NCBI GenBank assembly: GCA_029268515.1
Contig: JAQWNP010000002.1
Location: 124,001 to 188,000 of the forward strand
DNA: 64,000 nt
Direction: 5' to 3'
From: Phycisphaerales bacterium
GTDB taxonomy: Bacteria > Planctomycetota > Phycisphaerae > Phycisphaerales > SM1A02
Positions 1-64,000 of this stretch are shown one piece after another (position 1 is the first letter of the stretch; every line of letters starts with the position of its first letter). The notes under the pieces are model-generated. The model saw only the letters and a program-made list of their open reading frames with translations. It searched no databases and was not told the DNA's origin. A program made the position numbers and the translations under genes.

Positions 1-1
1 C

Positions 2-130
2 CGCCAGATGATTCTCTCGCGTGGTGGTAGTCAGGATGCAATGGATATGGTTGTTGAGTATCTTGGCCGTGATCCGCGGATGGATGCTTTCCTGAATCAT
101 CTGGGTCTTGATCCACAAATGGATCAATAA
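2..130 (+). CDS. M3 family oligopeptidase, C-terminal end (partial)
   Basis: The first 42 codons of the window are the last part of a gene that begins upstream. The residues SRGGSQDAMDMVVEYLGRD and the following HLGLDPQMDQ match the usual C-terminus of thimet oligopeptidase/peptidyl-dipeptidase (M3) enzymes, where a GGS-D-M block is followed by a G-R-x-P stretch and a short end. The catalytic HExxH part lies outside the window, so activity cannot be judged. A second, complete M3 peptidase lies at 41556-43256 but is a different subfamily. The family call rests on this tail only. Confidence 0.6.
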   Translation, partial: RQMILSRGGSQDAMDMVVEYLGRDPRMDAFLNHLGLDPQMDQ

Positions 131-221
131 GTTCTTCTCTTTGCGTACGTGGGTAGAGTTCATTGACTGCGTGTCGTGGTGCGCTCTCATCTAAACAGGC
201 CATTTTCTTTACACTTTCATC

Positions 222-923
222 ATGTCTGTACGGGTTGGTATCAATATCGTGCTGTTGGCGTGCAGTATTCCGCTGGTTGCAGTGGGAGTCATCTGGTACC
301 TCACCACGCTCCCACCTTCCTGGTATCAACCACTCGCAGGGGACGATCCCGTGGTCATGCGTGCAGGTGAACTTGGCGAGATGCAACTTGTTGAGGCTTT
401 CCAGCTCATTCGGGAACCGAATGAGCTGTGGCGAATTCGTATCGATGAGGCGGTTGTCAATGCTTGGATTGCAGCCCGTCTGCCAGATTGGATGGAGGGC
501 CAATTTGAGGCTCGGTTTCCCGAAAGCGTCAACCAACCCCAGTTGAACTTCGTGCCAGATGAAATCCAACTAGCCACCTGGTTTGGCAACACCGACTCAC
601 CATCTTGTGTTGTTGCCGGCTTTGAGCCAGAGGTGCGCGACGGTGAGCTCTTTTTACGGGTATCAAGTGTGGGCCTTGGCCGCATTTCAATTCCTGGTGA
701 CCCAATGGCCCGGGTCATTAAATACCTGCGTTCTGCGATCCCAGAGGCAGAGCTTGATCAAGAAATGGCTGATCAAGCAATCGCCACAATGCAGGGACAG
801 CAGGGGTTTTCCTCCATAGTTCCCCTATTTGACGGCCGTCATGTGTTGATCAGGGATGTGGTGGTCGAAGATGGGAGCCTCCTCCTGACGGCTGAGACCC
901 AGATCGGCGAGCTCTCAGATTAG
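222..923 (+). CDS. Membrane-anchored protein of unknown function
   Basis: This is a 233-residue protein with one hydrophobic segment at about residues 7-28, followed by a soluble, probably extracytoplasmic domain. The segment fits an uncleaved N-terminal anchor better than a signal peptide, because no clear cleavage site or lipobox is seen. The soluble part has a stretch reading IDEAVVNAWIAARLPDW, then beta-rich sequence. I do not recognise the family. The layout loosely recalls small anchored YpmS-like domains, but that is only an impression. It lies 91 bases after the M3 gene and 70 bases before nuoG on the same strand, so it may be co-transcribed with either. No strong ribosome binding site is seen before the ATG. 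Confidence 0.6.
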   Translation: MSVRVGINIVLLACSIPLVAVGVIWYLTTLPPSWYQPLAGDDPVVMRAGELGEMQLVEAFQLIREPNELWRIRIDEAVVNAWIAARLPDWMEGQFEARFPESVNQPQLNFVPDEIQLATWFGNTDSPSCVVAGFEPEVRDGELFLRVSSVGLGRISIPGDPMARVIKYLRSAIPEAELDQEMADQAIATMQGQQGFSSIVPLFDGRHVLIRDVVVEDGSLLLTAETQIGELSD

Positions 924-993
924 CCCAAAGCGCCGTGCATCGAGCGTGGGCCGCTGCTACGATTGCCTTCTCAGACAAGTCCCGGGAATCATC

Positions 994-2640
994 ATGCCTT
1001 CAATCACAATCAACGAACAGACCTACGACTTCGATCAGGGGCAGACGATCCTGCAGATCGCGCTTGATCATGACTTGCCGATTCCCCACTACTGCTATCA
1101 CCCTGAGCTCTCAATTCCCGCGAATTGCCGAATCTGTCTCGCTGAGGTTTGGGCACCAAATCCACGGAACGAAGGCAAGCTTGAGTCCATGGGCAAGCTC
1201 CTTCCAACCTGCCAGACGCATGCACAAGATGGCCAGGTGGTTTATACCGAGAGCCCAAAGGCGATCGCCAATCAAAAGGCAGTGATGGAGTATCTGCTCA
1301 TCAACCATCCAGTTGATTGTCCGGTCTGTGATCAGGCAGGTGAGTGTTATTTACAGGACTATGCCTACCAATATGGGCGTGGGCAATCGCGTTTTACAGA
1401 AGACAAGATCAAACAACCCAAGAAGGATCTTGGACCACATGTATTGCTGTACGCTGACCGGTGCATTATGTGCACACGATGCGTGCGATTTACGCGTGAG
1501 GTGACAGGAACTGGAGAACTCCTTGTGCAGGGCCGTGGCGGGCATGAGGAAATAGATGTGTTTCCAGGTATGGCTTTGGATAACGAACTCAGTGCAAATG
1601 TCATCGACATCTGCCCTGTTGGAGCACTGCTCGATAAAGATTTTCTGTTCCAACAACGAGTTTGGTTCCTCAAGAGAACAGCATCGATCGATGGTTTGAC
1701 CTGCTCTGGTGACAATATTTCGGTCGAACATAATGATGGTGTTGTCTATCGCGTTAAGCCCCGTCCCAACCCATTCCATAAGCAATGGTGGATTACCGAT
1801 GAGGTTCGCTATGGCTGGAAATTTGTTCACGCGGAAGAGCGGTTGCGAGTGCCAGCAATTCGTGGTCAAGATGCATTTGAAATGCCAGAGGCCGGGCATG
1901 CTTGGGAGGCGGCTTATCACGAAGCGAATGCCCTCATGCGAGCCTCTAAATCGATGCTCGTACTGGTAAGTCCAATGTTGAGTTGTGAAGACGTCTGGTT
2001 GTTGGCTCAGTACGCCAGCAGCTTGGATGCCGACGTGACCTTTGCAGTGGGGCCAGTGCCTCGACATGGAGAAGATAAAACGTTTCCGAGTGGGTATACC
2101 TCCTACGCAGAGAAAGCGCCGAATGCTCGCGGTGTACGTCGTGTCTTGGCCACTTTCAAAAACAAGATCGTTGAGTATGAATCACTGTTAGCACACATGG
2201 CTTCTTGTCCAAGTATCGATCTTATTTTTGCAACAGGGAACTACCCGAGTGCCTGGGCAACGGAGCAACTGATTACTGGTATCGGACAGGATCGCAAGCT
2301 CATACTGCTTGATACGCTGGAGAGTCAACTATCCCGTCGTGCGGATGTATTACTACCGACAGCGACTTGGGTTGAGAAGTCAGGTACGTTTGAAGACGTT
2401 CATGGTCGACTACAGGCTTTTGAGCGTGCCATTGAACCGATTGACTATTGCAAGAGTGAAGCACAAATTGCCATTGATCTTTTGGCGGACTTAAGCGGTG
2501 AATCATTGGGATACTTCAATCCCGCTAATGTGCGTGAACGTATGGCAAAAGTGACTGGTTTAGAGATGTTTATCAAAGACGTTTCATTGCCAGTACTCGA
2601 CACATCGCTTGATTCAGACATGGAACTCATCGAGCTTTAG
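994..2640 (+). CDS. nuoG: NADH-quinone oxidoreductase subunit G (complex I, 75-kDa subunit)
   Basis: NuoG carries iron-sulfur clusters that pass electrons through the peripheral arm of complex I. The 548-residue product has an N-terminal 2Fe-2S ferredoxin domain (Cys34, Cys45, Cys48, Cys73), the His-Cys3 4Fe-4S site (His105, Cys109, Cys112, Cys118) and a second 4Fe-4S site (Cys157, Cys160, Cys163, Cys207). A molybdopterin-oxidoreductase-like domain without cofactor follows, ending in the typical WVEKSGTFEDVHGR block. An upstream GTG at 946 would add 16 residues, but ATG 994 gives the usual ferredoxin start. The gene stands alone: nuoD, nuoE and nuoF lie 11 kb downstream, and the other complex I subunits are not in the window. 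It converges on the GH15 gene with a 35-base gap. Confidence 0.95.
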   Translation: MPSITINEQTYDFDQGQTILQIALDHDLPIPHYCYHPELSIPANCRICLAEVWAPNPRNEGKLESMGKLLPTCQTHAQDGQVVYTESPKAIANQKAVMEYLLINHPVDCPVCDQAGECYLQDYAYQYGRGQSRFTEDKIKQPKKDLGPHVLLYADRCIMCTRCVRFTREVTGTGELLVQGRGGHEEIDVFPGMALDNELSANVIDICPVGALLDKDFLFQQRVWFLKRTASIDGLTCSGDNISVEHNDGVVYRVKPRPNPFHKQWWITDEVRYGWKFVHAEERLRVPAIRGQDAFEMPEAGHAWEAAYHEANALMRASKSMLVLVSPMLSCEDVWLLAQYASSLDADVTFAVGPVPRHGEDKTFPSGYTSYAEKAPNARGVRRVLATFKNKIVEYESLLAHMASCPSIDLIFATGNYPSAWATEQLITGIGQDRKLILLDTLESQLSRRADVLLPTATWVEKSGTFEDVHGRLQAFERAIEPIDYCKSEAQIAIDLLADLSGESLGYFNPANVRERMAKVTGLEMFIKDVSLPVLDTSLDSDMELIEL

Positions 2641-2675
2641 TACGGTCTCACAAAGAAACATATGATTTACTTAGG

Positions 2676-4700
2676 TCAGTCGCCGGAGGGTTGGCGCAGG
2701 CCTTTGACGAGGGCGGCCATCGAACTCAATGGCTTGCCAGTAATCTCAGCGTGTTTGAGTAGATACTGCATCACCACAGTCATCACCGTTGCATGTGACC
2801 ATGACAATGGACTCACCGAGATTGGTGAACCAGTGTAAGGGTCGAATTGTTCAGCGATCACACCAGAGATCAAAGAGCGTTGATGCACCCAATCTATGTA
2901 GGGTATTGCGTGCTTCAAATCTTCGATGTTCTTTGCTTTGGCAATCTCATATTGCGCAAGCCAGAGCGTACAAATAGCCCATGGATTACCGGGTACTTTC
3001 TCAATGTCATCATGTTCAATTTGGTGGTAATAGTCATTCTCATAACGTGCCAACCCACCAATGGGTGTACCAACCCAGAGTTTTTCTTTGATGCTATTCA
3101 TCGTTGATGTCACCATTGGGTCATCAGGAGAAAACGCTCCGAATGCAAAGAGGCTATACATCGCTGCATCAACAGTCATATCTAAGTGGTAAGTGCCATC
3201 TTCTTGTGGCGTTGCCATACGAGCGAAGCGGCCTTCCTCTTCAACCCAAAGATGTCGGATGAGCGCGCCGCGCATTCGTTGGGCTGCTTCATGGAATTCT
3301 GCTGCATGGTCAGCAGCACCAAGCTCATTGGCGAATGCGGCTGCAGCATTGAGTGCTCCAATCGTTGATGACACAGTGAACGTATGGACGCCCCACCGCT
3401 CTTCCCAGAGATCCCAACTGGGTTTTGGAAGACCATTGTGATCGCGGTGCTCAAGCATCCAGCGGGCAGGGTTGATGATCAGTGGTGTGTAGGTGCTCTT
3501 AATGAACTCCACATCTCTGAAAACCTCAAAGTGTCGCCACAGCGCCCAGAGCATGAGTGCAGTTTCATCTTGCTGGATTGGTAGGACTCGGCGCCCCTCC
3601 ATCATCCATGGATGCCAGCTTGATGCAAATGTACCAGTCGGGTTGTACTTGTGAAGGAAGAAGCCATCTGGCTCGATGACGCGTTCACAGAAGCGAAAGA
3701 AATTTCGGCTCAACTCGCCCTGTCCAGACAATATAAGTGCATGGGCGCAGAGCGCTCCGTCCCGTGGCCACATATAGGAGTAGGTGTCACCAGAGAAGCG
3801 TGTGATATCCGAGTCGTTGGCAGCAATGATGGCGCCGTCATTGTCAATTTGGGTGCGGAGAATGAGCTCACTGCGAATGAACATGTCTCGGATTGGCTCA
3901 GCCAATGGAGAGAAGTCAGTTGGTTCCTTACATGCCCAAAGCCGCCAATACGCTTCGGTTCGACTCATCATGCGTCGTGCGGTCTTGCTGAGGATCTTCT
4001 GGTTGAGCTGCTTGATATCCTCGTACGACTCGCCTGCGCCCAGCCAATAGACCAGCCCACCACTGCCCCGCGGCTGTAATTGCAAGTTGAAACCAACAGT
4101 GGAGTCAACAGAGCCTTGTGCAATGGCATTGCAAGAGAGATTTCCATCTTCGGCGTCGCGCCATGTGCCCTCTGCTTCGTTGATTCGCTTGGCTCCGGTG
4201 CTCCAGTGATCGATGCCACACTTTCGATCATCACATCCATTGATAATGAAGTAGGTGCCATCTTTGTAGTGCACGAGACCAGCCAAAACCGGGTCATAAT
4301 TGACTGTATCACCAACTGGAGAGCCATTGACGGAGATGTCATGATGGAAGAAGACGCGAACGTCTCTGGGTTTGCTCGTGAGGTTGGTGACAGTGATATG
4401 TCTGAAGTAGACAGGTGATCCATAGTCAACTGCATCACAGCACAACAACTCAAGCTGAAGCTTCGGGTGCTTCAGCAAAACCTCAGTGATCATTGTGTCG
4501 GGCTTGTAACGAAGTTCTCGTTTCCATTCGGGGTCGCTGATCCAAGCAAAGTTACCATCGGCCCAGACACCAAAACGCTGTACATGGCCATCAGTATGGT
4601 TTGGTAGGCCAACGTGTGGATAGTAGATATCGCGAATTTGGTAGAGGTTGTCGAATGTGACAAGCATGTCACCATTGCCGACGGGAATATCACGAGGCAT
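2676..4700 (-). CDS. Glycoside hydrolase family 15 protein (glucoamylase/trehalase-like)
   Basis: GH15 enzymes are inverting exo-hydrolases that release glucose from alpha-glucans or, in some bacterial members, from trehalose. The 674-residue protein has the bacterial two-part form: an N-terminal beta-sandwich domain (about 1-260) and an (alpha/alpha)6 barrel. Visible landmarks are SYMWPRDGALCAHAL, the catalytic-acid region WDLWEERWGVHTFT, and near the C-terminus VIAEQFDPYTG then SPLSWSHATVM, which holds the expected catalytic-base Glu. No signal peptide is present, so it should be cytoplasmic. AGGGAG stands 7 bases before the ATG. The substrate (maltooligosaccharide, trehalose or other) cannot be told from sequence alone. 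Confidence 0.85.
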   Translation of the reverse strand: MPRDIPVGNGDMLVTFDNLYQIRDIYYPHVGLPNHTDGHVQRFGVWADGNFAWISDPEWKRELRYKPDTMITEVLLKHPKLQLELLCCDAVDYGSPVYFRHITVTNLTSKPRDVRVFFHHDISVNGSPVGDTVNYDPVLAGLVHYKDGTYFIINGCDDRKCGIDHWSTGAKRINEAEGTWRDAEDGNLSCNAIAQGSVDSTVGFNLQLQPRGSGGLVYWLGAGESYEDIKQLNQKILSKTARRMMSRTEAYWRLWACKEPTDFSPLAEPIRDMFIRSELILRTQIDNDGAIIAANDSDITRFSGDTYSYMWPRDGALCAHALILSGQGELSRNFFRFCERVIEPDGFFLHKYNPTGTFASSWHPWMMEGRRVLPIQQDETALMLWALWRHFEVFRDVEFIKSTYTPLIINPARWMLEHRDHNGLPKPSWDLWEERWGVHTFTVSSTIGALNAAAAFANELGAADHAAEFHEAAQRMRGALIRHLWVEEEGRFARMATPQEDGTYHLDMTVDAAMYSLFAFGAFSPDDPMVTSTMNSIKEKLWVGTPIGGLARYENDYYHQIEHDDIEKVPGNPWAICTLWLAQYEIAKAKNIEDLKHAIPYIDWVHQRSLISGVIAEQFDPYTGSPISVSPLSWSHATVMTVVMQYLLKHAEITGKPLSSMAALVKGLRQPSGD

Positions 4701-4778
4701 GGAATGACTCCCTTTAAAGAACGACTTCCATCATAGGTGATAGGCTGCCATGAGTAGAAAATTTATAGGTGGAGTGTC

Positions 4779-5072
4779 TTAGCCTGTACTCAACGCGGTG
4801 ATTCGTGTGTCCAAATCGTCGAGTTGGCCTACTTTGACACCATAGTTCTCGCCAACCTTAACGGCTTGCCCTTGGGCGATCTTTTGGTTGTTGACGAGAA
4901 TATCCAGGGGCCCCGAACCGCCGGAGGATGCATCGGTCTCAAGCGAAATGCCAAGATCGATGATCTCACCAGGTGTGAGCGTAGAGATTCGTTTCATTGA
5001 CAATTTACACTGTGCTAAACGGACAATAATTGGCACTTCAAGGGTCTTGATTGCTTCGAGTGATCTTGGCAT
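4779..5072 (-). CDS. FliN-like flagellar motor switch (SpoA domain) protein
   Basis: This is a protein of about 97 residues made almost entirely of one SpoA/FliN C-terminal domain: LEVPIIVRLAQCKLSMKRI, then LTPGEIIDLG, then LDILVNNQKIAQGQAVKVGENYGVKV. In flagella FliN forms the C-ring with FliM and FliG; related SpoA proteins serve in type III secretion. A TTG at 5090 would add six residues. ATG 5072 is used here, but neither start has a clear ribosome binding site. It lies between the GH15 gene and pyrB with no other flagellar gene in the 64 kb, so partners must be elsewhere. The family call is firm, but the cellular role is inferred. Confidence 0.8.
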   Translation of the reverse strand: MPRSLEAIKTLEVPIIVRLAQCKLSMKRISTLTPGEIIDLGISLETDASSGGSGPLDILVNNQKIAQGQAVKVGENYGVKVGQLDDLDTRITALSTG

Positions 5073-5133
5073 GTTTCTAGTATCGGCCAAGCGATCATCT
5101 CATCAACAACATGTCCTTCTGGAAAGACGCGAC

Positions 5134-6105
5134 TCAGCCCAACAATTCTTCTAGCACAGCCATGCGCACCGCCACGCCGTTACTGACCTGCTGCAGGATG
5201 AGGCTGCGGCTTTGGTCATCTGCGACGGCAGCAGACAGTTCAAAGTCGCGGTTGACAGGTCCGGGATGGAGCACTGGTGCGGATGGCTTGAGCTTCGCTG
5301 CCCGGGCGGGCGTCAGTCCAAATTGTTCCGGATAATCGGCACCGATGACGTCATTTTCGTGCCGTTCAAACTGGACACGCAACATCATGATCGCATCTAA
5401 ATCTGAAAGAACAGCGTCAAGATCATTGGTTATCTCAACGCCTCCACTGGCACCTCCAGAGGGCCTGGGTAAATGTAAAAGTGTTTCTGGCACAAGTTGG
5501 GATGGACCAACCAAAACCACATTGGCACCCATTGTTGTGAGCCCATGGATATTCGAGCGAGCAACTCGACTGGAGTCAATATCACCGACAATGGCAATAC
5601 GCTTGCCTTGAAGTTCATGCCCGCTTGGTACTGGGCCCTCTGCAAAATGTTCCAGAAGCGTCATCAGATCAAGTAAACCTTGAGTGGGATGTTCGTGTTT
5701 GCCATCGCCAGCGTTGATGATTGAACAATCGAGGTGTTCGGCGAGCAGTGCGGCGCCCCCACTGGGTGTGCAGCGAATAACGATGGCATCAACGCCCATG
5801 GCATTGACATTGCGAGCAGTATCAAGAAGTGTTTCACCTTTCGATACGCTTGAGCTTGAAGCGTAGAGATCAAGGACATGGATCCCCAACCGCTGAGCGG
5901 CTCGAGTGAAGCTGAGTCTTGTCCGGGTAGAGTCTTCAAAGAAGAGGTTGGCCATGGCCCTTCCAGCCAGTGGTCCGTTTTTTGGTCCTGGATCAGGTTG
6001 CTCGCGGAGATCGATGGCCCGTACGACAAATGCCGTCAGTTCAGCGGCTGAAAGCCCCTCGAGTTGAAGCAGATGTTGGGGGGTAGATGGAGGCACTGTG
6101 GGCAT
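5134..6105 (-). CDS. pyrB: Aspartate carbamoyltransferase catalytic subunit
   Basis: PyrB joins carbamoyl phosphate and aspartate in the first committed step of pyrimidine synthesis. The 323-residue length is normal. Key motifs are the carbamoyl-phosphate loop FFEDSTRTRLSF, SSVSKGETLLDT, the NAGDGKHEHPTQGLLD block, MMLRVQFERHEND for aspartate binding, and the late HPGPVNRDFE. No pyrI or pyrC follows; downstream on the same strand is the FliN-like gene, 61 bases away. The divergent lipoprotein gene starts 38 bases upstream, so the two share a very short promoter region. Confidence 0.96.
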   Translation of the reverse strand: MPTVPPSTPQHLLQLEGLSAAELTAFVVRAIDLREQPDPGPKNGPLAGRAMANLFFEDSTRTRLSFTRAAQRLGIHVLDLYASSSSVSKGETLLDTARNVNAMGVDAIVIRCTPSGGAALLAEHLDCSIINAGDGKHEHPTQGLLDLMTLLEHFAEGPVPSGHELQGKRIAIVGDIDSSRVARSNIHGLTTMGANVVLVGPSQLVPETLLHLPRPSGGASGGVEITNDLDAVLSDLDAIMMLRVQFERHENDVIGADYPEQFGLTPARAAKLKPSAPVLHPGPVNRDFELSAAVADDQSRSLILQQVSNGVAVRMAVLEELLG

Positions 6106-6143
6106 GCTGCAATTCTACCGCCGGTCTCGGGTAGACTGCACAT

Positions 6144-6845
6144 ATGCACCGCCCGACTTCAATTTGCCTTCTGGCTAGCCTGGTTCTGATCGGCATGGGC
6201 TGCCAGTCCAACAAAGGCCCCGATGTCTTAACGGTGGAATCATCGTCATATAACCAGGCCTTTGATGCGGCTGTGGAGGCAGCAAATCAGTGGGGTATGC
6301 CGGCGCGAATGCGTGATCGGCGAAATGGGGTTATTGAGACTGATCCAGCCATTGCCAGTTCAATATTTGAGCCTTGGAAGACGGATAACCCTACCTTTTC
6401 AGATGCCATGGAAAATACCCTGGGCATGCATCGACGCACAGTTCGTTTTGAATTCACACCAGTGGGGTTCGAAGAGTCAGTTCTTCGGGCAACCGAGGTC
6501 TTAACCGGCCCCGATATGGTGGCTCTGGGCTCGGCTGATCTCGACCTCACCGATTACAAGGGTGAACTTGAGTTGCGAGCTTGGGTCTTTCTTGAGCGGG
6601 CGGGGCAACCTGGCTACCAACGGAACTCTTGGACGCGCAATCGCTCGGGTGTTTTCGTTGCCAATGATCCAGGCAGGCAAACCCAAAAGGGCATTATCTG
6701 GACATCAGTGCATCGTGATGAGGCCTTTGAGCGTCGACTCTTGGCCACAGTGAGTCATGAACTGAGCCATTTATCCGATGAAGCAGCGGATGCTCAAATA
6801 CCGCCCACTCAGCGACCAGCCAATAACTGGGAACGAGGCCACTGA
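6144..6845 (+). CDS. Lipoprotein of unknown function
   Basis: The 233-residue product starts with a short charged region, a hydrophobic core and the lipobox LIGMGC, so it should be exported and lipid-anchored at Cys20. The mature domain reads YNQAFDAAVEAANQWG then RDRRNGVIETDP, a pattern seen in exported lipoproteins where a small alpha/beta domain follows the anchor; no enzymatic motif is visible. The C-terminal stretch DAQIPPTQRPANN is low in complexity and rich in Pro/Gln. A diverged copy of the DNA coding for it lies just past the stop codon, in the same reading frame (6855-6890). I do not recognise the family. Confidence 0.75.
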   Translation: MHRPTSICLLASLVLIGMGCQSNKGPDVLTVESSSYNQAFDAAVEAANQWGMPARMRDRRNGVIETDPAIASSIFEPWKTDNPTFSDAMENTLGMHRRTVRFEFTPVGFEESVLRATEVLTGPDMVALGSADLDLTDYKGELELRAWVFLERAGQPGYQRNSWTRNRSGVFVANDPGRQTQKGIIWTSVHRDEAFERRLLATVSHELSHLSDEAADAQIPPTQRPANNWERGH

Positions 6846-6890
6846 ACTGGGTTTGATGCTCAGGTGCCGCCCAATCAGCCACCAGCCAAT
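6789..6890 (+). repeat. In-frame imperfect tandem duplication across a stop codon
   Basis: Two 36-base copies, 6789-6824 and 6855-6890, match at 31 of 36 positions. They are 66 bases apart, an exact number of codons. The first encodes DAQIPPTQRPAN at the end of the lipoprotein. The second, read past the TGA at 6843-6845 in the same frame, gives DAQVPPNQPPAN and then stops at a TAA a few codons later. This suggests either a former longer C-terminus cut by a nonsense change, or a duplication that left the second copy untranslated. Confidence 0.8.
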
Positions 6891-7128
6891 CCAAGTTCTC
6901 GATAATGGGCTCGCTCATGCGGCAGACACGGCTCTTTAAAGACAAAATAGTCGTTTTCTGACTAAAATCGACGATTATGTCTCTACGAGAAATCTAAATA
7001 GACTTGGAAAGCGCTGAGTTTTCTTTGCCAGGGGCCGATCTATCGATAGGCTTAAAGGATGGCATTTTCGCACGCCGAACAATAGATTGCGTACCTATGA
7101 TGTCTGACCACGATCAGGGAGCAGGTTG

Positions 7129-8724
7129 ATGCGGGCTTCGAATCAAAACAAACGAAAGCAGCCCAAGTGTGGGCTCATATCAATGGCATTTGCAGCTGTT
7201 GGTTTGGCCAGTGGCTTGGCTTGGGCAAATCCCAATGACGCTGTTACTGGTTTAGAAGCGCTGGCTGAACGAATTGGCGATGTTCCCACAGGGAGTGGTG
7301 TTGCTGTTGGCCAAGTTGAGACCGCTACGAGTAGCGGCAGTTACGCACCAGATGAAAATGCGGGACAGTTTGCGGGTAAGACGATCATTGAATCTAGTGG
7401 CCCGTCTGGTGCGTCCAGCCATGCCACCCAAGTTTCGAAGGACTTGTTCGGTCTGGCCCGGAGCATCGCGCCAGGAATTGATAAAGCATATATTTATGAA
7501 GTCAACGATTGGATCAGTTCGGTTTTGCGAGTCGGAACAAGCGGTGTGCCGCTTGTGACTCCCTCTGATCAGAAAGTCGTGAACCACTCATGGATTGGAA
7601 GTGCTGGTAGCTGGGACAATCAGATTCTACGCCGAGCTGATTATGTGGTCGATCGAGACAATGTCATTATGTGTGTGGGCGTAAACAATAGTGAACCAGC
7701 CTATCCCCTGATGTCTCATGGCTATAACAGCATCAGTGTTGGTACCGTTGATGGTACGCATGCGTCAACCGATGTTGGTTCAGGTAATGATGGTCCGGGT
7801 CGTAACAAGCCCGATATGGTGGCCCCAGGTAGTAGTTTTACGAGTTTTGTTACGCCTGTTGTTGGGGCTGCGGCTTCACTGCTTCTTGAGACAGCGCGCA
7901 CCGATTCTGAACTTGTAGGCAACCCTGATGCACAGCGACCTGATGTCATCAAAGCAGTTCTACTTTGTGGCGCTGATCGGAGCAATGACTGGACCAATAA
8001 TCCTGTTGATGCGGGTGCGACACGAGGATGGACCGATCGTGGTCTTGATGAAGTCTATGGTGCGGGTAGCCTCTGGGTTGATGACAGTCACCTTATTCTG
8101 GCCAATGGCGAAACGAATGGCCAGAGTACCGTTCCCTCAGAAAACACAATCTCGGCACCAGGTTGGGCCCTCGATACCATCACGATTGGCGACAGTTCTT
8201 ATTGGCGTTTTGAGTTGACTGAGGCAAGCGACGTTGAGTTCTTGGCAACGTGGTATCGAAAAACAAACACAGTATTTTCGACTAGTTATGTTGCAGACTT
8301 TGATCTATTGCTTTGGTCTGTTTCAGGCAATGATCTCAATTCACTACTTGGGCAAGGCCCGCGTGTCTTTGGCGGCAATGTGACCAGTGAGAGTGCTATT
8401 GACAATGTTGAACTTATTCATGCCACAAATTTAGCGCCTGGTGAATATGTGTTGCAGGTGTCTCGTGTTGATGGCACTTCAAATGCAACGAGCGATGTGG
8501 CAGTCGCATGGAAGATTCCAGAATCATCAGAGGTCGTATTGGTGGGTGACTTCAATAATGACAACATTGTCGATATTTCAGATTTCTCGATTTTCCTAGT
8601 GAACTTTGGCATCAGCTGTGATCTTGGTGACGCGTGTGTCGGCGACTTGAATGGCGACCGGACGGTCAACATCTCGGACTTCTCTATCTTTCTTGTGAAC
8701 TTCGGGACGACTGCTGGCGGCTAA
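7129..8724 (+). CDS. Secreted subtilisin-like (S8) serine protease with dockerin-like C-terminal repeats
   Basis: The product (531 residues from ATG 7129, which has AGGGAG just upstream; a TTG lies one codon earlier) begins with a signal peptide ending near AWA, about residue 33. The S8 domain is visible from GSGVAVGQVETA through SSHATQVSKD (catalytic His about 98), VVNHSWIG (oxyanion Asn about 152) and SFTSFVTPVVGAAA (catalytic Ser about 239). The usual catalytic Asp position carries Glu64. A beta-sandwich region follows. The last 60 residues hold two calcium-binding dockerin-like repeats, GDFNNDNIVDISDFSIF and GDLNGDRTVNISDFSIF. It probably acts outside the cell. It converges on another protein with the same kind of tail. 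Confidence 0.82.
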   Translation: MRASNQNKRKQPKCGLISMAFAAVGLASGLAWANPNDAVTGLEALAERIGDVPTGSGVAVGQVETATSSGSYAPDENAGQFAGKTIIESSGPSGASSHATQVSKDLFGLARSIAPGIDKAYIYEVNDWISSVLRVGTSGVPLVTPSDQKVVNHSWIGSAGSWDNQILRRADYVVDRDNVIMCVGVNNSEPAYPLMSHGYNSISVGTVDGTHASTDVGSGNDGPGRNKPDMVAPGSSFTSFVTPVVGAAASLLLETARTDSELVGNPDAQRPDVIKAVLLCGADRSNDWTNNPVDAGATRGWTDRGLDEVYGAGSLWVDDSHLILANGETNGQSTVPSENTISAPGWALDTITIGDSSYWRFELTEASDVEFLATWYRKTNTVFSTSYVADFDLLLWSVSGNDLNSLLGQGPRVFGGNVTSESAIDNVELIHATNLAPGEYVLQVSRVDGTSNATSDVAVAWKIPESSEVVLVGDFNNDNIVDISDFSIFLVNFGISCDLGDACVGDLNGDRTVNISDFSIFLVNFGTTAGG

Positions 8725-8846
8725 GTGCACATGAAATCTGGGGCATTTGACCAGCTCCTTAATCACTTTCTATTCGAGATGGCATTACCTAGACCTAGAC
8801 CTAGGGCGTGGTCGGTGTACTGGTCAACGATCGATACAGTCATCAA

Positions 8847-8879
8847 AAAAGGGCGCCGTTTTGAAAACGACGCCCTTTT
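8847..8879. terminator. Two-way rho-independent terminator between convergent genes
   Basis: A strong hairpin is formed by AAAAGGGCG (8847-8855) and CGCCCTTTT (8871-8879), with one mismatch and an inner CGTT/AACG stem. It has an A run on the left and a T run on the right, so it reads as a terminator from both sides. It lies between the stop codons of the subtilase gene and of the opposing lectin/beta-helix gene. Confidence 0.85.
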
Positions 8880-8905
8880 GGTTGGTATCAAGGAAGAGAA
8901 ACGTA

Positions 8906-11377
8906 TTAGTTCATTGACCTGCGTGGAACGCCTCCAATGTGGTGCGTTGGGGCAACCTTGCCTAGACCGGTCTCTGCGACAGCGCTGCGTGTTTCACACA
9001 CATTGCCATAGTTGACCAAGAAGATTGAGAAGTCGTTGAGATCAACAACCAGATCGCCGTTGAGATCTGCGATGTTCTCACCGGTGGCACCGAAGTTCAC
9101 TAGGAACGCTGTGAAATCAATAAGGTCAACTACACCATCATCAATGATGTCACCTGGGCATTCCTCACAAACATCTGGCACACCGTTGCCATCATCGTCA
9201 GCGAGTTCGCCGCTTAAGATCTGTCCGTAGTCGACAATGCCGTCACCGTTACAGTCGGCAGACCATTCAACAACATAACCCAAACTACCAGTCCAGTCAT
9301 CCCAATCATTTGACCAGTACGCCACATCACCTTGCTGACAGAACATGTCGAGGTAATCTCGACCTTCTACATCAGATGGCTGCATCGATGGATGGCAGTC
9401 GCCCTGGTTCCAAGCTTCATAGCTCCAAGATTCACCGGTGACCCACTGCCATTGACCGGTACCTTCCTTTGTTCCACCAAGCCAGTACCCGGGTCCTGAG
9501 TCAACCAAGGGGAAACTACTGGTGATAAAGGCATTTTCCTCAACAGATGTCATGGTCGCCAAGTAACCACCCTGATTGTCAGCAGCTGCCGCCGCCTCGG
9601 TCCAATCAATCTGAGCGACTGAGAAGCGCTCATACCAATTCCCGTTCCCGCCATCTTCGACGCGCCATTGTTGCAGCTCGCACACGGTATTACCGCCGTT
9701 GTCGACATAGCCCTGGTATGACCCTTCGCCATCGATCTGGTCGGGGATATTTTGGCAGACCACCGTATTCTCGAGTTTTGGCTCAGTGTCATCACCGTTC
9801 CAGCCACCTCCGGCAATGCCACCGCCGAACCCATCTGGATGGCCATCGGCCACATTGTGATGAATGTTGCAGTTCTTGACATCAACGATTGCGCCAGGAT
9901 TGATTGTGAGGAACAATGCCCCGCCCCGATCAGTTGCCAGGTTGTTGTTGAACGTGCAGCCATCCAGCGTGACGTCACAATCCGTGAAGAAGCGAATGGC
10001 ACCGCCATCGCCTGAGGTGTTTCCAGTGAAGACACTGTTAGTGACCGAAACCGGGCCGTCGTAGATGGTCAGTGCGCCGCCCGTCATTGGGGCCGAGTTG
10101 GCATTGAAGGTGCAGGTGGCGATCTGCCCGGTCGAATCCTGTATGGATGCTGCACCTGAACTAGTACTCGCGGTATTGGAATCGAAGGTGCAGTCCGTCA
10201 GTGTAAAGCTGCTGTCATTTCCAGCAAAGAATCCGCCGCCACCGCTGCTGGTGGAAGTATTTTCAGCAAACGTAGTATTTGCAATAAATGGGGAGCAATT
10301 TTCCCAGCACAGGAAGCCGCCACCACCCTGAGTTGAGATGTTTTTCTCAATCGTGCTGTTCTCGATGACTGGATCGCTTCGTCGGCAGAAGATTCCACCA
10401 CCATCCTGAGTGGCGTTGTTTTCGAGAATGATGCAGTTGCGAATAGTCGGGTCACAGTCAAACAGGTACAGACCGCCACCATTGTCGGCGCGGCCGTGCT
10501 GGAACGTCAGTCCCTCGATCACCGTGCCGTTGTCACCGCCACCATTGCCGATGAGTCCTCGGCGTGCGTCCTGGCCGTCAACGATGGTGGTTGCAGCGCC
10601 GCCGCTGCCGATGATGCTGATGCCGTGATTGGGCAGTGTGATGACGCTGTTGCCGTTGCTCGTATACGTGCCTGGCATGACGAGGATCGCGTCGCCGTCA
10701 CTGGACGCATTGATCGCATCCTGAATGTTGTCGAAGTCGGCGTCAGGATCGTCGAGCCCGTCGTCGTCGACAGTAATTGGCTCGCAGATGTCCGGTACAC
10801 CGTTGCCATCATTATCAGTCAGTTCACCGTTTAAGATCTGTCCGTAGTCGACCATGCCGTCGTCGTTGCAGTCGGCGGACCATTCCATAATGAACTTTCT
10901 TTCAACCGGGCTGCCGTTTGTGACTTCATACAGATCATTCCAAGCACCACCACAACAGTAGTGTCCAGCCTCTTCATCGGGGACGCTCAAATCGTTATTG
11001 TCAGGGCCATCGCCATTCCAATTGGTATAGGACCAAGCCTCACCACTGACCCAACCCCACCCACCATTTGGTTCAGAATATTCTGGTGAATTGATGTCCT
11101 GATAGGCGCCAATCCATCGGGCGTCTCCGCCATCGAGGTTGGTATACACCCAGGTATCTTCATCCGCAGAAGTTAAGCTGACGAGATGCCCGCCAAGGTC
11201 TTCGCAATATGAGCGGGCCGCGTGATACGTGCTGTCGATATCGACAGCCTCATACCAGTTCCCATTGCCCCCCTCGGCTTGGGTCCACTGCACGGCTTGG
11301 CCTGCTGCACTGGTTGAAATAGTGAACAACGCGCCAAACAACGCGACAAAGACTGCGAAGCAGTTGGGGGTCTTCAT
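8906..11377 (-). CDS. Secreted C-type lectin / right-handed beta-helix protein with dockerin-like tail
   Basis: The product (823 residues) has a signal peptide ending near SAAGQA. In order it carries: a C-type lectin-like domain (about 28-168; YCEDLGGHLVSLTSADEDTW, then WNDLYE), a spacer ADCNDDGMVDYGQIL, a parallel beta-helix (about 200-560) opening with ILVMPGTYTSNG and rich in NNATQDGGGIF-like turns, a second lectin-like domain (about 575-715), a second spacer ADCNGDGIVDYGQIL, and a dockerin-like pair with DFTAFLVNFG and DFSIFLVNYG. The lectin folds and helix suggest glycan or surface binding. No catalytic residues are obvious, so an enzyme role is not claimed. GGAG stands 7 bases before the ATG. 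It probably lies outside the cell, anchored or attached through the tail. Confidence 0.82.
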   Translation of the reverse strand: MKTPNCFAVFVALFGALFTISTSAAGQAVQWTQAEGGNGNWYEAVDIDSTYHAARSYCEDLGGHLVSLTSADEDTWVYTNLDGGDARWIGAYQDINSPEYSEPNGGWGWVSGEAWSYTNWNGDGPDNNDLSVPDEEAGHYCCGGAWNDLYEVTNGSPVERKFIMEWSADCNDDGMVDYGQILNGELTDNDGNGVPDICEPITVDDDGLDDPDADFDNIQDAINASSDGDAILVMPGTYTSNGNSVITLPNHGISIIGSGGAATTIVDGQDARRGLIGNGGGDNGTVIEGLTFQHGRADNGGGLYLFDCDPTIRNCIILENNATQDGGGIFCRRSDPVIENSTIEKNISTQGGGGFLCWENCSPFIANTTFAENTSTSSGGGGFFAGNDSSFTLTDCTFDSNTASTSSGAASIQDSTGQIATCTFNANSAPMTGGALTIYDGPVSVTNSVFTGNTSGDGGAIRFFTDCDVTLDGCTFNNNLATDRGGALFLTINPGAIVDVKNCNIHHNVADGHPDGFGGGIAGGGWNGDDTEPKLENTVVCQNIPDQIDGEGSYQGYVDNGGNTVCELQQWRVEDGGNGNWYERFSVAQIDWTEAAAAADNQGGYLATMTSVEENAFITSSFPLVDSGPGYWLGGTKEGTGQWQWVTGESWSYEAWNQGDCHPSMQPSDVEGRDYLDMFCQQGDVAYWSNDWDDWTGSLGYVVEWSADCNGDGIVDYGQILSGELADDDGNGVPDVCEECPGDIIDDGVVDLIDFTAFLVNFGATGENIADLNGDLVVDLNDFSIFLVNYGNVCETRSAVAETGLGKVAPTHHIGGVPRRSMN

Positions 11378-11834
11378 CTCTGATCTCCAAGTTGTACGAA
11401 CGTGGTTGTGTGACTCGTGTGAATTAACAGTCGTCTTCCCACAACTGCGACACGATTTTCACAACTTCCCTCTCAAACATCACTTACCGACCCAGAGCCT
11501 AGCAGAAGCAAAGGTTGCTGCGCAGTTCTATGGCTCATCGCGATCAATGCTCACGATGGCGCTACCTTGAGAGGACTTAAGTGGATAATCGCCTCGCCAA
11601 GACCTGTCGCCGTCTGAGCGAAGACGCCCCGGTTTACTTGGCAAGGATCCTCTAGGAGTTGGGCCCAAAATAGTCACCTAGAAATCCCTGCATGGCTAGA
11701 AACATGTTGACCAGCCAACTTTTCAGCCGTCGAGCATAGCCTTTTTGGCTCTTTTTTCCTACGAAATACTGGCCAAACAAGAGCGATAAACAAGACTTTC
11801 ACGAATGTGAGTGGCGGTGCAGTAAACTTCCCCC
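11378..11834. other. 457-base divergent intergenic region
   Basis: This gap separates the minus-strand lectin/beta-helix gene from the plus-strand ABC permease gene, so it should hold both promoters. I see no convincing gene, RNA or repeat. A small AGCC-TTTTT-GGCT hairpin at 11738-11750 followed by a T run is too weak to call a terminator. No clear sigma-70 pair could be fixed by eye. Confidence 0.5.
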
Positions 11835-13562
11835 ATGAAACGCCGCTCTGTGGGCCCTTCCATCCTCATGATCACCCTCCTGGTGCTCTTTGCTGTGTGC
11901 CTGATCTACCCGATTTGGCTGACGATCGAAGGTGCGTTTGTTTCTTATGACGGTGGCTTTACGCTTTATCACATCGGTGAGGTGTTCACCAATGAAGTGT
12001 TGCGCAACAGCCTCCTCAATGCATTGGCGATTGCTGGTTGTACCACACTGCTTTCGATCATCATTTCATTACCACTGGCAGGGCTCACGGCGCGTTATGA
12101 CTTTCCAGGGAAAAAAGTTTTTGGCGCACTGATTTTAGTGCCCTTAATCTTGCCACCGTTTGTTGGTGCGATTGGTCTTACCCACTTGCTTGGACGTAGT
12201 GGCGCTATCAACACACTGTTGATAGATCTAGGTCTTCTCGAAACTGGTTTTGACTTTATTGGTAAAGGTGGCTTCTGGGCGATTGTCGTGATCGAAGCGC
12301 TGCACCTGTATCCAATCATTTATCTCAACGCCACGGCATCACTTGCCAATCTGGATCCAGCGTTAACTGAAGCGGCAGAGAATGTTGGTGCTGGTCCCTG
12401 GAGTCGCTTCACGAAGATCACGCTTCCGCTGATTCGCCCGGGACTCTTTGCGGGTAGCACGATTGTCTTCATCTGGTCATTTACAGAGCTTGGTACACCG
12501 CTGATGTTCGACTATCAGCAAGTTGCTCCAGTACAGATCTTTCAGTTGATAAAGGAAATGTCTGATTCGCAGCAACCCTATGCGCTGACTGCGGTCATGC
12601 TTGCGATCGCGATTGGAATTTATGTCGTTGGCAAATTCTTTTTCGGCCGCCGAGGCCATGAAATGTATGCCAAAGCCTCGGTTCAGGCGATACCTAAGAA
12701 GTTAAAAGGTATTGCTGCGCTGGGTGCTTTAACACTATGTACGGTTGTTGTGCTGATGGCGGTCAGCCCACATATCAGTGTTGTACTTTCGAGTCTTGCG
12801 GTGGATGGTTCGTGGTATCAGTCCATCTTCCCACAGCAGTTCACACTTCAATACTATGACGATGCGCTGACCCATCCCTTAGCAATGGGGTCTATTGAAA
12901 ACAGTCTCGTGTATTCAGTGTGCGCGGTCGCACTCGATCTTGGTATTGGGCTGTTGATTGCCTACTTAATTGTTCGCACCCGCATCTGGGGCCGCACGCT
13001 CCTAGATAGCCTCTCCATGTTGCCGCTGGCCGTTCCCGGTTTGGTGATGGCCTTTGGATATGTGGCCGTGACCTTACGCTGGCCTTTCGGAGAGGGCGAT
13101 CCGCTTGAAGGCGTGCTCAGTGTGACCGGCGCTGAGCCCAATCCAGCGGTCTTGCTAGTCATCGCATATGCGGTTCGGCGTCTTCCCTATGTCGTTCGCG
13201 CGACCGCCTCAGGCTTGGAACAGACTTCGGGGCAGCTTGAAGAAGCAGCTTTGAATATGGGAGCAAGCAAGCTCCGGGCTATTCGGACCATCATCGTGCC
13301 ACTGATCATGGCGAACTTGATTGCAGGTGCTCTTTTGGCCTTTAGCTTTGCCATGCTCGAGGTTTCAGACTCGATCATTCTGGCTCAGCGTGAGGCTGAC
13401 TTCCCCATGACCAAGGCGATTTATGTGCTCTTTGAGCGATTGGGCGATGGTCCCGCCATTGCCAGTGCGATGGGCGTTTGGGGCATGGCACTCCTGGCGG
13501 CCACGCTCATTGGAGCCTCAGTGATGATGGGTAAGAAAATGGGTGCCATCTTCCGGGTCTAA
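11835..13562 (+). CDS. ABC transporter permease, two fused permease modules (ferric iron type)
   Basis: The 575-residue protein has about 12 membrane segments and two copies of the permease domain. Each has the cytoplasmic EAA loop that docks on the ATPase: EAAENVGAGPWSRFTKITLP at about 178 and EEAALNMGASKLRAI at about 468. Such double permeases belong to the FbpB/SfuB/ThiP-like group, mostly ferric iron importers. Neither a binding protein nor an ATPase is adjacent, so both would have to be supplied from elsewhere. The next plus-strand gene is nuoD, 123 bases on, and is not related in function. Substrate is inferred from family shape only. Confidence 0.85.
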   Translation: MKRRSVGPSILMITLLVLFAVCLIYPIWLTIEGAFVSYDGGFTLYHIGEVFTNEVLRNSLLNALAIAGCTTLLSIIISLPLAGLTARYDFPGKKVFGALILVPLILPPFVGAIGLTHLLGRSGAINTLLIDLGLLETGFDFIGKGGFWAIVVIEALHLYPIIYLNATASLANLDPALTEAAENVGAGPWSRFTKITLPLIRPGLFAGSTIVFIWSFTELGTPLMFDYQQVAPVQIFQLIKEMSDSQQPYALTAVMLAIAIGIYVVGKFFFGRRGHEMYAKASVQAIPKKLKGIAALGALTLCTVVVLMAVSPHISVVLSSLAVDGSWYQSIFPQQFTLQYYDDALTHPLAMGSIENSLVYSVCAVALDLGIGLLIAYLIVRTRIWGRTLLDSLSMLPLAVPGLVMAFGYVAVTLRWPFGEGDPLEGVLSVTGAEPNPAVLLVIAYAVRRLPYVVRATASGLEQTSGQLEEAALNMGASKLRAIRTIIVPLIMANLIAGALLAFSFAMLEVSDSIILAQREADFPMTKAIYVLFERLGDGPAIASAMGVWGMALLAATLIGASVMMGKKMGAIFRV

Positions 13563-13685
13563 TAAACCGTCAATAACGCAGGCAGCTGGGTATACTTTCC
13601 CTTCGTGAAAGATGTCACAAAGCAGGGCTTTGGGCATCACCAGACCCATCCACTGGCGATAAATTAGATCAGGAACTGACCACCT

Positions 13686-14978
13686 ATGCCCTATTCCATC
13701 CATCCCGATGAGGGCTATACCGTTGATGCTGATTCCGTCGATTATCTTGACGAGACGCTCGTTGATGGTGGCGACCGCTGGGTTTTGAACTTTGGCCCCC
13801 AGCATCCAGCGACCCACACCACGCTGAGAATTATTTTGCAGCTTGATGGGGAGCGTGTCGTACGGGCCATTCCCCACTGTGGCTATTTGCACTCGGGATT
13901 TGAGAAGTTAGGCGAACACCACGATTACAACCAATATGTGTGCACCATTAGTCGTATGGACTACATCAGCCCCATCGTCAACGATGTGGCATGGCATCAC
14001 GCGGCTGAAGTTCTCTTCGGGATTGATCTGACACCACGTTGCAAAGTGGTGAGAACGATTCTTGCAGAGCTTGGGCGTATTCAAAACCACCTGCTTTGTG
14101 TCGGCGCCGCTGCGCTTGATCTAGGTGCTTTCACAGGTTTTCTCTATGGTTTTAATGAGAGAGAACACATCTATGACATTCTCGACTTTCTGTTTGGACA
14201 AAGGTTCCATCCAGATGGAACCCGTGTTGGCGGCATGATGCGTGACATTCCAGATATGGCAGTGTTCCGAACCATGGTTCGAAAATTCATCGATGTCAGA
14301 CTTCCGAAAGCCATGAATGATATTGAGACGTTGCTCAATACCAATCGTATTTTTATTGATCGTGTTAAAGATGTTGGCATCATTACTGAAGAAGATGCGA
14401 TTGCATGGTCACTATCTGGACCACTGGCACGGGCCTCTGGCGTTAAGCGAGATCTTCGAAAGGACGAGCCGTACCTGTGCTACAAAGACAATTGGGACGG
14501 CCAGGGCGCTGAAGCTGTAAAGTTTGATGTGCCTATCGCAACCCACGGTGACTGCCTTTGTCGCTATCTGGTGCGACTTGAAGAACTCAGACAATCCCGG
14601 CGTATTATTGATCAACTGATTGACAACATTCCTGACGGCCCAATCGACTCAGATCCTGAAGGGAAGACTCGGTTGCCGGATAAAGGCGATGTCTATGGTT
14701 CTATTGAAGCGACGATTCAACACTTTGAGTTGGTCATGACCAACCGAGGTTGGGATACACCTGTTGGAGAGTGCTATGGTGCCATCGAAGGACCCAATGG
14801 TGAACTTGGTTATTACATCGTGGGTGATGGTGGCCGCTGCCCTTGGCGCGTGGCTGTGCGTCCACCAAGCTTTATTAACTACCAAACATTTCCCAAGATG
14901 TTTGAAGGACATCAACTGGCCGACCTTGTAGCGGTACTCGGTTCGATTAATGTGATCGCGGCGGAGCTCGATCGTTAG
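13686..14978 (+). CDS. nuoD: NADH-quinone oxidoreductase subunit D (complex I, 49-kDa subunit)
   Basis: NuoD is part of the quinone-binding site of complex I and descends from the large subunit of NiFe hydrogenases. The 430-residue product shows NFGPQHPATHTTLRI (quinone-site His region), GYLHSGFEKLGEH, TILAELGRIQNHLL, FTGFLYGFNEREHIYD, and a C-terminal AELDR ending as expected for the family. It opens a run nuoD-nuoE-small ORF-nuoF on the plus strand. nuoB and nuoC, which normally precede it, are missing here; an ABC permease gene lies upstream instead. Confidence 0.95.
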   Translation: MPYSIHPDEGYTVDADSVDYLDETLVDGGDRWVLNFGPQHPATHTTLRIILQLDGERVVRAIPHCGYLHSGFEKLGEHHDYNQYVCTISRMDYISPIVNDVAWHHAAEVLFGIDLTPRCKVVRTILAELGRIQNHLLCVGAAALDLGAFTGFLYGFNEREHIYDILDFLFGQRFHPDGTRVGGMMRDIPDMAVFRTMVRKFIDVRLPKAMNDIETLLNTNRIFIDRVKDVGIITEEDAIAWSLSGPLARASGVKRDLRKDEPYLCYKDNWDGQGAEAVKFDVPIATHGDCLCRYLVRLEELRQSRRIIDQLIDNIPDGPIDSDPEGKTRLPDKGDVYGSIEATIQHFELVMTNRGWDTPVGECYGAIEGPNGELGYYIVGDGGRCPWRVAVRPPSFINYQTFPKMFEGHQLADLVAVLGSINVIAAELDR

Positions 14979-15040
14979 ATTGAAACCCCCCTACCTTTTC
15001 TTTGCACGAGAGTGCGCAGTAGCAATTCGGAAACAACAAC

Positions 15041-15568
15041 ATGACTTGGCGAGCCAAACCATCTGCAACTACCAAGATTGAAAAGCGTGATATTCCTTAT
15101 CTCACGCCGCAGATGCTTGAGTCCTATCGTAAAGACGTGTTACCCAGGTATGAAACAAAAATGGGTGCGTTGATGCCCATTCTCCACGATGTGCAACACC
15201 ACTATGGTTACATTGCTGCTCAAGCAATGGTTGAGATTGCTCTCTTTTTAGAGATCACACCAGGTGATGTGCTTGACACGGCATCCTTCTATGAGGATTA
15301 CCATTTAGAGCCAGTTGGTAAGTATGTAGTCGCAGTATGCCAGTCAATTGCCTGTGAGGTTTGTGGTCACCAGGCGATCGTCGACTATGTGCGTGAAAAG
15401 CTCGACATCGAACCGCATGAAACAACCGACGACGGTAAGTTCACCTTACTGACTATGGAGTGTCTTGGTGCATGTGATACAGCGCCATGTGCCTTGGTCA
15501 ATGACCAACGCTATGACAACTTGAGTATCACATCGCTGGAAAAAATTCTCGAAAGTCTGCCAGATTGA
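15041..15568 (+). CDS. nuoE: NADH-quinone oxidoreductase subunit E (complex I, 24-kDa subunit)
   Basis: NuoE holds the off-path 2Fe-2S cluster N1a and pairs with NuoF in the NADH dehydrogenase module. The 175-residue protein has the thioredoxin-like 2Fe-2S motif CQSIAC (C-x4-C) and, later, ECLGACDTAPC with the C-x3-C pair, plus the N-terminal helical part YETKMGALMPILHDVQHHYG. It lies 62 bases after nuoD. Its TGA stop overlaps by one base the ATG of the next small gene. Confidence 0.95.
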   Translation: MTWRAKPSATTKIEKRDIPYLTPQMLESYRKDVLPRYETKMGALMPILHDVQHHYGYIAAQAMVEIALFLEITPGDVLDTASFYEDYHLEPVGKYVVAVCQSIACEVCGHQAIVDYVREKLDIEPHETTDDGKFTLLTMECLGACDTAPCALVNDQRYDNLSITSLEKILESLPD

Positions 15569-15780
15569 TGGCTTCAAATCAGAAAAAGTCGATCATGCGA
15601 TGCATCGGCGAGTTCGTCGGCCATGTTGGTCGTGCGATCAAGACCACGCCTTCTGAAAACTCAGAGCGCCGGGAGATCAGCCGCACCACTGAGGAGCGAG
15701 AACAAGGTGATGTAACACTACGACGCACCACGGTTGAAGAAGTTGAGTTTAAGGCCACACGAACAAATCAAGATTCCTAA
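15568..15780 (+). CDS. Small basic/acidic protein between nuoE and nuoF, unknown
   Basis: This 70-residue reading frame starts at an ATG that shares one base with the nuoE stop (TGATG), which suggests coupled translation, and ends 26 bases before nuoF. The first 30 residues (MASNQKKSIMRCIGEFVGHVGRAIK) could form an amphipathic helix. The rest is charged and rich in Arg, Glu and Thr, and probably disordered. I recognise no family. Its position inside the NADH-module genes suggests a role with NuoE/NuoF, for instance assembly, but this is only inference from context. Confidence 0.6.
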   Translation: MASNQKKSIMRCIGEFVGHVGRAIKTTPSENSERREISRTTEEREQGDVTLRRTTVEEVEFKATRTNQDS

Positions 15781-15806
15781 AACATGTCCAGCTGAGATCG
15801 CAATCA

Positions 15807-17165
15807 ATGTCTACTTACCACATGAAAGAACCCATACTGACCCAGCGCATTCCAACGGCGCCATGGGGGGATCCACGTGACAGGCATCTGGTTGGTTATG
15901 ACGAGTTTGTTCAGACCGGTGGCTACCAAGCACTTGATCAAGCCCTCACGATGGATCCAGCGGCGATTGTTGATTTGGTCAAGGAATCACAACTAAGGGG
16001 TCGTGGTGGCGCTGGCTTTCCGTGTGGTTTGAAGTGGACGTTTCTTCCTGAACCTGATGGGAAGCGGCGCTATCTTGCTGTGAACTGTGACGAAGCCGAG
16101 CCAGGCACTTTCAAAGATAGACTCTTCTGTGATTACGACCCACACCTGATACTTGAGGGTATCGCTATTGCCTGCTGGGCGTGCCGACTTGATACGGCTT
16201 ACTTTTTTATCCGCGGCGAATACCATCACCAAGCCCGTGTGATTGAGCAAGCGATTCAAGAGGCATACGACAAAGGGATCTTTGGATCCAAAGGCCTCTT
16301 GAACGGTAAGACAGATTTTGCAGTCGAGTGCTACTTACATCGCAGCGCCGGGGCTTATATTTGTGGCGAAGAAACTGGTTTGTTAGAGGCCATTGAAGGT
16401 AAACGAGGTTGGCCCCGCGTCAAACCACCTTTCCCAGCAGTTGAGGGTCTCTTTGGGCGACCAACGATTGTTAACAATGTAGAAACGCTGGCATGCTTGC
16501 CTTCTATTCTGACACGCGGCACAGAATGGTTTCAGTCGATTGGGGTTGCCTCTTCGATTGGTGGCCCTCCGAGTTATGGACCGAAACTTGTTGGCGTTTC
16601 AGGTCATGTCGAGCGTCCTGGTGTTTTTGAAGTTGGCCTGGGTATTCCTCTCAATGATCTCGTCGATACGTACTGTGGCGGTATGCGAGGTGGCAAGACC
16701 TATAAGGGCGCGATTGCTGGAGGCGTCAGCATGGGCATACTCGGCGCCGATCAATTTGGCGCCGAAATGGATTTTGACATTGGTCGCCGGTACGAGGTCA
16801 TGGGTCTTGGTACAGCTTGCCCCACGGTCTTCGACCAAGATACCGATATGGTTTCGGTAGCAAGAAATATTGCTCGTTTCTTTAGTAACGAGTCATGTGG
16901 TCAATGCACACCATGTCGTGAGGGTGCGCCGTGGGTTTATAAGTTGTTGTGCAGAATTGAGGCTGGTGATGCAACAACGAAAGATCTTGACCTGCTTCTT
17001 GAAGTTGCGGGATCAATGGGCTCAATGCCAGGCACTACCATTTGTGGTTTGGCAGACGGTACCAACTGGGCGGTACGAACCATCGTCAACAAATATCGCA
17101 GTGAATTTGAATCTCGCGTACGGGCATCTTATGTTCCGGTAACAGTCGGTGGTCAAACCGAATAA
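15807..17165 (+). CDS. nuoF: NADH-quinone oxidoreductase subunit F (complex I, 51-kDa subunit)
   Basis: NuoF binds NADH and FMN and carries the 4Fe-4S cluster N3. The 452-residue product has the NADH/FMN loop RGRGGAGFPCGLKW, then NCDEAEPGTFKDR, GAYICGEETGLLEAIEG, a SLBB region, and the cluster site ESCGQCTPCREG with the later Cys in TTICGLADG. All expected ligands are present. The gene follows nuoE and the small ORF. After it come ybeY and a CorC-like gene, which are not part of complex I. An imperfect GC-rich stem at 17174-17210 lies after the stop but has no T run. Confidence 0.96.
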   Translation: MSTYHMKEPILTQRIPTAPWGDPRDRHLVGYDEFVQTGGYQALDQALTMDPAAIVDLVKESQLRGRGGAGFPCGLKWTFLPEPDGKRRYLAVNCDEAEPGTFKDRLFCDYDPHLILEGIAIACWACRLDTAYFFIRGEYHHQARVIEQAIQEAYDKGIFGSKGLLNGKTDFAVECYLHRSAGAYICGEETGLLEAIEGKRGWPRVKPPFPAVEGLFGRPTIVNNVETLACLPSILTRGTEWFQSIGVASSIGGPPSYGPKLVGVSGHVERPGVFEVGLGIPLNDLVDTYCGGMRGGKTYKGAIAGGVSMGILGADQFGAEMDFDIGRRYEVMGLGTACPTVFDQDTDMVSVARNIARFFSNESCGQCTPCREGAPWVYKLLCRIEAGDATTKDLDLLLEVAGSMGSMPGTTICGLADGTNWAVRTIVNKYRSEFESRVRASYVPVTVGGQTE

Positions 17166-17320
17166 AGGTAATCAAGGGCCCCAAGAACGTCTGGAAGGCC
17201 CCTTCCTGGCCACTGATGCAACGTGGCAGGAATTACCCTTGCCACACAGCGGTGCGAGCCTATGCTGTGTCGTCTAGCAGATTCGGTCTGCATCGCTGCG
17301 GTGGGCGGCGTCAATCAACC

Positions 17321-17956
17321 ATGCCCATCATTCAAGACGTTTTGAGGTCATCAAATTTAATGGCACCCATTGCGGAACCGTCCGCCTCGTCAGAATCTGC
17401 ACCCGGCTCATCAGAAGCGCCGCTGGCAGATCCTGACCAACCTCCTGAACCGGAAAAGACACAAAAGCAATCTAAAGAGGATTGCCCAGGACATCAGTGC
17501 GTCTGTGAAGTGGATGTGATCTGGTCAATTGATCGTCCCTGCGTGATTGACCTTGAGCTTGTTACAACTCAACTCAAACAAGCCGCTACTTATCTCAAGA
17601 CACAAGACAAGAGTTTTGCGATCGCCATCATTGATGATGCTGCGATGTGTGCCTTGCATGATCAGCATTGTGGTGATCCAACGCCGACAGATGTATTGAC
17701 ATTCGATGTAGATACAGAGTCGAGTAAAGAGGTGGCAGATATCGCTATCTGCTTTGATGAGGCGCAGAGACAAGCAACCCAACGTGGACACGCCGTTGAC
17801 AGTGAGTTGCTGCTCTATGCCATTCATGGCATGTTGCACTGTGATGGACATGACGACACCAATGCAGAAGCATTTACTCAAATGCATGATGAGGAAGATC
17901 GCATTCTGACAGCGATTGGCATTGGTCCCCTCTTTTCAGGGGGGCCAGACTCATGA
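17321..17956 (+). CDS. ybeY: YbeY-type endoribonuclease (16S rRNA maturation)
   Basis: YbeY is a zinc-dependent RNase used in 16S rRNA 3' end processing and ribosome quality control. The core is recognised by PTPTDVLTFDVDTE, then EVADIAICFDEA, and the metal motif HGMLHCDGHDD. The usual third ligand His is replaced by Asp (His169, His173, Asp179 with this start). The N-terminus is unusual: about 60 residues rich in Pro, Ser, Glu and Asp precede the domain. Start is uncertain: ATG 17216, 17321 and 17362 are all possible, and 17321 was chosen as a middle case without a clear ribosome binding site. The stop overlaps the next start by four bases (ATGA), as in many ybeY-corC pairs. Confidence 0.82.
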   Translation: MPIIQDVLRSSNLMAPIAEPSASSESAPGSSEAPLADPDQPPEPEKTQKQSKEDCPGHQCVCEVDVIWSIDRPCVIDLELVTTQLKQAATYLKTQDKSFAIAIIDDAAMCALHDQHCGDPTPTDVLTFDVDTESSKEVADIAICFDEAQRQATQRGHAVDSELLLYAIHGMLHCDGHDDTNAEAFTQMHDEEDRILTAIGIGPLFSGGPDS

Positions 17957-19260
17957 TGCCCATCTTTGCATGGATTGTGCCCTCAATTCTACTCATCTTA
18001 GCTACGTATCTTTCCGCAATAGAACTTGCGTTAGCAGATATATCCCAGGCAGGACTTGCCCGCGCATTGGAGTCAAGTAATCGTGAACACAAGGCCGCAT
18101 GGTTAAGTAAAAACGCGCGAAGCGCCGTACTGATGGCGACCATTCTGCGCACACTTGCCTCAATAGCATTCTTTGGCTTTATTCTCTTTTACTTTGTTGA
18201 CTTTGAAGCAGAACATTGGACGTTTTGGCTTGAGTTGGTGGGCGCCTGCGCAGTCGCAGTGCTGTTGCTGTGGATTGTGCGAGATATGGTCACTCAGGCA
18301 CTTGTTGTGCATGCAGGGACTAAATTTCTAGCACATTCGATTCCAGCTGTTTCAGTTCTAATCTTTTTGGGATGCCCATTCTCTTGGTTGTTTCGTTTCG
18401 TCGATGAAGTGGTTCGGCGACTTTCGGGCGTTCATCTTGAGACAGAAGACAAGGTGGAGGCTGAGCTTCTTCAGAGTATCGAAGATACACATCGTGAGGG
18501 TGGGCTGGATGAGCACGCAGCGGCAATGTTGGAAAATGTCGTCGAGTTTAATTCGACAGATGTCGGCGAAGTGATGACGCCGCGTACAGATGTTGAAGGT
18601 ATCGAACTCACAGACGACTTAACTTTCATTAGATCATTCATTGTGGATGCTGGTCATTCACGCATCCCGGTGTACAAAGGCAGCCTCGATCAGATCGCGG
18701 GCATTCTTTATGTCAAAGATCTGGTCCCGTACCTCGGGGAAGACACTTCTGATTTTAAGTTATCGCCACTATTGCGCCAGCCGATCGTGGTGCCAGAGTC
18801 TCGACCAGTTCGTGAACTGCTTGCAGATTTTCAACGCAGTGAGGTGCATCTTGCGATTGTTATTGATGAGTATGGTGGCACCTTGGGCCTGGTTACTATT
18901 GAGGATGTGCTCGAAGAAATTGTTGGTGAAATTCATGATGAGCATGAGCCCAATGGTGATGAAGAGCCCGAACTTCGAATGATCGACAAACGCCATGCAG
19001 AAGTCGATGGTCGCTTCCATATTGATGACCTCAACGAAAAGCTCAGGTTGAGCCTTCCGGAGGATGAAGAGTACGACACTGTTGGTGGATACCTACTGGC
19101 GTATATTGGCCGCGTGCCTCAAGTTGGTGAGGTTATTGAAGCTGCTCATACCCACTTTACGGTGTTGCAAGCGACACCTACACACATTCAACGAGTTGCG
19201 GTCGCATTGGTTGAGGCGCCTTTAACAAGTGGTGAGCATGCGCCGAATGATGATGAATAA
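17953..19260 (+). CDS. CNNM/CorC family membrane protein (HlyC/CorC; DUF21-CBS)
   Basis: The 435-residue protein has an N-terminal DUF21 membrane domain with about four segments (residues 5-140). Two CBS domains follow (VMTPRTDVEGIEL ... HSRIPVYKGSLDQIAGILYVKDL, and VHLAIVIDEYGGTLGLVTIEDVLEEIVGEI), then a C-terminal CorC_HlyC domain with VDGRFHIDDLNEKL. Proteins of this family are linked to magnesium (and cobalt) efflux. It overlaps ybeY by ATGA, so the two are translationally coupled. The pairing of ybeY and a CorC-like gene is common in bacteria. Confidence 0.92.
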   Translation: MMPIFAWIVPSILLILATYLSAIELALADISQAGLARALESSNREHKAAWLSKNARSAVLMATILRTLASIAFFGFILFYFVDFEAEHWTFWLELVGACAVAVLLLWIVRDMVTQALVVHAGTKFLAHSIPAVSVLIFLGCPFSWLFRFVDEVVRRLSGVHLETEDKVEAELLQSIEDTHREGGLDEHAAAMLENVVEFNSTDVGEVMTPRTDVEGIELTDDLTFIRSFIVDAGHSRIPVYKGSLDQIAGILYVKDLVPYLGEDTSDFKLSPLLRQPIVVPESRPVRELLADFQRSEVHLAIVIDEYGGTLGLVTIEDVLEEIVGEIHDEHEPNGDEEPELRMIDKRHAEVDGRFHIDDLNEKLRLSLPEDEEYDTVGGYLLAYIGRVPQVGEVIEAAHTHFTVLQATPTHIQRVAVALVEAPLTSGEHAPNDDE

Positions 19261-19480
19261 TGCGTTCATTACATGAGTAACCTATAGGAAACGCGTCTTT
19301 TTGTAGGGTTATTCAACTTTTTAGCAAAGAAACTCAGCGCGCATTGCACAATGCCACTTATGGTGTATTTGCATAAGTTATGATTCGTTCACTGCGCAGA
19401 TACAGTTGTGCCGATTCAACATTCAGTTCATCGGCTTGCAGAGAGGCGTTGGGGCGCAGCAAGTTTTCAGGAGAATCAAA

Positions 19481-20353
19481 ATGATGCCTCGGTGTTTTGG
19501 GTTGATTTTTACGGTCGTATTGGTGGGCGGAGTTTTCGCTGCTGGCTGTAAAAACCAAAAGACATCAACTGCTCAAGCCAAGAGCCATGCGAGTTCTCCA
19601 GAAGTCATCACTTCGCAGTCTCATGACAAAGAAGGTGAGCAGCAATTCATCGTCCGTGGGAGTGAAGGTCATTCCATGGACGGCCAAACGTTTGTGGTGA
19701 CTCGCCATTCAGAATCATCATCTCAACCAGGCGATCTGATGACGTCTGTTGATATCGAGATGATCTTTGATGGGGAGATGCCCGATGACTGGAATAGTGG
19801 TGATCATGCTTCTCATACAGTGATTGTCAATGGTGAAGTCGTTGATAGTTCTCATCTCGATGAGCCACTTCCACCTCAAGCTCGTGAAATGCTCATGCAA
19901 CAAGGCATGAACACGTATCGTGATCTTGTTAATAAGGCCATGGCTTCGGAGGATCAGCAGAGCGAACATCTTGAGATGTTTATTGATTTGCATTCTGATG
20001 AACATGAAAATTCTGAACCAAACGATCATCCAATGTGGCAACGCATTGAGGAGAGTGAAATCGCTTTGTCATTTATGGAAAATGAGGCGTTGGTCACACT
20101 CTGGGGTATCGACCTTATAAAGAAGCATGTGGAGCCAGCGAAGCGCGTAGATATGTTGTCGAAGCTTTTGGCCTCCACGGAAAATAGAACTCCAATGAGG
20201 TGGCAGCGGGCGTGCCGCAATGCCATGTTGATAACCTTGATGGAGACGCAGGCAGCAATGGGCCATGACGATGAGGCTCAGGCCACACTGATGTCCATGA
20301 TCGAGGAGAATATGAATGGAACGAGATCGAAAAATACCACTGAGCAAGAGTAA
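19481..20353 (+). CDS. Lipoprotein of unknown function
   Basis: This 290-residue protein starts at ATG 19481, with AGGAGA 6 bases upstream. A longer frame opening with TTG at 19406 is rejected for that reason. A signal peptide with lipobox FAAGC makes it a lipoprotein. The mature part is hydrophilic, rich in His, Ser, Glu and Asp, with several Met-rich stretches, and has no motif I recognise. Codons for RACRNAMLI near the C-terminus (20209-20234) are the site of a 26-bp sequence that recurs exactly at 21416-21441. Its last codons overlap the start of a small basic ORF. Confidence 0.75.
   Translation: MMPRCFGLIFTVVLVGGVFAAGCKNQKTSTAQAKSHASSPEVITSQSHDKEGEQQFIVRGSEGHSMDGQTFVVTRHSESSSQPGDLMTSVDIEMIFDGEMPDDWNSGDHASHTVIVNGEVVDSSHLDEPLPPQAREMLMQQGMNTYRDLVNKAMASEDQQSEHLEMFIDLHSDEHENSEPNDHPMWQRIEESEIALSFMENEALVTLWGIDLIKKHVEPAKRVDMLSKLLASTENRTPMRWQRACRNAMLITLMETQAAMGHDDEAQATLMSMIEENMNGTRSKNTTEQE
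20209..20234 (+). repeat. 26-bp direct repeat, left copy
   Basis: The 26 bases beginning GGCGTGCCGCAATGCC are repeated exactly at 21416-21441, in the same orientation, 1.2 kb away. This copy lies inside the lipoprotein coding region. Chance repetition of 26 bases in 64 kb is negligible. Confidence 0.95.
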
Positions 20354-20492
20354 GCGAAGGCCCAAGGTTACGTCACACTGGAACCACAGTGCGGCGACGA
20401 CGGGACGCGAAGCAGTCCCGATTGGCCGCACTTCAGGTCGAGCCCATGGCTTTTCTGCAGTGCGTCGCAATGATCGAAGAGCCAGTCGTTAA
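20316..20492 (+). CDS. Candidate 58-residue basic protein, unknown
   Basis: A short reading frame starts at ATG 20316 with AGGAG (20304-20308) 7 bases upstream, and overlaps the last 38 bases of the lipoprotein gene in another frame. The product has 12 Arg and 4 Lys against 4 acidic residues, with a stretch KSKRRPKVTSHWNH and the end AVRRNDRRASR, so it would be strongly basic and could bind nucleic acid. I recognise no family. An imperfect hairpin (20388-20432; AGTGCGG with CCGCACT, inner CGGGAC with GTCCCG) falls inside it and could equally point to a structured RNA. The region is GC-rich like the next gene. Confidence 0.4.
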   Translation: MERDRKIPLSKSKRRPKVTSHWNHSAATTGREAVPIGRTSGRAHGFSAVRRNDRRASR

Positions 20493-20558
20493 GACCTTAC
20501 TATTAATAACAGACGCGGCGGGAGCAGCCCTGGGAAAGCAGATTTGGGTAAGAGTCAG

Positions 20559-21338
20559 ATGCTAAAGAAATTCATCAAGGATGTGGGTCAGGCCCTCCCT
20601 AAACGGATTCGCCACGCGATTCTTCACCTGGGCTTTGATATCGCGCGGGAGGAGTTCGACCTCTTCGCCTTTCGCTACGCCTTAGCGCCGCACATGTTTC
20701 ATGGATTGAGGCTGCTGCGTGATCGTGGATACGAGCCCGCGACCATCATCGACGTGGGCGCCTTTAAGGGGGACTGGTCGCGAGGGGTTCATAAGATCTG
20801 GCCAGCGTCGAAGCAGGTCATGGTCGAGCCAAACGCCGCGATCATTCCGGAGTTCGCGGGGGCGGCACGGGAGCTGGGCGCGACAGCGATTCAGGAGCTC
20901 CTTGGGAAGGAGGCCGGGGCCAAAGTGGAGTTCGCGGTCATGGAGTCGGGCTCCTCGGTCTTTCATGAAAACAGCCCGCTGCCTCGCGAGGTCGAAGAGC
21001 GAATGTTGCAGACGCTGGACAGCGTGATCGACTTGGAGAGGTTGGAGGGCAGTGTATTACTCAAGCTGGACACCCAGGGCTACGAATTGGAGGTTCTGGC
21101 AGGCGGCGAGGGAGTGCTCTCAAAGTGTGACATGGTGCTGCTCGAGGTGTCATTGATTGAGATCAACAAGGGCTGTCCCCTTGTGGATACGGTGATCGCT
21201 TATTTGGCTGCGCGTGACTTTCGGGCTTGTGAGGTGATCGAGCTCCATCGGCGACCCCTGGACGCAGCCATGAACCAGATCGACCTCGTGTTCGTGCGTG
21301 AAGACCACCCCCTCTTCTCCAACACGTCTCATTTCTGA
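20559..21338 (+). CDS. FkbM family methyltransferase
   Basis: The protein (about 259 residues from ATG 20559; a TTG at 20544 would add 5) has the FkbM SAM-dependent methyltransferase fold: TIIDVGAFKGDWSRG (SAM-binding motif I), VMVEPNAAIIPEF, LLKLDTQGYELEVLAGG and VLLEVSLIEINKG. Such enzymes usually O-methylate sugars or other small molecules, often in polysaccharide or secondary metabolite clusters, but no glycosyltransferase is adjacent. The DNA is clearly richer in G+C than its neighbours (43 of 60 bases in 20821-20880, against 24 of 60 in 19801-19860). It sits between two copies of a 26-bp repeat, so recent transfer is likely. Confidence 0.85.
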   Translation: MLKKFIKDVGQALPKRIRHAILHLGFDIAREEFDLFAFRYALAPHMFHGLRLLRDRGYEPATIIDVGAFKGDWSRGVHKIWPASKQVMVEPNAAIIPEFAGAARELGATAIQELLGKEAGAKVEFAVMESGSSVFHENSPLPREVEERMLQTLDSVIDLERLEGSVLLKLDTQGYELEVLAGGEGVLSKCDMVLLEVSLIEINKGCPLVDTVIAYLAARDFRACEVIELHRRPLDAAMNQIDLVFVREDHPLFSNTSHF

Positions 21339-21415
21339 CGCATGCCGACGCAAGTCGCCAAGTCGCCTGAGTGACTCAGATCATAACGACGCTCGCACGC
21401 TGGTATCTCGTCGCC

Positions 21416-21441
21416 GGCGTGCCGCAATGCCATGTTGATAA
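21416..21441 (+). repeat. 26-bp direct repeat, right copy
   Basis: This is an exact copy of 20209-20234, here in non-coding DNA between the FkbM gene and ribBA. Together the two copies bracket the GC-rich FkbM gene and the small basic ORF. Just before it lie a tandem AAGTCGCC pair (21353-21368) and a CTGAGT-G-ACTCAG palindrome (21367-21379). Confidence 0.95.
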
Positions 21442-21540
21442 GACCTTTGCTCGGCCCCATTGACCAATGAGGTCACCTTGAGCAGGTTTGCAGAAGGTTC
21501 ATCGCGCATGAGTCTGTCTGCTGACTACAATATGTAGCTC

Positions 21541-22761
21541 ATGACACTGAGCTCTATTCCGGAAATTCTCGACGATCTGAGTGAAGGCAAACTGATTGTT
21601 CTTGTGGACGATGAATCCCGCGAGAACGAAGGCGACTTTGTGTGCGCTGCTGAGAAGATTGATATTGGAATCATCAACTTCATGACTCGAGTTGGAGGCG
21701 GCTACCTCTGTGTGGCGCTCGATCAAGCATCTTGCGAGCGATTACATCTGACGCCTCAAGTATCGACCAATGATTCACTTCGAGGCACACCACTGACGGT
21801 GAGCGTTGATGGTCATCCACGGCATGGTGTTGGTACCGGCATCTCAGCGGCCGATCGAGTGGCCACCATCAAGTTGCTCATTGATCCAGACAGTCAGCCG
21901 GACGACTTCGTGCGCCCCGGTCATATCAATCCACTTAAAGCTCGTAAAGGTGGCGTGCTTGTTCGCACTGGCCAAACAGAAGGATCGGTAGATCTTTGTA
22001 CGCTTGCCGGCCTCAAACCAGGCGCTGCAATTATCGAGATTGTTCGACCTGACGGAGAAATGGCACGGATACCAGATCTTGAAATTCTCTGCCGAGAACA
22101 CAACATTAAGATGTGTTCGGTCGAGCAGATTATTGAATATCGCTTAGCCCGTGAAAGCCTCGTTGAACGCATGTCACCCCAGGAAGGTGTGCAGGTCGAT
22201 ACGCCTGAAGGTCCGTTCACTTTAGTCGCATTTCGAAGTGTGATTGATCCATTGCCACACCTTGCTTTCTGCGTCGGCGATGTAGGCAAGCTCAGCCCAA
22301 CTGGACACATTATTCCGATTCAAGATCCCGTACTCGTTCGAATGCACCGCCGAGATCTACTTGGCGATGTTTTTAATGAGGGTCACAATCCAACAGCGGA
22401 GACCTTGCATGCTTCGATGCGCGCCCTTCAGGAAGCAGGTCATGGTGCCCTGATTTATCTGCGACCCGAACTTGCGGGAGATGGCTTACGCCAGCGCATC
22501 TTGCAGATTTCTCGGCCTCATCATGATGATGTCAATGCCCCAGACCTCACCCGAAGTGATTCAATTGCATCACGTGTGCAGCCTATGGAAAACCGTGAGT
22601 TTGGTATTGGTGGGCAAATTCTTCGAGAGTTAGGTCTGACCAAGCTGCGAATTCTCACCAATACGCCTAAGCATATGACGGGTCTTGGTGCCTTTGGCCT
22701 TGAGATTGTTGAGCAGGTAGAAGTACACCGCAGTGAATCATCGAAGGTCAGTACTGTCTAA
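21541..22761 (+). CDS. ribB: RibBA-like protein: DHBP synthase with degenerate GTP cyclohydrolase II domain
   Basis: The N-terminal half (about 1-205) is 3,4-dihydroxy-2-butanone 4-phosphate synthase of riboflavin synthesis: DDESRENEGD (23-32) and RPGHINP (His128) are intact. The second metal His of the usual GHTEA motif is Gln145 (RTGQTEG). The C-terminal half (about 210-400) has the GTP cyclohydrolase II fold, but the zinc-binding Cys-x10-Cys-x-Cys site is gone: VRMHRRDLLGDVFNEGHN stands where VRVHSECLTGD...RCDCG is expected, with no Cys near. It resembles the RibBX form described in Proteobacteria, in which the second domain is not a cyclohydrolase. A separate RibA would be needed. No FMN riboswitch is seen upstream. 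Confidence 0.85.
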   Translation: MTLSSIPEILDDLSEGKLIVLVDDESRENEGDFVCAAEKIDIGIINFMTRVGGGYLCVALDQASCERLHLTPQVSTNDSLRGTPLTVSVDGHPRHGVGTGISAADRVATIKLLIDPDSQPDDFVRPGHINPLKARKGGVLVRTGQTEGSVDLCTLAGLKPGAAIIEIVRPDGEMARIPDLEILCREHNIKMCSVEQIIEYRLARESLVERMSPQEGVQVDTPEGPFTLVAFRSVIDPLPHLAFCVGDVGKLSPTGHIIPIQDPVLVRMHRRDLLGDVFNEGHNPTAETLHASMRALQEAGHGALIYLRPELAGDGLRQRILQISRPHHDDVNAPDLTRSDSIASRVQPMENREFGIGGQILRELGLTKLRILTNTPKHMTGLGAFGLEIVEQVEVHRSESSKVSTV

Positions 22762-22784
22762 TAAAAAACGAACAGGGACATTAA

Positions 22785-25700
22785 GTGTCTGACGCCCATG
22801 ACGATTGTCTAGCACGTTGCCAAGAAGTTGAGGCGATCCTTGATTCGGCGGCTTGGTCAGTCAATGTGCCGTTGGACGTGTCTATTTACCAGTGCCAAGA
22901 TCCGATCTCATATCAAACAGCAACTCAGCAATCCTATCTTCCCTTTGAGCTGGGTGAGCGATGGGGACCGGCGTGGTCAACCGCGTGGTTTCATGTCACA
23001 GGAAGCCAACCAAGCAAGCTTGCGGGACAGCCGGTGTACCTTCGTTTCTCAAGCAGCACTGAGGCATTACTTTGGCAAGATGGTGTGCCTCGGCAAGGTT
23101 TCGATATCAATCGTGATTGGGCGCTGATCTCTGACGCAGGTGTTGAAGAGGCAGAGGTGTCACTTTTTATCGAAGCGGCCTGTAATGCATCCTTGGGCAC
23201 CACTACGTTTTGGTGGGACAGTGATGAAACAAAAACCCAGTGGGAAGAGTCTGAACCTGGCTGTCTCAAACAGTGTGCGCTGGCACACCGGAATGAGCAC
23301 GCATGGCAGCTCCGTACACGACTCGAGTTTGCCCGGCTCACATTAATGACCGTAGGTCATGGCCACGCATTGGGAAAACTTGCGACGCAGTTGATTCATC
23401 GTGTGTGTGACATCGTTGAGAAGAATCAATCGCATCTGACTGGTAAGCAGATTGACCATGCAATTGATGTCTTATCGATGCTTGGGTCTCAAGATCAGTT
23501 GTCTAAAGATGTTTGCGTGATTGCGACTGGCCATGCTCATATTGATACGGCCTGGCTCTGGCCAATTCGAGAAACAAGACGTAAGTGCATTCGCACCTTC
23601 GCAAATGTCCTGCGTTTAATGGAACGCAAGGACAGTCAGCGTTTCTGTTTTACGGCCACACAGCCACAGCAGTACCAGTGGGTCATGCAAGACGCGCCCG
23701 CGTTGTTCAAGCAGATTGATCAGCGCATCAAAGAGGGACGATGGGAAGTGAGTGGTGCGATGTGGATCGAGCCAGACTGTAATGTGCCGTCTGGCGAGGC
23801 GCTCATTAGACAAATTCTGCATGCCGCGAAGTTCAACATCGAGCACTTTGGCGAGGAACACCAGCCATCATTTCTTTTTCTGCCTGATACATTTGGGTTT
23901 CCTGCCTCACTTCCACAAATAATGAAGCTGGCTGGAATCAATCTCTTTATTACCAATAAGCTGTCATGGAGTCAGACCACAGGCTTTCCTTTTATGACAT
24001 TCCGATGGCGTGGCATTGATGGTACAGAAGTGGTGTCTCAACAAACGCCGGGGCATGACTACAACGCGAAGCTTGATCCCGAACGTCTTTTAGCAGGACA
24101 ACAGAGAGCTCGTAGTAAGGCAGGCGGCAGAGGTCTTCCGTATCTACAACCGTTTGGTTTTGGTGATGGTGGTGGTGGACCAACTGTTGAGATGATCGCA
24201 AGGGTTGGTCTTGCAAATGAATTGGCCGAAATGCCCAACGTCGAGTTTGGGGACATGCGTCATTTTGCTTCGGAACTATTGACTCAAGTGGCCTCTAGTA
24301 ACACACTTCCACTGCATGATGGCGAACTGTATTTAGAACTTCACCGGGGTACCCTCACAACACATCGCCGACTCAAGCAAGCCAATCGGCGAGCGGAAGA
24401 ACGCCTTCGACTTGCTGAAGTGCTATGTATGATGAATGGGGGCATTCATGTCGATGAGCGAACCTCGCTGCAAGAAGCATGGCGTTTAACATTGCTGAAT
24501 CAATTCCATGACATACTTCCTGGAAGCAGTATTGCCAATGTGTATGTCGATGCTCATCGTGATCATGAAGAAGTTAAAAATCGCACTGATGAGATTGTGG
24601 GCAGCCAGTTGGATCGGCTCATAAGTACGTTGACAGTGAGCGATGAGAACACACAGTTAGCAGTGGTGAATTCAACTTCTCATGTTCAGCAGGCGGTTGT
24701 TGAATATGAAGGTGAATTATCTTATGTCGCTGGTCTTGATCCAATGAGTGTGACGATCGTTGATCAGATCAATCCAAAGTTACCACAACCGGTGGTCACA
24801 ACGGAGCGCTCATTAGACAACGGCGTACTTCGTGTGGTGTTGAATGATCTTGGGCAGATTTCATCTCTGACTGGTGCGTCTTTTGAGGGTAATGCGTGCG
24901 CACAGGATCAAAGCCTGAATCAATTGGTGCTCTATGACGATCAGCCTGAGTACTGGGAAGCATGGGATATTGATGAGTCTTACTTGGAACATCCAAAGCC
25001 GCTTAATGATTCGCCTGAAAAAATAGAGGTCGAAGTGGATCATCCACTGCGAGGGTGTGTCCGAGTGGAGCGACAATTCGGCGTATCGAGTCGCATTGTG
25101 CAGCGATATATCTTAAATGCAGCAAGTGCTCGATTGGATATCCAAACAGAGATTCAGTGGGGTGAATCACAGAAGTTGTTGAGAGCGTTGATGCCCGTTG
25201 CAGTAAATGCTCGTTGGGCCACATGCGACATTCAGTTTGGTCATATGCGCCGAATGACGGGCCGCAACAGTGCTTGGCAGCGAGCCCGATTCGAGTTTTG
25301 TTGTCATCGATGGATGGATGTATCACAGCCTGGCTTGGGAGTGGCTTTACTTAATGATGGGGTGTATGGCCACTCATGTCATGACAACATGATGGGTTTG
25401 TCACTGGTGCGTGGTTCTCAGTTTCCTGATGCGACGGCTGACCTCGGTGTTCACAGTTTGAGCTATAGCCTCTTGCCACATGGCGGTGATTGGCGCCAGG
25501 CGAATGTTGATGGTCAAGCTGCTGCGTTGAATGAGCCAATAACAGTCAAGAAAATCAACAGTCATACACCCCAAACAGACACGGGCGGCACCTCGGCGCG
25601 GCCCATCGAACTAAGTACTTCTGATGGTGGCCCAGTAGAAATTGCATGCCTCAAGGTTGCTGAGCAAGGTGATGGAACAGTGCTTCGTCTTGTTGAAACC

Positions 25701-25871
25701 CGAGGCCGCAATGTGGAGGTGCAAGTACACTGGCAGTCCCCCATCAGCGATGTTGCCTTGGTTGATCTTCGTGAACGGCCATTGACTGGGGTTGTCAATC
25801 ATGATGGTGTATCACATCAAACCAGCCTCTCGATGCGGCCCTTTGAGATCGTGACACTCCTCGCTCACTAG
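22785..25871 (+). CDS. Glycoside hydrolase family 38 alpha-mannosidase
   Basis: GH38 enzymes are retaining, metal-dependent alpha-mannosidases. The 1028-residue product starts at GTG 22785 with AGGGA upstream. It has an N-terminal beta-sandwich with WGPAWSTAWFHV, the zinc and catalytic-site motif GHAHIDTAWLWPIRETRRK, the nucleophile region AMWIEPDCNVPSGEAL, LPDTFGFPASLPQIM, and the late LSYSLLPHGGDW of the C-terminal domains. It looks like the cytosolic MAN2C1-like type, and no signal peptide is present. It heads a mannoside locus with an ABC importer and a GH2 beta-mannosidase, so it probably trims imported mannosyl oligosaccharides. Confidence 0.92.
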   Translation: MSDAHDDCLARCQEVEAILDSAAWSVNVPLDVSIYQCQDPISYQTATQQSYLPFELGERWGPAWSTAWFHVTGSQPSKLAGQPVYLRFSSSTEALLWQDGVPRQGFDINRDWALISDAGVEEAEVSLFIEAACNASLGTTTFWWDSDETKTQWEESEPGCLKQCALAHRNEHAWQLRTRLEFARLTLMTVGHGHALGKLATQLIHRVCDIVEKNQSHLTGKQIDHAIDVLSMLGSQDQLSKDVCVIATGHAHIDTAWLWPIRETRRKCIRTFANVLRLMERKDSQRFCFTATQPQQYQWVMQDAPALFKQIDQRIKEGRWEVSGAMWIEPDCNVPSGEALIRQILHAAKFNIEHFGEEHQPSFLFLPDTFGFPASLPQIMKLAGINLFITNKLSWSQTTGFPFMTFRWRGIDGTEVVSQQTPGHDYNAKLDPERLLAGQQRARSKAGGRGLPYLQPFGFGDGGGGPTVEMIARVGLANELAEMPNVEFGDMRHFASELLTQVASSNTLPLHDGELYLELHRGTLTTHRRLKQANRRAEERLRLAEVLCMMNGGIHVDERTSLQEAWRLTLLNQFHDILPGSSIANVYVDAHRDHEEVKNRTDEIVGSQLDRLISTLTVSDENTQLAVVNSTSHVQQAVVEYEGELSYVAGLDPMSVTIVDQINPKLPQPVVTTERSLDNGVLRVVLNDLGQISSLTGASFEGNACAQDQSLNQLVLYDDQPEYWEAWDIDESYLEHPKPLNDSPEKIEVEVDHPLRGCVRVERQFGVSSRIVQRYILNAASARLDIQTEIQWGESQKLLRALMPVAVNARWATCDIQFGHMRRMTGRNSAWQRARFEFCCHRWMDVSQPGLGVALLNDGVYGHSCHDNMMGLSLVRGSQFPDATADLGVHSLSYSLLPHGGDWRQANVDGQAAALNEPITVKKINSHTPQTDTGGTSARPIELSTSDGGPVEIACLKVAEQGDGTVLRLVETRGRNVEVQVHWQSPISDVALVDLRERPLTGVVNHDGVSHQTSLSMRPFEIVTLLAH

Positions 25872-25968
25872 AGCAAGTGCGTGGTTGTGATTGCTCTGAA
25901 GGATCGGTTTGGCATGCGTTGTTTTTCTCTTTGACGTCTAGCAAGTAGCATGCACGTGAGGTTTCGTT

Positions 25969-27342
25969 ATGAGCGTGCTGCACACCACTACAACGGTTAC
26001 TCGGCGAACAGCCATTGGTGCAATGGCTGCAGCGGGTGTTGCCTATGCCGTTTGGCCATATCGACCCCGCAGCCTTGCAGATATTCCCAAGAACCGAACC
26101 GTGCTCGACTACTGGGAAAAGTGGACAGGGCCAGAGGGGCAGGCCGTTCAAGGCGTTGTTGATCGTTTCAATCAAATGCAGGATCGCATCTGGGTGCGGC
26201 GCCTGCCAGTCAGCGATATTGCGGCAAAGTCTATGGTGGCGATCGGTGGCGGTGATCCACCAGATCTGGTTGGGTTGTTTAGTTACAACGTTTCTCAGTT
26301 TGCACAGGCTGGGGCGGTGATGCCCTTAGATGAATTTAAGGACAGTGATCCACTTGGCGCGCACCACTACCCCAGTGGCATCTGGAAGTTGCTGACGTAT
26401 CGCGGTCGTCAGTGGGCTGGAGTCAACACGTGTTACACAATGGCGCTGTATTACAACAAACAGTTGTTTCGAGCAGCTGGACTTGATCCGGAGAAGCCGC
26501 CGAAGACCATTGCTGAACTTGATGCATTTGCGATGAAAATGAATAAGCATGATGCTGAAGGGAAGTTAATCCGTGCAGGCTTCATGCAAACAGTGCCTGA
26601 CTGGTGGCCATACATTTGGCCGGTTCTCTTTGATGGCAGCTGGTATGACCCAACAACAGATCAAGCAACCGCCACAAACCCTGCCAATATAAAGGCGTAC
26701 GACTGGGTGGCGGGTTACCCCAAAAAGATGGGACAGGCAGCGGCCCGTAGTTTTGCGTCGGGCTTTGGTCGTAGCTATTTCACTGCTCAAAATCCGTTTC
26801 TTACCAACAAGGTGGGGATGATTATCCAAGGCCCTTGGATGGCTAATGTGGCTCGTTTGTTTGCTCCCAGCTTTGAGTATGGATGCGGCCCAGTGCCCAT
26901 CGACGAAGGACTTCCTGATCCAGATGTGCCACGTGGTCTTCTTGAAGCAGACGTCATCATGATTCCCCGTGGCTGTCCGCACCCAGAAGAGGCGTTTACA
27001 TTTCTCCGTTATATGCAGCAGCCAGATGTGCAAGAGACATTGGCGCTGGGTCACTGTAAGAGTTCGCCTATGAGTGAGGTCTCGCCTGGATTTGATCAAG
27101 GTCATCCAAATCCATATGTGGCGGTCCATGATGCCATTGCCAAAAGCCCTCGCGTACAGATTCTGCCACAAACGCGCGTTTGGCCACAGTATTCGAGTTT
27201 ATTGACCTCGGCATTTCAGGGTATCTGGGAAGGTGCAGATCCGACGCAGCGACTGACATTGGTACAAGAGCGGGTTCAGAAGTTGATCGATGTCGCCAAT
27301 CGCCGACAACAGCAGCGACAATCTGCAGGAGCGTCAACATGA
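25969..27342 (+). CDS. ABC sugar transporter substrate-binding protein (family 1), Tat-type signal
   Basis: The 457-residue protein begins with a twin-arginine type signal (TRRTAIGAMAAAGVAYAV) and then shows family 1 extracellular binding protein features: VLDYWEKWTGPEGQAV, GDPPDLVGLFSYNVSQFAQAGAVMPLDEF, YYNKQLFRAAGLDP, and a typical KVGMIIQGPWM hinge. It should deliver oligosaccharides to the two permeases encoded directly downstream. Its stop overlaps the first permease start by four bases (ATGA). Export in folded form by Tat is inferred from the RR motif. A mannosyl substrate is inferred from the neighbouring mannosidases. Confidence 0.9.
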   Translation: MSVLHTTTTVTRRTAIGAMAAAGVAYAVWPYRPRSLADIPKNRTVLDYWEKWTGPEGQAVQGVVDRFNQMQDRIWVRRLPVSDIAAKSMVAIGGGDPPDLVGLFSYNVSQFAQAGAVMPLDEFKDSDPLGAHHYPSGIWKLLTYRGRQWAGVNTCYTMALYYNKQLFRAAGLDPEKPPKTIAELDAFAMKMNKHDAEGKLIRAGFMQTVPDWWPYIWPVLFDGSWYDPTTDQATATNPANIKAYDWVAGYPKKMGQAAARSFASGFGRSYFTAQNPFLTNKVGMIIQGPWMANVARLFAPSFEYGCGPVPIDEGLPDPDVPRGLLEADVIMIPRGCPHPEEAFTFLRYMQQPDVQETLALGHCKSSPMSEVSPGFDQGHPNPYVAVHDAIAKSPRVQILPQTRVWPQYSSLLTSAFQGIWEGADPTQRLTLVQERVQKLIDVANRRQQQRQSAGAST

Positions 27343-28232
27343 GCAAGGCGCTGCGATCAAAGAGTAGTGATACGACGCTCACGGGCCTGCTCTGGATTGC
27401 GCCGTGGATCGTTGGTTTTGTGCTCTTTCTCGCGGTGCCTGTAGGCATGAGTCTTTATTACAGCCTGACGGAATATTCACTCCTAGAGCCACCTGCGTAT
27501 ATCGGCGCAGAAAATTATGTCGAGCTTTTCAGTGATGCGCGTTTCTGGCGCAGCATTATTAATACAGCGATCTATGCGTTTGTGAGTGTCGTCTTGGGGA
27601 CCGTCTTAGCTATTGGACTGGCAGTGTTACTCAATCAAAAGCTACCGGCGATTGGTTTGGCCCGCAGTTGCGTGTTTCTTCCGACGCTTGTCCCATTGGT
27701 TGCCGCCTCATTAGGATGGATGTGGCTTTACAACGATGAGTTTGGCTTGTTTAACGTCATTCTTCGCGCCGTGGGATTGCCGACACCTGATTGGCTTGGC
27801 GCGGAAGGTTGGGCGATGGCATCGCTCATCATGATGGGGTTGTGGTATGTCGGTGGCGCCATGGTTATTTATCTCGCAGCGCTTCGTGATGTGCCACAAG
27901 CACTCTATGACGCATCAGCTATTGATGGTGTAAGTCCCATGCGCCGATTCTGGCATGTGACCTTGCCGATGATTTCACCAGCGGTTCTTTTCAACGTGGT
28001 GATGGGCATCATCTGGTCGATTCAGGTGTTCGCGGTTCCATACATTATGACCAAGGGTGGTCCAGATGACGCGACACTCTTCTACACCATGTATCTCTAC
28101 GACAATGCATTCGTCTTTGGTCGCATGGGATACGCCAGCGCCATGGCATGGATTCAGTTTTTAGCAATCGTTGTCTTGACCGGGGGCATGTTCCTTCTCG
28201 CACGTAAGTTTGTTCACTATCGAGCCGCATGA
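27339..28232 (+). CDS. ABC sugar transporter permease (MalF/UgpA type)
   Basis: The 297-residue membrane protein has six predicted segments and the EAA loop DASAIDGVSPMRRFWHVTLP that contacts the ATPase. The motif order and length are typical of the first permease of carbohydrate CUT1 importers. The start chosen is ATG 27339, which overlaps the binding-protein stop by ATGA; a longer frame from 27180 lies inside the upstream gene and is rejected. The stop overlaps the next permease by ATGA as well, so the three genes form a tight, coupled unit. Confidence 0.93.
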   Translation: MSKALRSKSSDTTLTGLLWIAPWIVGFVLFLAVPVGMSLYYSLTEYSLLEPPAYIGAENYVELFSDARFWRSIINTAIYAFVSVVLGTVLAIGLAVLLNQKLPAIGLARSCVFLPTLVPLVAASLGWMWLYNDEFGLFNVILRAVGLPTPDWLGAEGWAMASLIMMGLWYVGGAMVIYLAALRDVPQALYDASAIDGVSPMRRFWHVTLPMISPAVLFNVVMGIIWSIQVFAVPYIMTKGGPDDATLFYTMYLYDNAFVFGRMGYASAMAWIQFLAIVVLTGGMFLLARKFVHYRAA

Positions 28233-29380
28233 AACAAAGTCAAACAACAATTCGTGGCTCACATGGTGATGGCCGAGCTGGTTCATTGAGCTTTGTGGCT
28301 CGATGGGCGATTGTCTGCGGTTTACTGATTGTGTGCTTGGTGTTCCTCTTGCCAATCATTTGGGTTGGTGCGACTTCACTCAAGCCAACTGAACAAGTGC
28401 TTTCAAGTGATCAGTCAATTCTTCCGCGTGTCACAGCGCTTGATCGTCTTCGGCAAAGTGCCCAGCAAGAGGAACAAGCGGGCATGCCCGGCGCGGCGGA
28501 TCTTGCGTTGCAGGTTGAGATGATGGAGCAAGAGGCCCTGGCGCGGCGCCGTCAGATTTCACAATTGGAATTGGAAAGGTCTGCGACTGACAACAATCAG
28601 AGGCGAGCAGATCTTAAACAGCAGATTGATCAGCTGCGCGGTCAGGAACATGTCTATAGCTACTTTAGTGGGGAATATTGGGCAGGACTGTGGGGCTTTA
28701 CAAAGGACAACTACGCTGGTGTTGTGGAAACATCACAAGCAGATTTTCCTTTGTACCTGAAGAATAGTTTGATCATTGCCATTCTCAGCGTTATTGGCAT
28801 GGTCATCTCGAGCGCCATCATTGCCTACGGATTTTCACGTGTGCGTTGGCGTGGTCGAAACATCATCTTTGGTTTGGTATTGGCTACGATGATGATTCCA
28901 TTTCCAGTACTGATGGCACCACTCTATTTGCTCTTTAAGCAGATTGGTCTCATCGGCACCTTCCTCCCGCTGTGGTTGCCCTCATTCTTTGGTGGCGCTT
29001 TTAGCATTTTTCTATTGCGACAGTTCTTTATGGGTATTCCCCGTGAGCTCGATGAGGCAGCCATGCTTGACGGTTGTTCACATGCCGGTGTGTTTTGGCG
29101 CATTACCCTGCCATTAGCAAAGCCAGCACTGGCGGTTGTTGCTTTGCTCCAGTTTATTTTCTGTTGGAATGACTTCGTTGGACCACTGATCTTCCTGAAC
29201 CACGAACACCAGTACACCTTGGCTTTAGGTTTGTATATGTTCCAGTCTCAACATGGTGGTACGCCATGGAATCTCATCATGGCTGCAAGTGCCATGATTA
29301 TCATTCCGGTCTTGGTGCTCTTCCTACTCTTCCAGCGTTCCTTGATCGAAGGCATCGCTACACAGGGCGTCAAAGAGTAG
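28229..29380 (+). CDS. ABC sugar transporter permease (MalG/UgpE type) with a coiled-coil insert
   Basis: The 383-residue permease is about 100 residues longer than usual. After the first membrane segment (about 25-48) and the normal SLKPTEQVLSSDQSILPR, an extra stretch (about 67-145) of heptad-like sequence such as MEQEALARRRQISQLELERS is inserted before WGFTKDNYAGVVE, where normal MalG sequence resumes. By topology the insert would be on the outer face of the membrane. The EAA loop DEAAMLDGCSHAGVFWRITLP is intact. It could bind the substrate-binding protein or an outer component. It ends 8 bases before the convergent GH2 gene. Confidence 0.9.
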   Translation: MKQSQTTIRGSHGDGRAGSLSFVARWAIVCGLLIVCLVFLLPIIWVGATSLKPTEQVLSSDQSILPRVTALDRLRQSAQQEEQAGMPGAADLALQVEMMEQEALARRRQISQLELERSATDNNQRRADLKQQIDQLRGQEHVYSYFSGEYWAGLWGFTKDNYAGVVETSQADFPLYLKNSLIIAILSVIGMVISSAIIAYGFSRVRWRGRNIIFGLVLATMMIPFPVLMAPLYLLFKQIGLIGTFLPLWLPSFFGGAFSIFLLRQFFMGIPRELDEAAMLDGCSHAGVFWRITLPLAKPALAVVALLQFIFCWNDFVGPLIFLNHEHQYTLALGLYMFQSQHGGTPWNLIMAASAMIIIPVLVLFLLFQRSLIEGIATQGVKE

Positions 29381-29388
29381 TGATTGCC

Positions 29389-31869
29389 TCAGGACATCTG
29401 AGCATGCCAGAATACTGGCGCTGTGGTGAGTTGGCTGAGTTGTAGTTTGTGGTCACTGGTGATTGCGAAGGTGTGTGACTGACCAGGTCCTAGCGTGACG
29501 AGCTGTTCGCTACAAGTGGCCAAGGGGTCGACGAGGTCCACACGCAAGATGATGTCACGAATCAGTGTGTGGGCTTTGATCCACAAGAGTGTGCCTGCAT
29601 TCGTGTGCTCTACTGTTGCGTCGAATTGAGGCTCGGGATAAGAAAGTGCCTTATCAGCTGCAAAGAACCACACTGTTTCTAGGCCATCACCCTCGATCCG
29701 CAAAAGTTCATTCGTTGGATTGTCGGGTTGTCCAAGCAGCGAATCGAGCGCTGCGACTGGCTCTGCGGTGCGCGGGGGTATTCGGATTGCGAGAGAAGCA
29801 GAATTGATTTCTCGTCCGTCAAAGTCGAGTCGCTGGCCGGCCAGTGTGATGGACCATGTTTCATCTTCGTCGTTAATGACAAAGAGCACGGGCTGTCCAT
29901 TGACATCGTGAACGGCCAGGGTGCGCGGCGCCAGGACACGTCGCACTGCATACCAAAGTGGTTTGAGTCGACCAGCGACGTCAATGGCCGACCATGAGTG
30001 ACCCGCCCAGCAATCATTGAGTTGCCAGAACAATGAACCACCACAGATCTTGCTGTGGCAGCGGTTCCAACTCAAGCCGAGGCTCACCGATCGAGCTTGC
30101 AGTGCTTGTGCCTGGCCATGCCAGACGTAGAAATTGTCAGTGGCCGTAAATACCTGCGCCATTGGTTTTTCATAACGAACAAGATTGCCCCCCGCGGCGC
30201 GCTGGCGATGTTCCATCCAGCGGTGGTCCAAAGTGTGCGGGTCGTGGTCGATCGCTTCTTGAAGTGTGGCTAAGTTTGGTGGTGATTGATGGCCGAACTC
30301 TGCGACAAAGCGAGGAAGAAGTGTTCGGTAGCCAGCCATCTCCACATCCCAGTTATGGCGGGGACCACAATCTAATTCCTGGGCATGTGTTTCAAGATCA
30401 CCAGACCAAGGTGTGCTGGGTACATATGGACGTGTTGGATCCCACATGGCAAGAATGTCAGGTAACACATGCGTGTAGAATCCCGCGCCCCAGGACAACT
30501 CCGGTTTGAGATCATCAGCAAACCCCCAACTCTGATAGGCCCACACGCATTCATTGCTGCCGCAATACAACACAACGCTTGGATGGGCAGCCAGGCGACA
30601 GACGGCGGCAATGGCTTCTTCTTTAACCAGTTGTTCAAAAGGTGGATCTTCAGGGTAGGTGGCGCAGGCAAACATAAAGTCTTGCCAGACCAAGATGCCC
30701 CGCTCATCACAGATGTCATAGAACGCGTCATCTTCATAGATGCCGCCACCCCATACACGCAACATGTTCATGTTGGCATCACAGGCTTGCTCAATACGCT
30801 GTCGATAACGCTGTGTGGTCATGGCTGCTGGAAAGAGATCTTCAGGAATCCAATTGGCCCCCTGACAAAAGACCTCTTTGCCGTTGACCATCAATGCAAA
30901 CGAGGTGCCTGCCTGATCTGGTGTTTGGCGGAGTTCAACTTGGCGTACACCGAGCCGCCCTTGCCATGCGTCAAGCACTTGGCTGTCTTGGCTGAGCTCA
31001 ATGTGCAAGTCATAAAGAGGTTGTAATCCATGACCGCGTGGCCACCACAGTTCTGGCTGCAGCCAGTCGAGTGTGATGACATGATCAGATGCGTCGTGTT
31101 GGCAGTCCATTGATTTGGATGCCACCGACTTGCCTTGAATCGTGGCCGTGGCTTTCAGTTGGAGAGGTTCGTTGTGCTTGAGACGATGATCGAGCCTCAC
31201 ATGAATATCGACGGTCGCTGCTGTTGACGAAGCTTCAGTGATCAAGGGGCGCACAGAGTCGATTCGAGCGCTGCTTAGTCCTTCAAGATAGAGATCACGC
31301 CAGATACCACTGGTGGCTACTTGAGGTCCCCAATCCCATCCAAAGTTGCAGGCGCTCTTACGAATGAAGTTGTAAGGTGACCAAGGGAAGTTTGCTGGTC
31401 GCGGACCAAGTTGTTCAGAAAGTGATTGGGCGTATGCCACCGGCGACTCAAATTCGATCGTCAGTTGATTGCGCCCTGATTGCAGCGCCTCGGTGATATG
31501 AAAGCGGTGACGATGGAACATGTTTGCGGCGCTGCCAACGGGCTTTCCATTGACAGATACTTTGGCGACCGTATCAAGACCTTCGCAGACAAGATCAACC
31601 TGTGGCTGGTCATGCAATTCTGGATCCGCATCAAAATCACATTGATAGCGCCATGCGGTGCGTCCAATCCAAGCCAGGTCATCTTCAGCTTGGTTGTGGC
31701 GCGGGTCTTCGATCAGGCCAGCAGTCAGAAGATCCAGATGCACGCATCCTGGGACCGTGGCAGCGATCGGTAGTGCGTTGGCGACTTCAGGGGGCAGCTC
31801 GGTTGCCTCTGGCGCGTCAAGCTGCCAATGTGCGGATGTCAGATGTTGTCGGTTGAGGGAGCTGGGCAT
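29389..31869 (-). CDS. Glycoside hydrolase family 2 beta-mannosidase
   Basis: GH2 beta-mannosidases hydrolyse terminal beta-mannose of mannooligosaccharides and N-glycan cores. The 826-residue product from ATG 31869 has the N-terminal sugar-binding sandwich (WQLDAPEA ... VPGCVHLDLL), VCEGLDTVAKVSVNGK, the TIM barrel with RVWGGGIYEDDAFYD, the acid/base motif LYCGSNECVWAYQ, and the nucleophile in FVAEFGHQSPPNL. No signal peptide is seen, so it is cytoplasmic. A frame extending 31 residues upstream (to 31962) looks spurious. It converges on the permease gene and is divergent from the ATPase gene, all within one mannoside locus. Confidence 0.93.
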   Translation of the reverse strand: MPSSLNRQHLTSAHWQLDAPEATELPPEVANALPIAATVPGCVHLDLLTAGLIEDPRHNQAEDDLAWIGRTAWRYQCDFDADPELHDQPQVDLVCEGLDTVAKVSVNGKPVGSAANMFHRHRFHITEALQSGRNQLTIEFESPVAYAQSLSEQLGPRPANFPWSPYNFIRKSACNFGWDWGPQVATSGIWRDLYLEGLSSARIDSVRPLITEASSTAATVDIHVRLDHRLKHNEPLQLKATATIQGKSVASKSMDCQHDASDHVITLDWLQPELWWPRGHGLQPLYDLHIELSQDSQVLDAWQGRLGVRQVELRQTPDQAGTSFALMVNGKEVFCQGANWIPEDLFPAAMTTQRYRQRIEQACDANMNMLRVWGGGIYEDDAFYDICDERGILVWQDFMFACATYPEDPPFEQLVKEEAIAAVCRLAAHPSVVLYCGSNECVWAYQSWGFADDLKPELSWGAGFYTHVLPDILAMWDPTRPYVPSTPWSGDLETHAQELDCGPRHNWDVEMAGYRTLLPRFVAEFGHQSPPNLATLQEAIDHDPHTLDHRWMEHRQRAAGGNLVRYEKPMAQVFTATDNFYVWHGQAQALQARSVSLGLSWNRCHSKICGGSLFWQLNDCWAGHSWSAIDVAGRLKPLWYAVRRVLAPRTLAVHDVNGQPVLFVINDEDETWSITLAGQRLDFDGREINSASLAIRIPPRTAEPVAALDSLLGQPDNPTNELLRIEGDGLETVWFFAADKALSYPEPQFDATVEHTNAGTLLWIKAHTLIRDIILRVDLVDPLATCSEQLVTLGPGQSHTFAITSDHKLQLSQLTTAPVFWHAQMS

Positions 31870-31983
31870 GTCTTTTCTGTAGGCTAGGGTCAGAAGGCAT
31901 GTTACCTGCGCGGCCCATTGCAGTGCAGGGATGAATACTCGACCATATAGCAGCGGCCCCAATCAAACCTACTTCAGTGCTCT

Positions 31984-33087
31984 ATGCCCCAAGTCGTTCT
32001 CAATCACGTTTCCAAGGAATATGCCAACGGCGTCTTGGCCGTCGATGATGTCAGTTTTGATGTCAATCAGGGTGAGTTCTTGGTGTTGGTTGGACCATCC
32101 GGATGCGGGAAGTCAACCGCCCTTCGCTTGGTGGCTGGGCTCGAACGTCTGACCAGTGGGCGCGTTGATATTGCCGACCGCGAGGTGAGTGATTTGCCAC
32201 CACGTCAACGTGATGTGGCGATGGTCTTTCAAAACTATGCACTCTACCCCCACATGACGGTTGCTAAGAATATGGGCTTTGCACTGAAGATGCGTCGCAT
32301 CCCAAAGGCAGACATTGAAAAGCGTGTGGCAGAGGCTGCAGAGATGTTGGGTATCAAGGACTTACTCAACAGAAAGCCCAAGGCACTTTCTGGTGGTCAG
32401 CAACAACGGGTTGCGTTGGGCCGCGCCATCGTACGTCAACCAGCAGCCTTTCTCTTTGATGAGCCGCTATCGAATCTCGACGCCCAGCTTCGTTTGACCA
32501 TGCGCACAGAAATTAAAGCTTTGCAGCGACGTATCGGTACCGCCACGATTTATGTCACCCATGATCAAGAAGAGGCCATGGGACTTGCTGATCGCTTGGC
32601 CATTATGGAGCAGGGACAGTTACAGCAGTTAGGTACGCCCATGGAAGCGTACACCAAGCCATGTAATCGTTTTGTGGCGTCTTTCATTGGCTCGCCCACG
32701 ATGAATTTTCTTGATGGACATCTGGTGCAGCGCGATGGCAAGATGTTCTTTTGTGAACGAGCAGAAGGTGCTGAGATTTTGGTTCCCGAGCCTCATGCAA
32801 CGGCGTTATCAAAGGCTAATGTCGATCAAGTGGTGATGGCGGTGCGGCCGCAAGGGCTGACGCCCGGGCAAGCACCCTCGATGCTGACGCTGCAGGTAGA
32901 AGTGGCGGAATCGCTTGGCGAAAGCACCGACTTGATTGGTGTGACCAGCGCCGGTCAGCCCATGATCGCCCGTGTTGATGCACGCTTAGCTACGCAGGCG
33001 GCGCAGATGCCACTGGCAATTGATCCTGACAAACTCTTTTTCTTTGAGCCCGGCCCTTTCGGAGCCCTACTTGCTTCAACGGCCTAG
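31984..33087 (+). CDS. ABC transporter ATPase, MsmX/UgpC type (sugar importer)
   Basis: The 367-residue ATPase has Walker [11 protein letters not shown]-loop [13 protein letters not shown], signature [14 protein letters not shown], Walker [12 protein letters not shown] and the H-loop [10 protein letters not shown]-terminal TOBE-like regulatory domain (about 240-360) follows, as in MalK/UgpC/MsmX proteins that energise CUT1 sugar importers. It probably powers the permease pair at 27339-29380, since no other importer ATPase is in the window. Its stop overlaps by four bases that of the opposing Bax-inhibitor-1 gene. Confidence 0.94.
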
Positions 33088-33911
33088 TCGTTACCACCTG
33101 TCAGCACCGTCATTCGAGCAACAAGTTTGAGGGCTTCAAAGTAGATCCACACCAGTGAGACCAGCAGTGCAAAGGCGCCGAACCATTCAAAGGCCTTGGG
33201 CTGTCGCTTTTCCACAATGTCTTCACAGAGTTTGAAGTCCATGATCAAGCCCATCGCAGCAACACCAAGTACCAGGATGTTGAAACCCAGTCCGACCCAT
33301 GCCCATGTCGTGGGCTGGCCACCTTCAATGCCAGCAAAGGGTGAGATGAAAGGTAGACCAATCGAAGGCTCGATAAAGCTCACAATGAATGAAGCGATAA
33401 AGGTCAAGAATATGCCACCCATTAAGACCACGAAAACGCTTTGGAAGAGACGTGTGGGCTTGAGTATCTTGGCCTTGTAAAGCGAGAGCATTGAAACCAT
33501 GATGCACAACGTGATGATGAATGCCTGTAAGGCAACACCATGAGAGACTTGATACCCACCTTGCTCAAGAGCGTTGCTGATGACGTAGGTAAAGCCGCCT
33601 AAGAAGACCCCTTGCAGAATTGCATAGGGCGGGGCGAGCCACTTCGCTCTGGCGGGGTTGGCACCGATTGCAAAAGCAGCGATCAGCCCAAAGATTAAAC
33701 TCCCAATCATGGCGACCCACAAAATCCAAGGAATGGTCGGTGTCACCGCGTACCCAACCACACCGCCAATGATGGTGATGGTGACCAAGATCGCAGTCTT
33801 GTTGACAATGCCAGAGATCTCTGCAGTCGCGGTCTGCTCATAGGAAGCCATTTGAGGTCCGGAGCGGGCGTATTTGGTCAGGGCTGGATTACTTGATCGC
33901 ATATTGAGCAT
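33084..33911 (-). CDS. Bax inhibitor-1/YccA family membrane protein
   Basis: The product (about 275 residues from ATG 33911; ATG 33902 is also possible) has seven hydrophobic segments and the family pattern of this group, including [45 protein letters not shown] and a C-terminal [11 protein letters not shown]. Bacterial members act in membrane stress and may conduct calcium. An N-terminal soluble stretch [11 protein letters not shown] is typical for this subgroup. A longer frame to 34040 would run into the promoter of the divergent gene and is not favoured. It stands alone, with no operon partner. Confidence 0.88.
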
Positions 33912-34050
33912 GGTTTGGTGCTGTTCCACGAATAGAGTTTGAATTGTGAGTCGTCTGAAAGGCTCATCGGCACAGTGCCGCGGCCCAGTCCAGGCAACCT
34001 GAGAGCTCATTATAGTAGGCAGATGAAGTGGCATTACCAAGCACCTTGAG

Positions 34051-35580
34051 GTGAGCCCCCTCCTGTGCTGGGTAGCCCTGCCTTACCATGCTGAGGTGCC
34101 GCATCCCAATAACCAACCAGATTCCGATTGCCTGCCCCCGTGCGGGGGATGGTTGTACTGGCTTTCACTGATTGGGGCCGCAGTTGGCTTAGGGCTCACG
34201 GCCTGGGCACTGGCCAAGATGGATATGACTGATGGTCATGGCGGCTCGGCTGGACTTTGGCGATGGTGGCTGGCGCTGGGCGTGGGTTGGCTAAGCCTCA
34301 CAGGTTTGGCACGCTGGTTGTGGCGGCGCGATGGTCCGGTTTTGTTTCGATGGCGCGACGTGCTGCTCTTGGTCTTCGTTGCCATCGCGGTGCGTGTGGT
34401 GGTTGTGGCCACCAGTCAACCGCAGTTAAGCGACGACGTGTATCGGTATGTGGTCGATGGCCAGGCGGTGGCTCATGGTGACAGCCCGTATGTTGCAACG
34501 CCACTGCAGCGTGCTCAGCAGTTGATCAATGACGGGGCGCCGATGTGGCCGGGTGAGGATGAAGTGCTTGCTCATGTGAACAATCCAGAGTTACACACGA
34601 TCTACTTGCCGACAAGTCAGTGGGTGTTTGGTTTCAGCGCCACGGTTGCCAATAATACAGGTGCGGTTTCTGCATCTGAACAGGTTGAGATCCAGCGTTA
34701 TGTATTGAGTCTCATTGATGTGTTGGTGATCTGTTTGCTGTTGGTCATCGCTTGGCGGCACAAACGAAGTATTTGGTGGGTGGCGTTGTACGCCTGGCAT
34801 CCCTTGGTGGTCACCGAAGTGGCTGGTTCGGGACACCAAGAACCAATCGGGCTGTTCTTTCTCGTGCTCGCTCTGTTCCTTGTAGAGATGACCCCACGCG
34901 CTTGGTGGATATGGATTGTGCCACTGGCACTTTCAGTCTTCGTCAAACCGATCACTGTCTTTATTGCACCAGTGCTGCTGCGACGCAGTCCACCACTTCA
35001 TTGGTTGGGCGCGCTGGTGTTGGGCATCATCGTTTGTTTTTTGGTCGCCAGCCCATTTGTGTTTGCTGGAAGTGAGTTCTTTACCAACCTTTGGGCCACG
35101 ACATCACGGTTTACCCTGAAGTGGGCGCACTTTGGCAGCGTCTATGAACCACTGCTTTGGTTGATTGAGCGTGTTGGATCGGTTGGGAACGGTTGGACCA
35201 ATGACAGCCAAGAACAGTTGGCTCGGGGCTGTTGTATTTTTCTTTTGCTAGCGATCATTTGCTGGGTGGTGTTCAAAGGGCTGCCCAAATGGTCAGCGGC
35301 GCGCATTATTTTGTTTGCAATGGTGCTTCTCTCACCAGCGGCCCACCCCTGGTATTTGCTGTGGCCGTTGGTGATGATGCCGATCGTGCCGAGCGCGGCC
35401 TTGTGGATTGCCTCACTGACAATCAGCTTTGGATATGCCGCATGGCTTCGTCCCAATGACTGGGAAGTGTCGTGGTGGGTCTTTTTGATTGCATATGTGC
35501 CGGTGTATGTTGCTCTTGCCTGGAGTCTCATCAGACGTGTAGGGCCGGATCGCTCCGAAGGTCGCCATGGCAACGTATGA
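34051..35580 (+). CDS. Polyprenol-phosphate-mannose type glycosyltransferase (GT87-like), integral membrane
   Basis: The 509-residue protein has about 11-12 membrane segments. After the second or third it carries SDDVYRYVVDGQAVAHGDSPY, the acidic loop typical of GT-C glycosyltransferases of the GT87 group that use polyprenyl-phosphate mannose, then IYLPTSQWVFG. The acceptor is unknown; a cell-surface glycan is likely. The start used is GTG 34051, because no better in-frame ATG with a ribosome binding site is seen. The stop lies just ahead of the NIF3 gene start. Confidence 0.75.
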   Translation: MSPLLCWVALPYHAEVPHPNNQPDSDCLPPCGGWLYWLSLIGAAVGLGLTAWALAKMDMTDGHGGSAGLWRWWLALGVGWLSLTGLARWLWRRDGPVLFRWRDVLLLVFVAIAVRVVVVATSQPQLSDDVYRYVVDGQAVAHGDSPYVATPLQRAQQLINDGAPMWPGEDEVLAHVNNPELHTIYLPTSQWVFGFSATVANNTGAVSASEQVEIQRYVLSLIDVLVICLLLVIAWRHKRSIWWVALYAWHPLVVTEVAGSGHQEPIGLFFLVLALFLVEMTPRAWWIWIVPLALSVFVKPITVFIAPVLLRRSPPLHWLGALVLGIIVCFLVASPFVFAGSEFFTNLWATTSRFTLKWAHFGSVYEPLLWLIERVGSVGNGWTNDSQEQLARGCCIFLLLAIICWVVFKGLPKWSAARIILFAMVLLSPAAHPWYLLWPLVMMPIVPSAALWIASLTISFGYAAWLRPNDWEVSWWVFLIAYVPVYVALAWSLIRRVGPDRSEGRHGNV

Positions 35581-35611
35581 TGCAAAAAGAGTCAAACCAG
35601 GAGTCAAAGAG

Positions 35612-36718
35612 ATGAACGTGGGTGATCTGGTCGCAGCAATGCAATCGATAGCGCCGCTTGAGGGTAGCTGTGATTGGGACAACACTGGCCTCTTGGTAGG
35701 CCAAGGCGATTGGAGCGCCGATCGACTCTTGTTGACCATTGACTTGACGCCAGCGGTATTGGAAGAGGCGATTGCAAAGAAGTGCGATGCAGTTGTGAGT
35801 TATCATCCGCCAATTTTTGCGCCCATGAGCCGTTTGAGTGGCGACGGTACAGCTGGACTGGTGTTGTCAGCCGCTACCGCAGGCTTGGCAATCTACGCGC
35901 CGCACACCGCATTGGATGCCGCTGCCAATGGCATCACTGATTGGTTCGCCGCGAGTGTTGGTGAAGGGCAGATCACACCACTTGTCTCAACATCCTTCGA
36001 TACCAGTAGTGATATGTGCAAGCTCGTGACCTTTGTTCCTGAAGGGCACACTGATCAGATACGCGCCGCTCTTTATAAAGTTGGCTGTGGTGCCATTGGA
36101 GACTATGAATCTTGCTCGTTCAAGATCTCAGGAACCGGTACCTTCTTGCCTGGCCAGTCAACCAATCCCGTGGTTGGTGGGGTTGGAAACTTAGAGATGG
36201 TTGATGAGCATCGACTTGAGATGGTGTGTCAAAAGGACAACTTGTCTGCTGCCGTTGATGCGCTTAGAGAAAATCATCCTTATGAAGAGGTGCCGGTTGA
36301 TATTTATCCGTTGCTGGCACTACCAAAGGCCACCACTGGGCCTGGTCGGATGATTGACCTGGCCCACACTCAAAAATTAGAACAACTGATCGATCCAATC
36401 AAAGCTCATCTTGGTGTCGACTCACTTCGCGTTGCAGCAGCTGATACCAAAGACATCAAACGCGTTGGTGTTTGCTGTGGTGCTGGTGGATCACTCATGA
36501 AAGATGCCATGATTGCCGGTTGCCAGCTTTTTGTGACTGGCGAGGCACGTCATCACGATGTACTGGCGGCCACTGAACGTGGCATGAGCGTTGTACTTGC
36601 TGGGCATACCAATACGGAAAGAGGCTACCTACCAATTCTTGATCAACGCCTCAGTGCGATGGGGTCATGGACCGTTGATATTGCCAATGCTGATCAGATA
36701 CCTTGGCAGACGCGCTAG
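35612..36718 (+). CDS. NIF3 family dinuclear metal-binding protein (YbgI/YqfO type)
   Basis: The 368-residue protein from ATG 35612 (AGGAG 8 bases upstream; an earlier ATG at 35567 would overlap the previous gene) has the NIF3 N-terminal half with VVSYHPPIFAPM and YAPHTALDAAANG. A PII-like insert follows (about 135-240: LVTFVPEGHTDQIRAALYK ... NHPYEEVPVDIYPL). The C-terminal half has LFVTGEARHHD and LAGHTNTERGY. These supply the conserved metal ligands. The exact function of this family is uncertain; proposals include GTP cyclohydrolase I type 2 and redox or metal roles. Its stop shares bases with that of the convergent AsmA-like gene. Confidence 0.9.
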   Translation: MNVGDLVAAMQSIAPLEGSCDWDNTGLLVGQGDWSADRLLLTIDLTPAVLEEAIAKKCDAVVSYHPPIFAPMSRLSGDGTAGLVLSAATAGLAIYAPHTALDAAANGITDWFAASVGEGQITPLVSTSFDTSSDMCKLVTFVPEGHTDQIRAALYKVGCGAIGDYESCSFKISGTGTFLPGQSTNPVVGGVGNLEMVDEHRLEMVCQKDNLSAAVDALRENHPYEEVPVDIYPLLALPKATTGPGRMIDLAHTQKLEQLIDPIKAHLGVDSLRVAAADTKDIKRVGVCCGAGGSLMKDAMIAGCQLFVTGEARHHDVLAATERGMSVVLAGHTNTERGYLPILDQRLSAMGSWTVDIANADQIPWQTR

Positions 36719-39700
36719 TTTCCATCATTACGCCGTCGCAGCGTATTTTGAAGTGTAGCGCGGAGAATAAACTTCGCGAGATCGAAATTTGAACTGAGTT
36801 TCCATTTGGCGTTTCCGATAGGGCCAACATATTCCATGGGCACCTCTTCATCACTGACATACGGACGCAGTTCAGAGATCACATCACCCAGCGCATAGAT
36901 AGGTAGTTTGGTGGTCATGTCGATTTCATTGGTTACAAAGTTGATCTTGCCAGAGATCGGAAAATTGAACTTATCAACATGCACTGCAAAGGGCTCGTAA
37001 ACCATAACTCCATCGGTAATGTTGGCTGTGATTGGATCAATTGACCCCTTGATCTGCTTGGCGTGGGAACTCTGTGCGGCGCTCAGCGCTAACATGAGTG
37101 GAAGCCCGCTATCAAACGTGACCTCTCCAACAGTCAGTTTCAGTTGGCCACCAAGATTTTTCATTTCGCCATTAATAGGAATAGCCGCGTCAGACCAACT
37201 CAGTCGAAGTGGTTCTTGCCCAGCATCAATGTCTCCTAGAATTGGTCCCATCTTCGACAGCACGACGGCGCGTAATAGTGGTGTAATGATCACTTGGCCC
37301 TTAAGTGGCGAGTCCGGATCAGTGCGAAGGACGCCTCCTTTGTTGACCAAAGCGGCATTCATTTGTGAATTCGTTGACTTGAGATCTAGGTTTAAGCTTC
37401 CAGTCTCTCTTGAAAAGTTGTCAATGGTCAATGAGCCACTGACAAGTTCTCCAAGGGAGGCGGTCAGCACACCACCAAGATCAGCCGCTGCATCTAAGAG
37501 TGCGGTTGGTACCTGGGTGATTGATCCCTGAAGATCAATTTGTAGTTTCTTTGGAGTCCAAATACCTTTGCGATTGGTAAGTCGTTCGATGGTTCCGGAA
37601 ATATCAACGGTGCCCGATCCGCTTCCACCAGATGAGGCGGCCTTAAGAACAACGCCTTCAACTAAACTCTTTGTTGCGAAGTGCGCTTTGATTGGATTCA
37701 GTGACTGAACGCTTCCATCACCAGACTTAATATTAATTTGGCTCATGTTTGCCGTCAGATCAATATGTACGTCGCCCGGTTGCTCGTTCTCTGTGGAGAA
37801 CATGGATAGTGGCAATTCAAGGGCATCGACCTGAAGCGACAGTGGTACATCATTGGTCACTGTAATTGCAGTGAGCTGACCAGAGGAACCAGAGCTACCT
37901 CGCACATCTCTATCTAGGATGTCACCAAGCGTTTGGCTGCTGAACACCGTTTTCAGACCCGGGCTTGTCACCTTGATCATCTCAGATGTGACCTTTACAT
38001 CTGCGCGGCCGTTTAGATTCTGCATTGCAGTTGTGACAACCAGCTCGGCTGCGGACAACATCAACGCATCTTTTTCTTTCTTATTCGGCGCCAGTGTCAT
38101 ATTGGATTTGACGGTGATCTTTCCACTGTCGCCGGTCCATAGCCCGATTTTTCCTTTAGGCATACCCAACGCTTTTTCGAGATTGGGCGTATTAATAGAG
38201 GTAAGTTCTGCTGATCCAGTGAGGCTCTTTGAGCCATCAGATTGATGATCTAGTGAGAGCGTTGTTGCGAGATCAGCCACCTGCCCACCTTGGGCAGCGC
38301 GCATGCGTGTTGAGACATCCGCTGCCATGGTGCCACCTTGCGCGACATCATATGAAACCGTTGCTTTGGTTCGGCGCAGCTCGACCCCATTGGGTAATGA
38401 CTTCGCTAAAGAGAATGTCACCTGGTCAAGTGTCAATGATGCTTTGATTGGATCTTCAGGTGGCGCTAAACCACCACCAAGCTTCTCGGGAAGTGAGAAG
38501 GGTTCAATCGAAGCAGTCAGGTGCGCAGGTCCAGCAAGGATCAGCGTTGGTTCTTCAAGTGTCTTCTGTAGACCCGCAGCCATCGATGGTGTCAATGTAA
38601 GGTCTGCGTTGGCCTCAAGCACTGAAACGCCAATGGGACCAACTTGGACGCGTCCGTTGGCTGTGCCGGCGGCAGCTTGAACTGATGCAATGATCTCTCT
38701 CGCTTCTGTTGGCCCTTTTGAAGTGAGATCAACAGAAATCGCTTTGCCCAAAAGTTGCTCGGTGTTGACGTTGCCTATGGATGCGGCAAGAGACTCAATA
38801 CTCTCAAGAACATCGACGGGAATATCCTTGAGCGCTATGGTGCCGATCGGAATAACACCCGGCATGTGCTGTAGTGAGCCATCTTCTTTAAGTAAATCAT
38901 CGAAAGTAAGATCGATGGCCAGTGAGCCACTGCCAATGCCTGCGCCACCCTTGAGTTCAAGGTTCTTCCCAAGCCCCTTGGCATTAAAAGAGATAGACGT
39001 ATCTCGTATCCGTACTGGCGAAACGTCATTGTCTTGCGAAGCGGTCAACTGGAAATTATTTTCAATGGCAAGCGTGCCTGTGCCTGTGATCTCTTCAATG
39101 CCACCACTGCTAACGCTGGTCGGAATCGTGAATTGACTAATCTCAAGCTTGGTACGTAAGACTTCGCTGACTTCTACCTTGGCGAGTCGCTTAACGGTGG
39201 CAGGGCTGATCTTAAGATCGATAGAGCCATTCCCTGATCCCCCACCGCTGGCAATGTCCTGGGTGCCCGTTAAGTTCGCCTTGAGTTGAGAACTACTGAT
39301 AGCGATCGTATAGCTATTGCCATTTGTGCTCGTTGATGTGTCAGCACTTTCATTTGTTGGTGCATCTGCCGATCCAAAGGTGCCGCTGAAATCGATTGTC
39401 TCTCCAATGTCATCCGTAAGTTGCAGTTGGGAACCCGCAACAAATGGCTGCCCGAGCGCTGTTGGCAGGTTTTTCCCCTCGATGGTGCCAATAAGATTGG
39501 CTGGAGAGAAAGAGAAATCTTGTGAAGAGCTGTTTCTGACGATCGGATCGTTCACAACTAAGTTTGTCTTGAAGGTACTCGCGCCTGAATTGGCCAATTG
39601 GGCAGATGCGTTTCCATCAATGACCAAACGTTTCGATAAATCGTCTGAAGTCATGCGCAGTGTGAACTGTTTAAGCTGACTCTTTGGAGGCGTGAGTGGT

Positions 39701-40431
39701 AGTCCCACACTGTTCATGCCGATGTCGAAAGCCAATTTGGCTTGCTTTGGTGTCAGGGCACCACTCTTGCTGATGAGATTGTCAATGGTGCCCTTGAGGG
39801 TAATGTTTCCATCCTGCCCATCAGCGGCTGTCGTGGCTTTCGCCTCTAATAAGAAGCGTCCTCCGGGTTGGTAGTCGACGTCAAGCTGTGAGATGTCATA
39901 AGTGAACACGCGTTTGTCGGGTAGTTCAGTCAGCGTGATAGCAAAGTCATGCACCTTGATATCCATACGAGGCATGGGATCACTGCTTGATTTGTCCCCA
40001 CCCTTATCATTTTTCGGATCTTCTTTTTTGTCATTACGATCTGAAAGAAGTTTGCTTAAGCTCAAAGCGCCATCTTGATCGAGCGTGGTAGAGATGGCGC
40101 CAGTCAGATCAATGCGAATCGGATCGATGCCCGACAGCAGTAAACTGAACAAGCCGCGGTTGAGCTTGACGCCGACATCAACTGATGTAACGCCATCTTT
40201 ACCGTTAATGACAAAGTGCTCTATCTCCTGTGAGCCGAACCAACTTAATGAAAGTCCTTCAACGTTGACAGTGCCATTGATGGATTTATCCATTTGTGAA
40301 CGAACAATTGCTTGCGCGATGCCCCACGAGAGAATCCACGGAAGGAGGATGAGAATGATGATAAGGGCAGCGATGGGCGCAATAACCCAAGCAAGCCAGC
40401 GGCGGCGTTTTCGTAAGGTGGTCTCGGTCAT
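36715..40431 (-). CDS. Large AsmA-like membrane-anchored protein
   Basis: The 1238-residue protein has a basic N-terminus and one membrane segment at about residues 12-34 (IAPIAALIIILILLPWIL), then over 1100 residues of beta-rich, repetitive extracytoplasmic sequence. A Lys/Asp-rich linker (DRNDKKEDPKNDKGGDKSS) lies near residue 140, and the C-terminus has VDKFNFPISGKINFVTNEID and LPIYALGDVISELRPY, as in AsmA/DUF748 proteins. AsmA-like proteins of diderm bacteria (with TamB and YhdP) form long lipid-transfer bridges across the envelope. That role is likely here but only inferred. No neighbouring gene hints at a partner. Confidence 0.7.
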   Translation of the reverse strand: MTETTLRKRRRWLAWVIAPIAALIIILILLPWILSWGIAQAIVRSQMDKSINGTVNVEGLSLSWFGSQEIEHFVINGKDGVTSVDVGVKLNRGLFSLLLSGIDPIRIDLTGAISTTLDQDGALSLSKLLSDRNDKKEDPKNDKGGDKSSSDPMPRMDIKVHDFAITLTELPDKRVFTYDISQLDVDYQPGGRFLLEAKATTAADGQDGNITLKGTIDNLISKSGALTPKQAKLAFDIGMNSVGLPLTPPKSQLKQFTLRMTSDDLSKRLVIDGNASAQLANSGASTFKTNLVVNDPIVRNSSSQDFSFSPANLIGTIEGKNLPTALGQPFVAGSQLQLTDDIGETIDFSGTFGSADAPTNESADTSTSTNGNSYTIAISSSQLKANLTGTQDIASGGGSGNGSIDLKISPATVKRLAKVEVSEVLRTKLEISQFTIPTSVSSGGIEEITGTGTLAIENNFQLTASQDNDVSPVRIRDTSISFNAKGLGKNLELKGGAGIGSGSLAIDLTFDDLLKEDGSLQHMPGVIPIGTIALKDIPVDVLESIESLAASIGNVNTEQLLGKAISVDLTSKGPTEAREIIASVQAAAGTANGRVQVGPIGVSVLEANADLTLTPSMAAGLQKTLEEPTLILAGPAHLTASIEPFSLPEKLGGGLAPPEDPIKASLTLDQVTFSLAKSLPNGVELRRTKATVSYDVAQGGTMAADVSTRMRAAQGGQVADLATTLSLDHQSDGSKSLTGSAELTSINTPNLEKALGMPKGKIGLWTGDSGKITVKSNMTLAPNKKEKDALMLSAAELVVTTAMQNLNGRADVKVTSEMIKVTSPGLKTVFSSQTLGDILDRDVRGSSGSSGQLTAITVTNDVPLSLQVDALELPLSMFSTENEQPGDVHIDLTANMSQINIKSGDGSVQSLNPIKAHFATKSLVEGVVLKAASSGGSGSGTVDISGTIERLTNRKGIWTPKKLQIDLQGSITQVPTALLDAAADLGGVLTASLGELVSGSLTIDNFSRETGSLNLDLKSTNSQMNAALVNKGGVLRTDPDSPLKGQVIITPLLRAVVLSKMGPILGDIDAGQEPLRLSWSDAAIPINGEMKNLGGQLKLTVGEVTFDSGLPLMLALSAAQSSHAKQIKGSIDPITANITDGVMVYEPFAVHVDKFNFPISGKINFVTNEIDMTTKLPIYALGDVISELRPYVSDEEVPMEYVGPIGNAKWKLSSNFDLAKFILRATLQNTLRRRNDGN

Positions 40432-40565
40432 TTGAATCTCCGCCTTTGAGGTCTTTGAAACGCTATTGATGAATCCGTAGTTTAGACGCCACGGTGGGAT
40501 TTGTATGCTGCTGCCGCTGAATCGGCTAGCGATCCCCTCTTGCGGTGTCGGCTATGCTGGTAGGT

Positions 40566-41441
40566 ATGCCAAATGTGATTCAGACATCCGCATCAGCCAA
40601 GGTCAACCTTGCACTCTGGGTCGGTGCCGTCGGCGCCGATGGAATGCACCCCATCTGTTCATGGATGGTGGGCCTTGATTTGTGCGATGAATTGACACTT
40701 CATCGGCTCGAGCCCGGGGGGCTGAGTCGCTATGCAATTCTCTGGCATGAAGAGGCATTGCAAAAAAGTGAGATCAACTGGCCCATTAAGAATGATCTCG
40801 CTGTTCGGGCGCATCTTGCTTTGCAAGCACATGTGGGTCGAGCGTTGCCTTTGCAAATGAAATTAGAAAAGCGAATTCCAGTTGGCGGTGGACTTGGCGG
40901 TGGCTCGTCTGATGCCGCGGCAACATTACGTGGTCTCAATCTTCTCTTTGACTTGAACGTGAGTCGTGAGACGCTCGCAGCGATCGGAGCCGAGATCGGC
41001 TCAGATATTCCCTTCTTTATCAATGGCGGGAGCGCACTCGTAGAAGGCTTAGGTGAGAGAGTGACTCATAAAACACTCAAAGCGCCAATCTACTTGGCAG
41101 TGTTTTTCCCTGCGGTCTCTTGTCACACGGGCCAGGTCTATCAGAAGTTTGATGAACTGCCAGAGAACGCCACGTGCCCACAGAAAATTTATGACATGAT
41201 TGACTCACCCATTGATCCAAAAGCGATGTTCAATGATCTGACTGCCGCAGCTTGTTGTGTTGCTCCGATTCTTGAGCAGCACATAGAGAAGATCACTGCG
41301 CTGGCCAATCGACCCACTGCTGTCAGTGGTAGCGGGTCTACATTGTTTGTGATCTGTGATGACTTAATGCATGCTGAGGCGATCGTAGCGGCAGTCAACC
41401 AGGAGTTGAGCCTCCCTGGATTGGCCACAGCGACCTCTTAA
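40566..41441 (+). CDS. ispE: 4-diphosphocytidyl-2-C-methyl-D-erythritol kinase
   Basis: IspE phosphorylates CDP-methylerythritol in the MEP isoprenoid pathway. The product (291 residues from ATG 40566; ATG 40554 and GTG 40545 are in frame too, with no decisive ribosome binding site) has the GHMP kinase motifs: SASAKVNLALWV at the N-terminus, the ATP loop PVGGGLGGGSSDAAATL at about 106, GSDIPFFINGGSALVEGLGE, and the C-terminal AVSGSGSTLFV. The catalytic Lys and Asp are present. It stands alone between the AsmA-like gene (divergent) and the M3 peptidase gene. Confidence 0.93.
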   Translation: MPNVIQTSASAKVNLALWVGAVGADGMHPICSWMVGLDLCDELTLHRLEPGGLSRYAILWHEEALQKSEINWPIKNDLAVRAHLALQAHVGRALPLQMKLEKRIPVGGGLGGGSSDAAATLRGLNLLFDLNVSRETLAAIGAEIGSDIPFFINGGSALVEGLGERVTHKTLKAPIYLAVFFPAVSCHTGQVYQKFDELPENATCPQKIYDMIDSPIDPKAMFNDLTAAACCVAPILEQHIEKITALANRPTAVSGSGSTLFVICDDLMHAEAIVAAVNQELSLPGLATATS

Positions 41442-41555
41442 GCCCCCTCTTTACTGCGAGTCAGTGACTCTGATCCATCGTGCAGCTTGGATTCTTGCTG
41501 GTGCGGTATCCTAGTGCGTTCCTAATATGAATTCTCATGAGTAGAAAGGTCAACT

Positions 41556-43256
41556 ATGGCTACCGCAACCGATGGTTTTGTTCCAGCCAATTTGAATGGC
41601 GCTCAAATCGAAGATGTTCAACCGCTTGTCGATGCGTTGATTAATCGTGATGTCGAAGAGCCGGAGGCTTTAGAGACGCTGGTACTTGATCGTAGTGAGC
41701 TTGACTCTGCCACGAGTGAAGCGCATGTCGAACTTTATGTCAGTATGACTCGACACACAGATGATGAAGTGGCGAAGAAGGGTTATCTCAGGTTTGTTGA
41801 GCAGACTGAACCGGCGCTCAAAAAAGCAGCCTTTGAATTGGACAATAAGGTGGCCTCATCGCCAGCTGTTTCACAACTTGATTCAGAACGCTATGGCGTA
41901 TTGCTTCAGGGTATACGAAGCGATGTAGAGATTTTCTGTGAGGAAAATATTCCACTCTTTACAGAGGACACCAAACTCGGTCAGGAGTATGGGGAGATTC
42001 GTGGTGCCATGAGCGTCGTTTTTGACGGTGAAGAGCGCACCTTGCCACAGATGGGTCGCTATTTTGAGGACACGGATCGATCTGTCCGTGAGGGCGCTTG
42101 GTTGGCAGTTGCTGAGCGACGTAATCAGGATCGAGACCGTATTGACGACATCTTCGATCGTATGGTTCAAATCCGTCATCAGATTGGTGTCAATACGGGT
42201 CTTGGCGATTACCGTTCCTATATGTTCAGAGCGATGCATCGCTTCGCTTATACACCGAAGGACTGCTTTGTTTTCCATGAAGCTGTTGAAGAGACCTGTA
42301 TTCCTGTGCTTCGAAAACTTGACAGGCTGCGTGCATCGCAGCTGAATCTAAGTGAGCTGCGACCTTGGGATCTTGAGGTTGATCCGCATGGGCGTGAACC
42401 ACTGCGGCCATTTGTTGATGCAAGTGATCTTATTGAGCGCTCTTCGCGCGTCTTTCATCGTATGGATTCAACTCTTGGCAAACTGTTTGATTCGCTTCGT
42501 GAAGGTGATTGCCTCGATCTTGACTCTCGAATGAATAAACAGCCAGGTGGCTATCAGGTCTTTAAGGAGCGCCAGCGCATTCCATTTATCTTTATGAATG
42601 CAGCGGGTCTTCATCGTGATGTCGAGACAATGGTTCATGAAGCAGGTCACGCATTCCATTCCTTACTCTCTCGAGATGAGCCATTGATTGCTTACCGTAA
42701 CCCGCCAATCGAGTTTGCAGAAGTGGCTTCTATGACAATGGAGCTGACATCATTTCCGTATCTTGATGAGTTTTATACTGAAGAAGAAGCAAGTCGGGCG
42801 CAGCGTCTTCAGCTTCAGAGTCTCGCTAAAATGTTGCCTTGGATTGCAACGATCGATGCATTTCAACATTGGATCTACGACACCCCAACGCATTCAAGAC
42901 AAGAGCGGGAAGAAGCGTGGGTTAATCTTGAGGATCGTTTTGGTTCAGCTCTTGACTGGAGTGGTCTCGAGCATTTTCAGAGTTGCGCATGGCATCGACA
43001 ACTCCATCCCTTCCAAGTTCCGTTTTATTACATTGAATATGGCATTGCTCAGCTCGGTGCGTTGCAGTTGTGGCTGCAGTTTCGGGAGGATCCGGAGCGA
43101 GCGCTTCGGAACTACGCAAAGGCTCTTTCATTAGGAGGTAGCCGCCCTCTTCCAGAGCTCTTCGAGGCGGCAGGACTTGAATTTAGGTTTGATACAGAAA
43201 TGATGGGCAAGTTAATGGATACCGTGGGACAAGTGCTTACGGAGTTGCCTGAGTGA
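41556..43256 (+). CDS. M3 family oligoendopeptidase (PepF-like)
   Basis: The 566-residue protein has the zinc protease motif VHEAGHAFHSLL at about residue 360, with the third ligand expected in FAEVASMTMEL. The length and the N-terminal helical domain with YGEIRGAMSVVFDGEERTLPQM are those of oligoendopeptidase F, a cytoplasmic enzyme that cuts short peptides. No signal peptide is present. AGAAAGG lies shortly before the ATG. The stop overlaps by four bases (GTGA) the start of the PLP decarboxylase, so both are probably made from one message: peptides to amino acids to amines. Confidence 0.92.
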   Translation: MATATDGFVPANLNGAQIEDVQPLVDALINRDVEEPEALETLVLDRSELDSATSEAHVELYVSMTRHTDDEVAKKGYLRFVEQTEPALKKAAFELDNKVASSPAVSQLDSERYGVLLQGIRSDVEIFCEENIPLFTEDTKLGQEYGEIRGAMSVVFDGEERTLPQMGRYFEDTDRSVREGAWLAVAERRNQDRDRIDDIFDRMVQIRHQIGVNTGLGDYRSYMFRAMHRFAYTPKDCFVFHEAVEETCIPVLRKLDRLRASQLNLSELRPWDLEVDPHGREPLRPFVDASDLIERSSRVFHRMDSTLGKLFDSLREGDCLDLDSRMNKQPGGYQVFKERQRIPFIFMNAAGLHRDVETMVHEAGHAFHSLLSRDEPLIAYRNPPIEFAEVASMTMELTSFPYLDEFYTEEEASRAQRLQLQSLAKMLPWIATIDAFQHWIYDTPTHSRQEREEAWVNLEDRFGSALDWSGLEHFQSCAWHRQLHPFQVPFYYIEYGIAQLGALQLWLQFREDPERALRNYAKALSLGGSRPLPELFEAAGLEFRFDTEMMGKLMDTVGQVLTELPE

Positions 43257-44707
43257 GTGATCAAACAGGGCATATGACATCAGGCGAATTCAAAGAGCAT
43301 GGCTATGCCATGATTGATTGGATCGCCAACTACATGGAGCAGGTTGAAAAATATCCGGTCCTGTCTCAAGTCAGTCCTGGTGACATCTACAACAAGCTTC
43401 CAGAGCATCCACCTCAGCAGGCAGAAGACATGTCAGCTGTCATGAAAGATGTTGATGAGATTGTGCTGCCCGGAATAACCCATTGGCAGTCACCAAACTT
43501 CTTTGCTTACTTTCCAGCCAACGTTTCTGGGCCATCAATTCTTGGCGAGCTACTTTCTGCGGGGCTTGGTGTTCAGGGCATGCTTTGGTCAACCAGTCCC
43601 GCGTGCACAGAGGTTGAGACGCGGATGCTTGATTGGATGGTCGACCTCCTCGACTTGCCCAAGACTTTTCTGTCGTCCACTGATGGTGGTGGAGTCATCC
43701 AAGACTCTGCTTCGAGTGCTGCCATTTGCGCCATGATTGCAGCTCGAGAGCGTGTCACTGCTGGAGATGTCAATAAAATTGGTCTCAGTGGGCAAGCTCA
43801 GCCACTGGCAGCTTACTGCTCTGCTGATGCCCACTCGAGTATTGAAAAGGGCGCGCGGATTATTGGTGTTGGATCTCAGTTCCTTCGCCTCATACCCACT
43901 GATGAAGATCACCGAATGCGTCCCGAGGCGCTTGAGGCAGCGATTGAGGCAGATGTCGCGGCAGGCCGAAAGCCATTTTTTGTGGCAGTGACTCTTGGCA
44001 CCACATCTTGTGGCGCGGTAGACCCACTGCCAGCAATTGCAGCTATTGCTCGACGTCATCAAATTTGGATTCATGTTGATGGGGCGATGTATGGAATCAC
44101 AGCATTGTTGCCAGAGTGTCGGTGGATAAACGAGGGGCTAGAACTGGTAGACAGCTACAGTGTGAATGCTCATAAATGGATGTTGACCAATTTCGACTGT
44201 AATTGCTTTTGGATTCGTAATAAGGAAGAACTGATTAGTTCACTGTCGATTTTGCCAGAGTTTCTCGTTAACAAGGCAACTGAGTCAGGGGCTGTGATCG
44301 ACTACCGTGATTGGCAGATTCCACTGGGGCGAAGATTTCGGGCATTAAAACTGTGGATGGTCATTAGACACTATGGTGTCGAGGGTTTGCGTACATTCGC
44401 ACGTGAGCATGTTCAGCAGGCGCAGAAGTTTGCTGCCTACGTCGAGGCCGACGATCACTTTGAGTTAATGGCGCCTCACCCACTCACGCTTGTTACATTT
44501 CGACATCTCGGTGGTGATGCAATTAATGAACGCTTACTAGATATCCTTAACGAATCTGGAAAGCTGTATTTGAGCCACTGCAAATTGTCAGGAAAATATG
44601 TGCTCCGCATGGCCATTGGCTCATCGAAAACAACCGAGGATCATGTCGATCAGGCGTGGGCGTCTATTTGCCAGGCGGCAGCCCAGGCTGAAATTGAGTT
44701 GAGTTAG
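43253..44707 (+). CDS. PLP-dependent group II amino acid decarboxylase (aromatic type)
   Basis: The 484-residue product has the layout of aromatic L-amino acid decarboxylases. Motifs are HWQSPNFFAYFPANVS, SADAHSSIEKGARIIGV (the His that stacks on PLP), the Asp motif HVDGAMYG, and the PLP lysine in SVNAHKWMLTNFDC (about Lys308). The C-terminal YVLRMAIGSSKTTEDHVDQAW is typical. Substrate may be tryptophan, tyrosine, DOPA or phenylalanine; sequence alone does not decide. The start used is GTG 43253, overlapping the M3 peptidase stop, with GGAG 8 bases upstream; ATG 43274 is an alternative. Confidence 0.88.
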   Translation: MSDQTGHMTSGEFKEHGYAMIDWIANYMEQVEKYPVLSQVSPGDIYNKLPEHPPQQAEDMSAVMKDVDEIVLPGITHWQSPNFFAYFPANVSGPSILGELLSAGLGVQGMLWSTSPACTEVETRMLDWMVDLLDLPKTFLSSTDGGGVIQDSASSAAICAMIAARERVTAGDVNKIGLSGQAQPLAAYCSADAHSSIEKGARIIGVGSQFLRLIPTDEDHRMRPEALEAAIEADVAAGRKPFFVAVTLGTTSCGAVDPLPAIAAIARRHQIWIHVDGAMYGITALLPECRWINEGLELVDSYSVNAHKWMLTNFDCNCFWIRNKEELISSLSILPEFLVNKATESGAVIDYRDWQIPLGRRFRALKLWMVIRHYGVEGLRTFAREHVQQAQKFAAYVEADDHFELMAPHPLTLVTFRHLGGDAINERLLDILNESGKLYLSHCKLSGKYVLRMAIGSSKTTEDHVDQAWASICQAAAQAEIELS

Positions 44708-44807
44708 TGCTGTCGATCGAGATGGTGCCGACCGAGTCATCTTGACTGAGGGGCAATAACAAGCTGAATAGGGCTATTTTAAGCGGCCTATGCCTTAGAA
44801 TGATCCA

Positions 44808-44819
44808 AGAACTAGTTCT
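44808..44819. promoter_or_regulatory. 12-bp perfect palindrome upstream of the export cassette
   Basis: The sequence AGAACTAGTTCT is a perfect palindrome 36 bases before the start of the Cys-rich exported protein that opens the cassette. A TATACT box lies at 44840-44845 but is too near the ATG for a normal leader. The palindrome is a candidate operator for a dimeric regulator. No regulator gene is adjacent. Confidence 0.3.
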
Positions 44820-44855
44820 CTACGTATGCATTTGAGAGCTATACTCAGGTAACAC

Positions 44856-45296
44856 ATGAAACGACTTGCATCCATCATGACCTTTCTGGCAGTGTTCGGC
44901 TGGTTCTTGAACCCAGCGATCGCGCTGTGTTGCCAGGACTGTGATCAATGTACAGAGACCTGCTCTGTTGCGTTTGTGCCAGTGATTAAAGAGACGCCTT
45001 CATGCTGTAGCTCAAAGGCGACGGATTGTCACGCGGCGGTTCAAGTAAAACAAACGAGCCAAGATTGCTGTTCACAGTGTCGTTGCAGCGTGACAGATGC
45101 ACCAACGATTGAGCCCATGATGGCATCAGTCGTGATCAAGTCGTATGACGAACTAGACAATGTGAACCACGCGATTGCAAGTCAGTCTTTGAACGGCACC
45201 AGCATTCAGCAATCGAAGCTTGGAATGAGCCCCAAGCCGCCAGGTGATCCACCTGGCCGGCAGTTGCTTATTCAAATTCAGATCCTTCGCATCTAA
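44856..45296 (+). CDS. Small exported Cys-rich protein, unknown
   Basis: The 146-residue protein has a cleavable signal peptide (about 1-24) followed at once by 12 cysteines in residues 25-77, in clusters such as ALCCQDCDQCTETC, TPSCCSSKATDC and SQDCCSQCRC. The rest is free of Cys, with a Pro/Gly-rich end. Such spacing suits metal binding or a disulfide-bonded knot. I do not know the family. It heads a run of export genes on the same strand, and a hairpin with T run at 45319-45353 separates it from them, as if it could be made in larger amounts than the transporter. Confidence 0.7.
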   Translation: MKRLASIMTFLAVFGWFLNPAIALCCQDCDQCTETCSVAFVPVIKETPSCCSSKATDCHAAVQVKQTSQDCCSQCRCSVTDAPTIEPMMASVVIKSYDELDNVNHAIASQSLNGTSIQQSKLGMSPKPPGDPPGRQLLIQIQILRI

Positions 45297-45318
45297 GAAA
45301 AGAAAACTCAGTGTATTG

Positions 45319-45360
45319 ACGAGCAAGCTGCGCTATGCATATTGCTCGTTTTTAGCGAGC
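45319..45360 (+). terminator. Hairpin terminator with overlapping alternative hairpin (possible attenuator)
   Basis: ACGAGCAA (45319-45326) pairs with TTGCTCGT (45342-45349) and is followed by TTTTT: a rho-independent terminator. The right arm can also pair downstream, GCTCG (45344-45348) with CGAGC (45356-45360), which would exclude the terminator. It lies between the Cys-rich protein and the HlyD-type gene, so transcription of the transporter may be reduced or controlled here. Confidence 0.5.
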
Positions 45361-45395
45361 CGGTTCTTTTAAACAGTTGCGTCAGGAATCTGTGC

Positions 45396-46727
45396 ATGTC
45401 ATATAAATCTAAGCATCTTGAGCCTCAGTCTATTACGGTGACTCCACCCCCTAAACACTGGTGGTCGCGGGTTGTCTTTCCCACGTGTCTTTTGGCGTTT
45501 GCCGTTGTCTTACTCGTGATGAGTGGGCGAGCGACATTCCGCACAAGCACATCCGTTGAAGTGTTTCCAGTAACGGGGCAAGTGGGCCTCGCCAATCAGC
45601 GAACGCAGCCGGATGGAGACATTCTCTTTCAAGCAGCCGGTTGGGTTGAGCCTGATCCATTTGCGGTCAACGCAAGCGTACTTATTCCAGGTGTGGTTGA
45701 GAAAATCAATGTTCTTGAAGGCCATACTGTCTCCAAGGGTGATGAGTTGGCGTCATTGATTCCTGATGATGCCCGACTTGATGTCATGCGAGCCAAGGCA
45801 CACTTGGCTTTCAAGCGGGCAAAAAAACAACAGGCATTGGCGTTGATGGAGCAGCTCCATGCCGAGCGCGTTGTCATGGAAGACCAGCTCAGTCGACTTG
45901 AGGAGGCCTATGAAAAGGGCGCGGCTACTGAACGTAATGTTGTGCAGCAGCGACTCAAGATTGCAGCACATCGAAAGCAATGTGACGCAGCTGCAGTAGT
46001 TGCTGATGCCATTGCTGATGCTGAGATTGAAATTGCTTCCGCAGAATTAGCGACCGCTGAATTGGCTCTGTCGCGCACAGTGATCAGATCACCCATTGAT
46101 GGCGTTGTCTTAGAGCGTCTCGCAGAGCCCGGAATGCCTCGATCACCAAACATGAATCAAACAGATATGGGTTATATCGTGCGACTTTATGATCCAACAT
46201 CTTTACAGGTACGAGTCGATGTACCACTGAATGAAGCAGCTCGAATTGGCGTAGGTCAACAAGCAGAGGTGATTGTTGATGTCCTGCCTGGGAGAATTTT
46301 CGAAGGCGAAATCACGCGACTGGTGCATCAAGCAGACATACAGAAAAACACTATTGAAGTGAAGGTAAAGATCAAGAATCCTGAAAAAGAACTGAAACCA
46401 GAAATGCTCTCACGAGTGCGTTTTAAAAGTTCACCGGCGTCCGAGAAGGAATCGCCACAGTCCAGTATCGGTCGCCAGATGACGCTGCCAAATAGACTGA
46501 TTGATCAGCAAACTGATGCCAGCGGTGTTGTTTTGATTGTCGATGCAGCCAGTCAGACCGCACAGCGCCGTATTGTTGAGCTGGGTGCACCAGTACGCGA
46601 TGGGTGGGTGACTATTCGTTCAGGATTACAGCCCGGAGATCGTGTCATTGTGACTCAGGGTAAGCAGATCGAAGCCGGTGAAGCGGTGGCGATCGAGTCT
46701 GAATGGAATGGAGAGCTCGATTTATGA
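45396..46727 (+). CDS. HlyD/MacA-type periplasmic fusion protein of ABC exporter
   Basis: The product (443 residues from ATG 45396, AGGA 8 bases upstream; a TTG at 45342 is rejected) has an N-terminal membrane anchor (about 25-48), a lipoyl half-motif GVVEKINVLEGHTVSKGDEL, a helical hairpin (about 128-222), and then RTVIRSPIDGVVLERLAEPG, the second lipoyl half, with beta-barrel domains after it. Fusion proteins of this type link an inner membrane transporter to the outer membrane or periplasm. Its stop overlaps the ATPase start by ATGA. No TolC-like gene is in the window. Confidence 0.88.
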   Translation: MSYKSKHLEPQSITVTPPPKHWWSRVVFPTCLLAFAVVLLVMSGRATFRTSTSVEVFPVTGQVGLANQRTQPDGDILFQAAGWVEPDPFAVNASVLIPGVVEKINVLEGHTVSKGDELASLIPDDARLDVMRAKAHLAFKRAKKQQALALMEQLHAERVVMEDQLSRLEEAYEKGAATERNVVQQRLKIAAHRKQCDAAAVVADAIADAEIEIASAELATAELALSRTVIRSPIDGVVLERLAEPGMPRSPNMNQTDMGYIVRLYDPTSLQVRVDVPLNEAARIGVGQQAEVIVDVLPGRIFEGEITRLVHQADIQKNTIEVKVKIKNPEKELKPEMLSRVRFKSSPASEKESPQSSIGRQMTLPNRLIDQQTDASGVVLIVDAASQTAQRRIVELGAPVRDGWVTIRSGLQPGDRVIVTQGKQIEAGEAVAIESEWNGELDL

Positions 46728-47431
46728 GTGACGCCATGATCCAATGTGAGGCACTTGGTCGGACGTACTACCGTGGTGACGTTGAGATTACGCCATTGCA
46801 AAGTGTTGCTCTGGAAATCAATAAGGGGGAATTCGTCGCACTCATGGGACCCTCTGGTAGTGGCAAAACGACGCTGCTTAATATTATCGCGGGTATTGAT
46901 CGTCCCACCATTGGCCGTGTTGTCATCGACGGTGTTGATACAACCAGTTTGTCGAGTGCGAAACTGGCTGATTGGCGAGCTCGCACAGTTGGTTATGTAT
47001 TCCAGTTGTATAACTTGATTCCGGTGTTAAGTGCTTATGAGAACGTTGAGGTTCCATTACTTTTGCAACGGATGTCTCGTAAGGTGCGACATAATGCGGT
47101 TTCAGAGGCGCTGATTCGAGTTGGTATTGCTGATCGATCTGATCACTATCCAAGACAGCTCAGTGGTGGACAAGAGCAACGTGTTGCGATTGCGCGAGCT
47201 ATTGTTTCAAAGCCCACACTCCTTGTGGCAGACGAACCAACTGGTGATCTGGATTCACATGCGGCGATAGAGATTATGAATTTGATTGCTGAACTTAATC
47301 AGGAACTCGGAATGACGATTCTGATGGTCACCCATGATGATGCTATTGCCGGACATGCCCATCGACTCGTTCACTTGCTCGATGGTCATGTCATTCCTAG
47401 TGATAAAGAGATTGCGGGGGCAATGGCATGA
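46724..47431 (+). CDS. ABC transporter ATPase, MacB/LolD type
   Basis: The 235-residue ATPase has Walker [12 protein letters not shown] at about 42, Q-loop [21 protein letters not shown], signature [14 protein letters not shown] at about 145 and Walker [14 protein letters not shown]. The [15 protein letters not shown] stretch is typical of the MacB/LolD/FtsE group that works with FtsX-type permeases. It overlaps both neighbours by ATGA. Together with the two following permeases it forms a mechanotransmission-type exporter, which extracts or pushes substrates from the outer leaflet or periplasm rather than carrying them across the inner membrane. That mode is known from MacB and LolCDE and inferred here. 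Confidence 0.93.
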
Positions 47432-48588
47432 GCATTTGGCTTCCAACGCGATTTTGGCGATTGATTTTGAGGCAGATTAAAGGCCGCCCGATGCGTAGTG
47501 GATTAACCATTGCCGGAGTGGCTATTGGGCTCCTGCTCTTCGTACTCATCGAAGGTCTTCAATATGGCGTGACCATAGCAACGCAGCCCGATGAAAACGA
47601 TACGACATTAGTGGTGTATCGTGAAAATCGATATTGTCCAGCAACAAGCACGCTGCCAGAGATCTATCAATCTCGGATTACTGAGCTCGAAGGCGTTCTT
47701 CGTGTCATGCCTATACAAGTCGTCGTTAACAATTGCCGCGCGAGTCTTGATGTCGTGACATTTCGCGGCATGAAGGAAGATGATTTCAAAAACGTATTGC
47801 AGACGGATGCGGTTGTCATTGATGGTTCACTGGATGAATGGTTAGCCCGTAACGATGCGGCATTTCTTGGTAGCTCACTGGCCTCTAGACGATCTTTGTC
47901 AGTAGGTGATCGGTTTGAAGCGGCAGGCTATCAGGTCACTGTTGCTGGTATTTTGGAATCAGATCGATCTGGCTATGACAATCTTGCTTTTGTTCACCTG
48001 CCATATATTCAATATGCGAATCGATCAAAGCAGGGTCAAGTCACTCAATTCAATGTAATTGTTGATGGGCCGGAAAAAATGGACGCAGTAGCAGCACAGA
48101 TTGATGAGATGTTTCATAGCGATCAAGCACCAACACACACGAGAGCAGAGCGTGCTTTTGTTGCTGATATCGCCGGGGACATTGTGCACATTATTGGGGT
48201 CGTGCGGTACTTGGGTTGGGCATGTCTCGCGGCAGTACTTGCATTGATTTGTAATGCGATGGCACTGAGTGTTCAAGATCGTGTTGTTGATAATGCGGTG
48301 CTCCAGACACTCGGGTATCGCAGAACAAGGGTATTTCAACTGGTTGTTGGAGAGGGCTTGGTGCTTGGCGTCTGTGGCGGAATTGTTGGCTCGCTTGGTG
48401 CATTTATTCTGCTTTGGTTGTCTCGAGTGAATTTGAGCGTTGAGGGAATTTCGATTCCCATTGAAGTTGGTGTTACGCAGTTTCTTATTGGTGCGGGCAT
48501 CGCCACTGGTATTGGACTGATTGCAGGCATCATTCCTGCGATGCGAGCGGCTCGCCGCGATCTTGTCAGTTGTTTTAGGGCAATCTAA
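47428..48588 (+). CDS. FtsX/MacB-type ABC permease (first of two)
   Basis: The 386-residue protein has one N-terminal membrane segment (about 22-45), a periplasmic domain of about 200 residues, and three C-terminal segments (about 260-380) with LGYRRTRVFQLVVGEGLVLGVCGG. This is the normal FtsX/MacB permease topology. The start overlaps the ATPase stop (ATGA), and the TAA stop overlaps the next ATG by one base. It differs strongly from the second permease, so the pair is likely a heterodimer as in LolCE. Confidence 0.9.
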   Translation: MSIWLPTRFWRLILRQIKGRPMRSGLTIAGVAIGLLLFVLIEGLQYGVTIATQPDENDTTLVVYRENRYCPATSTLPEIYQSRITELEGVLRVMPIQVVVNNCRASLDVVTFRGMKEDDFKNVLQTDAVVIDGSLDEWLARNDAAFLGSSLASRRSLSVGDRFEAAGYQVTVAGILESDRSGYDNLAFVHLPYIQYANRSKQGQVTQFNVIVDGPEKMDAVAAQIDEMFHSDQAPTHTRAERAFVADIAGDIVHIIGVVRYLGWACLAAVLALICNAMALSVQDRVVDNAVLQTLGYRRTRVFQLVVGEGLVLGVCGGIVGSLGAFILLWLSRVNLSVEGISIPIEVGVTQFLIGAGIATGIGLIAGIIPAMRAARRDLVSCFRAI

Positions 48589-49763
48589 TGAAGCTTCTTC
48601 CCTGGGATTATGGTATTCGCAATCTTTCGCGGTCAAAGGTGCGCACAGTGTTATGCGTACTTTCTGGCGCGCTTATTGCATTACTTGCAATCGCAGCCAG
48701 TGGTGTCGTTCATGGCTTGGAGCGTTCACTCAAAGCAGATGTGTCTCCAAATGTAGGTGTTGTGTATGGGGCTGGTAGTGAAGATAGCTTAGAGCGAAGT
48801 GATATTGATGCACGTACGCCATCACTTGTTTCAGCGTCAGTGCCGGGCATTAGAAGACTTAATGATGAACTAGAGTTCATCTCACCAGAAGTTGTTATGG
48901 CAATTGCAGTCGATCTTGAGTCGCAGACGGAGCAGCGACTTGCTATTGCACGGGGTATTACTGAAACAGCTTATCTGTTACATAAGAATGTACAGATCGT
49001 TGAGGGGCGGGCACCGCGGCCGGCTTACAATGAATTGATGGTTGGGCAACTGGCACCGATCAAAATGGGTGTTTCAGTCGAGGACTTGGCGATTGGTAAG
49101 ACCATTCTCTTTGACAATACGACGTGGACCATTGTTGGGCACTTTGTCGCACCTGGTTCAGTACTTGCTTCTGAGATTTGGCTGCCATTGACGGATCTTA
49201 TGGTGGCAACCAAACGGGAAGGAATTTCTTCGGTGTTGGTTGAGATGGATCCCAGTAAGGGTGGCGACTTAGCTGACTTGGAGACCTTTGCCTTCCAACG
49301 CTTAGACTTGGAGCTTGTTGCCATGCCGGTATCAGAGTATTACCAGCGCGTTGATGCTTTCTATAAGCCAATTAAGTTGATTGTCTGGTTGACCGCTATT
49401 CTGGTTGCACTTGGAGCACTCTTTGGCGGCATTAATACGATGTATGCAGCCTTTATTGGGCGCATTCGGGAATTCGGAATGCTGCGTTGTGTCGGATGGC
49501 GCCCTTCAGCAATTGGTTTGAGCTTAATGCAAGAATCAGTGGTGTCTGTGACGGCTGGGGCCCTGCTTGGTTGTTTGGTTGGTGTTGTCTTTCTTGATGG
49601 CCTCGAAGTACGTTTTACGATGGGGGCATTTGAACTATTGGTGGGTCCAATTCAAATCATGATTGCGATGGTCGCAGCCGTTTGTGTGGCAGTATTTGGT
49701 GTACTACCCCCAGCCATACGTTGTTTGAGGAGCCCAATAAATGAGGCACTTAAGTCAATCTAA
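48588..49763 (+). CDS. FtsX/MacB-type ABC permease (second of two)
   Basis: The 391-residue protein has the same topology as the gene before it: a segment near residues 15-38, a large periplasmic domain, and three C-terminal segments including GGINTMYAAFIGRIREFGMLR, the conserved coupling helix region of the FtsX family. Its start overlaps the first permease stop (TAATG). The two permeases would share the single ATPase. The periplasmic domain is MacB-like in length but I cannot assign a substrate from it. Confidence 0.9.
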   Translation: MKLLPWDYGIRNLSRSKVRTVLCVLSGALIALLAIAASGVVHGLERSLKADVSPNVGVVYGAGSEDSLERSDIDARTPSLVSASVPGIRRLNDELEFISPEVVMAIAVDLESQTEQRLAIARGITETAYLLHKNVQIVEGRAPRPAYNELMVGQLAPIKMGVSVEDLAIGKTILFDNTTWTIVGHFVAPGSVLASEIWLPLTDLMVATKREGISSVLVEMDPSKGGDLADLETFAFQRLDLELVAMPVSEYYQRVDAFYKPIKLIVWLTAILVALGALFGGINTMYAAFIGRIREFGMLRCVGWRPSAIGLSLMQESVVSVTAGALLGCLVGVVFLDGLEVRFTMGAFELLVGPIQIMIAMVAAVCVAVFGVLPPAIRCLRSPINEALKSI

Positions 49764-49797
49764 GTTAAATACACACTTATACATGGAGATATCAGTC

Positions 49798-50355
49798 ATG
49801 CGTACACTCATATTTGTGCCAACACTTTTGATGTTCCTCTTCGTCACATCAGCTTGTGGAAACAAAGGTGACAAGGCCAGTACATCAAGTGGACCTACAC
49901 TACCGGCCAATTTGGTAGCGACTTCAATTGATGGATCACCACAAACAGTGATCGAGACTCTGAAGGATAAGAAAGCTGGTGATACGGCTTTAGTTGTTGG
50001 CCTTATTGGTGGGAAGATGGAACCCTTTGCAAAGAACCGAGCTGTCTTTCAGTTAATCGATGCCTCTTTGAAACCATGTGATGTTTCTGAGGATGGTTGC
50101 CCTGCTCCCTGGGATTACTGTTGTGAGCCGCCGGAGCAGATTATGGCCTCGTCAATGACGGTTCAGGTTGTCGGTGCCGATGGGCGCCCTCTTCCGCTTG
50201 GCCTCGAGGGCAAAGATGGTTTGGAACCTCTCACAACACTGGTGGTCTCAGGAAAGGTCAATCAAGCGAGTGATGGTGTGTTTGTTCTTGACGCAGAAAA
50301 GATCATGATTACTAAAGTCTCACCTGTTAGCCATGCGGGGCACGACCACGATTGA
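49798..50355 (+). CDS. Lipoprotein with Cys-rich loop and His/Asp tail, unknown (OB-like)
   Basis: From ATG 49798 (GGAG 9 bases upstream) the 185-residue product has a lipobox VTSAC, so it is lipid-anchored at Cys20. The core ALVVGLIGGKMEPFAKNRAVFQLID ... LTTLVVSGKV looks like a small OB-type beta-barrel. In it sits a loop with Cys94, Cys101, Cys108 and Cys109 (CPAPWDYCCEPP). The chain ends in HAGHDHD. Both are good metal-ligand patterns. A frame starting at 49741 would overlap the permease and is not favoured. It closes the cassette. I do not know the family's function; metal or copper handling is a guess. Confidence 0.75.
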   Translation: MRTLIFVPTLLMFLFVTSACGNKGDKASTSSGPTLPANLVATSIDGSPQTVIETLKDKKAGDTALVVGLIGGKMEPFAKNRAVFQLIDASLKPCDVSEDGCPAPWDYCCEPPEQIMASSMTVQVVGADGRPLPLGLEGKDGLEPLTTLVVSGKVNQASDGVFVLDAEKIMITKVSPVSHAGHDHD

Positions 50356-50378
50356 TCGCCATGTCAATGGTGGTGTGA

Positions 50379-50945
50379 TTAAAGGTCTTGAGGTGTATTG
50401 ACGTTATGTAGGCAAGTTCTTTGTTCATCTGGGAGTACTTGAACTTCCAGATCAATGTGTGCAAGTGCACGATGCAGGCTTCTTATGCCCTGCTGTTGCG
50501 CCCGTTGCATCTGCAGCTTCGCGTTGCTTGAGATAACCAATGGGAGTGGGCTTGGATGTGGTTCCAAATCGAGGCGAAAGACCCGAGCATCATGTGGTAG
50601 TGGGCGACATAATTCCGAAAGCAGTTTGGATGTGAGGTGCGGCATGTCGCAAGGAACAATTAAGTAATGGTGGTTAATCTGGCTTTCTAAAAGTTTCGTG
50701 ACACCAGCAAGTGGACCGCAGCCTGGCTTTGGATCATGGATATGTGGCAGGTCAGCAATCACAATATTGGGTGCGACTACCACAATTTCCTGACATACCT
50801 CACCAAGCAAACTGAGCATCGTCTCTAGCATTGTCCGTCCATCTGGAAGCTTGAGATCATGTTTCGATGTTCCCATTCGCGTGCTGAGACCACCGGCGAG
50901 GACCGCCCCGGTCACTTGCTGCAGTGGTGATTCGATCGTGCTCAT
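50379..50945 (-). CDS. mobA: Molybdenum cofactor guanylyltransferase (MobA-like)
   Basis: MobA joins GMP to molybdopterin to form the bis-MGD cofactor. The product (188 residues from ATG 50945) has the nucleotidyltransferase motif LAGGLSTRMGTSKHDL, GCGPLAGVTKLL, HYLIVPCDMPHL and the C-terminal CLHNVNTPQDL. These fit MobA rather than other NTP transferases, although MobA-like proteins of unknown substrate exist. An upstream ATG at 50999 adds 18 residues but lies in the short divergent promoter region. No other molybdopterin gene is in the window. Confidence 0.82.
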   Translation of the reverse strand: MSTIESPLQQVTGAVLAGGLSTRMGTSKHDLKLPDGRTMLETMLSLLGEVCQEIVVVAPNIVIADLPHIHDPKPGCGPLAGVTKLLESQINHHYLIVPCDMPHLTSKLLSELCRPLPHDARVFRLDLEPHPSPLPLVISSNAKLQMQRAQQQGIRSLHRALAHIDLEVQVLPDEQRTCLHNVNTPQDL

Positions 50946-51043
50946 GTAAAGCAGGTTATCAGCTTGGTTCCAGGTGAGTCTGATCGTTGGTTCTGACAAA
51001 CGCTCTTCAAGCGGATTGCCGTGCTATGCCGATGGCTATAGGT

Positions 51044-51787
51044 ATGAAGTTTTGGTTACTCATGTTGATTTCTCTTGTTGTTATACCGGGCACAGCAGTG
51101 GCTCAGGAAGCGGTTGGAATCGAACGTGTTGAGCTTGAACAGATCGATCCTCGAGTGGATCAGCAGGTAGATCTTGCGGCCGATCTTGCGTTGAAGATGC
51201 AACAGAGCCATGACAGCTTGCAACCGGCAAGCGATGTTCGCCAGATCTATAGCGTGCGTGGGATGCAACGCCCAATGTTTGCCAGACGCAGTGGCGGGTT
51301 GACCGCGGTCTTTCCCCGGGCGTGGATCCAGCGTGGCGAGAAGGGGCAATTTTATACGCCAATACCTGACGGCACGACGTTCTATATTGGTCCGATTCAT
51401 CCCCAGCTGACTGGAGAAGGTTTGCGGCAAGGCTTACGTCCAGAAGTGCCGGAAGCCCAGCGTCCATTGGAAGGACGTATACGACAACGTATTTATCCGC
51501 AGCCATTACAGAGTCGAATCAGATTACAAGATGCAGATGAGATACTCGATCTTCGAGTCAGTCGATGGTCGTCTCTATCAGGCAGACCCAGCACTATTGA
51601 AAATGCGCAGGCTCGCCGGCTTAAGCAACTTGTTTTTCAAGCATCACGTCTGCGTAGATTCAAGCAGCTCGAGGCTGATGATCGTCGTCGTCAAAAAAAC
51701 CAAGACAATGAAAACGCTTTGCAAGCGATTCCATCCGACGATTCTCTTGATGTTTCTCAGGAACCAAATCGCGGCATCGATCGCTAA
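51044..51787 (+). CDS. Exported protein of unknown function
   Basis: From ATG 51044 the 247-residue product has a signal peptide (MKFWLLMLISLVVIPGTAVAQ) and a hydrophilic, mostly Gln/Arg-rich mature region with no motif I recognise. The middle holds FYTPIPDGTTFYIGPIHPQL, and the C-terminal part is helical and basic. Earlier in-frame ATGs at 51026 and 51032 are possible. It is probably periplasmic. Nothing in the neighbourhood suggests a role. Confidence 0.65.
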   Translation: MKFWLLMLISLVVIPGTAVAQEAVGIERVELEQIDPRVDQQVDLAADLALKMQQSHDSLQPASDVRQIYSVRGMQRPMFARRSGGLTAVFPRAWIQRGEKGQFYTPIPDGTTFYIGPIHPQLTGEGLRQGLRPEVPEAQRPLEGRIRQRIYPQPLQSRIRLQDADEILDLRVSRWSSLSGRPSTIENAQARRLKQLVFQASRLRRFKQLEADDRRRQKNQDNENALQAIPSDDSLDVSQEPNRGIDR

Positions 51788-52115
51788 GAGGCTGACCGAG
51801 CATTTCCGTCGGAAATGGAAGCGGTGCTGCCGGATGCTGTTCATACACAAGATGTTTGGCGATTTGAATCATGGCATCTAAGAGTGAGAACAGAACAGTG
51901 TTCTCAAGGGGTCTCCACCAAAGACATCGGCCAATCAGAGATGTGTATTTTGTGTCCATTGAGAGAGTCGAGAAGTCCTCTGGCCTGCAAACCGCTACAG
52001 ATGGAACAACCTGTACAGCTCAAAGGCCCGATTAAACTGGTTTAAGAAAGGACCGTCCGAGAACAAATGCTCTCGAACGGTTAAAAACAACTTATTCAGC
52101 GGTGTTTGAAGAGAC
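51788..52115. other. 328-base convergent intergenic region
   Basis: This gap lies between two convergent genes. Apart from the hairpin at 52053-52080 I see no gene, RNA or repeat. Short open frames cross it on both strands but lack ribosome binding sites and protein-like composition. Confidence 0.5.
52053..52080 (-). terminator. Probable terminator hairpin
   Basis: CCGT-C-CGAGA (52053-52062) pairs with TCTCG-A-ACGG (52071-52080) across an 8-base loop. On the minus strand the stem is followed by a T-rich run (TCCTTTCTT), so it suits the end of the large coiled-coil gene. On the plus strand only A-rich sequence follows. Confidence 0.5.
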
Positions 52116-54869
52116 TCAGGTTGTTTGTATGTTCATTTCTTCATACTCGCTGACGGGATCAGCTTCATCAAAGACTCGCTTTGCTCGACTGAGCCAAGTG
52201 TAGATCAGTGCAATCAATAGAATCGCACCAGCCAGCGCGCCGCCAAAGATTGGCAGTGCCTTGACGAGGCGTTCATCAGCAACAGGCGTTGGATTCAGGC
52301 TCGCATAGCGAATGCCAGTGCCATCACTTATCTGGTGAGGTGCAATGGCCTTGGCGCCATCAGGATGTTTGCCAGTGTTGCGAGCAGACTCCGCAATGAC
52401 GGTTGCGGTAAGAAGATTCAGGAACGCTTCTGTCTCGCCTGGAGCGGTGCCAACAAGTGTTAGTGCGAGTTCACCAGGAACTGAACTGTCAACAGTCAGA
52501 TCTCGTGCGATTCGATCAGCAACCCCTTGTGGTGTGCGATATTCTTCGAAACGTCGATCGCCCATTCGTCTTGCAAGGGTGCGAGTGAAATTCTCATTCT
52601 TGAGTAGATCTTTGTGCCAACTTGCCCACGTTGCATTTTGATCGGCATCCAGTTTGGTATGCGTGGTGCCCTTTGCTTTGAGCGTGACAGCCGCAGATCG
52701 TAATGCTGGATGAAAGTGGTCAGTTGCTGCCCACGAAACGCCAGCGATGGCGGTCGCAATGACGAGCAACCAAAGGCATGCGAACACGGCTCTGGAATGG
52801 GCCCACCGTCGGATCATTTTGCGTTCCGAAGATTCCAGTACGGTTCGCAACTCAGTGAGTTGCTGTCGTTGATCTTCGATAGAACGAAGCTGCTGGGAGT
52901 GTTTCTCGAAATCAACAGTACCTGTAGGTGATGATGCTTGGGCACTCGATTCAAGAAGCTGGCGAACTTTTCCAAGTCGTTGGCGGCGGCGACGAAGGTG
53001 TACCGCTACACCATTAATACGTTGTGCCTTATCACGAAGTTCTTTGACCATACCGGACTCAGATCCCTCAGTGCATTTAGCGGTACTGTTTACAAGATCA
53101 AGCTCTTCTTCAAGCGTTTTAATTTGATCTTCATAACGACTTCTTGCGGCTTGTTCATTGGCAGTTGCTTCGTCGAGCTTAGTTTTGATTGCGGCGTGCA
53201 TTGCCTCTAGTTCAGCGACACGCGATTCATGGACTTGTGTGGAGCCAGAATCGTCTGTCCGGTTGGCAAGCGTTGTTTCGACCTGCTCTAACTCGATCTG
53301 GGTTTCGTGAAGTGTGATCTTAGTTGACTCTAATTCTTCGCAGAGCGACGCATTGCTTTGTTCAAGCGCGTCAAGATCCTGTTGCCCAGCGGTTTGCCCG
53401 CGAGCTTGCCGCAGTGCTTCTGTGAGAGATTTGATACGTTCGTCTTTTTTGATCAGCTCATCTGGTGAACCTTGTACCTTCAATTGCGCCACTTCACCTG
53501 TGAGGGATTTGATCTGCCGTGATTGTTCTTCAACCATTGCCATAGCAGCAGCACCGCGTTCAAGTAGTGGCCCTTGCCCTTTCAGAGACTCTGCAAAATG
53601 AGTGAGCTTTTCACCAGCAACCCTTAGCTTTGATTGATTGTCTTCAAGCCTTGATTCACGTTCACTAAGGTGAGTCTGCAATTTTTCGATGCGGCCTGTT
53701 AGCTCAGCACACTGGAGTGTCAGTGTCTGAGTTTCTTCGGTTTTCTCAGTGTGTGCGGCTTGCAATGAAGCGAGGTTTTCTTTTGCTGTGTCACGATCTG
53801 CCTCAAGATTACCGATAATTTCGAGCGCATCATGTTCGGATGCGGTTGCTTGTTCTTGGTTGTGTTTCAGGGATTCCTTTAACGAATCCACACAACTATC
53901 AAGTTCATCGATTTGAGCACAGCGTTCATTAAATTTTTGTTGGAGATCACTGACATTGCTCTCTGAAAGAGCGAGCTGCTCGCGTAGATGGGTACGTTTG
54001 GATTTACCACTTTGGATCTTCTCAACCAAGGCAGCCTTTTGGGAGGAAAGCGATTTCACTTCTTCTTCATTCTTGGAGGTCGTTGCTTCTAACGTCTCGT
54101 TGAGTGTTGAAATCGTGCGATCGGCTTCGGCAATTTTCTGGGCAGTGTCACCAAGTTCACGAGCCTGAGCGGCAAGCATTTCGCTGCGTTTATTGAGTGC
54201 CTTAGATTCACTTTCTAATTCACTTGCTTGGGCCTTCACTTCTTCGTGCTGTTTTGTAAGCGTAATAGAACGCTCTTCAACATCAGCCTGAGCAGCTTCT
54301 AGTTCGCTTTGGGTCTTTTTGAGTTCTTCATTAGCGGTCGTTTGATGCTGGTCAAATGAGAGTTTGTCTTCAGAGAGAGCCTGGCGATCCAGCTGATATT
54401 TCTCGGTATTGTGCTGGTGTTCTTTTTCTAAGGCAGCTCGATCTTCTTCAAAGTGATTGAGTTTGCTGAGTAAACCATCACGCTCATTGGCGAGCTCAGA
54501 TTCGGCTTCAGACAATGAACGTGCTCGATCGGAGAGCGAAGAGATCATCGCATCATTGGATTGTTGAACATTGCGTAGCTTTTGGAATTGAGCTTCGACA
54601 TCTTCGAGAATGGCAATCATTTCTTCGCCAGCGGCATCATCGAGATGAGTTCCGGTGTCTACTTCTGATACTTCAGAGGTATCGACCTGGACCGACTCAC
54701 CACTCTGTTGTGAATGACTGGTGGCCTCTGATTCTGAGGGCGTTTCTTGAGTATCGTGGCTGTCATGGCCACTTTCTACTCCGTCGGCATCGTGATCGGT
54801 GTGGTCTTCACAAGCATCGTGCTGTTGGGACTGCTCATTATGGGCATTGTGGTCTTCATGTTCGTTCAT
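52116..54869 (-). CDS. Long coiled-coil protein with C-terminal Wzz-like membrane module
   Basis: From ATG 54869 (AGAGGG 7 bases upstream) the protein has 917 residues. It opens with a His/Asp/Glu-rich stretch (EHEDHNAHNEQSQQHDACED) and has about 570 residues of continuous coiled coil (about 80-650). It then has two membrane segments (about 690-710 and 870-893) bracketing an extracytoplasmic domain with ARRMGDRRFEEYRTPQGVADR and LALTLVGTAPGETEAFLNLL. The end module has the arrangement of Wzz/chain-length-determinant proteins of polysaccharide export. The cytoplasmic coil may act as a scaffold. No polysaccharide gene is adjacent, so the role is open. Confidence 0.7.
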   Translation of the reverse strand: MNEHEDHNAHNEQSQQHDACEDHTDHDADGVESGHDSHDTQETPSESEATSHSQQSGESVQVDTSEVSEVDTGTHLDDAAGEEMIAILEDVEAQFQKLRNVQQSNDAMISSLSDRARSLSEAESELANERDGLLSKLNHFEEDRAALEKEHQHNTEKYQLDRQALSEDKLSFDQHQTTANEELKKTQSELEAAQADVEERSITLTKQHEEVKAQASELESESKALNKRSEMLAAQARELGDTAQKIAEADRTISTLNETLEATTSKNEEEVKSLSSQKAALVEKIQSGKSKRTHLREQLALSESNVSDLQQKFNERCAQIDELDSCVDSLKESLKHNQEQATASEHDALEIIGNLEADRDTAKENLASLQAAHTEKTEETQTLTLQCAELTGRIEKLQTHLSERESRLEDNQSKLRVAGEKLTHFAESLKGQGPLLERGAAAMAMVEEQSRQIKSLTGEVAQLKVQGSPDELIKKDERIKSLTEALRQARGQTAGQQDLDALEQSNASLCEELESTKITLHETQIELEQVETTLANRTDDSGSTQVHESRVAELEAMHAAIKTKLDEATANEQAARSRYEDQIKTLEEELDLVNSTAKCTEGSESGMVKELRDKAQRINGVAVHLRRRRQRLGKVRQLLESSAQASSPTGTVDFEKHSQQLRSIEDQRQQLTELRTVLESSERKMIRRWAHSRAVFACLWLLVIATAIAGVSWAATDHFHPALRSAAVTLKAKGTTHTKLDADQNATWASWHKDLLKNENFTRTLARRMGDRRFEEYRTPQGVADRIARDLTVDSSVPGELALTLVGTAPGETEAFLNLLTATVIAESARNTGKHPDGAKAIAPHQISDGTGIRYASLNPTPVADERLVKALPIFGGALAGAILLIALIYTWLSRAKRVFDEADPVSEYEEMNIQTT

Positions 54870-55123
54870 CATTGAACCCTCTGGCACAGTTAAGTTGGAT
54901 GGTCTGACCATGCCGCTTGGAAAGTGATTTGGCGGCACCTGAATATCGTCCTGGAATGAGATCACCTTCAGTGGGCAAATAGAAAAGAACACTGGTGAGG
55001 TCAATTGGTGCCTCTCGCAGGCCTGGTGAAGGTCCGATAGCCTCTCTTCTGGCTTCTGGACGCTAGACTGCTTGGTCAGATGAGCAATAATGTTGCCTGC
55101 TTGTTTCTATAAAAGAGCACTCT

Positions 55124-56527
55124 ATGAGCCAGACCCAGTCACCATCCTCCGATCCCCGACCCGCCTGTGCGGATTCTGAATCACCTCAAGTGGCGGTCAA
55201 TGGGCCGAGTCATGTGACGCCAGCGCAGATTGGCATGGTTGCTTTTGATCGAATCCGCCAGCGACCTGGATTTGATCCGGCGCTCACTGAAATCGTTGAT
55301 GCAGTTGCCTCTGGCCGACGATTGACATTGGCAGAAGGAGCGTTGCTTTTCTCCACGGGTGATATTTGGACGGTCACAAGCTTGGCCGATGTATGCAGAC
55401 GACGTCTTCATGGAGACGTGGCTTACTACAACGTCAATCGACATTTGAACTATTCCAATGTTTGTGCTCTGAGTTGTAAATTCTGCGCCTTCTATCGCAA
55501 GAAGGGTGAGGATGGCGCTTATGAGTATTCGATTGATCAGATTCGTGAAGAAGCAATTAAGGCCGCCGCGTCAGGGGCGACTGAAATCCATATCGTTGGG
55601 GGCTTACATCCTTGGCTGCCCTTCTCTTATTACACAGAGATGATGAGCACCATTAAGGAGGCGGCACCGGCATTGCACATCAAGGCGTTTACCGCTGTTG
55701 AGATCGTCCACTTAGCGCGTATTTCAAAACGCGGCCGAGATAAGAAAGAGGGAATTAAGGCGGTGCTTCAGGATCTCAGGAATGCAGGTCTAGATTCTCT
55801 TCCTGGAGGTGGTGCGGAAGTATTTGATGATCGTGTGCACGACGAAGCATTTAAGGGCAAGATTCGTGGTGAGCAATGGCTTGAGGTTCATCGCGCAGCA
55901 CATGAGCTCGGCATCAATACCAACGCAACAATGCTCTATGGGCATTTGGAATTACGTAGTGATCGTCTGCATCACATGCAATTGCTTCGCGAGCAACAAG
56001 ATCGGACACTTCATGACTGGGCTCTGAATTTCGGAGTTGGACTCCAGGATGCAACGAACCATGATGGGCAAGCCGCAAAAGCGGTCGTGCTAACAGGGCC
56101 GGAAACCAACGGTATACAGCCACAAGCAGGCGACACGCCCAATGGGTACCACCAGACTATTATTCCATTGCCATTCTTCCCAGATGAGAGTGATCTAGAG
56201 TACCTGCCAGCGCCGTCAGGTTTAGAGAACTTACGCACACTATCAATCTCTCGATTGATGCTCGACAACATTCCACACGTTAAAGCGTTTTGGATTATGC
56301 AAACACTTGCGATGGCGCAGCTTCAACTTGAAGCAGGTGCCGATGACATTGACGGCACTGTTGTTTGGTATGACATTACAAAAGTTGGAGGCACTGGTAC
56401 CAGTCAGGAATGTTCTGTCAGTGACCTGACAAGAGCTATTCGTGAATCTGGTTTTAGACCAGTAGAGCGAGATACCTTATATCGCCCAGTGATCCGTGAC
56501 GGATCACAGTGGTCTATTGCGAGCTGA
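55124..56527 (+). CDS. mqnE: Aminofutalosine synthase MqnE (radical SAM, menaquinone futalosine pathway)
   Basis: MqnE makes aminofutalosine from carboxyvinyl-oxybenzoate and SAM in the futalosine route to menaquinone. The 467-residue protein has the radical SAM cluster motif SNVCALSCKFCAFYRKKG, HIVGGLHPWLPFSYY, HIKAFTAVEIVHLARISKRG and ITKVGGTGTSQECS. Compared with usual MqnE, an extra segment (about 305-340; AKAVVLTGPETNGIQPQAG) precedes IIPLPFFPDES. The N-terminal 40 residues are also longer than usual. It lies divergent from the coiled-coil gene and converges with murJ, overlapping it by 14 bases. Confidence 0.9.
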   Translation: MSQTQSPSSDPRPACADSESPQVAVNGPSHVTPAQIGMVAFDRIRQRPGFDPALTEIVDAVASGRRLTLAEGALLFSTGDIWTVTSLADVCRRRLHGDVAYYNVNRHLNYSNVCALSCKFCAFYRKKGEDGAYEYSIDQIREEAIKAAASGATEIHIVGGLHPWLPFSYYTEMMSTIKEAAPALHIKAFTAVEIVHLARISKRGRDKKEGIKAVLQDLRNAGLDSLPGGGAEVFDDRVHDEAFKGKIRGEQWLEVHRAAHELGINTNATMLYGHLELRSDRLHHMQLLREQQDRTLHDWALNFGVGLQDATNHDGQAAKAVVLTGPETNGIQPQAGDTPNGYHQTIIPLPFFPDESDLEYLPAPSGLENLRTLSISRLMLDNIPHVKAFWIMQTLAMAQLQLEAGADDIDGTVVWYDITKVGGTGTSQECSVSDLTRAIRESGFRPVERDTLYRPVIRDGSQWSIAS

Positions 56528-58130
56528 TTTGGTTGTTCGCTTCGGCGCTTCGCCCTCGTAAGAACCACCACAATTCTGGCTGCTTGAATAATATGGCGGC
56601 GAAGACGGCAGTGATGATGCCGGCAGCGACCAGTATCACGAGCTCAATCAAAGCGTCTATCCAATCTGGTGTGGATGTGCCAACGCCTAACGATACAAGC
56701 CACACGACCAATGACATCACAACTGTGGTCGCAACACTCTTCATCCACGAGAGCGCCACAGGGCGATCAACAAGGGTGCCGGTATGACGAGCAAGTAATC
56801 GCAACAAAATAGCAACTTGCAAGACACTGCAGATCGCCGTTGACCAGGCCAGGCCAGCCACGCCCAGTGGTGTCCAGATGAGCAGGATGTTGCCAACGAA
56901 ATTGAGACCGACGATCCAGAGTGCTACCTTTACTGGAACCATCACCTCGCCGCGCGCATAGAAGGCCCGGGTGAGCACATGTACAAGTGAGTAGGCCCAG
57001 ACAGCAGAGGCATATCCAACTAAAACAAATGCAACGCGGCTCGAGTCTTCAGCAGTAAATCGTGCGCCTTGGAAGAGGGTTGCGGCCAGTGGCTGTGCAA
57101 CGAGTATGAGTCCAGCGCCCGCTGGAAGCGCCACAAAAAGAGATAGTCGAATGCCGCGTCGGACGGTTGAATTGAAGGCTGTTGAATCTGCAGATTGTTG
57201 AGCGAGCAAAGGGAATATTGCGGTTGCAATAGCCAGGCCAAAGACGCCAAGTGGAAGTTGATAGAGCCGCTGAGCAAAGCTCAGATCTGCCATCGACCCT
57301 TCAGCCAGTGGATAGTCAATTCCAAAAAGAGTTGGGCCAATCGTGGTTGGATAACTGGCAATCAGTCCATCGATAAAGACATTCAGTTGCAGGACGCCAA
57401 GTCCCAGCAGCATTGGCAATGCTTGACGCAAGACACTGCCAAATGCGGTGATGGCTTTCTCGTAAGATCCACTGAGCCATGGGCCATTTCCAAGATATGG
57501 CTTCAGCGCCCAGAGCGACCAAGCAATTTGAAGAATGCCAGCGACTAATACAGCAGCGGCGATTGCACCAACAGTCAGGAGACGCATGTTTGACTGTGTT
57601 TGATCGACAGAGAGGCCCACGGCGAGAGCCGCAATAATCATGCAACCGTTAAGGATGATTGGTGCTGCGGCTGTGGGGCCAAAACGACCATGCACGTGCA
57701 GCATGGCACCAAAGATAGCAACCGTGCAAATCATCGGCATGTATGGAAGCAGTAGCATTAGGAGCCAAATGGTTGGAGACGCATGGCCCTGATTATGCGA
57801 AACAAGAAAGAGTATGAACTCACCAAGAATGACCAAACTACCGAGCGCTATGACTAATAATGCAACAGTAAGTGCAGCAAGACGACGAGCGGTATCTGGA
57901 TCGTCCCGGTCGAGCTGCGTATAGATTGGAAGGAAGGCCGCAGAAAGCGCACCCTCACCAAACAACCTGCGAAAGAGGTTTGGTATCAGGAAGGCGAAGA
58001 AAAATGCGTCCATCAGTGAGCCAGCCCCAAACAAGCGGCTCAGCACACTATCACGAGCCAACCCGGTGATACGGCTCACACCAGTGAGGAAAGAAACGGT
58101 ACGGGCATTCTTCTCAAGTCGATCATTCAT
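56514..58130 (-). CDS. murJ: Lipid II flippase MurJ (MviN family)
   Basis: MurJ flips lipid II for peptidoglycan synthesis. The 538-residue protein has about 14 membrane segments and the family signature SRITGLARDSVLSRLFGAG ... FFFAFLIPNLFRRLFGEGALSAAFLP. The conserved Arg residues of the central cavity are in this block. Its presence fits the view that planctomycetes make peptidoglycan. It ends inside the convergent mqnE gene by 14 bases. The next minus-strand gene upstream is unrelated. Confidence 0.95.
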   Translation of the reverse strand: MNDRLEKNARTVSFLTGVSRITGLARDSVLSRLFGAGSLMDAFFFAFLIPNLFRRLFGEGALSAAFLPIYTQLDRDDPDTARRLAALTVALLVIALGSLVILGEFILFLVSHNQGHASPTIWLLMLLLPYMPMICTVAIFGAMLHVHGRFGPTAAAPIILNGCMIIAALAVGLSVDQTQSNMRLLTVGAIAAAVLVAGILQIAWSLWALKPYLGNGPWLSGSYEKAITAFGSVLRQALPMLLGLGVLQLNVFIDGLIASYPTTIGPTLFGIDYPLAEGSMADLSFAQRLYQLPLGVFGLAIATAIFPLLAQQSADSTAFNSTVRRGIRLSLFVALPAGAGLILVAQPLAATLFQGARFTAEDSSRVAFVLVGYASAVWAYSLVHVLTRAFYARGEVMVPVKVALWIVGLNFVGNILLIWTPLGVAGLAWSTAICSVLQVAILLRLLARHTGTLVDRPVALSWMKSVATTVVMSLVVWLVSLGVGTSTPDWIDALIELVILVAAGIITAVFAAILFKQPELWWFLRGRSAEANNQISSQ

Positions 58131-58168
58131 TGTTCAGGTGATGTATCGACAGGATGCCTGATCCGTGG

Positions 58169-59281
58169 TCAGGATAGGGTGCAATGTTTAGGTGCGCTGT
58201 CGGGAAGAACGAGAAAAGTGGTTCCACACTGAGGACATGCCCCCTGGCCCTGATCAGCGACTGAATCTTCAAGTTGATGGGCGCATATGACACAAATGCT
58301 ACTTTGGCGTTTGTTGAGCTGGGCTGCGATTTTTGATCGGGTCAGCCAAACTGTGAGACCAAACAGAAGACAGATGGCTGTCACGATGCCAACCACATCG
58401 AGTGAAACAAAAACACGATTCCAAGGAAAATTTCGATCTAAGAAATGCGCGTAACACGCCGCAAATGCCCAGCAAAAACCGGCGGACAAAGCAATGATGG
58501 CCAATGTGTAAACGAATGCCATTGCGAAAGATGGTGGAATCGCGCGGCGCAATAGCCCCACGGGGAGTGGCAGCCTGTCCCACTGAGCAGCATGAAGTGG
58601 TGTATCGCATGATGGACATTGTGCGTGACCTTGTTTATTAAAAGTGACGGAGTCACAAAGCGTGCCACAGTTGAAACAGCATTGCGTCATGGGGGTATGC
58701 CGGACCAGTTTCATGACGAGCGCGTACGTTGCCCAAGTCGCATAAAGCGTTCCACTTAAAACAGCAATCTCCATATTGCTTTGGTTGAATCCAAACCACA
58801 GGATCATCCAAACAACAATCGTAATGAGAAAAAACGGTAGTAAAACCACAGGCCCAAATCGCCACCAAAAAGAAGGCTTCCAGCTCAGCAGATTAAGTTG
58901 ATAAATCGTTCGGGCCGTACAGACACCACGCGGGTCATGACCTATTGGTCGTAAAGCCAAGATCCAAATGGAAGCGATGAAAACACCCAAAACGCTGGCG
59001 ATCATGTCCAATGGATTGTAGACGCGCCCAAATGCAAAATAGTGTTGTGTGATTTCATCTGTAACTGCAAAGAGAAGGCTCAGCACAATGACCCATATCA
59101 GTGGGAGCCAGCGGGTTAGGACCAGGAGGATGGGCGCTGTTGCGAAAGCCAAGAAATGGATGAGCTTGTCGGGTGGTGGATGTACTTCGCTGCCCATGGC
59201 AAGCTGTGGCCAATGAGTCCCAGCAATAATGAGGATCAGATAGATGATAAAGAGAACACGCCAGGGTTTCGGGCTAGGCAT
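58169..59281 (-). CDS. VanZ-like membrane protein with two zinc-ribbon pairs
   Basis: The 370-residue protein from ATG 59281 starts with a VanZ-type membrane domain (PPPDKLIHFLAFATAPILL, then AVTDEITQHYFAFGRVYNPLDMIAS). A second membrane part follows. Two four-Cys zinc ribbons are present: CFNCGTLC ... CPSCDTP in the middle and CVICAHQL ... CPQCGTT at the C-terminus. VanZ proteins are linked to lipid or teicoplanin-type resistance in other bacteria, but most are uncharacterised. The start overlaps the stop of the ParA gene by 8 bases, so the two are likely coupled. I know no family with this combination. Confidence 0.7.
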   Translation of the reverse strand: MPSPKPWRVLFIIYLILIIAGTHWPQLAMGSEVHPPPDKLIHFLAFATAPILLVLTRWLPLIWVIVLSLLFAVTDEITQHYFAFGRVYNPLDMIASVLGVFIASIWILALRPIGHDPRGVCTARTIYQLNLLSWKPSFWWRFGPVVLLPFFLITIVVWMILWFGFNQSNMEIAVLSGTLYATWATYALVMKLVRHTPMTQCCFNCGTLCDSVTFNKQGHAQCPSCDTPLHAAQWDRLPLPVGLLRRAIPPSFAMAFVYTLAIIALSAGFCWAFAACYAHFLDRNFPWNRVFVSLDVVGIVTAICLLFGLTVWLTRSKIAAQLNKRQSSICVICAHQLEDSVADQGQGACPQCGTTFLVLPDSAPKHCTLS

Positions 59282-60140
59282 CCGTGTGTGGATCCAGCAT
59301 GACCGTAGCGCTGATTGGTGGCGGTGGCGGTGGTCCACCCCACAATGCAAGTAACTGATCTGCGACAGCCCTGTAGTCGCGAGCACCATTGCAATTTGGT
59401 GCATAGTCAAAAATGGTCTGTCCAAAACTTGGCGCTTCTGCGAGCTTGATGTTTCGCCGGATCGGTGGTTGGAGCACGCAGCAGTTGTTCCAAGGTACGG
59501 CTTGATCTCGAACAGCTTCGAAGTACTCATTGATGTCAGTCACGACTTCACGAGCAAGAGTTGTTTGGCTTTCATACATACAAAGAAGGATTCCGGTGAC
59601 ACGAAGATCCGGGTTCACCGATTGTGTCATGAGCTCAACGGTCTCAAGCAGTCTTCCTACACCTTGGAGAGCAAGAAAGTGCGCTTGCATTGGCACGATC
59701 ACTTCGTCAGCCATTGCCAACGCGTTCAGCGTGAGCTGCCCAAGGCTTGGTGGGCAGTCAATAATGATGACATCATATTGATCTCGAATGGTCGCCATTT
59801 TTCGTTTCAAAATGCTCTGACGATCTTTGACTGCTGGCAGCTCACTCTCGGCAATGGCAAGATCAACCTCAGAGAAGATTGCATCGAGTCGGTCCCGGGC
59901 ATGCATGATGGTGTCACTTGCTTGGCATTCAGGATCAAGCAAGAGGTCATAAGCAGTTGGATCATCGGGGCCAGGAGCGAGTCCAAGATGGAGGGTAAGG
60001 TGTCCCTGAGGATCGAGATCGATCAGGAGGACTCGACAACCTGAATCAGCAAGAACAGCGCCGAGGTTGGCTGTAGAGGTGGTCTTGCCAACGCCGCCCT
60101 TTTGATTCAGCATCGCGATTGTTCGCGGCCAGTGGGGCAT
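59274..60140 (-). CDS. ParA/Soj family ATPase, without a ParB neighbour
   Basis: The 288-residue protein has the deviant Walker A motif NQKGGVGKTTSTANL at the N-terminus, VLLIDLDPQGHLTLH, YDVIIIDCPPSLGQLTLNAL and a C-terminal Pro run. ParA ATPases position chromosomes, plasmids or protein complexes. No parB or parS-like sequence is seen beside it, so it may be an orphan ParA. The neighbouring recO gene is divergent. A short C-terminal extension (PPPPPPISATVM) is unusual. Confidence 0.88.
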   Translation of the reverse strand: MPHWPRTIAMLNQKGGVGKTTSTANLGAVLADSGCRVLLIDLDPQGHLTLHLGLAPGPDDPTAYDLLLDPECQASDTIMHARDRLDAIFSEVDLAIAESELPAVKDRQSILKRKMATIRDQYDVIIIDCPPSLGQLTLNALAMADEVIVPMQAHFLALQGVGRLLETVELMTQSVNPDLRVTGILLCMYESQTTLAREVVTDINEYFEAVRDQAVPWNNCCVLQPPIRRNIKLAEAPSFGQTIFDYAPNCNGARDYRAVADQLLALWGGPPPPPPISATVMLDPHTDA

Positions 60141-60238
60141 TCAAGAGAGTATAGCTATCGCAGGTCATGAGAGGCCACTGATGGCCCATGTTTGACAGGG
60201 CGTGCTATCCTCCCTCTGCCTGAACTCGCCTAAAAGCA

Positions 60239-60997
60239 ATGAACCGGCGTAAACCCATGCCAACCCTTACTGATCAAGCTATTTGTATCCGCCAGTGGGA
60301 TTACTCTGAGACCTCACAGACGATCTGTCTGCTGACACGTCAACATGGCCTCATGCGCGGTATTGCAAAGGGTTCAAAGCGGCCTAACGCCCCTTTCTCG
60401 GGCGGATTTGATGTATTGACGATGGGTGAGATCACCGCAATCACCAAGCCATCGACGGATTTGGCGACGCTTACACAGTGGCAGCTACAGCGTGTTTTTA
60501 GGCATGTGCATGAACACTTGGCGGCAAATCGAGCGGCACTCTATATGGCCGATGCAGTCCAGCGGATTCTGACCGACCATGACCCCCATCCAGCGGTCTT
60601 CGATGGAATGGCCGCGGCTTTGGAGGCACTGGCAGATCACGTTGATTTAGGCCTATTGGCGTTTCAATGGGGTCTGCTTAGTTCAGGGGGATTTACGCCT
60701 GTCATCGATCGTGATGCTGTGACTGGACAACCGTTCCCCGCCGATGCTGAGACTTTAGCGTTCAGTCCACAGGCCGGCGGTTTGGTGCTTGATACTGGCG
60801 AGGGCGATCGTTGGCGTGTTCGAGTGGCGACCGTGCATGCCCTTCGCACCATTGCGGCTGGTGAAACGCCAACACAGGATCAAGAAGTGATTCAGCGAGC
60901 CAATCGCCTTTTAGCGGCCTATCTGCGTGAGATCATTGGTCGCGAAACGGCAGCAATGCGATGGGCATTCTCGGACCTTCCGGGCTCATTTCATTGA
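60239..60997 (+). CDS. recO: DNA repair protein RecO
   Basis: RecO works with RecF and RecR to load RecA at gaps. The 252-residue protein has the N-terminal OB-fold (TDQAICIRQWDYSETSQTICLLTRQHGLMRGIAKGSKR) and the helical C-terminal part. The usual zinc-finger Cys residues are lost: GFTPVIDRDAVTGQPF stands where PQLDRCAVCG is expected. Such losses are known in RecO. ATG 60239 or 60257 could be the start. The gene is divergent from the ParA gene with 98 bases between. Confidence 0.88.
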   Translation: MNRRKPMPTLTDQAICIRQWDYSETSQTICLLTRQHGLMRGIAKGSKRPNAPFSGGFDVLTMGEITAITKPSTDLATLTQWQLQRVFRHVHEHLAANRAALYMADAVQRILTDHDPHPAVFDGMAAALEALADHVDLGLLAFQWGLLSSGGFTPVIDRDAVTGQPFPADAETLAFSPQAGGLVLDTGEGDRWRVRVATVHALRTIAAGETPTQDQEVIQRANRLLAAYLREIIGRETAAMRWAFSDLPGSFH

Positions 60998-61197
60998 TCT
61001 TTACATCAAAGTAGGCGTTCGTCGTCAAGCCGCCCATCTGGCTGAATTCGCCCTTCTGCCAAGCCGATATCAGCAGTGGTCTAGCGAAATGAGGTTCTGA
61101 ACCTGTGGCTTGGGGCTGAAGTGCTCAGATTTTGCAGTGCACCTCAAATAGCGCTTTCACAGGCGAAAAAGCAAACTCCTGATGTGAGGTTAAGTAG

Positions 61198-62754
61198 ATG
61201 ACAAGTCTGGATATCGATCAAATTATCAGCAGCCAGCGTCTGCCTTCCCTACCCACGATTGCGCTTCGTGTGTTGGAACTGACGTCTTCTGAGGATATTG
61301 ATCTCAAGGAAATTGCTCGTGTGATTGAGCTCGATCAAGGCCTTGTTTTTAAGATTCTACGGACGGTCAACTCAAGTTATTACGGCCTGGCTCGTCCATG
61401 TGTGACGATTCGACAGGCACTTGTGTATCTCGGACTTAACACTGTCAAGACACTTGTACTCGGTTTTAGTCTTGTCGAAACAATGCGTCCTCAAGCTGAG
61501 GACAAGAACCATGTGAGTTTCGACTTTGTCGATTATTGGCGAAGAGATATTTACGGCGCTGTTGCAGCCCGTGAGCTCGCCCAGGTCACAAAGATATGTG
61601 ATCCTGAGATCGCTTTTTTAGCAGCGCTCATGCAAGATATTGGCATGGTCGCTCTCTCGCGTATCTGTGGCAGTGAATATCAAACTTGTATACAGAAAAC
61701 GCAAGGCAATCATGACAAGCTAGAAGCATTGGAAAAGGCCAAATTTGGCTATGGGCATACTGATGTTGGTGCGGCCATTGCGGAGCATTGGAATCTGCCA
61801 GAGCAACTCGGGGTCACCATGCGTTGGCACCACGATGCTGGAAAGAGTCCCCATCAATGGAGATCATTTCTTCGACTCATTCAGTCGGCGAATCTTGCCG
61901 CAACCGGACTTCTTTCAGGGAATCCACATGATGCGGCAGCAGCCTTCCAAAGTGAAGTACGAAATCGCCTCAGCTTGGATGCCGAACAGGCAAAGCAAGT
62001 CTTACGTCGTGTCACTGAGGTCGCCAGTGAGGTCGCTTCGCTCTTCAGGATTCCTTCAGAGGAGTCAAACAGTGTTGATGGCATCATGGCCGAGGCTGAA
62101 GAGCGTTTGATCGAACACCAACTGACGATGCAACGTGAGACGACAGCACTTCGTGAAGCAAACGAATCGCTTAGCCAACAAGCTTGTACAGACGCGCTCA
62201 CAGGCGTGGCAAATCGGGCAGGCTTTGAACAAGCATTACGAGATGGTGTTAATGCAGCGAACCGTCAAGGCGTCACATTGTCACTCATCTTTATTGACAT
62301 GGATCGTTTTAAACAGATTAATGACACCCATGGGCATCAAGTTGGCGACGTCGTTCTAAGCGATGTTGCTCAACGTCTTTCCAAGTCTTTGCCCAATGGC
62401 GCTCATGTATCACGTTACGGCGGTGATGAATTCGTCGTGCTGTTATTCAAATCGCCAACTCAAGAAGCGGTCGCCGTTGCGCAGAATATCTGCGATATGA
62501 TTTCGTCGACACCAATAGAGTGTGAAACCGAAAGCGGGCAGCCACTTTTCTTGAGTGTTACTGCAAGTATGGGTGTTGGAACGATCGATGCGAAGGTGTG
62601 CAAAGGAGAACGAGGCACACTTGTTCGTAGTGCTGACCTTGGCGTCTATGCAGCGAAAGCCGCAGGTGGTGGTTGTGTTCAAGTGAGCGCTGATGCTGCT
62701 CAGAGTCAGTCAGTCAACTCAAGTTCATTTGTGTTCGGGAATGAGGCGAGCTGA
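61198..62754 (+). CDS. HDOD-GGDEF protein (probable diguanylate cyclase)
   Basis: The 518-residue protein has an N-terminal HDOD domain (about 8-215; RLPSLPTIALRVLELT and IRQALVYLGLNTVKTLVLG), then a helical linker and a GGDEF domain with FIDMDRFKQINDTHGHQVGD and the active-site RYGGDEF at about 405-411. The active site is intact, so cyclic di-GMP synthesis is likely. The RxxD product-inhibition site just upstream is missing (PNGA instead). HDOD proteins often serve as signalling adaptors. It overlaps the convergent M16 gene by 30 bases. Confidence 0.9.
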   Translation: MTSLDIDQIISSQRLPSLPTIALRVLELTSSEDIDLKEIARVIELDQGLVFKILRTVNSSYYGLARPCVTIRQALVYLGLNTVKTLVLGFSLVETMRPQAEDKNHVSFDFVDYWRRDIYGAVAARELAQVTKICDPEIAFLAALMQDIGMVALSRICGSEYQTCIQKTQGNHDKLEALEKAKFGYGHTDVGAAIAEHWNLPEQLGVTMRWHHDAGKSPHQWRSFLRLIQSANLAATGLLSGNPHDAAAAFQSEVRNRLSLDAEQAKQVLRRVTEVASEVASLFRIPSEESNSVDGIMAEAEERLIEHQLTMQRETTALREANESLSQQACTDALTGVANRAGFEQALRDGVNAANRQGVTLSLIFIDMDRFKQINDTHGHQVGDVVLSDVAQRLSKSLPNGAHVSRYGGDEFVVLLFKSPTQEAVAVAQNICDMISSTPIECETESGQPLFLSVTASMGVGTIDAKVCKGERGTLVRSADLGVYAAKAAGGGCVQVSADAAQSQSVNSSSFVFGNEAS

Positions 62755-63951
62755 AACAACTGGTTCCATTGGATAGCGAGTCGCTACTTCTTTTAGATTG
62801 TCCAGCGTGACACTACTGATACGCTTGAGCTCATCTTCGAGAGATCGATATTCCCCACTGTAGGTCCAAAGCCGACCTAAGCGACGCATGCGTCCACTGG
62901 AGAGTTCTTCGCTGAGCGTCGATGCGGTTGCAAATACCGCCCTTGCTCGCTCGAGATCAGATTCTGTCAGCGACGTTATTAACCCGTCAATTTCGCTACG
63001 CAATAATGACTCGACTTGCTCCAGCTGATCGGGTTGACATGCGGCATAGGCTAAGAATTCACCGGTCCGGTCGCGTGGATCGAAGTAGGCTGCTGCATCT
63101 TCACTCAAACCGGTTTCAATGAGTGCCCAATGAAGGCGTGAGCCATCAGCTCCACCAAGTATGTGCGATAAAAGTGCAGCGGCATAGCGGTCGTCATCAT
63201 TCGCACCCGGGAACGGCGCAATGAGTGCAACGTAGGCCTGCGCAAGTGTGGGTAGACGCATCGTAAAATCATCAGATTGAGGCACAACTGGTTGGTATAA
63301 CCGAGTGGTGCCCGAAGTAGGCCAATGATCACAGAGAGCGTTGGCCTGCGCAACGACCTCATCAAAGTCGAGGCAACCAGCGACGGCGAGCACAGTGTTA
63401 TCCGCCGCATATCGCTCATCAAAGTACTGTTTCATGTCTTGCGGTGAGATGTTTGAAACGGTTTCTTTGGTGCCAAGGACGCGGTGAGACAATGTGTGAT
63501 TGCCGTAGTAAGACTCAATGCCCCTTTCATACAACACCCAAAATGGATTGTCTTCGTACATTGCGATCTCTTCGATGATGACCTTTCGTTCATCTTCGAG
63601 ATCGTCAGGCCTTAAGGCGGGACGAAGAATATCGGCGAGCGTCGCAAACACCTGCTCACGATGATCAGGAAGACAATGTGCCCAGAAGGCGGTCATTTCA
63701 CTGGTTGTGAACGCGTTGTGGATCGCGCCAAGATCATCAAAGGCTTGATCAACTTCTTCGGCATTGAGGGTGTCAGTGCCCTTGAACATCATGTGTTCAA
63801 GAAAGTGACTGACCCCCATCATGCGAGAGGCTTCATCTCTGGCACCGGTATTGACAAAAAAGCCCATCGCTGTGGAGTGAGCGGCGGGGTTAATCTCGGC
63901 AACAATGTTGAGTCCGTTGGCGAGTTGAGATTGTTTGAATTCAATTTCCAT
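62725..63951 (-). CDS. M16 family zinc peptidase (processing-peptidase type)
   Basis: The 408-residue protein has the inverted zinc motif HFLEH (His49, Glu52, His53) and the distal Glu in ERKVIIEEIAMYED (about 127-128), with the full two-domain length of the M16B type. Bacterial members resemble the mitochondrial processing peptidase beta subunit and YmxG. No signal peptide is seen. Downstream on the same strand it converges with the GGDEF gene, overlapping by 30 bases. Upstream is the edge of the window, where nothing more can be said. Confidence 0.93.
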   Translation of the reverse strand: MEIEFKQSQLANGLNIVAEINPAAHSTAMGFFVNTGARDEASRMMGVSHFLEHMMFKGTDTLNAEEVDQAFDDLGAIHNAFTTSEMTAFWAHCLPDHREQVFATLADILRPALRPDDLEDERKVIIEEIAMYEDNPFWVLYERGIESYYGNHTLSHRVLGTKETVSNISPQDMKQYFDERYAADNTVLAVAGCLDFDEVVAQANALCDHWPTSGTTRLYQPVVPQSDDFTMRLPTLAQAYVALIAPFPGANDDDRYAAALLSHILGGADGSRLHWALIETGLSEDAAAYFDPRDRTGEFLAYAACQPDQLEQVESLLRSEIDGLITSLTESDLERARAVFATASTLSEELSSGRMRRLGRLWTYSGEYRSLEDELKRISSVTLDNLKEVATRYPMEPVVSARLIPEHK

Positions 63952-64000
63952 CGATAAGTAATGATCGAATCTTGTTCTTAGTTGTGAATCATCCGACCCT

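Follow-up and report, generated by a model that had tools for sequence, protein, structure and literature searches.

What does a compact cassette of six co-directional genes do in a Phycisphaerales genome, and does each of its products belong to one machine? The window analysed here is a 64,000-nucleotide stretch of contig JAQWNP010000002.1. An earlier note on it had described an exported Cys-rich protein, a fusion protein, an ATPase, two permeases and a lipoprotein, in this order, from position 44808 onwards. Our computation recovered all six genes on the + strand in that order, spanning 44856 to 50355; the cassette is real, but its likely first start is 44856, slightly downstream of 44808. 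The features, with stop codons included in the gene coordinates, are as follows.

44856–45296, + strand: Cys-rich exported protein, putative leader (CysR), 146 aa with 12 Cys; anatomy shared by the heads of related operons
45279–45291, + strand: last codons of the leader, predicted by RNA folding to pair with the adaptor Shine-Dalgarno region (45378–45392)
45319–45360, + strand: two mutually exclusive terminator-like hairpins in the leader-adaptor gap (45319–45349, with a U-run, and 45344–45360)
45396–46727, + strand: HlyD/MacA-type periplasmic adaptor (membrane fusion protein), from family matches; AGGA 9–12 nt upstream of the ATG
46724–47431, + strand: LolD/MacB-type ABC ATPase, from family matches
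47428–48588, + strand: FtsX/MacB-type permease 1, from family matches; invariant Cys70 and Cys103
48588–49763, + strand: FtsX/MacB-type permease 2, from family matches
49798–50355, + strand: lipoprotein with a predicted OB fold and the signature D-x-C-x-x-P-W-D-Y-C-C, from alignment and a structure model; no Pfam family

The start/stop overlaps reported earlier were confirmed: ATGA joins adaptor to ATPase at 46724 and ATPase to permease 1 at 47428, the permeases share 1 nt at 48588, and 34 nt separate permease 2 from the lipoprotein gene. The longest mechanical ORF of the adaptor starts at TTG 45342; ATG 45396, with its AGGA Shine-Dalgarno at 45384–45387, lies 99 nt beyond the leader stop. No known metal gene lies within the cassette itself, and none of its immediate neighbours (M3 peptidase, PLP decarboxylase, MobA-like) is a metal-transport gene.

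The adaptor matched HlyD_D23 (73.9 bits) and RND_mfp (130.6 bits, cut-off 94.9) and did not reach the curated MacA cut-off (34.7 of 342 bits). The ATPase matched ABC_tran (121.6 bits), and its best NCBIfam model was LolD, at 230.4 bits below the cut-off of 307.75. The permeases matched the Pfam families FtsX (56.8 and 45.7) and MacB_PCD (57.8 and 39.5), each of the four scores exceeding the gathering cut-off; together with the ABC ATPase, these features are those of FtsX/MacB-fold (type VII) ABC systems. The set does not correspond to MacB, as ATPase and permeases are separate genes and PRK10535 gave 209 bits for the ATPase and 15–24 for the permeases, of 966. The curated LolC/E cut-off was likewise not reached by the permeases (66.8 and 13.9 of 362.45 bits). 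No protein of the window genome passed the lolCE cut-off; the best single match was permease 1 (60.4 bits), and one 639-aa frame holds three lolCE-matching pieces of 47–58 bits. Neither outer protein, Cys-rich or lipoprotein, passed the cut-off of any Pfam or NCBIfam family.

Like MacAB-TolC, the cassette combines an HlyD-type adaptor, an FtsX/MacB-fold permease and, often, a TolC-type channel; it differs in having a separate ATPase, two different permeases, an extra lipoprotein and a leader, and the MacA and MacB models score its proteins far under cut-off. With LolCDE it shares a separate LolD-like ATPase and two FtsX-type permeases, but its proteins fall under the cut-offs and it adds an adaptor and its own lipoprotein. 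Between leader and adaptor, a TolC-sized gap was present at 44 of 88 leader loci and held an ORF in 43; of ten such ORFs tested, nine were TolC-type OEP. The window cassette has no TolC-type gene, and OEP genes occur elsewhere in its genome. This TolC-sized gene of about half of the relatives was absent from the earlier account.

Permease 1 occurred in 114 of 201 order genomes, and the lipoprotein likewise in 114; 113 genomes had both, and in 110 the two were adjacent on one contig. For the lipoprotein, this supports the earlier proposal of one system with the ABC genes. Gene order was kept in 40/40 and 69/80 cases in two sets, and a third set of 40 gave 24 canonical and 6 rotated operons. Exceptions exist: relative G041 (L191) has the pump without the lipoprotein, and L184 has the lipoprotein, at 178 bits, without the pump. 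The adaptor-ATPase-permease-permease-lipoprotein block is conserved well past this lineage, and because it recurs across many genomes, the cassette is more than a chance arrangement. The idea of one MacAB- or LolCDE-like system therefore stands, while that of lineage-specific parts does not, as the lipoprotein profile matched in 92 of 294 phylum genomes, some of the matches being low-scoring relatives without the pump.

Alignment of the lipoprotein with its relatives showed that C-x-x-P-x-D-x-C-C is invariant, and that the W of D-x-C-x-x-P-W-D-Y-C-C occurs in 36 of 41 sequences. Both motifs pointed out previously, CPAPWDYCC and HAGHDHD, are present; the former is deeply conserved, but the tail is not, reading NNNSNQD in the same-genus relative L031. 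The structure model (pLDDT 87.6) predicts an OB fold, and its OB-fold matches include CcmE and YgiW (BOF). Both are periplasmic OB folds, as is predicted for the lipoprotein, but the fold alone is held in common: no sequence match to the YgiW or CcmE families was found, and the structural alignments show 13–20% identity. CusF is an OB-fold-like partner protein of the Cus pump. It does not appear among the structure matches listed for the predicted OB fold, a list that excludes nothing, and none of 49 lipoprotein members matched the CusF family PF11604 up to E 0.1. Within the MacB_PCD (periplasmic core) part of permease 1, Cys70 and Cys103 are invariant in 41 of 41 sequences. The lipoprotein Cys residues may form disulfides instead of serving as metal ligands.

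The Cys-rich protein proved almost unconstrained in sequence (mean column identity 17%) and nearly invisible to BLAST. Whether it always accompanies the ABC genes, as the earlier note wished to know, could not be judged by homology; by anatomy, an exported Cys-rich ORF that carries Pro-Pro near its C-terminus heads most operons, 102 of 125 (three sets that overlap in part gave 36/38, 48/59 and 18/28; 88/110 after duplicate removal). The same filter found 1/38, 3/59 and 0/28 on the opposite strand upstream, 2/38, 1/59 and 0/28 antisense to the operon, 0/125 in operon sense, and 1/37, 1/68 and 0/23 downstream. A separate filter found no Cys-rich exported ORF at 12 of 125 loci, and Pro-Pro was missing from 9 of the 113 ORFs, 4 of them in rotated operons. 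Rotated operons begin with permease 2; 6 of 7 still have an exported Cys-rich ORF ahead of this first gene, but only 2 of the 6 ORFs contain Pro-Pro.

What is kept is a distance. From the last Cys cluster to Pro-Pro, 89 sequences gave a mean of 49.1 residues (sd 5.5), versus an sd of 11.1 for shuffled pairings, none of 5000 being as tight; the filter and this measure were fixed after the first sequences had been inspected, and the related species are not independent. The window leader has a hydrophobic N-terminus (judged by eye here and by hydropathy, the sole basis for signal peptides, in the relatives), 12 Cys in CCxxC and CxC clusters that form a candidate metal-binding motif, Pro-Pro at residues 132–133, and the C-terminus ...QILRI. 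Its Cys-to-Pro-Pro distance of 55 is at the long end, with DPP instead of RAPP and 13 residues after it.

This anatomy recalls two known leaders. CutF of Rhodobacter capsulatus is, according to PMC9973294, a short exported Cys protein heading an operon, with a C-terminal Pro-Pro 45 residues from its Cys motif (about 45–50 in CutF and the planctomycete leaders alike) and a folded RNA that covers the Shine-Dalgarno of the following gene. The genes next to those of CutF-like proteins are commonly OEP and HlyD_D23 there. The window leader, at 146 aa, is under the 150-aa limit of the CutF-like filter given there, and its last 15 residues (PPGRQLLIQIQILRI) only just include the Pro-Pro. Unlike CutF as described there, the planctomycete leaders have many more Cys, often run 9–20 residues past Pro-Pro, longer in many relatives than the filter allows, and head an ABC system; the likeness is one of anatomy. 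CruR (DUF2946) of Bordetella pertussis is a nascent copper-sensing leader with a fixed spacing of 45 residues between CXXC and RAPP, acting by Rho-dependent termination with repression by copper, according to PMC9426467. Most planctomycete leaders differ from CruR in the 9–20 residues beyond Pro-Pro, and none of 42, nor the window protein, matched DUF2946 in Pfam. CopL_fam was matched weakly by 2 of the 42 (best E 0.0016), and one leader fitted a model of streptolysin S more closely than any of them fitted CopL. The term 'ABC transporter' is absent from the main texts of PMC9973294 and PMC9426467, as is 'planctomycet' from the former.

The RNA between leader and adaptor is predicted to be structured. 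Region 45240–45410 folds at −53.1 kcal/mol (z −3.38), a value that none of 200 shuffled sequences reached. RNA at the leader stop has a mean z of −2.05, with 43 of 88 loci below −2, whereas three control regions gave 14, 6 and 6 of 88. As at the CutF-like loci of PMC9973294, a stem-loop over the next Shine-Dalgarno is predicted: its pairing was 0.78 at 87 loci versus 0.61 at 368 control starts (p 8e-13), mainly with the leader's own codons in only 27 of the 87. Evidence for a terminator-like hairpin is weak, because 2 sites were found versus 1.4 expected in the scanned region; the hairpin sequence at 45319–45360 is not conserved in the same-genus relative.

Taken together, the anatomy, spacing and RNA structure suggest that the Cys-rich protein, which heads most operons, is probably a cis-acting leader sensing metal during its own synthesis and less likely a pump component. 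A metal- or thiol-related export system, as suggested earlier, is probable given CutF-like leaders, the invariant Cys of lipoprotein and permease 1, and linkage to RND genes. Of 101 genomes, 59 of them with the operon, at least 7 carry an RND gene on the cassette's strand and less than 5 kb upstream of it; 3 of these 7 genes are over the family cut-off and 4 just below. We therefore lean, with modest confidence, towards a metal-responsive envelope ABC system for metal export or trafficking, with a CutF/CruR-like leader, a tripartite-type exporter and an OB-fold lipoprotein as metal carrier. The exported leader would thread into the periplasm, where its Cys clusters could capture a thiophilic metal, with Cu(I) the likeliest; binding would alter ribosome speed across the Pro-Pro segment some 49 residues later, and the ribosome's position would open, or keep shut, the RNA structure hiding the next Shine-Dalgarno. 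The genes so controlled would form the exporter: a LolD-like ATPase, two FtsX-type permeases (type VII, mechanotransmission), an HlyD-type adaptor and a TolC-type outer channel, encoded at the locus in about half of the relatives. The lipoprotein would be a tethered periplasmic carrier that passes metal to the pump or accepts metal from it, much as CusF serves CusCBA.

NosDFY/NosL is an ABC unit with a lipoprotein partner. The present ABC unit and lipoprotein recall it, and they might likewise act on the periplasm in cuproenzyme or cofactor maturation, not efflux, the lipoprotein delivering metal or haem to a client enzyme, as in Ccm/CcmE. CcmE and YgiW are indeed among its OB-fold matches, and, according to PMC9426467, genes for uptake or maturation stand behind many copper leaders; yet the HlyD-type adaptor and the TolC-sized gap at half of the loci argue for export across the envelope, and we find maturation rather unlikely. 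An ordinary periplasmic metal buffer or chaperone, a working machine part and not a regulatory leader, is an unlikely role for the Cys-rich protein. Its mature form may accumulate, being exported and Cys-rich, a leader could do both, and rotated operons keep it mostly without Pro-Pro; but sequence is free while the Cys-to-Pro-Pro distance is constrained, stable RNA directly follows, and the ORF still heads 6 of 7 rotated operons.

If the metal theme were coincidental, an export system of MacAB type for antibiotics, peptides or lipids would fit the nearest general families (MacB_PCD/FtsX, RND_mfp, LolD). The CutF-like leaders, the heavy-metal RND linkage and the invariant Cys of two proteins make this quite improbable. 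LolCDE is not known to have an adaptor. The adaptor of the cassette thus speaks against a Lol-type system releasing or sorting lipoproteins, as do scores under all curated cut-offs (LolD 230 of 308; lolCE 67 of 362) and a patchy distribution (114/201 order genomes) unexpected for an essential Lol system. LolD and lolCE are the best models for ATPase and permease 1, and no better Lol candidate is obvious in the window genome, since the lolCE cut-off is unpassed genome-wide and no single match outscores permease 1, though the 639-aa frame noted above holds its three pieces; even so, we regard this reading as very improbable.

Most known metal exporters of bacteria belong to the P-type ATPases, RND pumps or CDF carriers. 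If the metal-responsive reading is true, an FtsX-fold ABC metal system with a dedicated lipoprotein would be a new motor type among them, and the six-gene set a new combination of known parts. Its leaders would form a regulatory family that homology search nearly misses and that keeps a mechanical design: binding site, fixed distance, stalling point and RNA lock. This design offers a testable rule for spotting leaders that sense metals beyond this phylum, and it would allow a direct test of the metals against which planctomycetes protect themselves.

With CusCFBA and CzcCBA the cassette shares similar leader anatomy upstream, an adaptor, an outer channel and, in the genomes noted above, adjacency to RND genes; it differs in its motor, an ABC ATPase with FtsX permeases, not an RND pump, and in a lipoprotein with no PF11604 match. 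Tentatively, and with less confidence than in the reading above, it may be an ABC-powered equivalent of CusCFBA that is widespread in planctomycetes: a soft-metal exporter of type VII (FtsX-fold) with its own OB-fold lipoprotein carrier, whose leaders conserve Cys-cluster-to-Pro-Pro distance and not sequence, the same architecture being retuned by ligand, Cys-rich on the ABC operon and His-rich on the RND operon. At 15 of 20 hand-picked heavy-metal RND loci, a looser filter, run with no control and also giving wrong-strand matches at several loci, found a co-directional upstream ORF built like the leaders. The window genome's own heavy-metal RND locus has a His-rich ORF of leader-like anatomy.

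Sequence reading of the window placed six genes on one strand at 44856-50355, bearing out the six-gene cassette described in an earlier note on this DNA:

44856-45296, + strand: leader, first gene, exported protein of 146 aa with 12 Cys
ATG at 45396, + strand: HlyD-type adaptor, second gene, assigned by family models
third gene, + strand: LolD-like ATPase, assigned by family models
fourth and fifth genes, + strand: permeases 1 and 2, both of the FtsX/MacB fold, assigned by family models
sixth gene, + strand, starting 34 nt past permease 2: lipoprotein

The genes in the middle of the cassette overlap by 4, 4, and 1 nt. Neither the leader nor the lipoprotein matched a Pfam or NCBIfam family above cut-off. 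Directly upstream of the cassette (41556-44707) lie mutually overlapping genes for an M3-family peptidase and a PLP-dependent decarboxylase; a decarboxylase gene is also found upstream of the leader in L071, a relative of the same genus.

Among the 201 genomes of the order, the lipoprotein is present in 114, as is permease 1 (at E 1e-40), and 113 hold both; G041 carries the permease only and G127 the lipoprotein only. Of the genomes with both, 110 have the two genes less than 4 kb apart, sharing contig and strand; in the other three (G089, G096, G163) they fall on different contigs. The lipoprotein thus passed the refutation test of the earlier note, by which homologues lacking the ABC genes in most genomes would have spoken against one system. 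In all 40 loci picked from 37 genomes on the lipoprotein-positive list of the order, the genes run adaptor-ATPase-permease 1-permease 2-lipoprotein on a single strand.

A scan covering one genome from each of 84,980 species turned up 398 relatives of the lipoprotein, and gene order was read in the 80 that scored best. The full order was observed in 69 of these 80 best-scoring loci. In eight of the 11 non-canonical ones, the lipoprotein is less than 4 kb from the end of the sequence (L076, L079, L081, L096, L118, L132, L133, L149); the other three are a lipoprotein without the pump (L103), a broken or chimeric permease 1 (L109), and a rotated operon (L115). The L109 ORF (7207-8781) matches permease 1 in its C-terminal part and has a seemingly unrelated start, pointing to a rearrangement or an assembly chimera. 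The named records were mostly labelled Phycisphaerae, Phycisphaerales or Planctomycetota, and the few titled Limnohabitans, Pseudomonadales or Vicinamibacteraceae look like mislabelled assemblies.

Within the phylum, the lipoprotein profile matched 92 of 294 genomes. A further 40 loci, taken from this profile and earlier lists, comprised 24 canonical cassettes (one, L205, with broken frames), 6 rotated ones, 1 without the lipoprotein, and 9 lipoprotein relatives without a pump nearby; nine of the 40, all within a batch of 20, had been selected as odd (G041, G127, and seven low-scoring matches). The rotated order is permease 2, lipoprotein, adaptor, ATPase, permease 1. The pump-less relatives (L184, L192-L199) scored 178 bits for L184 and 32-75 bits for the rest, with L197 being a 3.7-kb contig too small to show a neighbouring pump; L184 and L193-L199 come from other planctomycete families and may represent a broader group of OB-fold lipoproteins that work with different partners. 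Seven distinct loci read as adaptor-permease 1-ATPase are actually canonical, a sorting artefact from overlapping ORFs. Two of the locus sets (L031-L070 and L071-L150) overlap, and the 150 loci with permease 2 represent 132 distinct ones. Taken together, the cassette is one system widespread in the phylum, a spread that the earlier note had missed.

In an alignment of 41 lipoproteins, C101, P104, D106, C108, and C109 were all invariant, while D99 was kept in 40, Y107 in 38, W105 in 36, and C94 in 34. Permease 1 also has two invariant cysteines, C70 and C103 (41/41). The HAGHDHD tail of the window lipoprotein, regarded at first as a metal-ligand feature, is absent in the relative L031 and was dropped as a conserved metal tail. 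AlphaFold2 confidently predicted an OB fold for the lipoprotein (mean pLDDT 87.6, residues 31-170 mostly above 90), with the CPxPWDYCC stretch placed between strands. By sequence, the lipoprotein gave only chance-level matches to known structures. The fold search returned general OB folds, including the envelope proteins YgiW and CcmE; many nucleic-acid OB folds were among the matches, which we read as a common fold only, and the absence of CusF from them is uninformative either way. In some genomes the lipoprotein has two domains, giving two matches in a single ORF of about 333-349 aa; such tandem domains were seen in L051-L053, L055, L056, and L070.

Could the cassette be a known transporter of this fold? 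Plain MacAB was rejected, as the proteins scored below the curated cut-offs. The same holds for the Lol system, which we regard as very improbable; still, no protein of the window's own genome passed the lolCE cut-off, and permease 1 was the best single match there.

The leader required a different approach. The mean column identity of 42 leaders was 17%, and BLAST (tblastn) detected the leader in only 2 of 40 loci; reading the upstream DNA at the loci revealed a Cys-rich exported ORF in most. Because of the poor tblastn recovery, we adopted an anatomy filter, fixed after reading the first 40 loci: a hydrophobic stretch of 14 residues followed by six or more Cys, and a Pro-Pro (PP) in the last 32 residues. 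After exclusion of 25 loci with less than 2.7 kb upstream, the filter was positive upstream on the same strand in 36/38, 48/59, and 18/28 loci of three overlapping sets, whereas no control region of similar size was positive at more than 3 of 59 loci. With duplicates removed, a leader was found at 88 of 110 loci; when the PP condition was lifted, 113 of 125 loci were positive, 104 of the 113 with PP. Half of the 88 distinct leaders (44) lie less than 900 nt from the first ABC-cassette gene. The other 44 lie farther away, and the gap holds a TolC-sized ORF in 43 of them; nine of ten such ORFs tested were OEP (PF02321). A Cys-rich exported ORF precedes permease 2 in six of seven rotated operons, with PP in two and none in four. 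As its place is kept there, the leader appears tied to the front of the operon and not to any one partner gene. A streptolysin S model matched one leader of the 42 (E 0.00078); we put this down to chance similarity in a Cys-rich region.

We then measured the leaders' anatomy in 89 sequences, namely the window leader and those of 88 relatives left after dropping identical C-termini. The last Cys cluster and the C-terminal PP are separated by 49.1 positions on average (sd 5.5), an index difference corresponding to 48 intervening residues. When PP/Cys pairings were shuffled, the sd was 11.1, and the observed tightness was reached in 0 of 5000 shuffles. Two types of C-terminus occur: PP 2-4 residues from the end, mostly preceded by Leu-Arg, or 9-20 residues after PP, often ending in LLI, LRI or LQV. 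The window leader is of the second type, with a Cys-PP distance of 55. His is scarce, and Cys is at least twice as frequent as His in 79 of the 89 leaders. The window also carries a perfect 7-bp inverted repeat, CCAGGTG-ATC-CACCTGG (45240-45256), within the codons of the leader's C-terminal Pro-Pro-Gly-Asp-Pro-Pro-Gly.

This anatomy recalls two known copper-responsive leaders. CruR (DUF2946) is described as having a CXXC, 45 intervening residues and RAPP; copper on the nascent chain relieves arrest, after which Rho terminates transcription (PMC9426467). CutF is likewise described as exported, with a Cys motif, 45 residues, and a proline-rich end; copper slows CutF and frees the cutO Shine-Dalgarno (SD), and OEP and HlyD_D23 are common neighbours of CutF-like genes (PMC9973294). 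By length, Pro-Pro, strand, and distance, the window leader falls within the filters of that paper. Signal peptides, here as elsewhere, were called by hydropathy only. The main text of PMC9973294 contains neither 'ABC transporter' nor 'planctomycet', and the main text of the CruR paper reports a few homologues in Planctomycetes and mentions no ABC transporter (PMC9426467). Within the terms searched, titles and abstract starts held no recognisable description of this combination. The leader is most likely regulatory, of the CutF kind, a point missed by the earlier note.

Consistent with such a role, folding of the window RNA predicts base pairs between the adaptor SD region (45384-45386) and the closing codons of the leader (45284-45286 and adjacent positions), and the fold of this region has a z of −3.38. 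For the 130-nt stretch at the leader stop, the mean z over 88 loci was −2.05, with 43 below −2, compared with −0.67 (14) after the lipoprotein, −0.30 (6) inside the adaptor, and −0.07 (6) before the leader. The predicted pairing probability of the next-gene SD averaged 0.78 (87 loci) vs 0.61 at 368 other starts of the same operons, and its main partner is the leader's own coding end in 27 of the 87; next-gene starts were set by a simple rule, and some, more than 300 nt away, are probably wrong. The gap between leader and adaptor further contains two U-tailed hairpins that cannot form together, resembling a terminator/antiterminator (45319-45360). Their sequence is not conserved in L071, and a terminator scan of 44680-46700 found 2 sites vs 1.4 expected, so an intrinsic terminator was rejected as a conserved switch.

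Which signal might the leader sense? In at least 7 of the 101 genomes covered (59 with the operon), the cassette is preceded within 5 kb by a heavy-metal RND gene (TIGR00914) in the same orientation; three of these genes score above the family cut-off and four slightly under it (659-670 of 701 bits). Since the RND search matched in 101/101 genomes, mere presence is uninformative and only linkage was used. Of 20 hand-picked RND loci, seven of them chosen for nearness to the operon, 15 carry an ORF of like anatomy ahead of the RND gene in the same orientation; the count is uncontrolled, and the looser filter behind it also matches the wrong strand in several loci. Linkage and like leaders together make metal the most likely signal, and the Cys-rich, His-poor ligands point to a soft one, for instance Cu(I). 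Leader anatomy and RND linkage thus support the metal- or thiol-related system proposed earlier.

On balance, a metal-sensing leader controlling an ABC-driven metal system is a somewhat better than even reading. The leader would sense metal during its own export and thereby may set translation of the next gene, adaptor or channel; the ATPase and two permeases would power adaptor and channel in the manner of MacAB, and the OB-fold lipoprotein might carry metal to or from the pump. Of this scheme, the genes with their order and co-occurrence, together with the leader's anatomy and spacing, are computed results; the RNA structure and the OB fold are predictions, whereas metal binding, stalling, the direction of transport, and the identity of the metal are inferences. 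The narrower proposal of an ABC-powered counterpart of CusCFBA, that is, a dedicated soft-metal exporter with an OB-fold carrier and a spacing-conserved leader class, is plausible and falls a little short of even. We slightly lowered our confidence in these readings, and slightly raised that in the Lol reading, because rotated operons mostly lack the PP, the RND count is uncontrolled, and no protein of the window's genome passed the lolCE cut-off.

Two further loci concern the RND genes. Upstream of the RND operon of the window's own genome (contig C6), a looser look found a His-rich exported ORF (L218:2285-2834) ending in TTRLII, which resembles the ends of many Cys-rich leaders and has no PP close by. 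At L214, a single leader precedes the RND gene, with the ABC cassette coming directly after on the same strand and no leader found for the cassette itself, an arrangement that suggests joint control of both exporters.
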